In this document: piece after piece, positions 1 through 49,933 of the stretch
How positions within the stretch are numbered: position 1 is the stretch's first letter
How the letters are laid out: each line of letters opens with the position of its first letter
Source: Limisphaerales bacterium
Lineage (GTDB): Bacteria; Verrucomicrobiota; Verrucomicrobiia; Limisphaerales; UBA11358
Length of the DNA stretch: 49,933 nt
Assembly: GCA_003161635.1 (NCBI GenBank)
Contig: PMOA01000098.1
Coordinates: 18,618-68,550, forward strand
Reading direction: 5' to 3'
The notes under the pieces: generated by a model
The model's database searches: none
What the model was told of the DNA's origin: nothing
What the model saw: the letters and a program-made list of their open reading frames with translations, nothing else
Position numbers and translations under genes: made by a program

Positions 1-2
1 TG

Positions 3-944
3 CGCATCTCGGTCACCGACCGGTGCAACGAGCGGTGTCTCTATTGCATGCCGGAAGGCTACAAGGGCTGGGAAAGCAAGCCGGACCATTTGACGGCGGA
101 GGAAATCGTCCGCGTCGTGCGCGTGGCGGCGGGGCTGGGCTTCCGCAAATTCCGGCTGACCGGAGGTGAACCGCTCGTGCGCGGCGACGTGCCCGAAATT
201 CTGCGCGCCATGACCGCGATTCCCGGCGTGGAATGCATTGGGCTTTCAACCAACGGAATGAAATTGTCCGCGTTCGCAAAACCTCTGCGCGAAGCCGGCT
301 TGCGCACGGTGAACGTGAGCCTCGACGCACTGGACCCGGCGATTTACCACCGCATTACCGGCGGCGACGTGGCGCGCGTGCTGGCCGGCATCCGCGCGGC
401 GGTGGCGGCGGGTTTTGAATACGTGAAACTGAACTGTGTGCTCATGCGCGGCGTGAACGAGGCGGAAATCTGGCCGCTGGTTTTGTTCGCCGCCGAACAC
501 GGACTGCCGCTGCGGCTCATCGAATTGATGCCGCTGACGACGACGGAGGTTTTGACGGAGAAAAATTTCCTGCCCTGCAGCGAGGCGATGCAATGGTTGT
601 CCCGGCACGATGAATTGATTCCGCAGCCGGAGCGCCGGCTGGGCCACGGCCCGGCGCGATACTATCTGCTCCGGCGCACCGGCGCGCTCGTCGGGTTCAT
701 CGGCGCGCTGACGAACCAGCATTTCTGCGACAACTGCAACAAGATGCGGCTGACCGCGGACGGCAAGGTGCGTCCCTGTCTCGGCAACCATATTGAAGTG
801 GATCTGCGCGCGGCGTTGCGGAGCGGCGCCAACGACGGCGCGTTGAAGGAATTGCTGGAAACCGCGCTGCGGGTGAAACCGCTGGAACACCAGTTCCGCA
901 ATCAATATCAGCCCTGCCGCCCGATGACCGCCATCGGCGGGTGA
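3..944 (+). CDS. moaA: GTP 3',8-cyclase MoaA (5' end missing)
   Basis: Radical-SAM enzyme that, with MoaC, converts GTP to cyclic pyranopterin monophosphate, the first step of molybdenum cofactor synthesis in the cytoplasm. The reading frame is already open at base 3, so the start lies outside the window. The SAM-cluster motif CNERCLYC (CxxxCxxC) is encoded at about 24-47, and the second cluster motif FCDNCNKMR followed by a downstream Cys (CPCLG-like segment, 'RPCLG') at about 724-783. The protein ends in the Gly-Gly pair that is characteristic of MoaA. Only roughly the first 15-20 residues seem to be absent. The gene converges on the molybdenum hydroxylase operon ending at 1181, whose PaoC subunit needs the cofactor this enzyme helps to make. 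Confidence 0.95.
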   Translation, partial: RISVTDRCNERCLYCMPEGYKGWESKPDHLTAEEIVRVVRVAAGLGFRKFRLTGGEPLVRGDVPEILRAMTAIPGVECIGLSTNGMKLSAFAKPLREAGLRTVNVSLDALDPAIYHRITGGDVARVLAGIRAAVAAGFEYVKLNCVLMRGVNEAEIWPLVLFAAEHGLPLRLIELMPLTTTEVLTEKNFLPCSEAMQWLSRHDELIPQPERRLGHGPARYYLLRRTGALVGFIGALTNQHFCDNCNKMRLTADGKVRPCLGNHIEVDLRAALRSGANDGALKELLETALRVKPLEHQFRNQYQPCRPMTAIGG

Positions 945-956
945 AAATCAGAACAA

Positions 957-1016
957 TGGTAGGGCTGCGGTGCTCCGCAGACCAAATCAGGGCGGCGCGG
1001 CAGCACCGCCCTACCA
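957..1016. repeat. Small palindromic repeat with two hairpins (copy 1)
   Basis: The ends GGTAGGGC (958-965) and GCCCTACC (1008-1015) are inverted repeats. Inside are two further hairpins, CTGCGG/CCGCAG and GGGCGG/CCGCCC, giving a cruciform-like layout. The same design (identical outer ends, two inner hairpins) recurs at 6245-6319 inside xdhC. Lying between convergent genes, this copy could also act as a two-way terminator, although no U-tract is evident. Confidence 0.75.
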
Positions 1017-1053
1017 AATCAATAAACCGACACCCGCACCGCCGCCTCCCGCC

Positions 1054-1161
1054 GTAGCAGCCGACGCTGGCCGCGCCGAAGTGAAGCATAGGCGGGTGAG
1101 TCGGCTCTAACTTTTGTCGGATTAGAATGAGCGGACTGATCCCGCATTGCGGGACTGCTAC
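1054..1161. repeat. Second palindromic intergenic repeat (GTAGCAG...CTGCTAC)
   Basis: A 108-bp unit bounded by the inverted repeat GTAGCAG (1054-1060) / CTGCTAC (1155-1161). It contains an inner inverted pair AGCCGAC (1059-1065) / GTCGGCT (1100-1106) and a hairpin CCCGCA-TGCGGG at about 1141-1153. From memory, similar elements are dispersed in Verrucomicrobiota genomes, but I could not search. Together with the 957-1016 repeat it fills almost the whole gap between moaA and the end of the minus-strand operon. Confidence 0.6.
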
Positions 1162-1180
1162 AAACCGCTGGAAATCCAAC

Positions 1181-1384
1181 CTATTCCTCGAAGCAGGAGC
1201 GCGACGGCTGGCAGACGTTCTTGTGGACGGGCCGGTCGTCCACGCCGACCGCGGTTTGGGTGAGATTGCACCAGAAATGGCAGGGCGTGGTTTGCCCGTC
1301 TTCCTTGTCCGCGAAGGCTTCCTCCGGCGTCGTGCCGGTGAACATTATTTTCGTCCGCAGATGTTTGCAGAAAATCGGGTTCAT
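1181..1384 (-). CDS. Small cysteine-containing protein, last gene of the molybdenum hydroxylase operon
   Basis: A 67-residue protein that I do not recognise by name. It starts four bases after the paoB stop on the same strand, so it is almost certainly co-transcribed. It has five cysteines (positions 6, 35, 39, 58, 64), including a CHFWC pair and a C-terminal CxPSRSC segment, with several His/Asp residues between them. That arrangement suggests a metal or Fe-S binding mini-protein. There is no signal peptide or membrane segment. Its position after xdhC-mocA-paoACB suggests a role in assembly or electron transfer of the enzyme, which is inference only. Tight spacing and codon usage similar to its neighbours support a real gene. 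Confidence 0.65.
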   Translation of the reverse strand: MNPIFCKHLRTKIMFTGTTPEEAFADKEDGQTTPCHFWCNLTQTAVGVDDRPVHKNVCQPSRSCFEE

Positions 1385-1388
1385 GGCT

Positions 1389-2351
1389 TCAACCTTTCAG
1401 CTTGAGCAGCGTGCGGCGGATCAACGCGTGCGCCAGCGGCACCTTGTAGCCGTTGTGCTCGTGCGGCTGGGCGCCCTTGAGAATCAAATCCGCCGCCTGT
1501 GACGCGGTGGCATCATCCAGGATTTTTCCGTCCAGAAAATCGTTGGCGGCCTGGACCTGATGCGGCACCGGCGAGATGCAGCCGAGGGCAACGCGCGGCT
1601 GGCTCAACTTTCCGTCCACGACGTTTGCCGCCGCCGCGCAATTGACCAGCGCCCAGTCAAAAGCGTGCTTGTCGCTGGCCTGCAGGTAGGCGCTGCGGCG
1701 GCGCGCGGTCGGAATTTCAATCTTCAAAATCAGGTCGCCGGGGTTGAGCGAGTTGTGCGCCGTCGGGTTTTCCCAGGCTTTCTGATAAAGCTCGGCCAGG
1801 CCCATGCGCGTCTCCTTGCCGTCGCGCAGCACGATGGCGGTGGCGTCGAGCGCAGTGAACGCCGTGGCGAGGTTCGACACGACCGGGCTGATGCAGTCGT
1901 TGCCGGTGAAGAGGCTGTGGTAGCGGTTCTCGCCGTTGCGCGCGTAGCAGAGGTCGCCGCCCTTCTTGAGGCAGACGGTGTCGCGATGACGGTAATACCA
2001 GCAACGGGAATGCTGGGAAAGATTGCCGCCGACGGTGGCGACGTTGCGTATTTGCTGCGAGGCGACCTCGGACGCGGCCTCGTGCAGGCCGGGAAAAGTT
2101 TTTTTGATTTCCGCATGGCCTTCAATTTGGCCGACGGTGACGAGCGCGCCGATGGTCCAGTTTTTTGAGCCGGATTCGATTTGATTCAGCCCTGGTAGCG
2201 ACTTGATGTTGACGAGAATGTTGGCGCTGACGAGATATTCCTTCAGCAGACCGAGCAAATCGTTGCCGCCGGCGAGATAGGCGCCGTGGTCGGCGACGAG
2301 CTGGCGGGCGCTGTCGGTCGAAAGCGCGGTGGCGTATTCAAAGGCTTTCAT
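1389..2351 (-). CDS. paoB: Molybdenum hydroxylase FAD/Fe-S subunit, PaoB/YagS type
   Basis: Medium subunit (320 aa; E. coli PaoB is about 318) of a periplasmic aldehyde/xanthine-oxidase-family enzyme, which passes electrons from the Fe-S subunit to FAD. The FAD-binding signature AGGNDLLGLLK is near residues 27-37 and a second FAD segment IRNVATVGGNLSQ near 102-114. It is followed by a Cys-rich stretch (SRCWYYR ... VCLKKGGDLCYA) that in the PaoB branch carries an additional [4Fe-4S] cluster. This stretch separates PaoB from ordinary CoxM/XdhB subunits. The start ATG overlaps the paoC stop (ATGA-type overlap), indicating translational coupling. The substrate cannot be read from the sequence. 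Confidence 0.88.
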   Translation of the reverse strand: MKAFEYATALSTDSARQLVADHGAYLAGGNDLLGLLKEYLVSANILVNIKSLPGLNQIESGSKNWTIGALVTVGQIEGHAEIKKTFPGLHEAASEVASQQIRNVATVGGNLSQHSRCWYYRHRDTVCLKKGGDLCYARNGENRYHSLFTGNDCISPVVSNLATAFTALDATAIVLRDGKETRMGLAELYQKAWENPTAHNSLNPGDLILKIEIPTARRRSAYLQASDKHAFDWALVNCAAAANVVDGKLSQPRVALGCISPVPHQVQAANDFLDGKILDDATASQAADLILKGAQPHEHNGYKVPLAHALIRRTLLKLKG

Positions 2352-4444
2352 GATTTCGAGGCGGTTGAAGGCGGCACCTTGCCGAGCGCGGCCAAAACTT
2401 TCGCCGGCGTGATGGGCAAGCTGGAAACGCGCACGCCGATGGCGTTGGCGACGGCATTGGCAATCGCGCCGGCGGTGGCAACCGTCGCCGGTTCGCCGAT
2501 GCCGATGACGCCGCGCTCCGGCATGTTGATCAAAACGATTTCGATCTCCGGCACGTCGGCGAGGCCGGGCAGCTTGTAGGTCTCAAAATTCGGGTTCAGC
2601 ACCACGCCAGACAAATCATCCATCACGCGCTCCTCGTAAAGCGCGTAGCCCAGACCCATGATGATGCCGCCGTTGACCTGACTCTCGGTCGTCAACTTGT
2701 CCACGATCAAACCGCAGTCATGGACGGCAACGACCTTTTTGACGGTGACCAGGCCGGTTTCCGTGTCCACAGTGACCTCGGCAAATTGCACGCCGCAGGC
2801 ATGGTCGGCGGAAAGTCCCGGCTGCCACTGGCCATGGACGACGAGCGGACTGACGCCGAGTTTTTTGCACGCGGCAAACCAGTTTTCCCCGCGCGCGTCG
2901 GCGATGCCGGCCTGCGTCTGCAATTGCTGCAGCGCCTTGGTGCAAATGTCAAAAACCGTCGGCGAAATCGAAGCGCACGTCGTGCTGCCGCCGCTGCCGG
3001 GACCGGGCGGAAAATTTGTGTCGCCGACCTTCACGGTGATCTGCTCCGTTTTTAATCCAAGCATTTCCGCCGCGACGACGGCAATGACCGTTTTCGTGCC
3101 GGTGCCGATGTCCTGCACGCCGAGGCGGAACTCGATGCTGCCGTCGGGATTGATTTGCGCCTCACCTTGTGTGCTCTTGCTCGCGCCGCCGGCGGGCCAC
3201 GCTGCGCCCGCGCAGCCGATGCCGGTTTTCACGATGCCGGGCGAACTGCCGGGCTTCTGATATTTTTGTTTCCAGCCGAATTTTTCCGCGCCGGTTTTGT
3301 ATTCGCGCTGGCGGATTTCATTCGGGTCGTTTTTCAGCCGCAACTCCAGCGGGTCCATGCCGAGTTTGACGGCGAGGTCGTCCATGGCGCTTTCCATGCC
3401 GTAGGACGCCGGTGGATTTCCCGGCGCGCGAAAGGCGCGGGCCGAACCGGCGTTGACCGCCACGTGCGTCTGCTTCACGCGGATGTTGGGAACCTTGTAA
3501 ATGTAGGGCGCGGGAATGTCCGCACCGCCGCCGCCGCCACCGGAGTCCCCGCCGGCACCGATGCCCGCCGTGCCGTAATTGTCCATCTCGAACGCGTGCA
3601 ACGTGCCGTCGGCGAGCGCGCCGATTTTGATTTTTTGAAAACTCGAAGGCCGGTTGCCAACGGCCAGCGCCTGATCGAACCGCGTGAGCATCAGCCGGAC
3701 CGGCGCTTTTGCCTCGCGTGACAGCCGCGCCGCCAGCACGCCTTCGGCGCCCGCGCCGAATTTCGCACCGAAACCGCCGCCCATGAAATCGGTGATGACG
3801 CGCACCTGGCTGTGATCCAGTTTCAACGCGCCCGCGAGGCCGTCGCGCACGCTGGAGATGCCCTGCGTGGAAGACCAGGCCGTGACGCCGTCGTCCGTCC
3901 ACGAAACCGTGTTGCCGTGCGTTTCCATCGGGTTGTGAATCTGCACCGGTGTCGTGTAAAAACCTTCGATGACGGCGGCGCATTCGGTAAACGCCTGGTC
4001 AAGGGTGCCTTGTTCGCGCGATTTGCCGGGCGACGCGTTGGCCGCACCTTCCCAGACTTTCGGCGCGTTGTCCTTTTTGGCGTCGTCTTCGCGGACGACG
4101 AACGGGAGCGGCTGCGCCTTGACTTCAATCGCACGCAACGCATCAAGGCAGGCCTGCCTGGTCGTGCCCGCGACCGCGGCAAGTTCCTCACCGTAAAAAT
4201 GGACCGTGCGTTCGCCGTCGCGCACGGTGATGGCGGCCTTGATGCCGGGAACCTGCAACGCTTTGTCCAAATTGATTCCGGAAATTTTCGCCGCCGGCCA
4301 TTTCGAGCGGAGAATCATGCCGTAAAGCCAGCCGTCGGCCTGGATGTCGGACGAGTAACGCGCGCGGCCAGTCAATTTCGCCGCCGCGTCCACGCGCGGC
4401 GTGGATTGGCTGATGTATTTCGTGTTGGTTGGCCAGCTAGGCAT
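2348..4444 (-). CDS. paoC: Molybdenum hydroxylase large (Moco) subunit, PaoC/YagR type
   Basis: Catalytic subunit (698 aa) of the xanthine-oxidase family, carrying molybdopterin-cytosine dinucleotide and oxidising aldehydes or N-heterocycles. Visible family signatures are the cofactor-binding loop GGGFGAKFGAG in the middle of the protein, the ARAFRAPGNPPASYGMES segment, and the C-terminal IGIGEPATVATAGAIANAVA region whose Glu is the conserved active-site base. A Gly-rich loop (GAGGDSGGGGGG) lies before 'ADIPAPYIYKVPN'. The protein has no signal peptide, consistent with co-export through the Tat signal on PaoA. It overlaps paoA by eight bases upstream and paoB by four bases downstream. Confidence 0.92.
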   Translation of the reverse strand: MPSWPTNTKYISQSTPRVDAAAKLTGRARYSSDIQADGWLYGMILRSKWPAAKISGINLDKALQVPGIKAAITVRDGERTVHFYGEELAAVAGTTRQACLDALRAIEVKAQPLPFVVREDDAKKDNAPKVWEGAANASPGKSREQGTLDQAFTECAAVIEGFYTTPVQIHNPMETHGNTVSWTDDGVTAWSSTQGISSVRDGLAGALKLDHSQVRVITDFMGGGFGAKFGAGAEGVLAARLSREAKAPVRLMLTRFDQALAVGNRPSSFQKIKIGALADGTLHAFEMDNYGTAGIGAGGDSGGGGGGADIPAPYIYKVPNIRVKQTHVAVNAGSARAFRAPGNPPASYGMESAMDDLAVKLGMDPLELRLKNDPNEIRQREYKTGAEKFGWKQKYQKPGSSPGIVKTGIGCAGAAWPAGGASKSTQGEAQINPDGSIEFRLGVQDIGTGTKTVIAVVAAEMLGLKTEQITVKVGDTNFPPGPGSGGSTTCASISPTVFDICTKALQQLQTQAGIADARGENWFAACKKLGVSPLVVHGQWQPGLSADHACGVQFAEVTVDTETGLVTVKKVVAVHDCGLIVDKLTTESQVNGGIIMGLGYALYEERVMDDLSGVVLNPNFETYKLPGLADVPEIEIVLINMPERGVIGIGEPATVATAGAIANAVANAIGVRVSSLPITPAKVLAALGKVPPSTASKS

Positions 4445-5087
4445 AATCCATCACCTCCGTTTTGCTTGCGGTGTTCACGCCGGTCGCCTGAAACACGGCC
4501 TGCAAAATGTGCGGATGCGTTCCGCAACGGCAGAGATTCCCGGCGCACGCGTGTTTGACCTCCTCGGCGGTCGGGCGCGGATTTTTCTTGAGCAACGCCG
4601 TCACGCTCATCACGAAACCCGGTGTGCAATAACCGCATTGCAGCGCGTCCTTGTCCCAAAACGCCTGCTGCACCTTGGTCAATTTTCCATTTTTCGCCAG
4701 CCCCTCGACGGTCGTGATTTCGCGGCCTTGCGCCTCGATGGCGAGTTTCTGGCAGGCATAAATCGGCGTGTTGTCCATCATCACCGTGCAGGCGCCGCAA
4801 GCCGCGCGGTCGCAGCTCTCCTTCGCCCCGGTCAGGCTGGAATAATTCCGCAGCGCGTCGAGCAGTGTCACGCGCGGCTCCAGCATCAGCTTGAGCGTCT
4901 CGCCGTTGACCTTCAGTGTGACCGGCACCGCGCCGGGGCCGAGGGTTTTTTCCGCGTTGACCTTTTCGAGTTCCGCCGCGACCGATTGCGCGCGCGCGGC
5001 GGCGGCGGTGACGGCGGCGGTGCCGAGGGTTTTGAGAAACGTGCGCCGCGAATGAGCGCCAAAATTTTCCGGCTCCGGACTTTTCAT
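4437..5087 (-). CDS. paoA: Molybdenum hydroxylase 2Fe-2S subunit with Tat signal, PaoA/YagT type
   Basis: Small electron-transfer subunit (216 aa from the chosen start). The N-terminus carries a twin-arginine signal (SRRTFLKTLG followed by an Ala-rich stretch), which should take the folded trimer to the periplasm. Two 2Fe-2S clusters are visible: the plant-ferredoxin type CDRAACGAC...C, and the helical type CGYC...CAGNLCRCG near residues 150-190. The start at 5087 (protein beginning MKSPEPENF) is preferred over an in-frame ATG at 5144, because the upstream codons overlap the mocA-like gene and add nothing family-like. The spacing to that gene is then 7 bp. Confidence 0.9.
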   Translation of the reverse strand: MKSPEPENFGAHSRRTFLKTLGTAAVTAAAARAQSVAAELEKVNAEKTLGPGAVPVTLKVNGETLKLMLEPRVTLLDALRNYSSLTGAKESCDRAACGACTVMMDNTPIYACQKLAIEAQGREITTVEGLAKNGKLTKVQQAFWDKDALQCGYCTPGFVMSVTALLKKNPRPTAEEVKHACAGNLCRCGTHPHILQAVFQATGVNTASKTEVMDYA

Positions 5088-5094
5088 GTGCTGC

Positions 5095-5721
5095 TCAATT
5101 TGAGGTTGATGCCCGTTTGTAATCCTCCGGTGCATCCAAGTCAAGCGTCAGACCGTCATCATTTATGACACATTGGACGCGCCGGCACGGAACAAGTTTC
5201 AAAAAAATCTCCAAAGTCCCGGCCGGCGAACCCTTCAACCCGTCAAAGGCCCGTCGCGGCAAAATCACCGGATGCCGCGCGCGCCCGTCAAACTCCGGCT
5301 GGCAAATCGCGCCGGCGTGCGCGGAATGAAATTCCAGCAATTGTCGCAGCGTCTCCATATGCAAATGCGGCTGGTCGCCCAGCACAATCGCCCACGCGCC
5401 GATTTCACTTCTCCAGCCGCTCCAATCCGCCGCGCAAACGATGGAACTGAACATGCCGCGCTCCGGTTGCGGATTTTCAATGCGGTCTTGCGCCGGAAAA
5501 TCCAATCGGTCGAGTTCCGCGCCCAGCGGCGCGTCGTTGGGCCGGTGGACGACGGCGATTTGCCCCGCACCAAGCTCGCGCCATTGGCGGATGAGATGGC
5601 CGACGATGGTGGTGTCTTTCCACGGCAGCAGCAGTTTTGGCCGGCCCATCCGCGCCGACGCGCCCGCGCCGAGAATGACGACTCCGAGCGTTGGGAATTT
5701 TTCTGCGGTTGCGGTGTTCAT
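5095..5721 (-). CDS. mocA: MocA-like molybdenum cofactor nucleotidyltransferase
   Basis: Cytoplasmic NTP-transferase of the MobA-like family (208 aa). It probably attaches CMP to molybdopterin to form MCD, the form used by xanthine-oxidase-family enzymes. The nucleotide-binding loop LGAGASARMGRPKLLLPW is at about residues 17-34 and the second motif LGDQPHL at about 118-124. Its place between xdhC and paoA, in a run of overlapping or nearly touching genes, fits this maturation role. E. coli has separate MocA and PaoD (MocA/XdhC-like) proteins; here the two activities are on adjacent genes. Confidence 0.85.
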   Translation of the reverse strand: MNTATAEKFPTLGVVILGAGASARMGRPKLLLPWKDTTIVGHLIRQWRELGAGQIAVVHRPNDAPLGAELDRLDFPAQDRIENPQPERGMFSSIVCAADWSGWRSEIGAWAIVLGDQPHLHMETLRQLLEFHSAHAGAICQPEFDGRARHPVILPRRAFDGLKGSPAGTLEIFLKLVPCRRVQCVINDDGLTLDLDAPEDYKRASTSN

Positions 5722-5731
5722 GGAAAGTCTT

Positions 5732-6721
5732 TCAACGTTTCACGCCGGCGAATTCGGCGCGTTTCTGGATGAACTGCGCCATCAAGCTCACGGCGATTTC
5801 ATGCGTGCCGACGGCCTGGATTTCCACGCCGACCGGGCAGGCGATTTTGTCGAACTGCTCGGCCGTCGCGATGTTTTGTTTCAAAAACTGCTCGCGCATG
5901 ATGCGCGCCTTGCGGCGGCTGCCGATCATGCCGAGAAAAACGAACGGATGATGAATCCAATCGGACAACACCAGCGCGTCATGCTGATGGCCGCGCGTGA
6001 CGATGAGCCCGAATGCGGGCATTTTCGGCAACGGCACTTTCAAAAGCTCGTGCCAGGGGCCAACCTGAAGCCGCGCGGTGGGCGGAAAAAACTGATGGTT
6101 GGCCAGTTCCGGCCGATCGTCGAAAATTGTCACTGCAAAATCCAGTTGCAACGCCAGCGGCGCGACGGCCTGTGCCACATGGCCCGACCCAGCAATCCAC
6201 AACGCAAACGGTGGCGAAACCGTTTCCTGGTAAAACCATTCGCTGGTAGGGCGCGTCACTCCGTGCGCGCCGTCGTTCGTTTGCGCGGCTGCGGCGGGCA
6301 GAGGACTGCCCGCCCTACCTTCAACAAGTGCGATGGAAAAATCCTTTTTGACGCCCCAGCGGAGCGGCTCGGTGACGGCGGCCAGCTTGCGCCAGAGTTC
6401 CGCCGATTGCGGGGCGTGCGGCAGGATCAGCCCCGTCACACTCCCGCCGCAAATCAAGCCGTCGTCCCAGCCGAAATTGTGGTCGAGCACCATCTCGAAC
6501 GTGGCGGGCTGGCCGGACTTCAGGGCTTTTCTGGCGCGGGCGTGGACTTCGGCTTCGAGGCAGCCGCCGCCGAGCGTGCCGACGATTTTGCCGTCGGGGA
6601 AAAACAGCGCCTTGGCGCCGATGCGCTGCGGGCTGGAGCCTTTCGTGCCGGAAATCAGCGCGAGCACGAACGGCTGGTTTTCCGCCAGCGCGGCGGCAAG
6701 TTGTTCGTAGAAGCGCGTCAT
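5732..6721 (-). CDS. xdhC: XdhC/CoxI-family molybdenum hydroxylase maturation factor
   Basis: XdhC proteins bind Moco, promote its sulfuration and deliver it to the apo-hydroxylase. The N-terminal XdhC/CoxI domain includes ISGTKGSSPQRIGAKALFF and the GTLGGGCLEAEV motif. The C-terminal Rossmann half begins with WIAGSGHVAQAVAPL and contains VTRGHQHDALVL and FLGMIGSRRKA. I start it at 6721 (MTRFYEQ), where GGAGAG precedes the ATG, rather than at an upstream ATG at 6826. The two domains are separated by about 26 residues (~134-159) encoded exactly by a palindromic repeat (6245-6319). First gene of the operon running to 1181. Confidence 0.88.
   Translation of the reverse strand: MTRFYEQLAAALAENQPFVLALISGTKGSSPQRIGAKALFFPDGKIVGTLGGGCLEAEVHARARKALKSGQPATFEMVLDHNFGWDDGLICGGSVTGLILPHAPQSAELWRKLAAVTEPLRWGVKKDFSIALVEGRAGSPLPAAAAQTNDGAHGVTRPTSEWFYQETVSPPFALWIAGSGHVAQAVAPLALQLDFAVTIFDDRPELANHQFFPPTARLQVGPWHELLKVPLPKMPAFGLIVTRGHQHDALVLSDWIHHPFVFLGMIGSRRKARIMREQFLKQNIATAEQFDKIACPVGVEIQAVGTHEIAVSLMAQFIQKRAEFAGVKR
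6245..6319. repeat. Palindromic repeat inserted in frame in xdhC (copy 2)
   Basis: Outer inverted ends GGTAGGGC (6245-6252) and GCCCTACC (6312-6319) match those of the repeat at 957-1016. Inside are a GGCGCG...CGCGCC hairpin (about 6251-6272) and a perfect 9-bp hairpin GGCGGGCAG-CTGCCCGCC with loop AGGA (about 6293-6314). The span is 75 bp, a multiple of three, and it is read through without a stop on the minus strand, adding a low-complexity linker between the two XdhC domains. Confidence 0.75.
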
Positions 6722-6953
6722 AAAATTTTGCTCTCCGGCAAATTTAAACGATTCCGGGCGAATGGCAACGAAGCATGAACCAGGTCGGAATGCGCCGCTG
6801 GAACGGCTATCGGATACGCTTGTCACTGCCTAGTCGAACGCTCGGCGGCGGTGAATTCGGCAACCGATTCGGGGAGCGTGAGCGCGCGCGGAGCGCGCGC
6901 CACGCCCCCGATGGCTTGAAGATGAATTATGTCCAGATGAAAACGACTGAACT

Positions 6954-7334
6954 ATGACTGACGATGTGATGCAAGCGGTGATGACGACCTGGGTGGCCAA
7001 AGGTTTGCCAGCACGTCTTGATGTTGCGGCGACGGCGAAACTGCTCGGCTTCGCGGAGAGTGACATTCAGATTTTGATGGCCGTGGGCAAGCTGACGCCG
7101 CTGGGCGATCCGGCCCCGAATGCGCCGAAATGGTTTGCAGCGGTCGAGATGATCCGTTTGGCCGCTGACAAAGATTGGCTGCACAAGGCCACAAAGGAGA
7201 TTTCCAAATACTGGCGGCTCAAACGTGGGCGGCGCGTTATTCTACTTGATGCGAAAGCCAGCTTCGGCCCGGCCCCCGCCTCTAATCAGACCTCATGTTC
7301 CGAGCGTAGCGAGCAATCAAGAAAGTTACTTTGA
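6954..7334 (+). CDS. Small excisionase-like/HTH hypothetical protein
   Basis: 126 residues, not firmly identified. Residues about 16-60 (LPARLDVAATAKLLGFAESDIQ... followed by KLTPLG) resemble the winged-helix 'excisionase-like' domains that choose a helix-turn-helix from a short N-terminal segment. The middle (WFAAVEMIRLA...DWLHKATKEISKYWR) looks like the conserved end of related small proteins that I recall from Verrucomicrobiota accessory regions. The last ~35 residues are low in recognisable pattern and may be read-through past a lost stop. It lies outside the molybdenum operon and could mark the left edge of the island. Confidence 0.5.
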   Translation: MTDDVMQAVMTTWVAKGLPARLDVAATAKLLGFAESDIQILMAVGKLTPLGDPAPNAPKWFAAVEMIRLAADKDWLHKATKEISKYWRLKRGRRVILLDAKASFGPAPASNQTSCSERSEQSRKLL

Positions 7335-7426
7335 TTCATTACACTCCGTTTAACTTTAATAATACGAATAGACAAGGATACAGGTCAGCGTAATATTGCA
7401 ATTAATCAGTCGGGGAAATCGCGCCG

Positions 7427-8350
7427 ATGACCGCCGTGAAAACGAAATTCAAATCCATCATCCGTGCCGCGTATGATTCATTTAGAGGAACGGTCTTTGC
7501 GGGAACGGTGCTGCTGACCGCCTTCGGCACCCAGGCGCAAAGTCTGTTTGTGTCGGATTTCGAGACCGGCGACATTTATGGATTCACGCCGAGTGGAACA
7601 CAAAGCACCTTTGCCTCGGGGTTGGTCAATCCCGCTGGACTGGCTTTTGACAGCGTGGGCAATCTGTTTGCGGCGGACCGGAATTTAAATTCCAGTTTCA
7701 TTTACGCATTCACGACGCAGGGATTTAGAAGCACCATTGCCGATGGGTTGAATCAACCCAACAGACTGGCCTTTGATAGCGCAGGCAATTTGTTTGTGTC
7801 GGATTGGGGCAGTGGCAACATCTATGAATTCATGCCGAGCGGAGTGAAAAGCACGTTTGCCTCTGGATTGATCCATCCTCTCGATCTGGCCTTTAACAGC
7901 GCAGGGAATCTGTTCGTGGCGAATCAAGGCAGTGGCAACATCTATGAATTCACGCCGAGCGGAGTGCGAAGCACTTTTGCCTCCGGGTTATCTACTCTTT
8001 CAGGACTGGCCTTTAATAGCGCGGGCGACCTGTTTGTGTCGACTGGCGGCCCGCCTGGCACCGGCTACATTTATGAATTCACGCCAGACGGAACGCAGAG
8101 CACTTTTGCGTCCGGGCTGAATCTTCCTATTGGATTGGCATTTGACGGAGTTGGCAATCTATTTGAGGCGGAGCGAGGGACCGGCTCTATTAATGAATTC
8201 ACGCCGGACGGAACGCGAAGTACCTTTGCCTCCGGGTTATCTGCTCCTTATGGGCTAGCCTTCCAGGACGTAACGTTGCCCGTGCCTGAACCTTCGGCTT
8301 TTGGGTTGCTGGTCGTTGGCGCTGTTGCATTTCTCGTGCGCCGCCGTTGA
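7427..8350 (+). CDS. Secreted NHL-repeat beta-propeller protein with PEP-CTERM sorting signal
   Basis: 307 residues: an N-terminal signal segment (about 20-37), then about seven repeats of ~39 residues with the pattern 'G.IYEFTPSG..STFASGL..P.GLAF.S.GNLFV', typical of NHL/SMP-30-like beta-propellers. It ends in PVPEPSAFGLLVVGAVAFL plus RRR, a textbook PEP-CTERM tail (PEP motif, membrane helix, basic end) recognised by exosortase/archaeosortase-type enzymes. The DNA repeats have a period of about 117-120 bp and are very alike, so recent expansion is likely. It sits directly to the left of attachment site 1. The function of such proteins is not known; exopolysaccharide-associated surface display is the usual proposal. 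Confidence 0.85.
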   Translation: MTAVKTKFKSIIRAAYDSFRGTVFAGTVLLTAFGTQAQSLFVSDFETGDIYGFTPSGTQSTFASGLVNPAGLAFDSVGNLFAADRNLNSSFIYAFTTQGFRSTIADGLNQPNRLAFDSAGNLFVSDWGSGNIYEFMPSGVKSTFASGLIHPLDLAFNSAGNLFVANQGSGNIYEFTPSGVRSTFASGLSTLSGLAFNSAGDLFVSTGGPPGTGYIYEFTPDGTQSTFASGLNLPIGLAFDGVGNLFEAERGTGSINEFTPDGTRSTFASGLSAPYGLAFQDVTLPVPEPSAFGLLVVGAVAFLVRRR

Positions 8351-8363
8351 GATTCGAGAAAGT

Positions 8364-8675
8364 TTCACCTGATTCTTCACCTAAAGTTACACCTGACGAG
8401 CAATAAAGGGGCGGTGACGGGGTAATAAGCGAGCATTGGGCGGGCGGTCGAAAAAACAGCTTGAACCCCTGTAAAATAAGGCTATACTAACCCTTGAAAC
8501 AGAGTGTGTTAGGCTCGGAACGGTAAAGAGACTGCGTTCGATTCCGACCCTCGCCTCCATGTTTTGGTGCGTGAGCAGCAAGGAGTTAGGCAAATCGGAA
8601 CGGCCACTGTCAGTGAAAGTGTCAGTAAAATGGTGAGTGCAATCACAATTCGCCATAACTAGCCAGAACTGCACT
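8364..8675 (+). other. tRNA-Cys-derived attachment site 1 with flanking 12-bp-period repeats
   Basis: The core CGATTCCGACCCTCGCCTC is at 8539-8557 (the match continues as CA). It corresponds to the T-loop to CCA end of a bacterial tRNA-Cys (acceptor strand CCTCGCC, discriminator T, CCA), but the rest of the tRNA is absent. Upstream, TTCACCT (8364), TTCACCT (8376) and TACACCT (8388) are spaced exactly 12 bp apart. Downstream, TGTCAGT occurs at 8608 and 8620, again 12 bp apart. A subterminal motif TAAGCGAGCATTGGGCG lies at 8426-8442. The segment 8553-8675 is nearly identical to 26851-26973. Confidence 0.75.
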
Positions 8676-8782
8676 TTTGGTCGATTAATATTTTTCTGCC
8701 TAAAAATCCACCGGAACGCTTGAAACACGACCGTTGATCATGCTCGAACCATTTTGCGTATCAAGAGTGGTCGGAAGAGATT

Positions 8783-11197
8783 TCATTGACCATGCATTTT
8801 TAGTGCGTGGATATTCATCCGAACAGCTTCGAGATTTTGCTGCGCTACTATGTTCGTTGGATTCAGTTGCAATGTGATTTGAAATTCCTTGAGTGCTTCA
8901 TCCAGTTTCCCTAACTTTGCGAGGGCGACTCCATCATTCAAATGCGCACGCGCAAAGTCCGGGCGAATGCGGACCACTTCGGAAAACTGCGCCTGCGCTT
9001 CCTCAATTTTTCCTTCAGCTGCCAGTTCGCCTCCTAATAAATATCGAGCTTGCCAGAATTTCGGGTTCATCCAGATGGCATTGCGAAAATAACTGATGGA
9101 TTCATCCCGGTGATGCTCCACTGCCAGCGTGACAGCTTGATAGAAATGGGCGGCCGGCCCGTTCGGATGAAGATCGGCAGCCGTATGATAATGCGCCATG
9201 GCTTGATTCATTTTCCCCTCGCATTGCTCCATAAATCCCCAGTTCAGGTAAGTTTCAACGTAGCCAGAGTTTATCTCAACGACACGGTTAAAAAAACCGG
9301 CGGCTTCGGCTGTTTTATGTTGGTTCGCCAGAATCAATCCCAGATCATTCAAGGCCGGTTCATAATCACTGCGAATGGCCAGGGCACGCGAAAAATAATC
9401 TGCGGCGTCGCTTGTTTTTCCTTGCCGGATTAATAACGCGCCGGTTTTATAATATGCCATTGGAGTTTGCGGCAGTAGTTCGCTGACATGCTGCTCTTGC
9501 TTGACAGCTTCGGCCCAATCGCCGGTTTGATCTAAAAATTGCGCGAAGTTTTCGCGCAAAAAATAGTCGTCGGGAGTTAGAGCCAATCCTTCTTCATATG
9601 TGGCACGGGATTGTTCGCGGGTTTCTTCAGTCATTTGCGAATTTAATTCCTTCAGCTTTGCCAGGTAAAATTTTGCGCGCGGAACATCATTCAATTGTTC
9701 GGTAAATGGCGGCTGGGATACCCGGCTGTAATTTTCCTGCCAAACGCGGAAACGATCCCACGACGAAACGGCCAGCCGCCGGTCGCATAATTCCGCAGAT
9801 GCCCATCCGCTCTTGCCCTGTGCAAGAATGGATTTCGGGAGCAGCTTCGCGACGGGTTCGGCAAATGCGCGTCCCAACAAATAGTTGCCATCAAAGTTCA
9901 AATGCACATGTTCATAAAATAATTCGTTGCCCGGAATTTTTGCCGGAGAACTCTGCGCCAGTGCCTCGAGGGCGTCCAAAAAATAAACGCCCTGGCCCGT
10001 CTTTGCCTCCGCCGCGTCTTCTATGATTTGATTGATACGGCTGTCGGCGCGAAAAGCCAGCGTGTCATCATCTCGGGCCAGTTTAAAATCACGCAAGGCC
10101 AGTTCGGAATTCGTCAGCGCAAGCTGGCAACGCCCCGCGCGAAAATGCAGTTCGGCATATTGCGGATCAATCGCGGCGGCTTGTTCATATTTTTTGAGCG
10201 CGTTTGGATAATCAGTTGCCGATTCAAGCGCGATGCCCTCCCGATAAAGGCCGTCCCATTCGGTTTGTTGGGCTTCGTTCAAACCGGCTGAATGCAGCGA
10301 GCCAAACGGAGCACAGTCTTTGAAATTGCTTCCCACTGTGCTCAATATAATCGGCACGCCGACATCTTGTCCCGCGCGCAAAATATCGTTCAGATTTTTT
10401 TTGAAATTTGCATAAGCGCGCAGCCGTCCCGGATCATCATATCGAAGCTGATGATCTTTAAACATGTTCAGCCCGCTCCACATTTTCGGGGTTGACGAGC
10501 GACCACCCAATCGTTGCATCAAACTATCCAGCAATTGGCCAATCTTCGTTGATTTTACCGCGAGTTCGGTGCGAATTTGATTTATTCCCGGCGCGCGCGA
10601 ACCGAACACCGTGCCCGCGCCGAAAGGCCCGACCATTTCATTGTTGCCCATGTAAATAATCCACAAATCGCCATCGCGCCGGGCACATTCGCGCGCAATG
10701 GGCAAAATCGCGTGCGAATTGATGGCGGTCATCGCCACACAGACCACTTCAAAACCCGTTCCGGGAAAACGTTCGCGCAACAAGACCTGCAAATAACGCC
10801 AGGCGCCAAAACTCGGATCGGGATCGCCCATTGCCGCCGATTCGCCAAATAAAAAAATCCGATAGGTGTGGGGAGATTTTTGGGCGGCCATGCGCAAAGA
10901 CAGCGGCGTGCGAGCCAAAGCCGGCGGGAAAAATCTGTAGCCGAACCGGTCATTGGACACATCGTAATCTTTTCCGCCGATTTTGGTTTTTAGAAAAAAA
11001 CTTGCGGGATAACCGTAACCGCACAAACGCAAACCCAACTCAAGTCCGCCGACGATTACCAATGGGACTACAATCACCGCAAAGATTCGGAACAACCACA
11101 GACGGCGCGCGGGAATTTTGGATGTCAGCTTTTCAGGCGATACATTCTTTTCGTTCGCAGAACGTGCTTTTTTTGGAAAATGCTTTTTTGGCTTCAA
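8783..11197 (-). CDS. Membrane-anchored SGNH-hydrolase-like protein with TPR repeats
   Basis: 804 residues. A basic N-terminus is followed by one transmembrane helix (about residues 33-52, LWLFRIFAVIVVPLVIVGG), so the bulk is probably outside the cytoplasmic membrane. An SGNH/GDSL-like fold is suggested by IFLFGESAAMG (Ser block), IIYMGNNEMVG (Asn block) and a late EHVHLNFDGNYLLG segment (His block). TPR helices appear between these blocks and again from about residue 545 to the end (repeated 'A..Y...G..L...GK...A...F..AL...P'). This mixed order, with TPRs inside and after the hydrolase region, resembles alginate-acetylation or sulfotransferase-like surface-glycan proteins, but no specific substrate can be assigned. 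It is preceded by the pseudopilin gene on the same strand (219 bp gap). Confidence 0.7.
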   Translation of the reverse strand: MKPKKHFPKKARSANEKNVSPEKLTSKIPARRLWLFRIFAVIVVPLVIVGGLELGLRLCGYGYPASFFLKTKIGGKDYDVSNDRFGYRFFPPALARTPLSLRMAAQKSPHTYRIFLFGESAAMGDPDPSFGAWRYLQVLLRERFPGTGFEVVCVAMTAINSHAILPIARECARRDGDLWIIYMGNNEMVGPFGAGTVFGSRAPGINQIRTELAVKSTKIGQLLDSLMQRLGGRSSTPKMWSGLNMFKDHQLRYDDPGRLRAYANFKKNLNDILRAGQDVGVPIILSTVGSNFKDCAPFGSLHSAGLNEAQQTEWDGLYREGIALESATDYPNALKKYEQAAAIDPQYAELHFRAGRCQLALTNSELALRDFKLARDDDTLAFRADSRINQIIEDAAEAKTGQGVYFLDALEALAQSSPAKIPGNELFYEHVHLNFDGNYLLGRAFAEPVAKLLPKSILAQGKSGWASAELCDRRLAVSSWDRFRVWQENYSRVSQPPFTEQLNDVPRAKFYLAKLKELNSQMTEETREQSRATYEEGLALTPDDYFLRENFAQFLDQTGDWAEAVKQEQHVSELLPQTPMAYYKTGALLIRQGKTSDAADYFSRALAIRSDYEPALNDLGLILANQHKTAEAAGFFNRVVEINSGYVETYLNWGFMEQCEGKMNQAMAHYHTAADLHPNGPAAHFYQAVTLAVEHHRDESISYFRNAIWMNPKFWQARYLLGGELAAEGKIEEAQAQFSEVVRIRPDFARAHLNDGVALAKLGKLDEALKEFQITLQLNPTNIVAQQNLEAVRMNIHALKMHGQ

Positions 11198-11415
11198 ATG
11201 AGTTCACTTCAATTAAAGCAAGTGGACGAAATAAATTCAAGCGGGATATGTTCTGGAATGTTATGGCAAAGGCCATTTCCGAAGCTTATGTCACAGTCGG
11301 AGCCAGAACTTTACCCAGGACATTTTGAAGGAATTTTCTTCGATGCATAATTCAATCAAACCCGAGCCCTATATTATAATGCGCGAATGCGCCACCAATC
11401 AACCTTAATAAGGAA

Positions 11416-12300
11416 CTACTTATGGACTGAAGTTCTTTGCATCAGCCAGTCTATATCACCCACCCCGGTTTGAGCTGCCACACCTGTGTTAAAAGGTCCA
11501 TTGTAACCGATAAGATTCCCATCCCGCCATCTATGAATCTCACTATGGCCGTCTGCAAAAGAGAATCCGCAGGCATTATTGTGGTAAGTGGCCGGTTTAT
11601 CCACCCAACTGGTTGGATCTGTGCAGAACCAACTATCATTGATGCTCCAAGGGTTTTCATCCAGCATGACCCAGCAATTGGCAGCTCCAATTATAGTAAT
11701 ATCACTTTGTTTCCGGAATATTCTGTAATTCGCATTAAGCGGTGCTGTGCTCGTCATGATCTTATCCACAATAGGATTCATATATCCGTTCATGGACATG
11801 CTGCGAACAGTCAGCGCATTAACACCTCCCGCTGGTATTGTTTTTCCAAAATACACCGTTCTCTGATCTGCCGGACATTTGAAGGTTGCAACGTTTGGAG
11901 CGTAAGGAAATATCAATCCCACTTTGAGCAAACGGTCATCCGCCGCCGCCGTGGGCTGTTGCATGTCGCCATAAATCCACTGATTCTCGGGGTTTCCAGG
12001 GGCACAATAAGGATCATTCGGATCGGTGACCTGAAGAGGCCCTTGTCCAACTGTCGGCAAAAGCCGGCCATCATTATCGTCGGAATACATGATCCAGCCC
12101 AGTTGCAGCTGTTTTAGATTGCTCATACATTGTATGCCTTGCGCTTTTACTTTTGCTTTGGCCAAAGCCGGCAACAACAAGGCGGCAAGGATGGCTATTA
12201 TCGCAATAACAACCAGCAGTTCAATCAAGGTGAACCCGGTCCTTTTAGACCGGGATTCCCGACGAAAACGATCAGTAAAACTGTATGACATTTTATTCAT
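11416..12300 (-). CDS. Type II secretion/pilin-like protein (prepilin N-terminal methylation domain)
   Basis: 294 residues with a class III prepilin leader: [20 protein letters not shown] at about residues 22-41, with the peptidase cleavage expected after Gly22. The later segment is the globular domain common in Planctomycetota-Verrucomicrobiota pseudopilins, including [13 protein letters not shown] near the C-terminus (the 'FADGH' signature). It probably assembles into a pseudopilus or is displayed on the surface. It lies 114 bp after the LamG/CBM gene on the same strand, separated from it by a strong hairpin, and may partner that exported protein. Many such genes occur as lone paralogues, so a specific role cannot be given. 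Confidence 0.85.
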
Positions 12301-12343
12301 ATTTAAAAATCATATCTGCCAAACATAATGCAGTCTTGAAAAT

Positions 12344-12381
12344 GTTCTCCAGCAGCCAGCCGTGACCGACTGCTGGAGAAC
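12344..12381 (-). terminator. Hairpin between LamG/CBM gene and pseudopilin gene
   Basis: A perfect 12-bp stem, GTTCTCCAGCAG (12344-12355) with CTGCTGGAGAAC (12370-12381), and a 14-nt loop. Read on the minus strand it is followed by ATTTTC, a weak U-tract. It lies just after the stop of the gene at 12415, so it fits a terminator or attenuator that would lower read-through into the pseudopilin gene. Confidence 0.6.
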
Positions 12382-12414
12382 TCACGTCATACAACATACA
12401 ATTTGATCAAGGCC

Positions 12415-15400
12415 TCATTGAATTTGCACACGGTAGAAGCGCTTGCTTCCGCCGACCGTATCACTGACCGATTGGACTGCGCCATTACCGGAAACAGGAC
12501 TGCCGATCGGAGTCCAAATCGGGTCAGTCAGGCTGTTTTTATAGAGCAGCTGATAAGATAACCCGCTTTGAGTTGGGAATGAGATGGTAATGGTTCCGCC
12601 GCTAATTGAAGCGGTAAGGGTAATCGAACCACTACTTGCTGGAACCAGCATGAGGAAGTTCACATTGACATCCGAACCAGAACCAAGTGGGTTGCCTACT
12701 TGCAGGGTGTTTGTAGAACCATTAAGTGTCAATGTTACCAGATTTCCAGAGCCATCCCTTAACGGGACGAAGCGATAGCTTTCCCAACCCGTGCTTTCCA
12801 CGGTGAATGTGCCGAGGAGGTTGGTCGTTTGGGTTGTCGTTCCCCAGCCACTGATCACTTGAGAAAGAGTGGCTGTGGTTTCAACTCCACCCCCTGCGGC
12901 CAAACGTCCATAGACGTTATAGCTGCCCGCAGGATAATGCCTCGTATAGTTCGCCCATGAAGCAGTAGTGTTTGCACCACCACTGAAGTATCCCATGGTA
13001 TAATCTACATTGGTATTGCCAATGCCAAGATACTGTGCCCTCTTGGTATCTCCATTGATTTCAGTAGCCATGCCATTGCCTTCACCGGGCAAACCCAAAC
13101 TATTTGTGCGGTAAAGATAAGGAGCCGCAGCATTAAAGTTTACCTGATGCGTATCCACATCCGTGGCGGCAGGCAGACCAAAATAGGCATTGGTCTGGGG
13201 ATTATCAATGAACTGACCGCCGTCATGGTCAAAATCCTCCGCCTCCCAAGTATAATTGGCCGAGCTAAAGGTGTCAAAGGTCACAGTGGTTGCAGCGACA
13301 TTTCCATTCACATCCGTCGCGGATATAGTGACAGTGTAACTTGTATTTGGCAGTAAATATGGATAGCTGACATTCCAGTTCAGTAACGAGCCACTGAATA
13401 CCAGGTTGGTCACAGTTACACCATTTGTTGTAACCACAATGCTATTTGCATTAACGCCTGCAGCAGACGAAACACTGAAGACGAGTTTATTAGTGGCTTG
13501 GAACATTGTCGTGCCGTTTGGATAAATGCCACTGATGATTGGCAGATTGGTATTCGCCGGGAAGAATGCGTAAAAGTTTGGATTGTTTGCACCGAGACTG
13601 GTTGCCCTCAAAGTCTCTACGGAACCGCCGGTGAATTTCACCAGATTGCCACCCGCGTCTCTTAAAGGCACCCAGGTATACCCTTGCCAATTACCGGTAG
13701 GAGGAAGGGTAAAGGTGCCCAAATTCGTGGTTGTCTGGGTGCTTGTGCCAACTCCGCTGGTCACCAAAGCCAGGGTGGCACCGCCTGAACCTCCGCTACC
13801 ATTGGCACCACGTAAATACACATTATATGCGCCTGCTGGATAGGTTCTGGTATAATTATCCCATTCGCCGGTGTCATACCAACCGACATTGTAATCGCTG
13901 AGACCAGACGTGATGTATTGCAACCTCGGAACATCGCCATCAACCTGATCACCGTTACCTCCTCCTGATGGCCGGTAGACAAAAGTTTCGGGGTCCACAA
14001 TATTATGGAAATCAACCCCGTCGACACCAGCCAAACCGGCATAGGCATCAACCGGCGGATTATCAATGAATTGACCACTACTTACACCATTATTATAGTC
14101 ATAATCCTCCGCTTCCCAGGTATAATTAGGACTAAGAGTATCAAAGGAGACGGTGGAGCTTGCCGGGCTGCCATTCACATCGGTTACGCTGATAACGGCA
14201 GTATAGATCAGGTTGGTCGTCAGCGGAGCACTCACATTTCGGCTTGTAGAAGTGCCTGTTACCACCAACCCGTTTGCAGTTGTAATATTTGTAACAGTAG
14301 TCTGTCCCAATAGAGTTTGGACCGTCAATTTCACTGAAATGCCCGCAGGATTGATTGTGACGCCCGCCGGGGAACTGGCCGTGAAAGTAAGCGCACTGGA
14401 AGGCTGGAACATGTTCGTGCCATTTGGATAAATCCCACTGATGGCTGGCAGATTGGTATTCGCCGGAGTCAGCATTAGGAAGTTCACATTGCCGCCGCCA
14501 GTAGACCCAGCCGTCAGGCGAAGCGTATTCACGCCAGACAATGTTACCCGGATGAGATTGCCATTGACGTCCCGAAGTGGCACCCACGCAAATGTATCCC
14601 AGCCACCGGTATTGACGAAACTAAACGTGCCAACATTAGTGATCGTTTGTGAAGAAGTGCCCCAACCACTGTTGACCAGATCAAACGAAGCGGTCAATGC
14701 GCCTCCGCCATCTGCCACCCGCATATAGGCATTAAATGATCCTGATGGATAGGTTCTGGTGTAATTCATCCAATTTGGAAGTCCGCTGCCGGTGCCACCG
14801 TCGAAATATCCGACATTAACCTCGCGGGCAGTGTTAGTCACCGCGAAAGCATCCAAGATTTTCTGCCTCATAAGTTCCCCGACGGATATACCGCCATTGA
14901 GACCACCCCCAAGACTATATTCTGTTTCCACAGTTCCAAGGGGATCCCGATATACGCGATTCGGACCAGCCAAGTTGCCATTATCAACTGCATCGATAAA
15001 AGGCGAATAAGGGGTTACCTCTTGATAGTAAGTATTTGCGCCAGGACCGACAAAGGTATAAACCGGATTATCAATATACAAGCCGCCGCCGAAGTCATAG
15101 TCTTCACATTCCCAAGTGAAGTTGTTCGGAGTGAAAGCATCATAAACGTATGAATTAGAGGTAACAATACCCCCATTGTCCGTTACGAGAATACTGACAT
15201 TAACACCATTGAGAATTGATTGTTGAATAAGGGTTGGATTTACCGGCAGATTGGTATAAGTCACAATTTGGCCACCGGTGGTTGGGGTAAAGAGCAAGCT
15301 GGAAGAAACGTCCGAGCCATTCACCGACACTTTAATTCCAGTGGTATTTACTCCATTTGGAGAAGTGGCTGTAAATGACAGCGTGTTGGTGCCGCTCATC

Positions 15401-16329
15401 AGAACCGAACCGTCTGGAATTAGACTAGAAACAAAAAGCGAGGTTGCTGATTGCCGCACGTTTTCGACGAAGTTTGCGTCACCAGTGCCGGTGTAGAAAC
15501 GAAACTCATCAATCCAACCCGGAAAGTCACGTGCGCCACTGGGCCTGTTGCCGATAGACAAGCTCGCGCTGCTGCCAAAATTAAAATTGGTCCCGGCGCC
15601 AACAGTTTTAACAACATATAATTTCGCCGGGCTTGCTTCACTACCGAAATAGATCGAGGCATTGCCACTTACGCTGTCATAGGTCATCGCCACAAACAGC
15701 CACTCATTCGTGGGGAAATTGTAATAGATAGGGGCGCTCACAGATGCCACATTGTTCAAGTTTAACAGAATTGAGTTTCGCGGAAATGTCACACCAGTAC
15801 CCACACCAATTTCCATGCAAATATCATTTTGTGATCCAGAATCAGTTACCCCATTCGTTGCCAAAACAAAAAAGCGGCAGGCATTATTGACCTGATTCGT
15901 GACAAGAGAGGTCATCTTAAACCAAACTGTCGCCGTGAAATTGCTGACCACGCCTAATTGTCCCAAAGTAGTATTGCCAGTGGTGACAGCATAGGCTGCC
16001 GCATTGGCGGCTGGATTGCCTGAAATTGGATTAGTAGAGAGGTTCAAAGAGTGTCCCTGATTTTGCACCCCGGAGTTTGCGGGGCCGTGCAGATCCACTG
16101 CCGCCAGACCGCTGCCACTAACCATATTTAGGACGACAGGAAGGGCACCGCTGCTCGTCGTCGTCGTTCCCGGGCCGTCTTCAAATGTATATCGCAACTG
16201 GAGGGTTTGCGCGAAGGCCGTCCCCAGCAGCATGGAACTGGCCAGCATCGCCAAGATCGCCAAAGGCCGGAGGGTTGAGATTAAATGTGTTGTTCGAAAT
16301 GTGTGGGTTTGATAGAATTTGGGCTTCAT
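12415..16329 (-). CDS. Secreted LamG protein with three CBM6/35-like modules and a C-terminal tail domain
   Basis: 1304 residues with a signal peptide (about residues 22-40, ending in TAFAQ). A LamG/concanavalin-like domain follows (about 45-285). Then come three repeated units, each starting with 'W E.EDYDF/DYN...IDNP' and containing 'Y..G(W/Y)......W.NYTR.YPAG.YN.Y.R', the hallmark of CBM6/CBM35-like sugar-binding beta-sandwiches. They are separated by 'PANTNLP.ISGIYPNGT.MFQ' Ig-like linkers (roughly 405-650, 770-960, 1060-1235). The end (about 1235-1304) has the pattern '...ISFP...Y.LLY.NSL....W.PIG......RFYRV', shared with other proteins of the island. Probably a surface carbohydrate binder. 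Divergent from the histidine kinase gene, with a palindrome between them. Confidence 0.85.
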   Translation of the reverse strand: MKPKFYQTHTFRTTHLISTLRPLAILAMLASSMLLGTAFAQTLQLRYTFEDGPGTTTTSSGALPVVLNMVSGSGLAAVDLHGPANSGVQNQGHSLNLSTNPISGNPAANAAAYAVTTGNTTLGQLGVVSNFTATVWFKMTSLVTNQVNNACRFFVLATNGVTDSGSQNDICMEIGVGTGVTFPRNSILLNLNNVASVSAPIYYNFPTNEWLFVAMTYDSVSGNASIYFGSEASPAKLYVVKTVGAGTNFNFGSSASLSIGNRPSGARDFPGWIDEFRFYTGTGDANFVENVRQSATSLFVSSLIPDGSVLMSGTNTLSFTATSPNGVNTTGIKVSVNGSDVSSSLLFTPTTGGQIVTYTNLPVNPTLIQQSILNGVNVSILVTDNGGIVTSNSYVYDAFTPNNFTWECEDYDFGGGLYIDNPVYTFVGPGANTYYQEVTPYSPFIDAVDNGNLAGPNRVYRDPLGTVETEYSLGGGLNGGISVGELMRQKILDAFAVTNTAREVNVGYFDGGTGSGLPNWMNYTRTYPSGSFNAYMRVADGGGALTASFDLVNSGWGTSSQTITNVGTFSFVNTGGWDTFAWVPLRDVNGNLIRVTLSGVNTLRLTAGSTGGGNVNFLMLTPANTNLPAISGIYPNGTNMFQPSSALTFTASSPAGVTINPAGISVKLTVQTLLGQTTVTNITTANGLVVTGTSTSRNVSAPLTTNLIYTAVISVTDVNGSPASSTVSFDTLSPNYTWEAEDYDYNNGVSSGQFIDNPPVDAYAGLAGVDGVDFHNIVDPETFVYRPSGGGNGDQVDGDVPRLQYITSGLSDYNVGWYDTGEWDNYTRTYPAGAYNVYLRGANGSGGSGGATLALVTSGVGTSTQTTTNLGTFTLPPTGNWQGYTWVPLRDAGGNLVKFTGGSVETLRATSLGANNPNFYAFFPANTNLPIISGIYPNGTTMFQATNKLVFSVSSAAGVNANSIVVTTNGVTVTNLVFSGSLLNWNVSYPYLLPNTSYTVTISATDVNGNVAATTVTFDTFSSANYTWEAEDFDHDGGQFIDNPQTNAYFGLPAATDVDTHQVNFNAAAPYLYRTNSLGLPGEGNGMATEINGDTKRAQYLGIGNTNVDYTMGYFSGGANTTASWANYTRHYPAGSYNVYGRLAAGGGVETTATLSQVISGWGTTTQTTNLLGTFTVESTGWESYRFVPLRDGSGNLVTLTLNGSTNTLQVGNPLGSGSDVNVNFLMLVPASSGSITLTASISGGTITISFPTQSGLSYQLLYKNSLTDPIWTPIGSPVSGNGAVQSVSDTVGGSKRFYRVQIQ

Positions 16330-16388
16330 AAATTTACGTTTTGATTGGCTAATTTCTTAAATCATACATATTTTAGTTGATATCAACA

Positions 16389-16406
16389 ACCCCTCTTTGG
16401 AGGGGT
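16389..16406. promoter_or_regulatory. Perfect palindrome in divergent promoter region (copy 1)
   Basis: ACCCCTC-TTTG-GAGGGGT is a 7-bp perfect inverted repeat between the divergent LamG/CBM gene (start 16329) and the histidine kinase gene (start 16460). Sixteen bases (CCCCTCTTTGGAGGGG) and several flanking bases (CAAC..., ...ATG.CG) are repeated at 20513-20528 in the other divergent region of this locus. This suits an operator or a leader hairpin. A dispersed genomic repeat is the alternative. Confidence 0.5.
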
Positions 16407-16459
16407 ATGGCGGAACGACAAAATTGGTTAACATTTGCTTGGACGCCGCCAATAACCAC

Positions 16460-18715
16460 ATGATGATCAAAATGATGCGGCAAATACGGAAGCCTTCCGC
16501 GGGGTGGCCGTTTGTCCTTTTTCTTTTATTTGTTTGCGGAGATTGGCCGATGGTTGCGCATGCGAATGACATGCTGACAAATGCCTCCGACGTGTTGGCG
16601 CTCTCCGCCAAGGAGGCGGCGGCGGGCCTCCCGATTTCTGTGAAAGGCGTTGTCACCGCCGCCGAAACCAACTGGAATGGAAGATTCTTCGTGCAGGATT
16701 CCAGCGGTGGCGTCTTTGTGGAGAACATCAGCAACCAGCAACCCGTCCCCGGCGACGAAGTGGAAGTGTCCGGCATAAGTCATCCGGGCGGATACGCCCC
16801 CATCATCAGAAAGCCACATTGGAAAAAGCTGGGCACCACGCCGCTGCCGGAAGCCAAGCCGGTTACCAGCGAACGGTTAATGTCTGGAGTCGAAGACGGC
16901 CAGCGCATCGAGATTTCAGGCATCGTGAGAACCGCGCAATTAAGTGGGAACCGGATTGGAATTGAACTGGTCTCCGGCGGATACCGTTTTCGCGCCTATT
17001 TTCCCATCGCACCAAAGGTTGAACCGCAATCATTGGTCGGTGCGAAAGTTTTATTGCGAGGCACTGCGGGCGCGGCTTTCAACGGTTCCTTGCGACATTT
17101 TTTAACCGTCACGCTGTTTATCCCGCAACTGGCTGATTTTATTGTCGAGGAACCCGCTCCAGCCAATCTTTTCGACCAACCGTTGATTCCGCTCAACAGC
17201 ATCGCCCAATATCGCAAGGATCGTTCGCCCGGCAATCAGGTCCACGTCAAAGGCGTTGTCACTTATCAAAGAAAGGGTGAAGACTTGTTCCTTCAAGATG
17301 CGACCGGCGGATTACAGGTCAAAAGCAAACTGGCCGAATCCGTTTCTCCGGGTGAAGCAGTCGAAGCCGTGGGATTTCCCGCCGTCGAAAATTTTCTTCC
17401 GGTTTTGGACGACGCGGTTTTCCGCAAGACGGCGGAACCACGAACCAATTTGGAACCAAAGATGGCAACCGTGGCTGAATTGCAGCAAGGGCTGCACCAC
17501 GCTGATTTTGTCACCCTTCGGGGCCGGCTCATTGAGCGTTTGGTGAGAGGAATCGGACAAGGCGCGGACAAGCCGGACACCCAAACCACGTTGGTGCTCC
17601 AAACCACCAATTTCATTTTTGTCGCCGAGAAAGACATGTCCGCGCAGAACAGCTTTCTGACTGCAATACCCATCGGCAGCCTGGTTGAGGTCAGTGGCAT
17701 TTGCCTCCTGGAAAGCAGCGATGACGGGAAAATCAAATCGCTCCGCCTGCTCCTTCCCACTTCGCACGACGTCCGCATCATTGAAAAACCAAGCGGGCTG
17801 ACGCCGCAGCATCTGTTGGCAAGTCTGGTGGTTGTTTTTGTTGTTCTACTTGCAGCGGTCGGCTGGACCGTCCTGGTTGCGAAGAAAAATTTCATTTTGA
17901 AATCATTGGTGCAGGAAAAGGAAACCGCCCAACGCGAACTGCAACAAGCCCACAATCAGCTTGAAGAACGGGTCAAGGAACGGACGACCCAACTGAAAAT
18001 CGAAATGACCGCGCGCAAAGAGACGGAGCTTCAATTCCGTGCCGTCTTGACGGAACGGACGCGGCTGGCCCAGGAATTGCACGATACTTTGGAGCAGACC
18101 ATGACCGGAATCGCCTTGCAACAGGACATGGTGGCAAATCATTTAAAAAAAAATCCCGACAGTGCCTCCCACCACCTGAAACTGGCGCGGAGCTTGATGC
18201 GGCGAAGCCAGGTGGACTTGCGCCGTTCGGTCTGGGGATTGCGAAGCCGGGCCGAGGAGCAGTTCAACCTGACCAATGCGCTGATCACCAGCGGCCGGCA
18301 AATTACCAACGACACTGGGATACGCATCGAAGTTGAAACGGTTGGCGAGGCCAATCCATTGTCCGAAATCATCGAGGAAAACCTGTTGCGAATCGGTCAG
18401 GAAGCCATCACCAATGTCGTCAAACATTCCGGCGCGGTGCGGGTGAAAATCGAATTGCAGTTCAGCCCGCAGAAAGTCGTCTTGCAGGTCAGGGACGATG
18501 GGAAAGGCTTTGACCCGGAAGCCTGTGCCGGCCCAAAAGACGGACATTTTGGATTGTTGGGCATCAGAGAAAAGACAGAACGCCTAGGCGGGCAGGTTTT
18601 GATCGCCAGCACGCCGGACAGAGGCACGTCTGTTCGGGTCGAAATTCCGACCAACGAATCAAATGGCGATCAGCCTTTGCCACCGCCCACCGAAGACCAT
18701 GAAGAAAGAGTCTAA
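16460..18715 (+). CDS. Sensor histidine kinase, NarL/DegS type, with OB-fold-like exported sensor
   Basis: 751 residues from the ATG at 16460; an earlier in-frame ATG at 16397 lies inside the palindrome and lengthens the N-terminus without a signal. A signal peptide or first membrane segment spans residues 10-32. Several repeats of the form 'VKGVVT......FFVQD.SGGVFV......PGDEVEV.G', like OB-fold nucleic-acid/ligand modules, fill residues about 40-430, followed by a membrane helix (about 452-474) and a coiled coil. The HisKA_3 H-box RLAQELHDTLEQTM has its phosphoacceptor His near 540. The HATPase part shows NVVKHSG, DDGKGFD and GLLGIREKTERLGG. The response regulator gene overlaps the 3' end by 17 bp. 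The signal sensed is unknown; neighbours suggest glycan-related cues. Confidence 0.88.
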   Translation: MMIKMMRQIRKPSAGWPFVLFLLFVCGDWPMVAHANDMLTNASDVLALSAKEAAAGLPISVKGVVTAAETNWNGRFFVQDSSGGVFVENISNQQPVPGDEVEVSGISHPGGYAPIIRKPHWKKLGTTPLPEAKPVTSERLMSGVEDGQRIEISGIVRTAQLSGNRIGIELVSGGYRFRAYFPIAPKVEPQSLVGAKVLLRGTAGAAFNGSLRHFLTVTLFIPQLADFIVEEPAPANLFDQPLIPLNSIAQYRKDRSPGNQVHVKGVVTYQRKGEDLFLQDATGGLQVKSKLAESVSPGEAVEAVGFPAVENFLPVLDDAVFRKTAEPRTNLEPKMATVAELQQGLHHADFVTLRGRLIERLVRGIGQGADKPDTQTTLVLQTTNFIFVAEKDMSAQNSFLTAIPIGSLVEVSGICLLESSDDGKIKSLRLLLPTSHDVRIIEKPSGLTPQHLLASLVVVFVVLLAAVGWTVLVAKKNFILKSLVQEKETAQRELQQAHNQLEERVKERTTQLKIEMTARKETELQFRAVLTERTRLAQELHDTLEQTMTGIALQQDMVANHLKKNPDSASHHLKLARSLMRRSQVDLRRSVWGLRSRAEEQFNLTNALITSGRQITNDTGIRIEVETVGEANPLSEIIEENLLRIGQEAITNVVKHSGAVRVKIELQFSPQKVVLQVRDDGKGFDPEACAGPKDGHFGLLGIREKTERLGGQVLIASTPDRGTSVRVEIPTNESNGDQPLPPPTEDHEERV

Positions 18716-19328
18716 AATCCGAATCCTCGTCGCCGACGATCACTACGTCGTCCGCATGGGAGTGATTGCGATCATCAACAACGAGCCGGACATGGAAGTC
18801 GTGGCGGAAGCCGCCAACGGAACCCAGGCCATCGAACTGTTCAACAAATACAAACCCGACCTTGTTTTACTGGATTCGCGGATGCCGCACAAAAGTGGCG
18901 TTCAAGCGGCGAAGGAAATTAAGGATCAACACCGCGCGGCCCGCATCCTGATGCTGACGGCGTTTGATGGCGATGAGGACATTCACAAAGCGCTTGCCGC
19001 CGGAGCGCAGGGATATGTTTTAAAAAGTTCCACGGGAGAACAACTCGTTCCGGCCCTGCGCGCCGTGGCGGCGGGCAAAAGCTGGATTCCCGAAGAAGTG
19101 GCGGATCGCCTCGCCAAGCGCAAAGAGTTTGAACCGCTGACACCGCGGGAGTTGGAGGTGTTGCATGAGCTGGCCAAGGGGCTGGCCAACAAACAGATCG
19201 CCCACGCTTTGAATATTACCCATTACACCACCAAAGGATACCTCAAAAATATTCTCGCCAAACTTCACGTGGCGGACCGGATCGAAGCCGTGACCGTGGC
19301 CATTCAACGCGGGCTGATTCACCTGTGA
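18699..19328 (+). CDS. Response regulator, NarL/FixJ family
   Basis: 209 residues. The receiver domain has the acidic pair LVADDH, the phosphoacceptor Asp59 in LVLLDSRMP and the conserved Lys in the YVLKSS segment. The C-terminal LuxR-type helix-turn-helix begins LTPRELEVLHELAKGLANKQIA. The start ATG at 18699 places it 17 bp inside the histidine kinase gene, so the two are a co-translated cognate pair. It is a DNA-binding transcription factor. Likely targets are the divergent promoters on either side, both of which carry the same CCCCTC-N4-GAGGGG palindrome, but this is inference. Confidence 0.93.
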   Translation: MKKESKIRILVADDHYVVRMGVIAIINNEPDMEVVAEAANGTQAIELFNKYKPDLVLLDSRMPHKSGVQAAKEIKDQHRAARILMLTAFDGDEDIHKALAAGAQGYVLKSSTGEQLVPALRAVAAGKSWIPEEVADRLAKRKEFEPLTPRELEVLHELAKGLANKQIAHALNITHYTTKGYLKNILAKLHVADRIEAVTVAIQRGLIHL

Positions 19329-19344
19329 GCGGCGGCCGGGAATT

Positions 19345-20469
19345 TCAAACCGCAAAGTTTCCGGGCAGCCAGCCGCGTTCCACGCAGTGACGGAAGTTCC
19401 ATTCGGAAGCGCGCTCCAGCTTGTAACTCCAGAAAAACCAGCCGCGGGTTCCCTCGTAATTCAAAAGTTGCGTGTCGGCGTAGGCCCGTTTGACTGATGC
19501 AATCTGGAGCGGCGACAGCCCATGCATCGCCTTTTCCGGCAATGATAGTGACCATTCGCCGACAATCACAGGCAATTCCTCGCGTTGCATTTCGTCCAGC
19601 GCTTCCTTGCGGTTGATGGAGAACTCAAGCTGTTCCTGCGCGGTGCGACCCCGGTCTTTTTCGCTAAAGCATTGATAGAGGTGCGTGTCCAGAATGACAT
19701 TGCTGAACGCCGGCTCCTGCATGAATTTTTTCCAGGCAAGCGGGCGAAACGAATCATGAAAGACAATGGCGACCTCGGGATCAAGATATTTGCGAAGACG
19801 CGCGTAGGCGTCCTGATAAAATTGCCGAAGGATTTCCAGCGGCACGACATCGCGCGGCTCATTCAGCAATTCAATCCCGAACAGCGCTGGATGTTTTCCA
19901 TATTTTTGCGCGAAACTTTCGAGGACGCGCAAGGTCTCCTGGATGTTTTTGGGGTCCTTCGGCCAGTTGATTGGCCCGCTCCGCCCGCTGTGGTCCCAGC
20001 CGTTTTGACTGCCCGGCGCGCCATGCAAATCCAAAAGCAATTTCAAGCCATTGCGCTGCGCCTGCTCCAACGCGAAATCTATGAATTGAGCCGATGCAAC
20101 AAACGGCTTCGGCGCTTCGAGGGCCCAATAACCGACGGGCAAACGCACGGCGTTAAGTCCGCAATTTTTGATCCAGCGAAAATCCTCGGCGGTGATAAAA
20201 GTCTCACGATGACGGTCCAGCCGGTTCTTGGCCCGATCTCCCAAGGCAAGACAAAGGCTGTATTCATCCGGTGCATCGGTGTCGCGATAAATGTCCGGCA
20301 CCATCCACTTTTCAAGCACGAGCCAGCCGCCGAGATTTACGCCGCGAATTTTGCCGGGCACATTTACGGACTCCCCGGCGTAAGTCCCCATGCTTTTTCC
20401 TTCGAGCAACAAAACCGCTCCGGCCATTGCCGTGGTTTTTAGAAAATCGCGTCTATCAAATTCTTTCAT
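19345..20469 (-). CDS. Tat-exported glycoside hydrolase family 5, exo-beta-1,3-glucanase-like
   Basis: 374 residues from the ATG at 20469 (MKEFDRRDFLK); an in-frame ATG at 20493 is also possible. The N-terminus is a twin-arginine type signal (DRRDFLKTTAMAGAVLLLEG). The catalytic domain opens with the GH5 motif IRGVNLGGWLVLEKW, also seen in fungal-type exo-1,3-glucanases (GH5_9). The acid/base Glu is in ELLNEPRD near residue 202 and the nucleophile Glu in VIVGEWSLS near residue 303; HLYQCF lies between them. Probably a periplasmic glucanase. It converges on the response regulator gene with a gap of only 16 bp, and is divergent from the second GH5 gene. Confidence 0.87.
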   Translation of the reverse strand: MKEFDRRDFLKTTAMAGAVLLLEGKSMGTYAGESVNVPGKIRGVNLGGWLVLEKWMVPDIYRDTDAPDEYSLCLALGDRAKNRLDRHRETFITAEDFRWIKNCGLNAVRLPVGYWALEAPKPFVASAQFIDFALEQAQRNGLKLLLDLHGAPGSQNGWDHSGRSGPINWPKDPKNIQETLRVLESFAQKYGKHPALFGIELLNEPRDVVPLEILRQFYQDAYARLRKYLDPEVAIVFHDSFRPLAWKKFMQEPAFSNVILDTHLYQCFSEKDRGRTAQEQLEFSINRKEALDEMQREELPVIVGEWSLSLPEKAMHGLSPLQIASVKRAYADTQLLNYEGTRGWFFWSYKLERASEWNFRHCVERGWLPGNFAV

Positions 20470-20512
20470 ATATTTTTTGTAGTAATTGAACAAATCCGCC
20501 AGCCGTCAACCA

Positions 20513-20528
20513 CCCCTCTTTGGAGGGG
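20513..20528. promoter_or_regulatory. Perfect palindrome in divergent promoter region (copy 2)
   Basis: CCCCTC-TTTG-GAGGGG, identical over 16 bp to the copy at 16390-16405. It lies between the two divergent GH5 genes (starts 20469 and 20663). Both copies occur in the divergent intergenic regions of this locus, and in both an ATG follows closely on the right. It could be an operator for the adjacent response regulator. Confidence 0.5.
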
Positions 20529-20662
20529 GATGACGCCAATGCAATTCTGTGCGACTTTAGGCAATCGCCTGCATGAATCGCCATTATTATGATGGAGTCC
20601 GCCTGACTACAGGCGATCCACCCGTTGTAATTGGTCCGCCACCCTATAAATATCCGGGCAAT

Positions 20663-23600
20663 ATGTTTCGGCGAATATCCATTTTTTTGCGCGCGCGATT
20701 TTTCTGCGCGCTGGTTTCAATTGGGTTCAGTGCTCTCCCCTTTTCTTCGCGGGCGAGTTATCTGCATGCCTATGGCGTGACCAATCTGGACAATAACAAT
20801 CAACCGATCATTTTACGCGGGGTGAATCTTGGTTCCTGGCTCTGGCCGGAGTTTTACATGATGGGCAATCTCAGCCTGCCTAATTATGCAAACGCCGGCA
20901 CGGGTAGCGGCGGAATCAACAACTACTACGACGCCTTCGTTGCGGCGATACAGGACGTGCTCGGCGGCGACATGAACCTGACCGCTCAAGTCTTGGACAC
21001 TTATTGGAGCAATTTCATCACTGCGGAGGACATCGTGTATCTTCACCGTCAACGCTTCAATTCTGTGCGCGTGCCGTTCGATTTCGAGGAATTTTTCTGC
21101 GTCACCAACTGGGCAAACAATTATCCAACCAACGGCTATGACATTGACACCGGCTTCAAGTATTTCGACAACTTGCTGGCCTGGTGTTCCACCAATAACA
21201 TTTATGTCATCCCTGATTTTCATTGTCCGCCCGGTGGTCCGAATAATTTTGCCGTCGTCAATTACGGCGGAACCTTGAACACCAACACCGCCAGTGTGTT
21301 TGTCAACTCCGCAAACCTTGCTTTATGCACACACATCTGGACAAGGATTGCCGCGCGTTATTTGACGAACCAATGGATCGGCGGCTATGACCTGCTCAAT
21401 GAACCGGTGAACACCAGCGACACTACTCACAGTCCCGGTCGGGTAGGCAGTCCGTTTTTGGCGAACACTTATTCCAACCTGGTTCATGCCATCCGGTCAG
21501 TAGATGCCAATCACATGCTTCTATGTGAGGGCGACGCTTATGCCAGCACTTTTAGCAACATGGAAAACCCGTCGTGGACCGACCCGAATTCCAACTTGAG
21601 TTTTTCCGACCACGACTACGGGAGTTCGCTGCCGCTGGGCACGGGCAACCGTTCAACGTGCATCAGTCTTAATCTCCCGGATTGGGCGGGTGAATTTGGC
21701 TTGAACTCCACGCGCTGGAACAATCGGATCATCGCCAACACTTACGAAGCGCCGTTCACACAGTCCGGGAAAACCATCCAGGAAGGACACTGTTATTGGG
21801 CTTACAAGGCTTGCCTGTGGGACGTGCTGGTGCAAAACCCGCAGACTCCCGGCTGGAAGGCATTGAAAGCCTACTGGGCATCCGGCAACAGCTCCAGTCT
21901 CAAACCATCCGTCACAAACGCCTTTAAATGGCTGATAAGTTATGCACAGGCGGCCAACTTCACCAATTGTGTCGTGCGCGTGGAACTGGCAGACAGTCTG
22001 ATGCGCCCGAACACCAACAGCGCCGGCACCGGCTTTTCACAAACCAATTTGCCGTACAATAGCAGCGTGACCATTCCCGGAAAAAATTTTGCCGTGGATT
22101 ATGACATGGGTGATTCCAACGTGGCTTACGTGGACAGCGTCTCCGAAGATCAGGCCAACAATGGACCGCATGGAACGATCTGGAACAGCGGTTCGTTTGG
22201 CCGCAATGACGGCGTGGACACCACCACCTGCACCGATCCCGGCACACTGTTGAAGGTCGGCTGGAATGACGCCGGCGAATGGCAACGACACACGGTCACT
22301 TGCACTCCGGGAACCTATGATCTTTATATCCGCTTTGCCTGCGGCGCGGCGGGCGGTCAACTCAACGTGATGGTCAACAGCAATGATATCTCTGGAATAA
22401 TTACTCTGCCGTTTACTGGCAGTTATACCACTTACTCAACTTATCTTGTTCCTGGTGTGATGGTCACAAATTCCGGCCCGGCGATAGTTCAAATCAATTG
22501 CATCAATCCAGGTTACGATCTGCTTTGGGTTGAGTTCGTTCCATCCAGCGGCGCGCCTTTGCCGCCGGTTGGCGAAACGGTCATCGGCGCGCAACCGGGA
22601 GTTCCCGTCGGACTGACCGCTGGAATTCAAGCGATGGCGGGTAATTCCGAAGTGTCGTTGAACTGGGTCGCGTGTGAAAGCACCACCATTTACAATGTCA
22701 AACGCAGCCTGATCCAAGGAGGGCCTTACGCAACCATAGCCAACTGTTCCAGCCTGAGCTATCCCGACAAGGGTTTGACCAATGGAGTCAACTATTACTA
22801 TGCCGTGTCAGCGTCCAATTCATACGGCGAAAGCAGCAACTCGACAGAAGTGAGCGCCACTCCGCAGACAAACAGTTTGCCGTCGCCGTTGATGGACGAC
22901 GACGTTGGGCTGGCCACGTTATGGAGCGGAGACGCCGGCGATGTCGGCTGGCCCGGCAGCGCAGGCCAGGCCAGCGGCACTTACACCGTCGTGGGTTCAG
23001 GCGTGGACATTTGGAACAACGCAGACTCGTTCCATTACGTTTACCGCGGCGTCTCCGGGGATTTTACCAACGTCGTCCGGGTCGTGACTCTGCAAAACAC
23101 GGATCCATGGGCCAAAGCCGGATTGATGATCCGGGGAAATCTCAATCAGAATTCAATGAACGCCCTCATCGCCATCACTCCGCAAAACGGCGCGCTTTTT
23201 TCCTTTCGAACCGATGCGGGAGCCGCGAGCCACAGCAGTGCTGGTTCGGGCACGGCGCCTTATTGGGTGAAACTGGTCCGGACCGGCAATTTATTCACCG
23301 GATACAGCTCGCCGGACGGCGCAAACTGGAATCAGGTCGGTTCAACCAACCTGCCCATGTCGGCCAACGCGTTTCTGGGACTGGCAGTGACGGCGCACAA
23401 TAATACCAAGACGAACACCGCGACATTCGACAATCTCAACATGATTTTTCAATTGCCGCCGCCGCCAACCGGTTTGGGAGCAACATCGGGCGAAACCCAA
23501 ATTGGACTCCATTGGCCGGCGGTGACCGGAGCCACGAGTTACACTGTCAGGCGCGCAACCTCCAGCGGCGGGCCATACTCGGTCATTGCGACTGTTCTGG

Positions 23601-23932
23601 CGGGAACAAATTACACGGACATTACGATTACCAACGGCGTCACTTATTACTATGTCATCACGTCGGCAAACTGGAATGGTGAAAGCGCCAACTCGAGCCA
23701 GGTGACAGCCGCCGCGCCGCTGCCACGTCTGACACCGGACTATTCCGGCGGCAATTTGACCTTGTCCTGGCCGCAAACCGCGACGAGCTTCAGACTTTAC
23801 GGCACAACAAATCTGACACCGCCTGTTATCTGGTCTTTGATGACTAATATGGTGATACCGTCTAACAACACTTCGAGTGTAATCATCCAACCGGGTAATC
23901 AGATCATTTTTTTCCGATTGGTGGCTCCTTGA
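20663..23932 (+). CDS. Secreted multidomain GH5 glycosidase with CBM6-like, Fn3 and jelly-roll modules
   Basis: 1089 residues from the ATG at 20663, which is followed by a good signal peptide (RRISIFLRARFFCALVSIGF..., cleavage near SRAS). The GH5 domain (about 35-430) has ILRGVNLGSWLWPEF, acid/base Glu in GYDLLNEPVN near 246 and nucleophile in DWAGEFGLNS near 342. Next is a CBM6-like module (about 490-640, with LLKVGWNDAGEWQRHTV), two Fn3-like domains ('YNVKRS...GPY.TIA...YYYAVSASN' and its later twin) and, between them, a DUF1349-like jelly roll (about 770-935). The C-terminal ~70 residues (LTLSWP....FRLYGTTNLTPPVIW ... FFRLVAP) match the tail shared by other island proteins. Coupled to the next gene by a TTGA overlap. 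Confidence 0.85.
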   Translation: MFRRISIFLRARFFCALVSIGFSALPFSSRASYLHAYGVTNLDNNNQPIILRGVNLGSWLWPEFYMMGNLSLPNYANAGTGSGGINNYYDAFVAAIQDVLGGDMNLTAQVLDTYWSNFITAEDIVYLHRQRFNSVRVPFDFEEFFCVTNWANNYPTNGYDIDTGFKYFDNLLAWCSTNNIYVIPDFHCPPGGPNNFAVVNYGGTLNTNTASVFVNSANLALCTHIWTRIAARYLTNQWIGGYDLLNEPVNTSDTTHSPGRVGSPFLANTYSNLVHAIRSVDANHMLLCEGDAYASTFSNMENPSWTDPNSNLSFSDHDYGSSLPLGTGNRSTCISLNLPDWAGEFGLNSTRWNNRIIANTYEAPFTQSGKTIQEGHCYWAYKACLWDVLVQNPQTPGWKALKAYWASGNSSSLKPSVTNAFKWLISYAQAANFTNCVVRVELADSLMRPNTNSAGTGFSQTNLPYNSSVTIPGKNFAVDYDMGDSNVAYVDSVSEDQANNGPHGTIWNSGSFGRNDGVDTTTCTDPGTLLKVGWNDAGEWQRHTVTCTPGTYDLYIRFACGAAGGQLNVMVNSNDISGIITLPFTGSYTTYSTYLVPGVMVTNSGPAIVQINCINPGYDLLWVEFVPSSGAPLPPVGETVIGAQPGVPVGLTAGIQAMAGNSEVSLNWVACESTTIYNVKRSLIQGGPYATIANCSSLSYPDKGLTNGVNYYYAVSASNSYGESSNSTEVSATPQTNSLPSPLMDDDVGLATLWSGDAGDVGWPGSAGQASGTYTVVGSGVDIWNNADSFHYVYRGVSGDFTNVVRVVTLQNTDPWAKAGLMIRGNLNQNSMNALIAITPQNGALFSFRTDAGAASHSSAGSGTAPYWVKLVRTGNLFTGYSSPDGANWNQVGSTNLPMSANAFLGLAVTAHNNTKTNTATFDNLNMIFQLPPPPTGLGATSGETQIGLHWPAVTGATSYTVRRATSSGGPYSVIATVLAGTNYTDITITNGVTYYYVITSANWNGESANSSQVTAAAPLPRLTPDYSGGNLTLSWPQTATSFRLYGTTNLTPPVIWSLMTNMVIPSNNTSSVIIQPGNQIIFFRLVAP

Positions 23933-26046
23933 AACAACAACTTAACTTCACATTTATATACCAAACTTTTTCCGTGAAAATTCTCATAACCATCATCATG
24001 CTGGGTTCTGCTGTCGTTGCCTCCGCTGCCGACTGGCCTTCAAAGATATTTGCACCCTATATGTATATTGGCGCAGATGACAATTTTCAGATCACGCAAT
24101 GCGACGACGCCTGCGGCCAGAAATTTTATACCATCGCCTTTATTATTGCCGGCGATCATAAGAATCAGGCGTGGGACGGACGTTTTTCGATGGAAACGAA
24201 TCTGTATGCCGATCAGATAAGTGCAATTCGCAAACGTGGCGGCGATGTGATTGTTTCCTTCGGTGGTGGTGGCGGAACGGAACTGGCCATTGTCGAACCA
24301 GACGCAGCGGCACTGGAAGCGAAATATCAGTCCGTCATTGACCGCTATAAGTTGACCTGGCTGGATTTCGACATTGAAGGTGATGCCTTGTCCAAATCGG
24401 ATGTCAACCAACGGCGCAATGCCGTTCTCGCCAAACTACAGGCAAAAAATCCGGGACTGATTATTTCCTACACACTGCCGGTTGACCCGGATGGCATTCC
24501 TGACAATGCGCAACAACTTCTTGTGGGCGCAAAAGCGAAAGGCGTGAAGGTTCATTCCGCCAACGTGATGACGATGGATTTTGGCGCGCACTTTTCCAAA
24601 GGTAAAAAGATGAGCGACGTTTCCATCGCCAGCGCACTCAAGGCTCATGAACAGTGCGGGAAAATTGACCCGGAGATTCAGATCGGCCTCACACCGATGA
24701 TTGGCCAGAACGATGAACGCGGTGAAATTTTCACCCAAGACAATGCGAAGGAACTGAAAAAATGGCCGAAGGCGCAGCCGTGGGTTTGCAGCCTTTCATT
24801 TTGGGCGAGCAATCGCGACGCCGGCGGGGACGGCAAAGAAAAAAACGGTAATACCACCAGCGGCATCCAGCAAAAGCCCTGGGACTTCACTTTGATTTTT
24901 AAACCGTTCACGACCACGCCGGTCGCAGCGGAGTCAAAGCCGGCATTGACGATTGATCTGGCGGCGATTGACCGCGCGCGCATTTTCAAGGCGGCGGACG
25001 CCGCGCTCAAGCTTAAACCGTTTACCATCACAAAATATCACTCTAATCAAAGCCAAGGCGGGACGAATGATTTTTATTCCAACGCCGACTATTTCTGGCC
25101 CGACCCGACGAAGCCGGATGGACTGCCTTACATCAACCGCGACGGCGAATCGAATCCGAATAATTTCTGGCAACACCGGATGGCGATGCGTAATTTGCGC
25201 GACGCGGTGGCGGCGCTGGCCGCAGCCTACAAAGTCACCGGCGAAGATCGTTACGCGACGAAGGCCGCTGAGCTGTTGCGCGTGTTCTTTCTCGATCCGA
25301 AAACGCGGATGAATCCGAATCTGCAATATGCGCAGACGGTGCCGGGCCGGTCGCCGGGCCGCAGTTATGGCATCATTGACGGGTTGCATCTGATTGAGAT
25401 TCCGCCGGCCATCACGGCGATGGAGAAATCACCGGCATTCACGCCGGAACTGGTCACAGGCTTGAAGCAATGGTTTCAAACGATGGCCGATTGGATGGTC
25501 ACGAGCACGAACGGGCGGATCGAGGCCGCCGCCAAGAACAATCATTCGGTGGCGTTCTGGCTGCAAATCGCCTGTTACGCGCGGTTCATAGGCGACGAGG
25601 GGAAGCTGGCCGAATGCCGGCGGCAGTTCAAGGAACTGTTTGTTCCGGACCAGATGGCGGCGGACGGCGGTTTTCCGCTCGAACTCCAGCGCACGAAGCC
25701 CTACGGTTATTCCATCTTCCAGTTCGACAACATGGTCACGCTTTGCCAGGTGCTTTCGACGCCGGACGACAATCTGTGGAAGTTCGAGTTGCCCGATGGA
25801 CGCGGGATTCGCAAGGCCGTGACGTATTTGTATCCGTTCCTCGCGGACAAATCGAAATGGCCGCTCAAGCCGGACGTGCAGGCCTGGGACGTCTGGCCGG
25901 CGCGGCAACCGGGCCTGCTGTTTGCCGGCCTTGCATTTCAGGAACCAAAACATCTGGCGTTGTGGAAAAAATTGCCACCGGATCCAATTGACGCCGAAGT
26001 CCGCCGCAATATCGCCATCACACAACCGATCCTCTGGCTTCAATAA
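23929..26046 (+). CDS. GH18 chitinase-like / alginate-lyase-like fusion enzyme
   Basis: 705 residues if read from the TTG at 23929, which overlaps the preceding stop codon. A GTG at 23974 (VKILITIIMLGSAVVASAAD) would give a cleaner signal peptide and may be the true start. Residues about 35-330 resemble GH18 chitinases: GADDNFQITQC, VIVSFGGGGG and the catalytic LDFDIEG, where the final Glu is the proton donor, although the first Asp of DxxDxDxE is Thr. Residues about 340-700 match the alginate-lyase-like family (PF05426), with DFYSNADYFWPDPTKPDGLP and the NNHSVAFWLQ segment bearing the catalytic His. The linker has no second signal peptide and no frameshift, so the fusion seems genuine. Substrates remain uncertain. 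Confidence 0.8.
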   Translation: MKQQLNFTFIYQTFSVKILITIIMLGSAVVASAADWPSKIFAPYMYIGADDNFQITQCDDACGQKFYTIAFIIAGDHKNQAWDGRFSMETNLYADQISAIRKRGGDVIVSFGGGGGTELAIVEPDAAALEAKYQSVIDRYKLTWLDFDIEGDALSKSDVNQRRNAVLAKLQAKNPGLIISYTLPVDPDGIPDNAQQLLVGAKAKGVKVHSANVMTMDFGAHFSKGKKMSDVSIASALKAHEQCGKIDPEIQIGLTPMIGQNDERGEIFTQDNAKELKKWPKAQPWVCSLSFWASNRDAGGDGKEKNGNTTSGIQQKPWDFTLIFKPFTTTPVAAESKPALTIDLAAIDRARIFKAADAALKLKPFTITKYHSNQSQGGTNDFYSNADYFWPDPTKPDGLPYINRDGESNPNNFWQHRMAMRNLRDAVAALAAAYKVTGEDRYATKAAELLRVFFLDPKTRMNPNLQYAQTVPGRSPGRSYGIIDGLHLIEIPPAITAMEKSPAFTPELVTGLKQWFQTMADWMVTSTNGRIEAAAKNNHSVAFWLQIACYARFIGDEGKLAECRRQFKELFVPDQMAADGGFPLELQRTKPYGYSIFQFDNMVTLCQVLSTPDDNLWKFELPDGRGIRKAVTYLYPFLADKSKWPLKPDVQAWDVWPARQPGLLFAGLAFQEPKHLALWKKLPPDPIDAEVRRNIAITQPILWLQ

Positions 26047-26115
26047 GGAAATATTAATATGTTCGAATCATTTTCTTTTAACCCCGGCTATCGCTTTGAC
26101 ATTCATAAAAATTGT

Positions 26116-26460
26116 TGGTTCATGAATCGCTGCGCTTCGTCAGCCCAGAGGATGAGCAGATTGTTTTTGCCGCGCTTGGTCTTGTCACTGTCGAAGCGAC
26201 GAAGGGGGTGCTTATAAAATAACAACTTCAAAAACGTGTTCACGTATCACCGCTCCGTATGAAATTTCTGCGGTATGGTGACGCGGATGATTTTTCCCTA
26301 GCTAATTGCGGCGAAATCAAACGCGCTGGTTTCGGCACAGAACACCTCGGCGACCTCCGGCGTTGAAAGTATTGCAAATAATTGCCGATGGTTTCACGCA
26401 CGCCGCCAAGTTGCTCTAGCCAGGTGTATTCACAGGCCTCGGCAGACGCGCCAGATTATG
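26116..26460 (-). pseudogene. Decayed fragment of a conjugation-type (TraG/VirD4-like) ATPase
   Basis: On the minus strand one frame reads, from about 26370 down to 26116, 'TPEVAEVFCAETSAFDFAAIS*GKIIRV', then 'IPQKFHTER*YVNTFLKLLFYK', then 'LRRFDSDKTKRGKNNLLILW' followed by ADEAQRFMN, with two stop codons (asterisks). Upstream, after a frameshift, the frame gives EYTWLEQLGGVRETIGNYLQ. The hydrophobic run ending in ADEAQRF is a Walker-B-like DEAQ box, as in type IV coupling ATPases and related DNA-pump proteins. Such a remnant suggests that part of the island came from, or was once mobilised by, a conjugative element. The family call is from pattern memory. Confidence 0.5.
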
Positions 26461-26530
26461 TGTGCAGAGAGTCTAGCGGAGCGGATTTTCATATTTCCCA
26501 ATAAAATCACAATTTTGCTATTTTTGGTGC

Positions 26531-26994
26531 TGTGCTAGTTTTTGTGCTAGTTCCGACTCTTTTTCGAGGGCTTAAACAGGCATTGAAGATTTTGCTATAA
26601 TCACTTGAATCACCAATAAAATCAGGAGTTTTATCGTGAGGCAAGAAATGCCAAGTAGTGCTGCTAAATCCAAAAATTTACAGTTTTGAGTTATAAATTC
26701 AGGAAAGACCCTCAAAAACCTTCAGTGAAATCTTCAGTAAGAGAGTTAAAACCGGTTAAGCCGAATAGTGAAAGAGTATATTGAAATTGTTCGGCGAACC
26801 ATGTAGTTTTTAGTCGAAAAACAGGCATTAGCCGTCCGATTCCGACCCTCGCCTCCATGTTTTGCTGCGTGAGCAGCAAGGAGTTAGGCCAATCGGAACG
26901 GCCACTGTCAGTGAAAGTGTCAGTAAAATGGTGAGTGCAATCACAATTCGCCAGAACTAGCCAGAACTGCACTGAAACTCGCCCACTACTCGCT
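26531..26994 (+). other. tRNA-Cys-derived attachment site 2 with flanking 12-bp-period repeats
   Basis: Core CGATTCCGACCCTCGCCTC at 26837-26855, continuing as CATG. The upstream pair is TTCAGT at 26721 and 26733; the downstream pair is TGTCAGT at 26906 and 26918. Both have a period of 12 bp. An additional, more distant pair, TGTGCTAG at 26531 and 26543, has the same period and may be the relic of an older site. The left-end motif CGCCCACTACTCGCT is at 26980-26994. The sequence between core and upstream pair (GAGTTAAAA...GGTTAAGCCGAAT...) is related to the equivalent part of site 3 but not to sites 1 and 4. Confidence 0.75.
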
Positions 26995-27188
26995 AAGGCG
27001 GGGGCCCCTGAAAGGGTCAAGTGCGCGTCAGCAATTTGCGACTGCCATTGCGCGATTTTCACTTCGTATTCCTGAAGCGCGAACCGAATGCGCAGGAGCA
27101 AAACGAAGTCCGCCGCCGAGAGCCTTCGCTTCTCGCCGGACTTCACCAGCTTCCGACCTCGCCACCTTGATTCGTAGGCAATCATCAT
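26980..27188 (-). other. Possible remnant of a small gene
   Basis: Reading the minus strand from an ATG at 27188 gives MMIAYESRWRGRKLVKSGEK, then RRLSAADFVLLLRIRFALQE and a Gln/Ala-rich helix, before the frame runs into the attachment-site repeat. The composition (basic, amphipathic helices) is protein-like and the frame is open for about 70 codons, but I know no family for it and the end is not natural. The rest of 26047-27371 holds the ATPase relic and site 2. Confidence 0.25.
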
Positions 27189-27371
27189 CGTCGCGCTTGC
27201 AGCGTTCGTCTGGTTTGCTCGCAAATGGAGCAATCTACTTGCGTCGCCGTCAAAAACGTCGGCCCTCAAATAATTATTGCTCTGCGTCGGAGGCGGTTAA
27301 TAGAATTTATACTTTAATTTCTTGCTTCTAATTGGCGAAGGACGATGATTTGGCATGAACTGGCTTAACCC

Positions 27372-30300
27372 ATGCAATTGACCGAGCCATTTTGGCATAG
27401 GCGGGACGTTGTCAAAGTCAAACCCAAGCGATGTTGCTTTGGGCGCTTCCGGATTATTTCCTGCAGCCTGGTTTTGTTCCTGGGCGGGTTCAGTGCCACC
27501 AGCCTCCATGCTCAGCCGGGTGCCGGCGCGGCGCTCCGCTTCGGCAACACTAATGCCTTGGTGCAAGTCGCCCACAATACCAATTTCAACGGCTATCCCT
27601 TCACGGTGTCCGCGTGGTTTCGGACCACCAACGGTGCCGCTATCGTTCAGGGTATTGCGAGCAAATACCTGGATGGATCCGGCAATGGCTGGGTCCTGGT
27701 GGTGCAAAACGGTAAACTGCGCGGATTCAATTATCGCTCCTTCGCGAATTACGCCATTGACGCCACGTCGTTGGCGACGGTGTCTGACGGATTCTGGCAT
27801 CACGCAGCCTTGGTAGTGGATGCCTCGGGCGGAAAAATGTTCCTGGACGGCGTGGCGTTCACCTCAAGTGCGTGGGTTGGCGCGGCGGGGGGCACAACTT
27901 CCACTGAGCCGTTGGTTGTTGGCCGCTATTCCACTTCCGTCTTCCCGAGTTTCTCCGGCGACATCGATGAAGTCGCTTATTGGAACCGCGCGCTGAGTGT
28001 TAACGAACTCAATTACCTCAAGCACCGGCGCCTCAACGGTAATGAGAACGGCTTGGTGGGCCTTTGGCATTTTAACGAAGGTGTCGGCGCCACCACCGCC
28101 GACGCCACGGGGCATGGTTACACCGGCGCGCTTTCCAACAATCCTGTTTGGGTTACTTCGACCGCACCGCTGGTGTTCAACCCGGTGGCGGGCACCGCAG
28201 TTTTGCTCGACGGCATTAATGGTTTTGTGACGGTTCCACACCAGTCGGACCTGGATGCTTACCCGTTTACTGCCTCAACGTGGTTCCGCACCACCAATGG
28301 CGCAAACGTCGTTCAAGGTCTTGTCACCAAATCCGTGGACACTGGCAATGCCTGGAGTTTGATCGTTCAGGGTGGGCGCCTGCGCGGTTTCTACTACCGG
28401 TCGTCTCTCAATTTCGCGGTGGACGCTCTCTCGGCGGCTTCGGTGGCGGACGGTTACTGGCATCATGCCGCGTTGACAGTGGATGCGTCGGGCGGAAAAC
28501 TTTTTCTCGACGGAGTCGTCGTGGGTTCCAGCGCCTGGACCGGCCCGGCCGGCCCCATGACTCTCACAGACCCAGTTCAAATTGGTAGATACTTCAATTA
28601 CACAACGCCGTTTATGGGAGTGATTGATGAAGTAACCGTCTGGAATCGCGCGCTCACGGCCAGCGAGATTGTGGCCATGAAAAATGTCCCGCTCGCCGGC
28701 AGTGAAAGCGGACTGGTTGCATATTGGCGGTTCGATGACGCCACGGGAACCACCGCCGCCGATGCCACCGGCTTGGGTCACACTGGAACACTGACCAATG
28801 GCGCAGCCTGGACCGGCTCGACAGCACTTCTCGGCGACGGCACTTCAGCCATCCACACGACGCTGGGCATGGCGCAATGGACGCGCCGGTTTGCCGTGCA
28901 AACCAGCCCCGGGCAAAATGGTTTCACTGCGAGCGCGCCGTTCTGGGTGCGGCGGCTGGATGACTTTGGTGCCCCGGGCGGTAACACCAGCGTCCAAGTG
29001 AATCTGCAATCCGCCTTGCAGGGCACGCTGGCAGGGGCCATACCGTTGGTGAACAACACCACGCAGTTCAATTTTTCGTTACCGCCATATAATGCTGTGG
29101 TGCCACCGGTCAGTTATGGCAGCAGTCCGCAATCACCGGTGCTTACGGTTCAGCCGCAGCCGGGCACGCAGCTTGATTCGGTGAATGATTCATTTCAGCT
29201 CGGCGTTACGGAAACGGACAGCGTCAACAGTGGACCGGTGCTTGCCGCCGATGACCTCGCCCTGGCACCCGTAAAATTATTGCACTTCAATGGCCATGTC
29301 TTCTTCGGCCCCATTGATGCCGTGCTCACCAATCTCGCCAACGCGCCGCCACTTGGCGCAATCACTCCGCCTTCTTATCTGCAAACGCAATTGCAAATCA
29401 GTCCAGGGGGCGCGTTTCTGGCGATCGCGCCCGGCTTCACGTTCGGCGGTGGCGCGGCATTCAACGTGAATCTCGGCGCGAATGGTTACGCCACCAACCT
29501 CAACGGCAGCTTCAGCCTCGCCAATGCCACCCAATTCTTCCAGACCAATGGCATTCGCTATCGCCTCCCCGGCGCGTCGCTCAACGCCTCGGGATTGACG
29601 GCCACCAGTCTCGAAGCGTGGTTCCCCGCTGGCTTTGGCATGGCGATCAGCACCAATGTTCGCGCCATGACGCCCTTTGCGGTGAAAACCAACATCGTGC
29701 TCGGCCCGGACCTGCTACCCACGACCCCGACGGTCACTTTCACGGCGGCCTCTTACGGCACCAACCGGCTTTACTTCGCCGAGGACACGAAGCCGTTGTT
29801 CATCGGCGCGGCCCAGATTGAATGGCACATTCCGCAGGGCGAATTTTATCTGGCGCAGGCCGACACGCTGAAATTTGTCCGCCAACAAGAAGATGATGAT
29901 TTGTCCGCGCAACGGCCCAACCTCGTCGAACCGTTGGCTGGAGAGCGGATTTCCAACGACGGTTATTATCACAATGTCACTTCGTCCGCCGGCGTGCCGG
30001 TTTACGTCCGGCCCGATGCGAATGGAGCGGCGCTGTTGACGCTGCAGGCGACGCTGCAGGAAACCGAATTTCGTCCGCACTTTCCTTACCTGAGCACCCC
30101 GATTGGCGGCCATGTCCCGGTCGTCGGCGGCGTGCTGACCATTTCAAATGATTTCGTTGTCCCGGCCGGCAGTTATCTTTTGCTGGCGGGTTCAGTGCCC
30201 GTGCCCTATGCGCGCGATTGTCCGCCGGAAGGCGGTTGCAGCAGTTCGCCGACGATTGGTCCGCAGGTGCTGGCTTTCACCGCGCCGCCGGGCCACCTGG

Positions 30301-33300
30301 GTTTGGGCGAACTCGGCTTTACGCCGGACGGTGGGTTGCTGGCGGAAGGCACGATTCCAGCCGCGAATCTGACCTGGGGATTTGCCGGTGGCGCCGATTA
30401 TTGTCAGCGCACTTCTGACGTGTCGGCTGGCGCGTATCATGTGCCCGGCACATTTCTGCGTGGCGATCAAAGCCAGGAAGCGGACTCGCAACGCCCCGCC
30501 GTGCTGCTGTTCACCGGCTGGGGTCAGCCGGGCAACACCGCCTACAGCGAGCGGCCCTACTCCTCGGCCTACGCTGACGGCTTCGCGAATTACGCCGGGC
30601 TGAATTTCCGCGCGCCGGCCACGGGGCGGAGTTTCATCGCCGGGATGAACGCCGGACCTTATCCGCTCACCACGCGCTCCAAGTATTACGTTCGTTACGG
30701 CGGCGTCAGCGGCATTCACGAAGCGGCGAGTTTCCCGGCCGACCTCGCGCTTTACGGCTATGCTTTCAGTTTCCAAACTTACCGGCTGTCCTATCTCGAC
30801 AGCGCCAATTATGAGTCGCGCACGGACGGCCAGGTCGCCCTGCCGTATCCTTCGGCTTTCAACGTGGAATTTGAGCGGATGAAATTCCTCTGTCGCGGCA
30901 ACCTCGATTCGGCGCAATTGCCGGCGAACATCGGCACGAAGCACCTGGCCTATTGGAACACGGACCTCAAGCCGCTGACCCTGCAATTCAAACCCATGAC
31001 CGGCGACCCGTGCAGCCTCACGACCCGCTATCTGGTGCTCGGCGTCGAAACCAAGCTGCCGTTCATCCCGCAGGCGTTCCAGACCGCGCTGGCCTTCAAG
31101 TATACCGGCAATCTGGCCACCGACGTGACGGCGGTGGAAGGCGTGGATTCCCGCTTTCCCGTGCCCGCCAATTTGAGTTTGCAGGGATCGGGCGGAAGTT
31201 TTTATCCGCTCACCACCGCCGCGGAAGCTTACTTCAACAACTGGGAAACGCCCGGCCGGCCTGAAGCCGGATTTTACAATCTGGTGGGGCGCGTCCGCGT
31301 GCCGTTTTTCCGCGACGTGAAGGTCCAACTGCATATCACGCCCACCACGGCGGACACGGCGCACATTGACATCCTCGGCGGCTGGCCGGCGGAGGAAGGC
31401 AGCGGCGTCAACCGGGGCTGGAACATCGGCTCGCAAAATTATTTCAACACCGCCAAGTTCGACCCGAACCACGACGGCTGGCCCGCGGGGATGACCCTTG
31501 GCAACTATCTCAATCCGGGGGATGATCAATTCCATCCGCGCGCGCAGCAGAACTGGATTGACGTGGCGTTTTTCGATTATCCGCTCGCCTGGAATTCCGT
31601 GCTGCGCGAGTTTGCCGGGTATGCTCCCGCGACGGTGGTCTTGCCGGTGATTGACGTGGACAGCCGGCTCAAGGAACTCACGCCCGGCAAGGTGGACCTG
31701 GATTTCGCGCAGGATCTCAACCTGCAATTGCCGCGCGTCAAGGTGCTGGATTTTGCCAATGACGCTTTGAATGAACTCAACTCCCCGCTTGATTCGGTCT
31801 CCAGCGCCATCCAATCCCAACTCGCGGGCCTCAGCACCTTGGGACTGACCAGCGGCTTCCGCAGCCTGCAAAACGTGCTGCGCGAAAACCCCGAAGGCTT
31901 CTTCCGCCCCCTGCTCGAACCGGCTCTCAATCTGGCGGTGGACAAAATCTACACCAACCTTACCGCCCAACTCGCCTCGGGAAACAAGGCGATGCTGCTG
32001 GCCAATGCGCCGAGCATCGTCATGGACGGCAACAACGGATTGCAAAGCGCCATCATGAATCTCAACGGCACTGCGGTCCAGGCCGGCACGCTGCTGAACC
32101 AGTTGGATCACACCTTTGCCGACGTGGACGAGACGGTCGGGCTGTTCGTGAATGTGCTGGGCAAGGACAGCGGCGGCAACCGCCACGCCGTGCGCGCCAT
32201 CATTCAGAAACTGGCGCAGGACCAGGGGCCGGTGCTTGGGTTTGTGGGCAGCCTGGCCGATTCGTTCGTCAACGACCTGCTGCAGGATCTCGAGCCAACG
32301 CTGGCGAACATCGAAAGCCAGTTGACGCAACTGCGCACCCAGTTCAGCCAGTTGCGTTCGCAGGTCACCGGCGTCTCGGGTGATTTCGCCATGGCCCTCA
32401 ACGCCGCCAATCACTCGCCGGGAGTGCAAACTTATTTGCAGCAGGCGGGTGCCGGCGTGGCGACGATGCTCAACTCCAGTGTCGGACCGGCGGGAGATTA
32501 TTTCACGGCCGATCCCGCGCGGGCGAAGCGCGAGATTCGCGAGCGGCTGGTCGTCACGTTTCTCGGCTCGCCGCTGCCAGGCGCGTATCAGACGGCGTTC
32601 CGTCAGTTCCTGTCGGACCCTAACGCCCAACTGACCCAACTGACAGACGTGTTGTTTGACCAGGTGAACAACGCGATCCGTGACGCGCTGAGTTCGCAGA
32701 TCGCCGGCACCCAGGATGGCAAGTTCAAAAGCATGAAGGGCGGGCGACTGATGAGCGGTTCGCTGCTTTCGGCGAAAATCCGCGGCGCCCCCACCTTCGA
32801 GGGCGATTCGCTCCGCCGCATTCATCTGGATGCCGCCATTCAAATGAACTTGCCGGATGAAATGAATTTCACGGCCTACATGGACATCAAGGAGCTGAAC
32901 TCCGCGACCACGCCGATCAGTTGCATTCCCCCCGGTGCGCCGGCAGCGGAAGTGACGATCGGCGCGCGGGACGTGTCGTTGGACTGGCTGGGCGTAACCC
33001 CGGGCGAACCGCTCAAATTGAGTGTGGAGGCAAGATGGACGCTGCAAAGCGGCAACGTGCTGGGCGTGGGCGGCATGTTCGACGTGAACGGCAAGATCGG
33101 ATTCAAGGGCTGCAGCATCAATGATTTTGGCGCGACGCTCGCGTTTGGACAGACGGAGAATTATTTCGCAGCCAAGGCCGGGGCGACGGTTCTGGTCCTG
33201 GGCATCCCGGTGGATTTCACGGCGGGAATTTTCGCGGGCCGGGCCTGCTCGCTAGACCCGCTCCGGTTCGTAGATCCGGAAGTCGAAGACGTGCTGATTG

Positions 33301-33686
33301 TGAAGGCGGACGAGTTCACTGGTGTTTATCTTGCGTTCGGCGGCTCGCTTTCGCTTTCGGATATTTTGTTCGGCGGCTCGAGTTGTGTGCTCGATGTCGG
33401 TGCGCACGTCAACGGCGCCTTGTATTATCAGGGCGGACCGCGCTTCGGCAGCATCGGCGGCCGGCAGGCGGTCGGCGTGGATGTGAGCCTGATTTGCATC
33501 ATCAGCGCCTCGGCGGATTGGGCAACGGCGATGAGGCTGGACAGCGCGGGCAAATTAACTATTCAGGGATCCGCGCGCCTCTGCGGCAAAATCGGCGCGT
33601 GCCCGTTTTGCCTCAAAGCCTGCAAGTCGCTCAAGGTCACCGGCGTGGTGACCGATGGCGGCGTTGATTACGACATTGATTTTTGA
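27372..33686 (+). CDS. Giant secreted protein with two LamG domains (2104 aa)
   Basis: First of three coupled genes. After a signal segment (about residues 27-47, ending SLHAQ) come two LamG-type jelly rolls (about 50-245 and 272-465) that share 'VQVAHNTNFNGYPFTVSAWF'-like openings and 'IDEVAYWNRALS' endings. The following ~900 residues are beta-rich with no family I can name. Residues about 1450-1700 contain long helices or a coiled coil (for example IESQLTQLRTQFSQLRSQV near 1650), followed by a beta-rich, Cys-containing C-terminus (CGKIGACPFCLKAC near 2075). The size and LamG pair suggest a surface adhesin or part of a surface assembly. No catalytic motif was found. Its stop overlaps the TTG start of the next gene. 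Confidence 0.75.
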   Translation: MQLTEPFWHRRDVVKVKPKRCCFGRFRIISCSLVLFLGGFSATSLHAQPGAGAALRFGNTNALVQVAHNTNFNGYPFTVSAWFRTTNGAAIVQGIASKYLDGSGNGWVLVVQNGKLRGFNYRSFANYAIDATSLATVSDGFWHHAALVVDASGGKMFLDGVAFTSSAWVGAAGGTTSTEPLVVGRYSTSVFPSFSGDIDEVAYWNRALSVNELNYLKHRRLNGNENGLVGLWHFNEGVGATTADATGHGYTGALSNNPVWVTSTAPLVFNPVAGTAVLLDGINGFVTVPHQSDLDAYPFTASTWFRTTNGANVVQGLVTKSVDTGNAWSLIVQGGRLRGFYYRSSLNFAVDALSAASVADGYWHHAALTVDASGGKLFLDGVVVGSSAWTGPAGPMTLTDPVQIGRYFNYTTPFMGVIDEVTVWNRALTASEIVAMKNVPLAGSESGLVAYWRFDDATGTTAADATGLGHTGTLTNGAAWTGSTALLGDGTSAIHTTLGMAQWTRRFAVQTSPGQNGFTASAPFWVRRLDDFGAPGGNTSVQVNLQSALQGTLAGAIPLVNNTTQFNFSLPPYNAVVPPVSYGSSPQSPVLTVQPQPGTQLDSVNDSFQLGVTETDSVNSGPVLAADDLALAPVKLLHFNGHVFFGPIDAVLTNLANAPPLGAITPPSYLQTQLQISPGGAFLAIAPGFTFGGGAAFNVNLGANGYATNLNGSFSLANATQFFQTNGIRYRLPGASLNASGLTATSLEAWFPAGFGMAISTNVRAMTPFAVKTNIVLGPDLLPTTPTVTFTAASYGTNRLYFAEDTKPLFIGAAQIEWHIPQGEFYLAQADTLKFVRQQEDDDLSAQRPNLVEPLAGERISNDGYYHNVTSSAGVPVYVRPDANGAALLTLQATLQETEFRPHFPYLSTPIGGHVPVVGGVLTISNDFVVPAGSYLLLAGSVPVPYARDCPPEGGCSSSPTIGPQVLAFTAPPGHLGLGELGFTPDGGLLAEGTIPAANLTWGFAGGADYCQRTSDVSAGAYHVPGTFLRGDQSQEADSQRPAVLLFTGWGQPGNTAYSERPYSSAYADGFANYAGLNFRAPATGRSFIAGMNAGPYPLTTRSKYYVRYGGVSGIHEAASFPADLALYGYAFSFQTYRLSYLDSANYESRTDGQVALPYPSAFNVEFERMKFLCRGNLDSAQLPANIGTKHLAYWNTDLKPLTLQFKPMTGDPCSLTTRYLVLGVETKLPFIPQAFQTALAFKYTGNLATDVTAVEGVDSRFPVPANLSLQGSGGSFYPLTTAAEAYFNNWETPGRPEAGFYNLVGRVRVPFFRDVKVQLHITPTTADTAHIDILGGWPAEEGSGVNRGWNIGSQNYFNTAKFDPNHDGWPAGMTLGNYLNPGDDQFHPRAQQNWIDVAFFDYPLAWNSVLREFAGYAPATVVLPVIDVDSRLKELTPGKVDLDFAQDLNLQLPRVKVLDFANDALNELNSPLDSVSSAIQSQLAGLSTLGLTSGFRSLQNVLRENPEGFFRPLLEPALNLAVDKIYTNLTAQLASGNKAMLLANAPSIVMDGNNGLQSAIMNLNGTAVQAGTLLNQLDHTFADVDETVGLFVNVLGKDSGGNRHAVRAIIQKLAQDQGPVLGFVGSLADSFVNDLLQDLEPTLANIESQLTQLRTQFSQLRSQVTGVSGDFAMALNAANHSPGVQTYLQQAGAGVATMLNSSVGPAGDYFTADPARAKREIRERLVVTFLGSPLPGAYQTAFRQFLSDPNAQLTQLTDVLFDQVNNAIRDALSSQIAGTQDGKFKSMKGGRLMSGSLLSAKIRGAPTFEGDSLRRIHLDAAIQMNLPDEMNFTAYMDIKELNSATTPISCIPPGAPAAEVTIGARDVSLDWLGVTPGEPLKLSVEARWTLQSGNVLGVGGMFDVNGKIGFKGCSINDFGATLAFGQTENYFAAKAGATVLVLGIPVDFTAGIFAGRACSLDPLRFVDPEVEDVLIVKADEFTGVYLAFGGSLSLSDILFGGSSCVLDVGAHVNGALYYQGGPRFGSIGGRQAVGVDVSLICIISASADWATAMRLDSAGKLTIQGSARLCGKIGACPFCLKACKSLKVTGVVTDGGVDYDIDF

Positions 33687-36600
33687 AACCTGTGAATTCC
33701 AGACATCCAACATCGAACATTCAACAACCAACACCCAAAGCGCTGAACGGCCGTGCTGCCTTTCCTGTGTGGTGTGCGTTGTTGGCGGTTGTCTGTTTCG
33801 GTTCGCTTTTTCCCGCCGCCACCTTCGCGCAAACCGCGCTTTCCAATCTCGTCTTCGCCGTCGGCACGACGTGGCAAGACAACGCCAGCCATCAATGGTC
33901 CTACGTCCTGCTCGACAGTTCGGACGGCCTCGTGCTGGCGGGGCGGCGCTTCGCCGTGTTCGGCAAAACAGGCACCGCCAGCAGCACGAATTCATTCACG
34001 CAGCGTGGCACGATGTTCCGGCAGACCGATGCGACCGCCATCGCCGCAATCCTGAATCAATCGGTCGCGCTGGGCGACGATCTCAATTCGTTGAGCGACG
34101 GCCTGAATCTGATGTTCCGTAATGTTCCCGGCATTACCAACCAACCCCTCGCACAAAAAGTCCTGAGCGCTTTTCAGGTCGCCGCCACCAACGAGGAAAG
34201 CGACCAACTGCTTTCCTTGATGGGTAAGGGACACCCTGGCTTGAATCGCTGCCTGGGCCTTGCGTTTGCGGAGCAGGTGACCAACGTGACCACTTACGAG
34301 GTGCGCGAACCAGATTCCGCCGGCACGCCCGGCGATGTGATTGGCCGGGTGACCGTGATTCCCGGCGCGCCGGTGATCCTGCCCGCGCCCGGCAGGCCAT
34401 TCCAAGTGGTTACCAATAATCCGAGCGACCATTTGCGTGTGCGATTGCGCTGGGGGGCGCCGCTGGAATTGCGCCGCCTCGCGCCGTTGCAATTCGGCTA
34501 CAATGTCTGGCGCATCGCGCGCACGGACGCCGAAGCCGCCCACTTCGATGTGAATCCGCCCTCCACCGCGCAACTCACCGCGGACTCACACTTCGTCCGC
34601 GCCAATCTGGCGGCGGTGATGCCGTCGGCTGAACTGGACTTGGGCGGCGGTCTGGGCGGCGCGGAAAATCTTGCTGACCGACTGACCTATTTCTTTTCCG
34701 ATACGGGCCGCATGACCGGCGGTGCGTTCACCGATGGCCAGGAATTTTATTACTTCGTCACGGCGCGGGACCTTCTGGGTCGCGATGGCCTGGTGTCCTT
34801 CGGCGGTCTGGCCCGCGCCTGCCGCCGTCTGCCCCCCGCACCGCCCACGGACGTGCGCGTGGAGAACACCGTGCTGCCCGGTTCGACCAACGCGCCGCGC
34901 TTGCTGGTCTCCTGGCAACAGAACACCAACCCGACCAACGCAGTCACGCACTATTGGATTTATCGGTGGACCAACCCATCAATGGTCCTGGTAAATGACG
35001 CGAACCCGACCAACGGAATCGTTGGTATCGTGCCGCAACTCGGCGGCACCAATCGCAATTCCTTTCTCGACACCTCGACCGGCGCGCTGACGAACGCGAA
35101 CCTGACCAACGTGTGGTATACGATTCGTGCGGTCAGCGTGGCGGCGTGTGATCCGCTGTTGTCGCCGCACAGTCCGCCCGCCTGGGGCGTATTGCGGCAA
35201 CGCGATGCGCCATTGGCAACTACGGGCGAGGTGTTGGGCAGTTGCGGCACACCGGTGGTGATGTTCCAAAATTTTGCGACCAACGCCATCCCGGCGGACC
35301 CGCAGACTTGGAATTTTCGGCTCACCTGTGTGCGACGCGACCCGGGCATCACGTGGGTGCAGTTTGCGATTACCAACACCGTGACGGGCTTGAGCACCCA
35401 GGCGACCACCATCGGCCCGGTGTATTTTCCACCCAGCGATGACACAGCGCAATTGGATTACCCGCTGCCTGCCGGCGACCTGCTTATTCACACGCTTCAG
35501 GTCGGCTGCATCGTGGGCACGGCTTACGACCAGGTTTCCGCCGCTGCCAACTGCACGATGCTCGCGCCCGTGCCGGCGGCCGAGCAGCATGAGGCGATAT
35601 TCTACGCCGGCCAATTGTTGGCCACCGCTTTGAGCGCCGACGATCCACTGCTCGCCGTGCTGAACAACGGGAACACCGCCTGTTATCCCGGGAACAATGC
35701 CACGGTTGACGCCAGCGGCATGGTGGCGATGACGTTCAATACGGGGCCGGTGCCCTTGCTGGTCCAAGCGTTCACCAGCAATACGTGGCATCAACTCGGT
35801 ATCGTCACGCCGGATGCAAACCAAGTCTATTGGGTTTCTTACCCCGCCTGTCTCATCGGACCCTTGCCGCCCTTCCGGGGTTGCGTCGTGAATCTGCCCA
35901 GCGACGGCGGTTGCGACCAGCACGTCGCGCGCGCGGCGGCCGACGGCCCGGTGGCACCCTTGCGCGTGCGCTTCCGGCTCACGCCCCGCACGCGCGAATA
36001 TCGTGTGTATCGCCGCGCGGACGACGGGCCGCTGACATTGTTTGCGCAGGGCGCGGCGCTTTATGATCCGGCGAATACAAACAAGCTCATCGAGGCGAAG
36101 GACGATGCGATGCCGGCGAGTCCAACGCGCCTCTGCTACTATGTGCAGTTGCTCGACAACCAGGGCCACGGTAGCCCGCTGGCCTTGGTCGGGTGCAAAG
36201 CCGTAGGGGCTTTGCCCCGGCCGATCATGGCCGAACCACAGCCGCTCGGCGCGGTGGGGAATCCGCAAGTGATGTTAAACTGGTTCTGCCCGACGTCCGG
36301 TGTAACGCGGTTCGAAATTAAAATCAGCCGCGTGGATCCGCCCTCGCCCTCGGCGGCCAGTGGTTTCGCCAGTTTGATTGCGACGCCTTACAGCCCCCAT
36401 AACCCGTTCGCAAGCTATCTGGGTCTGACCAAACAAAAGACTTCGTTATCCATTTTTCGCGAAGCCCAAATGACGACACCGATCGGTCCGGGCTTTGGCC
36501 CGGGACCGCAGTTCACCCTCACTGCCACCGTGCTGGCGAACGTGGCTTTTGATATTTCGGTTTCTGCAGTAGATGCCCAAGGCATCATCGGCCCGCCTTC

Positions 36601-37297
36601 GGAAATCTCGCGGTTTACCTGGACGCCGCCGGTCGTGTTGCCCACGGTGCCGTGGCCAAAGCGCCCGCTGCCGCCAGTGCGCGATTTTGATGCGGGAACT
36701 CTTCCGCCGATCATTTCTCCGCGCGTCGCGGCCACCGTGTTTTACGACTCCGACGGCGTCGCGCCGAATCCTCGGTATCCCGTCGGCGTGCGCATCGGTG
36801 AACTGGGCATCCCCGGCCAATCAGGCATCTCTGGCCAGCCGAATGACAACGCGCTTACAGAGCACGCCAACGAGTATTTGCAGTATAGCACGGGGACCGG
36901 CCGCCTCTTTTTGATTCAGCCGGATCCGAATACCGGCGTGTTTCGTTCCCTCAGCGCGGTCCATCCCGGCCAATCGCTTTTGCCGATCGTCGTTTACCGC
37001 GAGCAATTGACGAACAGCTTGTTTCCCCGCGTTTCCGGCGACGTCGTGCAAGTCACTCCGCTGATCGAACGCATTCCGTGGATGATGGACACGAACCGGA
37101 TCGTCACGATTCCCGACCGGTTGTTTGCCGGTTTTACCGAATACCACGCCCCGCTATACCACTATTATTTTTACCTGCGCGACTTGCAGCCCGTCCAGTT
37201 GGGCGCGGCCTACCGCTACTTCGTGGTGCATTTCAATGATCAGCGGGAAATTCAGGAAATCATCCCGGCGGGCGACGTGGAACTGCCACTCAACTGA
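33683..37297 (+). CDS. Large secreted fibronectin-like protein (1204 aa), second of three coupled genes
   Basis: The frame starts with TTG at 33683 in a TTGA overlap with the preceding stop, implying coupled translation. The first ~20 residues (NSRHPTSNIQQPTPK) are encoded by a dispersed repeat-like sequence. A signal peptide follows (PVWCALLAVVCFGSLFPAATFAQ region). I see Fn3-like segments ('PP.PPTDVRVENTVLPGSTNAPRLLVSWQQNTN' style, and RLRWGAPLELRRL, SRFTWTPP) separated by beta-rich stretches, and paired Cys residues (CVVNLPSDGGCDQH, GSCGTPVVMF) that suggest disulfides. It lacks the FYRL-type tail of its downstream neighbour. Its function is not recognised; expression with two other giant exported proteins suggests one assembly. 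Confidence 0.65.
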   Translation: MKPVNSRHPTSNIQQPTPKALNGRAAFPVWCALLAVVCFGSLFPAATFAQTALSNLVFAVGTTWQDNASHQWSYVLLDSSDGLVLAGRRFAVFGKTGTASSTNSFTQRGTMFRQTDATAIAAILNQSVALGDDLNSLSDGLNLMFRNVPGITNQPLAQKVLSAFQVAATNEESDQLLSLMGKGHPGLNRCLGLAFAEQVTNVTTYEVREPDSAGTPGDVIGRVTVIPGAPVILPAPGRPFQVVTNNPSDHLRVRLRWGAPLELRRLAPLQFGYNVWRIARTDAEAAHFDVNPPSTAQLTADSHFVRANLAAVMPSAELDLGGGLGGAENLADRLTYFFSDTGRMTGGAFTDGQEFYYFVTARDLLGRDGLVSFGGLARACRRLPPAPPTDVRVENTVLPGSTNAPRLLVSWQQNTNPTNAVTHYWIYRWTNPSMVLVNDANPTNGIVGIVPQLGGTNRNSFLDTSTGALTNANLTNVWYTIRAVSVAACDPLLSPHSPPAWGVLRQRDAPLATTGEVLGSCGTPVVMFQNFATNAIPADPQTWNFRLTCVRRDPGITWVQFAITNTVTGLSTQATTIGPVYFPPSDDTAQLDYPLPAGDLLIHTLQVGCIVGTAYDQVSAAANCTMLAPVPAAEQHEAIFYAGQLLATALSADDPLLAVLNNGNTACYPGNNATVDASGMVAMTFNTGPVPLLVQAFTSNTWHQLGIVTPDANQVYWVSYPACLIGPLPPFRGCVVNLPSDGGCDQHVARAAADGPVAPLRVRFRLTPRTREYRVYRRADDGPLTLFAQGAALYDPANTNKLIEAKDDAMPASPTRLCYYVQLLDNQGHGSPLALVGCKAVGALPRPIMAEPQPLGAVGNPQVMLNWFCPTSGVTRFEIKISRVDPPSPSAASGFASLIATPYSPHNPFASYLGLTKQKTSLSIFREAQMTTPIGPGFGPGPQFTLTATVLANVAFDISVSAVDAQGIIGPPSEISRFTWTPPVVLPTVPWPKRPLPPVRDFDAGTLPPIISPRVAATVFYDSDGVAPNPRYPVGVRIGELGIPGQSGISGQPNDNALTEHANEYLQYSTGTGRLFLIQPDPNTGVFRSLSAVHPGQSLLPIVVYREQLTNSLFPRVSGDVVQVTPLIERIPWMMDTNRIVTIPDRLFAGFTEYHAPLYHYYFYLRDLQPVQLGAAYRYFVVHFNDQREIQEIIPAGDVELPLN
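33692..33738. repeat. Dispersed 'CATCCAACATCGAACATTCAA'-type repeat in coding N-terminus
   Basis: A run of short AT-rich near-repeats (ATCCAACATCGAACATTCAA and similar) of the type read as 'NIEHPTSNIQH' on one strand and 'ECSMLDV' on the other. I recall such sequences as scattered through Verrucomicrobiota genomes. Here it covers the overlap between two large genes and supplies the first codons of the second one. Confidence 0.45.
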
Positions 37298-40200
37298 ATG
37301 AAATCTCCAATCTCCAACCTCTCAGCTTCAGGCGCCAGCGGCATGGGCCAACCTCGAAGGCTTATTGCTTGGAATTGGATGTTTCTCTGGAGCGTGGCGC
37401 TGGGCCTCTCGTGCTTTTCATCGCGCGCCGCGTTCGTTTACGAAACGCCCGCCGAGTTCATCACGTCCGGCGATTTCGATGGAGATGGCCGCGTTGACGC
37501 GCTCGTGCTGGACAAAACCACCGGCAACGTCCGAGTGGGCTACCAAAATTTCAATGGTGGTCTGGATTGGTCCGCCCCACGTGCCACCGGAGCCGACAGT
37601 GCCAGTGCCTTGGCTGTGGGGCGCTTTGCCGAAACGAACCGTGACGCGATTGCGGTCACGGCAGCGGACCTGAACCAGATCCGGGTTTTGAATCTTTCCA
37701 GTCCGTCCAATTCACCGGCCCCAGCCATCATCAATCCCGCCCACGCGGGCGCCAGTCTTTTGGTCGGGCTGGACGCGCCTTACGGTGTGACGGCGAACCG
37801 AAGCTGGCTGACTGCGGGCGCTCACGATCCCGGCATCACGTTGCTCGATCTGTTCGCGTTCTTCGCGGACAGCCAGGCAAGTTTTCAAGATCAAATCGTG
37901 GCGGAAGGTTATTTGAGCAGCGGCAATTCGCTGGCGATTGGCACCAATGTGACGACCTTCGTGACCGGTATGATGCGGGGCAGCAATGATACCTTCGCCG
38001 CTTATTCCTATGCCAGCCAATCCAATGTGCTCTACCGTGTGGGTTTGAGTGCCGGAACAGAATACACCCCGGGACATTTTCAATGGAGCCGGGACACCAA
38101 TGCCGTTTCCGTAATGATTTTCTATGTGCCGGGACAATCGAACCTCATGGTCCAGCGAATCATCGCGAGCGGCGGCGGCTATTCGTTGGGCGCGCCCATG
38201 ACCTCGACATTCACCTCCGCCATTCAGCGGGTCTATTTTGTGGATGAAGGCACCAACGGTTATGGCGTGATTCAGTTTGGCGATGGCGTGATGGGCGTGC
38301 GGCCGGCGGGCACAAACGACGAATTGCAAGTGAGCTTCGCCTTCGGGTCGGGTGCCGCCGGCAATGTGGTCAGTGGCGTAATCCCGTTGGGGATCGGGAA
38401 ATTCGCCCTGCTTTCGGCGGCGTCGAATTCACCCGCCTCCACCGAAGCGCAGATCTTCACCCGGGCCGGCACCAACTACACCCAGACCAGCAGCAATTCA
38501 CTTCCGGCCGTCACCTCGGTCGCAACACGCGGCAACGTGTGGCTGTTCCAGATCGAACCCTTTGCCAGCAGCGCCGCCTCACTCATCGGTTCGTTGAGCG
38601 CGCCGGCGTGGAGCAGTTCCATTAGCGGCATGCCCGGCACGCTTTCGGTGCGTGTCGAAAGCGACGGCGGCACGACCACGGGTTTGAACAATCCGGCGAC
38701 CAACAACTTCGGCCCCCCGCCTGCCGGCACGGCTTACGTTCTGCCAAACCAGTATCGCGACGATGTTTCGTTTTTCGGCTATGGCCCGGCTCGCGCGCCC
38801 GAACCCTCCGTCGTTACAATTTCGCCGCCGCCCGGTTCTTATGACGGGCCAATCCAAATTTCCTTCACCCGTCAGAACGCCACCGATGACGTGCAATATC
38901 GTTTGGCTCCGGGGAATGCCTGGCAGCTCTACGCCACGCCGTTTCCGCTGACGAACGACGCGACCGTTGAATTCTACGGGCAAACGACCGGCGGCGCACG
39001 CAGCCGGACGCAATCCGCCAGCTACGCATTGGGCAACATCGCCGTGCCCGCCGAGCCGCTCGTCACGCTGCCAGGAAGCGACACGAATCCGCCGGCCGTG
39101 GATCCGACCATTCCGCATATCTCGGCCAGCGGCACCGTGTTCTATGGCCGGCGCGGAAACAACACCGTCACGAACACCGCGCCGACGATGTTCTACACGG
39201 CCAATGACGTCGTCTTTTCATTCACCCCACCCGGCCCGCCGACCATTTTTGCGAATCTGCCCTTGTATACGAATCCCGAAGGTCTGGTGTTTGACACTAG
39301 CGGCAACCTCTTTGTGGCGGGCGGTGGAGACGTCAGCAAGATCACTCCCGACGGCACGGTGAGTCTCTTTGCGACCCTGCCCGGTTTCGGTGGGTATGGA
39401 ATGGTGATTGATGCCGCCAACAATCTCTATGTGGCGGGGGCCGCGTCGCTCGAGATCAAAAAAATCACTCCCGGCGGCACGGTGAGCACCTATGCGATCC
39501 TTGCCAGCGGGACGACGGGCATGGTGCTTGACGGCGGCGGCAACCTTTACACGGTGGGCGGTGGTTATACGGTTAAAAAGATCCCCGCTGGCGGCGGAGC
39601 GGTGACCGACTACGCGACCCTCGGCGGCAACAACCTCTACGGATTGGCCTTCGACTCCTTCGGCTACCTTTACGCCTCGGATATCACCAAGACGACGCTC
39701 TACAAGATCCCCCCGGGCGGCGGCTCCTACGTCAACTTTGGGACGCTCACTTCCGGGGTCAAAGGTCTGGCTTTTGACCAGAGTGGCAACCTTTACGGGA
39801 CGCAATATTATGAAGACAAGATTTGCAAGATCACGCCCGACGGGACCGTGACCACCTATGGGTCCAACCTGGGCGGCCCCAGATACCTCACGTTCAAGAG
39901 CACTACCGTCAATCAATTAGGGAATGATTTACGCCTGCCCTCGATCTGGGCGATCAATCTGGATGGCAGTGGCGAAACCTTTATCACCACCGGCCGCGAA
40001 CCGCGCGCGTCCCGCGATGGACACTGGCTGGCGTTCTGGCGCGAGAACGATCCGCTCACGAATCAATTCAGCCTGTGGCTGCGCGACCTGCCGGCGGGTC
40101 AGGAAAACCGCTGGCTCACTCGCAGCAACCGTTTTGTGGGTTACGATTGGCAGCGGGACAACACGAACCTGATTTTTGCCGTGGACGGCTTGTTCTGGCA

Positions 40201-41215
40201 GATTGGTGCGAGCACACCGCCCGTCGCATTTCCGCTGGCCACCGACACTCAGCAGGGTGCGCCGGCCGTGAATCCGGCGGATGGGCGAGTCGCGCTGCAA
40301 GTCATCTATCCAGGGAGCACCGGCATCTATCTCGCGCCGTCCAACTTGACGACGCGGCAAAATCTCAGCCTTAACATTCTCAGTCCTCGCTGGCCTGCCT
40401 GGTCGCCGGATGGCACACGCCTCGCCGTAGCCGACGATCCGAACATCAGCCCAGTGCTGGATGCGGGTCACAATCTGTGGGTGGTGAATTTAGGCGGGCA
40501 GACGAACATTTACCAAATCACTGCGTTGACCGGCACGAACGGTTTTCCGAACGGCGCAGTGTGGTCGCCGGGCGGCAACAAACTGGTCACTGCAGGCTGT
40601 ATTGGTGGCGTGAATGGACTGTGGGTCATCCCAGTTTCGAGCGACGGTTCGGCATGCCACTGTCAGCCGGAGTTGCTACCGACTTCACCGGGCGACCCGA
40701 TTGATTTCGCCGGCTCCGTCCTGACTACCGCAACCGGCGCGAGCGCAAGCTACGCAAATCTGGGTTTGTTCATCCGGCTTGATCCTGCGTTGCTGGTGGT
40801 TTATTGGAGCACCAACTACGATGGTTTTGCGCTGGAATCTGCCACTGAGCTGCCGGCGGGACTTTCGTGGTCGTCCGTGACGGGACCGTATTTCCGCGCC
40901 GGCCCGTATTTCGAATATCGGGAAGCGCGCACAGCGCTGGCGGCGCGAAAATATTTCCGGCTACATTCTCCCGGCGTGCTCGTGCTGACGCCGCCCGAAC
41001 CGGCGATGGCGTTGCATCTTGAACCTAATGCCGCCGTATTGAACTGGCCGCTCAACTATGTTGGTTACACGATCGAAGCCACCACGAATCTCTCACCGCC
41101 CGCCCTGTGGATACCACTCGCGGATAGGACGGTGAACACGAATGGCATGTTCGAGTATCGCCGCGTGCTGCCAGGACCGGCGCAGGAATTCTACCGCCTA
41201 CGTGGGCCGCAATAA
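37298..41215 (+). CDS. Large secreted propeller protein (1305 aa), third of three coupled genes
   Basis: The ATG at 37298 directly follows the previous TGA, so the three genes form one transcript. A signal peptide covers about residues 24-45 (WMFLWSVALGLSCFSSRAAF). Next are FG-GAP/VCBS-like repeats (SGDFDGDGRVDALVLD), a chitobiase-like C-terminal (CHB_HEX_C) module near 505-580 (VTISPPPGSYDGPIQISFT), five or more NHL repeats (about 645-865, 'GLVFDTSGNLFVAGGGDVSKITPDGT') and a TolB/WD40-like PD40 region (about 890-1130, ASRDGHWLAFWREND). The end has two copies of the 'W...Y.LE..T.L.....W.......FYRL' tail (about 1160-1225 and 1235-1305). It looks like a surface-anchored binding scaffold. Confidence 0.75.
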   Translation: MKSPISNLSASGASGMGQPRRLIAWNWMFLWSVALGLSCFSSRAAFVYETPAEFITSGDFDGDGRVDALVLDKTTGNVRVGYQNFNGGLDWSAPRATGADSASALAVGRFAETNRDAIAVTAADLNQIRVLNLSSPSNSPAPAIINPAHAGASLLVGLDAPYGVTANRSWLTAGAHDPGITLLDLFAFFADSQASFQDQIVAEGYLSSGNSLAIGTNVTTFVTGMMRGSNDTFAAYSYASQSNVLYRVGLSAGTEYTPGHFQWSRDTNAVSVMIFYVPGQSNLMVQRIIASGGGYSLGAPMTSTFTSAIQRVYFVDEGTNGYGVIQFGDGVMGVRPAGTNDELQVSFAFGSGAAGNVVSGVIPLGIGKFALLSAASNSPASTEAQIFTRAGTNYTQTSSNSLPAVTSVATRGNVWLFQIEPFASSAASLIGSLSAPAWSSSISGMPGTLSVRVESDGGTTTGLNNPATNNFGPPPAGTAYVLPNQYRDDVSFFGYGPARAPEPSVVTISPPPGSYDGPIQISFTRQNATDDVQYRLAPGNAWQLYATPFPLTNDATVEFYGQTTGGARSRTQSASYALGNIAVPAEPLVTLPGSDTNPPAVDPTIPHISASGTVFYGRRGNNTVTNTAPTMFYTANDVVFSFTPPGPPTIFANLPLYTNPEGLVFDTSGNLFVAGGGDVSKITPDGTVSLFATLPGFGGYGMVIDAANNLYVAGAASLEIKKITPGGTVSTYAILASGTTGMVLDGGGNLYTVGGGYTVKKIPAGGGAVTDYATLGGNNLYGLAFDSFGYLYASDITKTTLYKIPPGGGSYVNFGTLTSGVKGLAFDQSGNLYGTQYYEDKICKITPDGTVTTYGSNLGGPRYLTFKSTTVNQLGNDLRLPSIWAINLDGSGETFITTGREPRASRDGHWLAFWRENDPLTNQFSLWLRDLPAGQENRWLTRSNRFVGYDWQRDNTNLIFAVDGLFWQIGASTPPVAFPLATDTQQGAPAVNPADGRVALQVIYPGSTGIYLAPSNLTTRQNLSLNILSPRWPAWSPDGTRLAVADDPNISPVLDAGHNLWVVNLGGQTNIYQITALTGTNGFPNGAVWSPGGNKLVTAGCIGGVNGLWVIPVSSDGSACHCQPELLPTSPGDPIDFAGSVLTTATGASASYANLGLFIRLDPALLVVYWSTNYDGFALESATELPAGLSWSSVTGPYFRAGPYFEYREARTALAARKYFRLHSPGVLVLTPPEPAMALHLEPNAAVLNWPLNYVGYTIEATTNLSPPALWIPLADRTVNTNGMFEYRRVLPGPAQEFYRLRGPQ

Positions 41216-41364
41216 TGGTTCCGTGCTTTGTGAGTTGTTAAATTTTCGTCTTTATTCTTTTCGCCACAAATTATTTTTCAGTTGCAGTTTTCGGAAAACC
41301 GACTCTCGCCTGAATCGGGTTATTGGTTCGTATCGAGGGTTCGAGTTCCTTGACCTAGAGCGTT

Positions 41365-41568
41365 TCAACAAAAGCTATAGCCGCAGGAGGCAAACCAACC
41401 CAGCGCGTCTTGGGCGGTGACTTGGGTCAAAGCGTGTCCAATGGCCCTGACCAGGTCGGCGGGTGTCCGGGCTTCGGCAGTGCGCAGCAGAGCCTTTACC
41501 TTTGTGAAGGCGTGCCGATTGTCCTCGTCTTTTAGTCCGCAATCGTGACCAAACTTCACCGCCTCCAT
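41365..41568 (-). pseudogene. C-terminal remnant of an IS630/Tc1-like transposase
   Basis: The last ~50 residues (HAFTKVKALLRTAEARTPAD, LVRAIGHALTQV, GWFASCGYSFC) match the tail of IS630-family transposases, which typically end 'F.KLK..LR.A..RT...L..AIG..L.......C..YF...GY'. No DDE catalytic part precedes it, and the codons before residue ~17 do not look related. It is therefore a 3' relic of an insertion sequence just left of site 3. Confidence 0.6.
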
Positions 41569-42050
41569 TCCGCGAAACCTGGGCTCGTCTCCGCTTGTGT
41601 GCTCGTTCCGTCGCGTTGAAATGGCACCCGCCCCCGCGCCAGACTTTCAGCCAACTGGCTTGACGCCGTAAGCCGAAAGACTGGCTTGCCCCAAAACCCC
41701 CACGCGACCGAACTCCGCCACCGCTGCGCTCGCCCCGGTTCTCGCTCCATTCCGCCGGCTCGTTTCGTCACGATTGGAAAAAGACCGACCGTCACTCGCA
41801 AAAGCCGATTGACCGTCGGGACCGCTTCCCCCCGGCGCAAAGACTTTCGGGCTGACTCGTTGCACGGGCACACCAAAAGACTTTGCGCCAGCCCGATTTT
41901 GGCGCGACCAAAGCGGCGCAACCGTTCTCCGAACCGCCTACGGCTAATTCTCCGCCCGGCCACGCCGCTTCCGTCGCAAGACGCCTTCGGTTTCTGATTG
42001 GTAGCGGGGGACCGGAACGACTTCGTCGGCCTTTTGCATTCAGTTCTCCG
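41569..42050. other. GC-rich stretch without a convincing gene
   Basis: About 480 bp in which no frame gives a protein with recognisable or even balanced composition. It contains short repeated words (AAAGACT near 41676, 41839 and 41876) and the long hairpin listed separately. It sits between the IS630 relic and site 3, so it may be decayed mobile-element DNA. Confidence 0.5.
41834..41889. repeat. Long imperfect inverted repeat in non-coding stretch
   Basis: GGCGCAAAGACTTT (41834-41847) pairs with AAAGACTTTGCGCC (41876-41889) over 14 bp with one mismatch, leaving a loop of 28 nt. It is not followed by a U-tract on either strand, so a terminator is not supported. No integron attC core (GTTRRRY) is present. 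It could be an RNA structure or the end of an old element. Confidence 0.5.
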
Positions 42051-42052
42051 AG

Positions 42053-42319
42053 CGGACACCAAAACGGACACCAAAGGAGTTAAAAAGGGTATAGTCGGGT
42101 TATGCCGAATTATGTGAGTAGCCAATGAAATCGGGTATATTTGGGGCGCAACAGCGGGGTAAATCGGCCGATTCCGACCCTCGCCTCCAATCTGAACCCT
42201 TTATTTATAGGGGTTTGGTTGGTGTTAGGGTCTGAGTTTCACCGGAATCTTCACCTGTTTGGCTGCCCGTTCAGAAACTGGTCACTGCTCGGTCAACGCT
42301 CGCCCACTGCTCGCTTACG
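42053..42319 (+). other. tRNA-Cys-derived attachment site 3 with flanking 12-bp-period repeats
   Basis: Core CGATTCCGACCCTCGCCTC at 42169-42187, continuing as CAATC. The upstream pair is CGGACACC at 42053 and 42065; the downstream pair is TTCACC at 42238 and 42250. Both are 12 bp apart. The left-end motif CGCCCACTGCTCGCTTACG is at 42301-42319, and its inverted counterpart stands before site 4. An integrase fragment begins at 42352, so this is the integrase-proximal (attL-like) end of the short element lying between sites 3 and 4. Confidence 0.78.
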
Positions 42320-42351
42320 CGACAGTCGCCGATGCCGGCACACTCATAACC

Positions 42352-42735
42352 ATGAGTGAAACGATGAAACAAGCATTCGGTCTGGTCCGGCGTCCCTGGG
42401 GCGTCTTCTACCTCAAACACAAAATCACCGGCGAACAAAAGAGCCTCAAGACAAGCGACAAGTCTGAGGCGCAACGCATCCTCCAGGCGCACAACGAATC
42501 GGAGTGTCAGCCGCATTTCAACCTGTCGCTGGCGCGGGTGTATCTCAACGGCGCTGATTCCAAGCTGGCCACGCGGACGTGGCAGGAGGTGATGGAAAAC
42601 ATCGTCGCCAAGAAAACGAATGAGACGCGGCGGCGCTGGGAAGTGGCGATTAAGGACCGGTATTTTGACTGCCTCCGCAACCTGCGCGTGGCGGAAAGCG
42701 GGGGCGGCGGACGAATTTTGCGCCTAAGGATTTGA
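42352..42735 (+). pseudogene. Truncated tyrosine recombinase (N-terminal part only)
   Basis: About 127 codons from the ATG at 42352 (MSETMKQAFGLVRRPWGVFY). The pattern 'RPWGVFYLKHKITGEQKSLKT..K.EA.R.L.AHNE' followed by LARVYLNGADSKLATRTWQE and a helical core-binding segment (VMENIVAKKTNETRRRWEVA) matches the N-terminal and SAM-like DNA-binding parts of phage-type integrases that I recall from Verrucomicrobiota. The catalytic R...H-x-x-R...Y domain is missing; the sequence breaks down after 'VAES' in a Gly-rich out-of-phase run. It starts about 160 bp after the site 3 core, the usual place for an integrase gene. Confidence 0.7.
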
Positions 42736-42797
42736 TCCTGCATAATTAACATCGTCTTAACAAAAATATCACCTGGACTGAAATCGTTCAGTTCCCG

Positions 42798-42828
42798 TTG
42801 ACATCGTGGGGACTGGATTTGGTAATAT
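42798..42828 (+). promoter_or_regulatory. Candidate sigma-70-like promoter for the BspA-like gene
   Basis: TTGACA at 42798-42803 and TAATAT at 42823-42828, spacer 19 bp (18 bp if GTAATA is taken as the -10 box). It lies about 50 bp before the ATG at 42877. The spacer is longer than the 17-bp optimum, so activity is uncertain. Confidence 0.4.
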
Positions 42829-42876
42829 GCGGTTTTCGGAAAGCGTCATCCCTCGTGTTTCCGGTGCGTAACCAGT

Positions 42877-44633
42877 ATGGAAAAGCAAACCGAGCGCAGA
42901 ATTCGAAATCATCGAATCAACCTATGGTTGCCGCTGTTGTTGGTGTTAGCATGGCCCGCCGTGGGGCAAGCCCAATTCACTTTCATCACCAACAATGGCG
43001 CAATCACCATCACTGGATACACGGGAACCGACACCGTAGTAACCATTCCCAGCAAAACCAATGGTCTGCCCATCACCAGCATCGGAGACTATGCGTTCGG
43101 TGGCTGCACCAGCCTGACCAATGCGACGATTCCCGACAGTGTGACCAACATCGGAACCTATGCGTTCGGACGCTGCTCCAGCCTGATCTCGATAAAAGTA
43201 GATACGAACAATCCGTCATATAGCAGTGTGTCTGGGGCCTTGTTCAACAAGAGCCAGACCGTAATTATTGCATATCCAGAAGGATTGAGCGGTAGTTATA
43301 CCGTTCCCAATGGCGTCACCAGCATCGGCGACTTTGCATTTGCCCAATGCACCAGCCTGACCAATGTGACCATCCCCAACAGTGTCACCAGCATCGGGGA
43401 GTATGCGTTCTTTTACTGCACCAGCCTTACTAGCATGACGATACCCAGCAGCGTCACCAACATCGGAGATTTGGCGTTCGACGGGTGCAGTAGCCTGGCG
43501 AGTGTGACAATTCCCGACAGCGTCAGCAGCATTGGAGACTCTGCATTCTCTAACTGCACCGCCTGACCAATGTGACAATCCCCGACAGTGTCACCAACAT
43601 CGGGGTCTTTGCGTTCGCTGTCTGCACCAGTCTGACCTCGATAACAGTGGATACGAATAATCCGTCCTATAGCAGTGCGGCTGGGGTTTTGTTCAACAAA
43701 AGCCGGATCGCGCTCATTGCGTATCCAGGCGGGTTGAGTGGCAGTTACATCATTCCCGACACTGTCACCAGCATCGGGGACGATACGTTCGTTGGATGCA
43801 GGAGCCTGACCAATGTGACGATTCCCAACAGCGTCACCAACATCGGGGGCTATGCATTCTACGACTGTTACAATTTGACCAGTGTCACGATTGGCAATGG
43901 CGTCACCAGCATCAGGGACTTTGCGTTCGGTTACTGCATCAGTTTGACCAGTGTGACGATCCCCGACAGCGTCACCAGCATCGGGAACGGTGCGTTCGTT
44001 GACTGCACCAGCCTGGTCTCGATCACAGTGGATACAAACAATCCGTCATACAGCAGCGTGGCGGGCGTCTTGCTCAACAAGAGCCAGACCGCGCTCATTG
44101 CGTATCCAGACGGATTGAGCCGTACTTATACAATTCCCAACTGCGTCACCACCATCGGGGACTATGCGTTCTCTGGGTGCGCCACCCTGACCAGTGTGAC
44201 GATCCCTAACAGCGTCACCAGCATAGGGGACTGGGCGTTTTCTTACTGCCCCAACCTGACCACAGCTTATTTTTCAGGAAATGCGCCGAGTGGGGACAAC
44301 ACGATCTTTTTCGACGAAACTGGCACGGTTTATTATCTACAGGGCGCTACGGGCTGGAGTTCCGCTTTCGGCGGTTGGCCCACGGCTTTGTGGTATCAGC
44401 CCCAGCCCAGGATTTTGGGCAGTGGCTACGGTTTGGGGGCAACAACCAACGGATTCGGTTTCACCATTTCTTGGGCGACAAACATTCCGGTAGTAGTGGA
44501 AGCCTGCGCGGATCTTGCCGATGCCAACTGGTGCCCGGTGGCCACCAATGCCCTTGTAGCTGGCACGAATTATTTCAGCGATGCAGATTGGACGAATTAT
44601 CCAAAGCGTTTCTACCGCATCCGCTCCCCGTGA
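42877..44633 (+). pseudogene. BspA-like leucine-rich-repeat secreted protein, split by one frameshift
   Basis: A signal peptide (about residues 15-33, LPLLLVLAWPAVGQAQ) is followed by about sixteen 23-residue BspA/TpLRR repeats of the form 'VTIP.SVTSIG.YAF..CTSLTS'. Three longer inserts begin 'TVDTNNPSYSS.AGVLFNKS'. The frame stops at 43566 because TGCACC-GCCTGACC lacks one base relative to the usual TGCACCAGCCTGACC. The second part, from about 43566, continues perfectly to 44633. The C-terminus (FTISWATNIPVVVEACADLA ... RFYRIRSP) is the shared tail. Such proteins are usually surface-exposed binding proteins. A sequencing error, a real single-base deletion or slippage could each explain the break. 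Confidence 0.82.
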
Positions 44634-44665
44634 AGGCACAGTGCAGCTCTGATGCGAAGCAAAGT

Positions 44666-44901
44666 TTCACCTAAATCTTCACCTAACGAGCACTGACGGG
44701 GCAGTAACGGGGCGATAGGCGAGCATTGGGCGAGCGGTAGGAAAATTGGCTTGAACCCCTGTAAAACAAGGCTACAATAAGCCTTGAAACAGAGTGTGTT
44801 AGGCTCGGAACGGTAAAGCTTCCGCGTTCGATTCCGACCCTCGCCTCGTTGGGAAAATTCTTCTTATGCTCTTGCTCCACACCTCCAGCAAAAGCTCCAG
44901 C
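44666..44901 (+). other. tRNA-Cys-derived attachment site 4 with flanking 12-bp-period repeats
   Basis: Core CGATTCCGACCCTCGCCTC at 44829-44847, followed by GTT rather than CA. The upstream pair is TTCACCT at 44666 and 44678, the same word as at sites 1 and 3; the downstream pair is CTCCAGC at 44883 and 44895. Both have a 12-bp period. The inverted end motif (GGCGAGCATTGGGCGAGCG) lies near 44718-44736. The ~110 bp before the core closely match those before site 1 (for example CTTGAACCCCTGTAAAA and GAAACAGAGTGTGTTAGGCT). It closes the short element that starts at site 3. Confidence 0.78.
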
Positions 44902-45042
44902 AAAACGATAATGAAATGATTCGATTCACGCTCCGGCACGGACCACTGCCACTGCTCCCGCCGCTGGTGTTTATTCCGCGTATTTTCTGTTGCGGAAAGT
45001 TTTCGGAAAAATATTTCCAGCAACACTCGAAGACTTCTCCGT

Positions 45043-45538
45043 TCATTTCACGCAGTCGCGGACGCAGCAGACGAAGTTGTAAATGCGGATCACGTCACCT
45101 TGCGGGCCGCGCCCGTGCGGAAACGCGGCGGGATGGCCGGCTTTCGGATCGCTGCGGTGCGCGCCCGCGCCGTGAACATCAAGCAACCGGAATTCGCCCA
45201 CGCCCGGCGGAAACTGCATCCCGCCCGGAGCGCGACCGAAGCAGACGTAAACCGCCGCACCGCCCGTGCGCCCCGGCGGCCCGTCCAAATGCGTCGTGCC
45301 CGACCAGTAGAACGGATACTCGCCATCGGACAGCTTGCTGATTTGAAACACCGGTTTGCCGTCCGCGTCGCGCTCGACAATGGCGACGGAGCACGCGCCG
45401 CAATCGCCCTCGGCGCAGCCTTCCTTCGAGCCGGTCAGCCCGCTGCCGCGCAAAAAATTCCAGCAGCGTCGTGTTGGGCGAAACGCCTTCAACACGGACG
45501 GGGCGGCCGTTCAACGTAAATTCCAGCGGGCAACTCAT
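45043..45538 (-). pseudogene. Chimeric remnant: xdhA 5' end joined to a DUF1566 (Lcl_C)-like 3' end
   Basis: From the ATG at 45538 (MSCPLEFTLNGRPVRVEGVS) the sequence is the N-terminus of a xanthine-dehydrogenase small subunit. After one extra T in a T6 run (A6 on the plus strand near 45432-45437) it continues with LRGSGLTGSKEGCAEGDCGA and CSVAIVERDADGKPV, which is the 2Fe-2S binding region. From about 45355 down the protein instead reads YPFYWSGTTHLDGPP ... AVYVCFGRAPGGMQF ... IRIYNFVCCVRD, the C-terminal pattern of DUF1566/Lcl_C domains. The second half is in frame with the first. Gene loss by a deletion or insertion at the island edge explains this best. The gene begins 45 bp after ald, so it was the last member of that operon. 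Confidence 0.7.
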
Positions 45539-45583
45539 AAGCTGCTTCTGCAAATTCGTCTGGAAATAAAATTCTTCAACCGT

Positions 45584-46684
45584 TCACAATTGTGGCTGCG
45601 AAAATGGAAGTCCGTGCGCTTCAGCCACGGCCTGGTGGGTGATTTTGCCGCTCATCACGTTGATGCCGCCCAGCAGCGCCGGTTGGCGCTGGCACGCTTC
45701 GGCCAGGCCGTGGTCGGCGAGCATTTCGACGAAGCGACCGGTCACGTTGGTGAGCGCCTGGGTCGCGGTGCGCGCGTAGGCGCCGGGCATGTTCGCCACG
45801 CAATAATGCGTCACCCCTTCCTCCACGAACACCGGATCGTGGTGCGTCGTGGGGCGCGACGTCTCCGCGCAGCCGCCCTGGTCAATCGCGATGTCCACCA
45901 GCACGCTGCCGGGCCGCATCCGCCGCAGCATTTCCCGGCGAATCAATTTCGGCGCCTTCGCTCCCGGCACGAGCACCGCGCCGATGAGCAGGTCCACCGC
46001 CGGCAAAAGTTCCATCAAATGCGATTCGTTCGAGTAAAGCGTGTGCGCCGTGTGCAGCGTGATGTCGAGAAAACGCATCCGTTCCAAATCCACTTCCAGA
46101 ATCGTCACGTCCGCGCCGAGTCCCTGCGCCATGCGCGCGGCGTTGATGCCCGCCGCGCCGCCGCCAATGACGACGACTTTGCCCGGCAACACGCCCGGCA
46201 CGCCGCCGAGCAACGTGCCGCTGCCGCCAAAATGTTTCGCGAGGAAATAACCGCCGACGAGGATGCTCATGCGCCCGGCGATCTCGCTCATTGGTTCGAG
46301 CAGCGGCAGCCGGCGGTTGACCTCGATGGTTTCGTAAGCGATGCAGGTCGCGCCGGATTTCATCAACGCTTTCGTGAGCGATTTGTTCGCGGCGAGGTGA
46401 AGATAGGTGAACAGCAATTGTCCGCGCCGCAGCAAACTGTATTCGTCTGGCAACGGCTCTTTGACTTTCACAATCAAATCCGCCTGCGCGAAAACCCCGG
46501 CGTGCGAGTCAACCAGCTTCGCGCCGGCCTGTTCGTATCCGGAATCGGGATAGCCCGCGCCCGCGCCCGCGCCGCGCTCAACGACGACCTGATGCCCGCC
46601 TTTGACCAGTTGATACACCCCGGATGGCAGCATCGCCACGCGATATTCCTGCTCTTTGATTTCTTTGGGAACGCCGATGATCAT
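45584..46684 (-). CDS. ald: Alanine dehydrogenase
   Basis: 366 residues, the normal length. It catalyses the reversible NAD-dependent deamination of L-alanine to pyruvate and ammonia in the cytoplasm. Signatures are the N-terminal [15 protein letters not shown], the catalytic Lys in [11 protein letters not shown], the His in [10 protein letters not shown], the nucleotide-binding loop [17 protein letters not shown], and the C-terminal [20 protein letters not shown]. It lies four bases downstream of the N-carbamoylase gene on the same strand, so the two are co-transcribed. In that setting it may handle alanine and release ammonia in nitrogen recycling, which is inference. Confidence 0.95.
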
Positions 46685-46688
46685 AAAA

Positions 46689-47936
46689 TTATTTTCGTAA
46701 AATCCACTTCATCGCCTTCTCCGCCAGTTTGTCGAACGCCGTCACGCAGAGTTCGAGGTGTTCTTCCTTCGTGTCCTCGATTTTGTTGTGGCTGATGCCA
46801 TGCAGGCTTTGGACGAACATCATCACGGTCGGCACGCCCGCAGCCGCGACTTCGGCGGCGTCGTGCAGCGGGCCGCTCGGCAGGCGATGCGCCTTGCCGC
46901 AGGTTTCGCGGATGGCTTCGTCGCACAGCGCAATGAGTTCATCGTTGAACGGGCGCGGGGCGATTTGCCAGAGCCGTTCCCAGGAAACTTTCACGTTGCC
47001 TTCCTTCGCAAATTTTTCGCTGGCGTCCTTCGCCTCCTGCAACATTTTTGCAAGCGCAGCGGTATCGAGATGGCGCTGATCCAGCGTGATGCGGCATTCG
47101 GCGACAACGCTGGTGACGATGCCGGGCTTGGTCGTGCATGAGCCGATGGTGCAAACGCCGCCGTGGCTGCGTTCGGCGATGCGATAGATTTCTGGGCTCA
47201 TTTTCGCGGCGGCGAGGAAGGCGTCCTTGCGGCGGTTCATCGGCGTGCTGCCGGAGTGCGCGGCCTGGCCGTGAAACGTGATGGCGTGCCGCTCGACGCC
47301 GAACGTGCCGAGCACCGCGCCGAGCGGCAAATCCAAATCCAAAAGCACCGGGCCTTGCTCGATGTGCAATTCCAGATACGCGGCGGCGTTTTTCAATTCC
47401 TTGCCGCTGTCCTTCACGCGCTCGAAATCCACGCCCACTTCCTTCAACGCATCGGGCAGACGGATGCCGTCCTTGTCCTTGAGACCACGCGCTTCGTTCA
47501 TGTCCAGATTGCCGGAACACGCCGACGAACCGAACAGACTTTTGCCGAAGCGCGCGCCTTCTTCATCGGCCCAATCCACGAGGCGGACGGTCACGGGCGG
47601 CTTGCCGTGGTATTGCGAATTGATGCGCCGGAGAATCTCGACCCCGGCCAGCACATTGAGACAGCCGTCCAGCCACCCGCCGTTCGGCACGGAATCCATG
47701 TGGCCGCCGATGAGCAGACATTTTTCCGATTGTCCGCGCAGCGTCGTCCACGTGTTGCCCGCCGCGTCGTTGTGGATTTCGACGGGGAGCGCTTCGAGCT
47801 TTTTCTTCAACCATGCACGGGTTTTCACCCACATCGGCGTGAAAGCGACGCGTTGGGCGCCGTTTTCGTCGCCGGTGAGCGCGCGGAGTTCCTTGAGTTC
47901 AGCAACAGTGCGTTTGGGATTTAGAAAAGTACTCAT
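46689..47936 (-). CDS. M20-family N-carbamoylase / allantoate amidohydrolase (HyuC/AllC type)
   Basis: 415 residues. Zn- or Mn-dependent amidohydrolase of the HyuC/AllC/beta-ureidopropionase family, cleaving N-carbamoyl groups or allantoate. Metal-binding and catalytic motifs are visible: GGHMDSVPNGGWLDGCLNV (His, Asp), DWADEEGARFG (catalytic Glu pair), LELHIEQGPVL, FHGQAAHSGSTPM (dimerisation-domain His) and the late SLHGISHNKIEDT (His ligand). Next to preT-preA, N-carbamoyl-beta-alanine from pyrimidine breakdown is an attractive substrate. With the purine-type xdhA remnant downstream, allantoate is also possible. It is first in the operon with ald and the xdhA remnant, and divergent from preT. 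Confidence 0.85.
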   Translation of the reverse strand: MSTFLNPKRTVAELKELRALTGDENGAQRVAFTPMWVKTRAWLKKKLEALPVEIHNDAAGNTWTTLRGQSEKCLLIGGHMDSVPNGGWLDGCLNVLAGVEILRRINSQYHGKPPVTVRLVDWADEEGARFGKSLFGSSACSGNLDMNEARGLKDKDGIRLPDALKEVGVDFERVKDSGKELKNAAAYLELHIEQGPVLLDLDLPLGAVLGTFGVERHAITFHGQAAHSGSTPMNRRKDAFLAAAKMSPEIYRIAERSHGGVCTIGSCTTKPGIVTSVVAECRITLDQRHLDTAALAKMLQEAKDASEKFAKEGNVKVSWERLWQIAPRPFNDELIALCDEAIRETCGKAHRLPSGPLHDAAEVAAAGVPTVMMFVQSLHGISHNKIEDTKEEHLELCVTAFDKLAEKAMKWILRK

Positions 47937-48046
47937 AGTCGCCCTCGCGGATGGTTTGTTTTTACTGTTTCCATTTTACGTGCCGTCAGCTAGACTACAA
48001 CCACGAATTAGATGAGATTGGTTGCGCACAGGGCGCAGGATTTTAT

Positions 48047-49507
48047 ATGCCTATCAGTCCACGACTCGGACCGGAAGCGGTGGCGGCCAACATGGCCGAT
48101 TACAAACCGCGCTACAAACCCCAGGAAGCGCTGCTCGAAGCCAACCGTTGTCTCTTTTGCTTCGACGCGCCGTGTATCCAGGCGTGCCCGACTGGAATAG
48201 ACATTCCGTCATTCATCAAAAAAATCGCCAACGGAAATCTCACGGGTGCAGCGCGTACCATCCTCACCGCGAACGTCCTCGGCGCAAGTTGCGCGCGCGT
48301 CTGCCCGACGCAGGTCCTCTGCGAGGGGGCGTGCGTGATGCTCGACCGCGAGGGCGACCCGGTGAAAATCGGCCGGTTGCAGCGCTACGCGACCGATCAC
48401 GTCTTCGAGAAAAACATCTCCGTGCTCAAAGCGACGGCGAAGACGACCGGCAAGCGCGTGGCCATCATCGGCAGCGGACCGGCAGGATTGGGGTGCGCGG
48501 CCGAATTGGCCCGGCTTGGCCATTCGCCGGTGGTGTTCGAGAAAACGGCCAAAGCTGGCGGGCTCAACACCTACGGTATCGCCTACTACAAGATGCCCCC
48601 CAAAGTCAGCCTGGAAGAAGTGGAGATGATTCGCGGGTTGGGCGTGGAATTTCGCTGCGGAATCGAGGTCGGCAAGGACATCACGACCGCCCGGTTGGAG
48701 AAGGAGTTTGACGCCATCTTTGTCGGCATCGGTCTGAGCGGCAGCCCGAAATTGAATGTGCCCGGCGAGAGTCTTCCCGAGGTCGTGGATGCGCTTCACT
48801 TCATCGCGCAGATCCGGATGCAACCACTGCACAAAGTGCCGGTCGGCGAGCGCGCGGCGGTCATCGGCGGCGGCAACACTGCCATTGACGCCGTCACCCA
48901 GGCCCGGCGGCTCGGCGCCCAGGACGCGGCCATCGTCTATCGCCGGACGCAGTCGGACATGTCCGCTTACGAATTCGAGCAGGAACTGGCCAAGATCGAT
49001 GGCGCCCGGTTTTTGTTCAACGTGGTGCCCGTGGAAATCGTTTCTCATGGCGGCCATGTGAGTGGCCTCAAGCTGGCTCGCACCACCAACGTGAACGGCC
49101 AGGTCCGGATTCTGCCGGGCACGGAATTCATTGAACCATTCGACATGGTCATCAAGGCGATCGGCGAGGAAAAGCAGGTGTCGCTGCTGAAGACGCTTTT
49201 CCCGAACCTTGAGCTCGACCAACGCGGCGTGGTGGCGCACGACGCCGACACTGGCCGGACGAATCTCCCCAAGGTTTTTGCCGGGGGCGATTGCGCCAAC
49301 GGCGGTCGCGAAGTCGTCGACGCTGTGGCGGAGGGCAAAAAGGCCGCCCGAGGCATGCACGTCTTTTTCGCCGGCGAAAAGGTTACCGGGCCGTTGCAGG
49401 CATCGCGCCTCGGAGTGAAAGACGGTGCGCCAATGGGTTCGGGCTTCGACAAACCGATTCGTGTGCCGGAGCTGGAAGAGGAATATTTCAAGCGCGGAGG
49501 AAAATAA
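48047..49507 (+). CDS. preT: NAD-dependent dihydropyrimidine dehydrogenase subunit PreT
   Basis: 486 residues from the ATG at 48047, which has GCAGGA about seven bases upstream; an in-frame ATG at 47951 adds a Cys-rich stretch with no family match. It reduces or oxidises pyrimidines with PreA. The N-terminal Fe-S domain shows CLFCFDAPCIQACPTGIDIP and CARVCPTQVLCEGACV. The flavin/NAD Rossmann motifs are IIGSGPAGLGCAAELARLG and VIGGGNTAIDAVTQARRLG, and a late FAGGDCANGGREVVDAVAEG completes the FAD site. It is about 70 residues longer than E. coli PreT, mostly at the C-terminus. The next gene starts one base after its stop. Confidence 0.9.
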   Translation: MPISPRLGPEAVAANMADYKPRYKPQEALLEANRCLFCFDAPCIQACPTGIDIPSFIKKIANGNLTGAARTILTANVLGASCARVCPTQVLCEGACVMLDREGDPVKIGRLQRYATDHVFEKNISVLKATAKTTGKRVAIIGSGPAGLGCAAELARLGHSPVVFEKTAKAGGLNTYGIAYYKMPPKVSLEEVEMIRGLGVEFRCGIEVGKDITTARLEKEFDAIFVGIGLSGSPKLNVPGESLPEVVDALHFIAQIRMQPLHKVPVGERAAVIGGGNTAIDAVTQARRLGAQDAAIVYRRTQSDMSAYEFEQELAKIDGARFLFNVVPVEIVSHGGHVSGLKLARTTNVNGQVRILPGTEFIEPFDMVIKAIGEEKQVSLLKTLFPNLELDQRGVVAHDADTGRTNLPKVFAGGDCANGGREVVDAVAEGKKAARGMHVFFAGEKVTGPLQASRLGVKDGAPMGSGFDKPIRVPELEEEYFKRGGK

Positions 49508-49508
49508 T

Positions 49509-49933
49509 ATGGCCGACCTGTCCATCAATCTCGCCGGCATCAAATCACCAAATCCATTCTGGGTCGCCAGCGGCCCTCCCTCCAACACGGCTTATCAGGC
49601 GCACCGCGCGTTCGAGGCCGGCTGGGGCGGCGTGGTTTGGAAGACCATCGGCGATCCCATCGTGAACGTTTCCTCGCGCTATTCGGCGCTCAACCTGGGA
49701 CAGACCCGCATGGTCGGGTTTAACAACATCGAGCTCATCACCGACCGCTCGCCGGAGACGAATTTCCGCGAGCTTGCCGAGGTCAAGAAGCGCTGGCCGC
49801 ATCACGCCGTCATCGCGTCGCTCATGGTGGACACCCGCGAGCGCTGGCATGAATTCGTAAAGCGCGCCGAGGACGCGGGGGCGGACGGCGTCGAATTGAA
49901 CTTCGGCTGTCCGCACGGCATGTGCGAGCGCGG
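49509..49933 (+). CDS. preA: NAD-dependent dihydropyrimidine dehydrogenase subunit PreA (3' end missing)
   Basis: The window ends after about 141 codons. The start MADLSINLAGIKSPNPFWVA and the motifs GGVVWKTIG, MVGFNNIELITDRS and VELNFGCPHGMCERG match the dihydroorotate-dehydrogenase-like barrel of PreA and of the C-terminal half of mammalian DPYD, including the FMN-binding asparagines. PreA carries FMN and Fe-S clusters and forms the active complex with PreT, whose gene precedes it directly. Confidence 0.93.
   Translation, partial: MADLSINLAGIKSPNPFWVASGPPSNTAYQAHRAFEAGWGGVVWKTIGDPIVNVSSRYSALNLGQTRMVGFNNIELITDRSPETNFRELAEVKKRWPHHAVIASLMVDTRERWHEFVKRAEDAGADGVELNFGCPHGMCER

Follow-up and report, generated by a model that had tools for sequence, protein, structure and literature searches.

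The xdhC gene in the analysed window (the whole stretch of 49,933 nucleotides) carries a 75-bp REPIN that is open in the frame of the gene, and we are highly confident that this insert was moved by a cognate RAYT transposase, landed in a disordered loop between the two domains of the protein and is translated with it. The parts concerned are as follows.

5732-6721, minus strand: xdhC, XdhC/CoxI family, molybdenum hydroxylase maturation, 329 aa (ORF and Pfam)
6497-6688, minus strand: XdhC_CoxI domain, residues 12-75 (Pfam)
5774-6202, minus strand: XdhC_C Rossmann domain, residues 174-316 (Pfam)
6245-6319, minus strand: REPIN (head-to-head GTAG REP pair) within xdhC, residues 135-159 GRAGSPLPAAAAQTNDGAHGVTRPT, phase 0
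6293-6319, minus strand: REP 1, GGTAGGGCGGGCAGTCCTCTGCCCGCC, GTAG tail and hairpin, 0 mismatches against the family sequence
6245-6271, plus strand: REP 2, opposite orientation, GGTAGGGCGCGTCACTCCGTGCGCGCC, 0 mismatches against the family sequence
6272-6292, no strand: inter-REP spacer, sequence and length variable across the family
958-1015, no strand: intergenic REPIN, 8-bp ends identical, inner sequence different, majority subfamily of this genome

As the original prediction had it, a palindromic repeat occupies exactly 6245-6319, lies between the XdhC_CoxI and XdhC_C domains delimited by Pfam and has no stop on the minus (coding) strand. Its ends are GGTAGGGC and GCCCTACC; along the gene it reads GGTAGGGCGGGCAGTCCTCTGCCCGCC, spacer, GGCGCGCACGGAGTGACGCGCCCTACC, and comprises two opposed hairpins, the outer foot of each being GTAG, with G-GTAG-GGC at both ends. 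The element folds better than its shuffles on both strands (z -3.2 and -2.8). The junction residues are ...LVEGR / GVTRPTSEWFYQ... and, in an AlphaFold model of the protein (mean pLDDT 82.5), confidence falls below 50 exactly at residues 139-158, between two strands, a segment that the model thus predicts to be a disordered loop.

Comparison with orthologues at residues ~134-159 supports the expectation that this segment is an insertion. The 25 residues are absent from 11 of the 12 aligned XdhC homologues, including the nearest in the tree, that of G031 (97/95), which reads ...VEGGDDEWFYQ... where the window protein has ...VE-[25]-SEWFYQ.... The exception is the XdhC of G064 (L172, G064:C200), whose own, diverged copy has the same starting codon; the insertion may consequently be old. 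From these alignments it is possible that the insertion is shared by descent with G064, which would require a loss in G031, as the tree groups the latter with the window protein and leaves G064 outside; it is also possible, since the spacers fall into subfamilies, that the G064 gene acquired its copy independently. None of the relatives presents a clean empty site, and the linker inferred for the pre-insertion state would be shorter than that of any relative, implying that bases were lost at insertion or that the linker has diverged. A classical MITE of a DDE transposon carries a target-site duplication; none is visible at the XdhC junctions against the relatives, whose flanks have diverged.

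That this linker tolerates insertions, as had been proposed, is consistent both with its predicted disorder and with the XdhC of G021 (L029, G021:C196:22640), where the same linker holds, in frame, a member of an unrelated repeat family, GTAGCCGCCGACGTGAGTCGGCT.... With up to 2 mismatches and on both strands, this motif has 57 matches in the genome of the window, 31 in G021, one of which falls within XdhC, and 65 in G031 (control 0). The XdhC linkers of L028, L034 and L035 contain 7-8 nt tandem repeats, such as CTCAAAC and TTCAACGA.

The XdhC element combines a GTAG-tagged inverted REP pair, a variable spacer, hairpins and membership of a dispersed multicopy family, as is characteristic of REPINs. 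Across 83 family copies, the REPs are near-constant and the spacer varies. Matches to the XdhC-type element occur in 39 of 49 genomes of the genus, and, among GTDB contigs from other genomes, no fewer than 110 stretches contain its exact left REP, the carriers being nearly all Verrucomicrobia subdivision 3/Limisphaerales or Verrucomicrobia, plus a small number of Kiritimatiellae and MAGs with odd labels. Within the 4.3-Mb genome of the window, the pattern GGTAGGGC-N30-60-GCCCTACC recurs at 21 places (reversed control 0). The majority of these represent a different subfamily, GGTAGGGC-[GC]GCGCTGC..., and among the own-genome copies examined XdhC holds the sole intact REPs of its type, the relatives at G000:C43:~129 and C89:~10280 being damaged or divergent. 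The intergenic repeat of the window shares the 8-bp ends and two-hairpin plan of the XdhC element, as predicted; it is, however, a 58-bp element at 958-1015 rather than 957-1016, and because its inner sequence differs we assign it to another REP subfamily, closer to the majority one. The same genome has two other in-frame elements of this general type (51 bp), in a DPD-like oxidoreductase and in an MqnE/CofH-like radical-SAM protein. Separately, the window contains longer dispersed repeats that pair 8376-8557 with 44666-44847 (86%) and 8535-8675 with 26833-26973 (97%); the segments at 8376-8675, 26833-26973 and 44666-44847 are possibly another mobile element.

Scanning all loci with a home-made Y1 profile uncovered the likely mover of the family. 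RAYT genes lie tightly between XdhC-type REPINs in L282 (47 and 48 bp away) and in L184 (within a tandem array). All 7 genus RAYTs that are at least 62% identical to this protein have XdhC-type REPs or GGTAGGGC ends within ~80 bp, usually on both sides, versus 0 of 10 RAYTs at 47% identity or less with XdhC-type REPs nearby; the most distant of the 7 (L340) has bare GGTAGGGC ends within 80 bp and a full REP ~260 bp off. The protein displays MPDHLH (HUH), WQ and EYILMNP (with the catalytic Tyr), and matches the TnpA_REP structure 4ER8 (E 5e-5), in keeping with a Y1-fold RAYT/TnpA_REP. In both L282 and L184 the TAG stop of the gene falls in the GGTAG of a REP end, an arrangement described for GTAG REPs (PMC3733652). 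Binding and cleavage of REPs as single strands, with an important role for the GTAG foot, are established for TnpA_REP enzymes of E. coli, Stenotrophomonas and Marinomonas (PMC8266576); by analogy, the cognate RAYT would bind and cut XdhC-type REPs as single-stranded DNA. In L184 (G009:C59:49000-55500) the array consists of XdhC-type REPINs at ~85-bp spacing and is interrupted by the RAYT gene.

A search of the window's genome (94.6% complete) yielded no cognate RAYT, the best match there (41%) being partial and containing a stop; hence, the XdhC copy is probably no longer mobilised in this organism. The original prediction that the element is still, or was recently, mobile fares poorly on this account, as it does in view of the damaged XdhC-type copies elsewhere in the genome and the diverged copy at the same codon in G064. 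The genome's own RAYTs were considered as mobilisers and rejected: none of its 10 Y1_Tnp genes has paired GGTAGGGC REPs nearer than ~1 kb, and the partner came from relatives.

Intragenic copies of the family follow a frame rule. With the coding status of the flanks judged from codon usage, 22 copies in a first sample had coding DNA on both sides, of which 21 were stop-free in frame, one was in frame with a stop and none was shifted. The query behind that count included the spacer, a possible source of bias, and the count was redone spacer-blind on GTDB contigs: both flanks were coding for 13 of 79 copies, and all 13 were in frame, 11 in sense phase 0 and 2 antisense. When the in-frame copies are reduced to 29 distinct ones, 26 are read in sense phase 0 (GRAGSPLPA...) and 3 in antisense phase 1. 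Stops do not account for the preference, as 27 of the 29 are free of them in antisense phase 0 and all 29 in antisense phase 1. Under uniform use of open frames 7.6 copies would be expected in sense phase 0 (P about 8e-15), a value that treats copies as independent although recurring hosts (U32 peptidase, RsmB, EPSP-synthase family) may share descent. By Pfam, the hosts are real genes, with inserts within or between known domains (3 of 30 scanned ORFs had no Pfam match), and include UvrA, Mfd, LeuRS, CCA/poly(A) polymerase, an HrpA-like helicase, MnmE, RsmB, the EPSP-synthase family, TrpE, HsdM, kinases, a P-type ATPase, U32 and a second XdhC. The peptide of the favoured frame is the least hydrophobic, lowest in charge and least Cys-rich among the commonly open frames, which we read as selection for a harmless peptide.

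The same bias could instead arise at insertion, from a preference of the RAYT for one strand relative to transcription or replication. The strongly one-sided orientation would fit this, as would the use of single-stranded DNA by IS200/IS605-type enzymes, some of which target the lagging strand (PMC6006769). However, an orientation bias explains neither the phase bias nor the absence of frameshifted copies, and we consider it unlikely as the origin of the rule. The preference for one frame across all host genes could also be taken to mean that the XdhC peptide is useful, as a regulatory or interaction loop, beyond being merely tolerated; so could the copy at the same codon in G064, which would point to long retention if shared by descent. 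Against this, the insert is disordered in the AlphaFold model, G031 and other relatives do without it, and the occurrence of the same peptide in unrelated proteins speaks for its being tolerated, not for a particular function, making such exaptation distinctly improbable. Finally, ordinary length variation of a low-complexity linker, resembling a repeat through compositional chance in a GC-rich genome, would accord with linkers of differing length and the tandem repeats of some relatives, but is refuted by the family of copies, as exact 27-nt REPs at both ends are common to dozens of unrelated loci and the reversed-pattern control gave 0, leaving it scarcely credible.

Accordingly, we favour the RAYT-mobilised REPIN. 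The architecture, the copy families, the RAYT-REP pairing, the open frame, the empty sites in relatives and the disorder in the model are the observed elements of this account. The unit of two opposed GTAG-tagged REP hairpins and a short variable spacer would move as single-stranded DNA, carried by its cognate RAYT (TnpA_REP, an HUH/Y1 transposase) through a cut-and-paste step that we infer from published biochemistry. Having entered xdhC at the disordered inter-domain loop, it would be translated with the gene, giving a protein that is presumably made and working. This copy would have survived because sense phase 0 has no stop and yields a polar, low-hydrophobic, Cys-free peptide, and insertions in other frames or places would be eliminated by selection.

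A second form of translated element was found in the same phylum, wherein the transposase gene itself sits inside a host gene. The alaS of the window's genome contains a complete RAYT-like Y1 transposase in frame (G000:C33:17867-18499, minus strand; L304, L085) within an open frame of 1184 codons. The AlaRS profile is cleanly split around it (1-263 before, 262-533 after), and the genome yielded no second AlaRS match, leaving the RAYT-bearing alaS as the only copy. Genus homologues of this RAYT (E<=1e-20) occupy 12 places in 11 genomes, every one within an open frame of 698-1214 codons; the ones examined interrupt alaS (with two distinct sites), thrS or priA, and genomes occupied at one alaS site are empty at the other. 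RAYTs of a second type lie inside clpB (three genomes), priA and dinG. Across 388 genomes of the phylum, the best matches examined are inside alaS and recG; those of lower score fall in metH, ispG, valS, a DUF4080-like radical-SAM gene and an SNF2-type helicase, some weak matches being free-standing (in-frame RAYTs of other Verrucomicrobiota, including one in a radical-SAM B12 gene: L086, L088-L096, L128-L132, L313-L318, L325, L328, L329, L331-L333). Embedding of this kind is seen in over 20 independent genomes, which speaks against an assembly error.

Where tested, the embedded RAYT segments are under purifying selection (dN/dS 0.04-0.22 for pairs with usable dS; 0.04-0.07 for close pairs at alaS site 2, with dS near-saturated), and they retain the HUH motif and the Tyr. 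The embedded elements examined have two hairpins at each end, mostly with GGGGAGC...GCTCCCC tips, all of them translated. On the 3' side of the RAYT, the window genome's alaS (L085) has a second in-frame insert, ...FIEE-GSTRASRVADRALAVSSGAS...PEAGALPIPG-NVVTL..., whose hairpins are arranged like the two ends of the RAYT element joined together, with no transposase; judged by this arrangement, it is probably a non-autonomous derivative. A GGGAGC...GCTCCC search for further derivatives of the RAYT ends returned 4 places in this genome against 2 in the control, with C6:21984 and C25:29871 looking real by sequence. The quality of an AlphaFold model of the AlaRS-RAYT protein (mean pLDDT 53.8, pTM 0.28) does not permit a fold search; fair confidence is confined to the RAYT portion (about 500-640), which has low-confidence linkers on either side. 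We found no description of RAYTs within essential genes among open-licence papers.

We tentatively propose, as an idea that may well prove wrong, that one Verrucomicrobiota RAYT clade resides mainly inside host genes, with the whole element, hairpin ends and transposase, forming an in-frame internal segment of AlaRS (two sites), ThrRS, ValRS, PriA, ClpB, RecG, MetH, IspG and DinG. Such an intein-like refuge would secure expression and resist loss, and the short in-frame elements, such as that of XdhC, would share this translatable lifestyle, their ends having been selected as harmless when translated.

These elements have several precedents. In-frame GTAG REPs, among them head-to-head dimers that encode 20-30 aa, were reported in Opitutus terrae (Verrucomicrobia) and others, with both uvrA genes of O. 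terrae hit (Di Nocera et al., 2013; PMC3733652). The XdhC case, which had been thought notable here, is therefore an addition to an already known phenomenon; the likeness extends to palindromes in frame in conserved genes of the same phylum, including a uvrA (L156). The XdhC-type hosts, however, are Limisphaerales/Verrucomicrobia subdivision 3 MAGs, unlike the earlier set, and the literature consulted offers no description of the XdhC subfamily, its RAYT or the one-frame rule. As in Pseudomonas REPINs, two inverted REPs and a spacer form the unit and the same REPs flank the cognate RAYT (Bertels and Rainey, 2011; PMC3116915), but those were described as extragenic, whereas a sizeable share of XdhC-type copies are intragenic and translated. 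The comparison with Rickettsia palindromic elements (RPE) drawn in the original prediction is apt for the outcome, short palindromes in frame inside functional genes, but not for the class: RPE-4 and RPE-6 are of the CGTC class and have no associated transposase (PMC3733652), whereas the XdhC type lacks the CGTC signature and has a GTAG tag and a RAYT. In-frame REPs are also known from a protein loop of tnpA_REP genes of subclass 2.4 (Quentin et al., 2018; PMC6006769); there the transposase gene is the host, whereas here the hosts are unrelated genes and the nesting also occurs in reverse, with RAYTs inside host genes.

Taken together, these observations describe a REPIN family able to spread through coding DNA and, as its cognate transposase can be named, its mobility becomes directly testable. 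The single-frame rule (26 of 29) turns protein tolerance into a measurable selective pressure and suggests that the sequence of the element may itself be tuned for translation. Members of over-long size were dropped as fusions or annotation errors from the 2018 census of Y1 transposases (PMC6006769), and embedded RAYTs may for this reason have gone unnoticed. If confirmed at the protein level, they would represent a mobile-element niche comparable to that of inteins, apparently without protein splicing, and would provide a reason for the extra domains in some housekeeping enzymes of the phylum.
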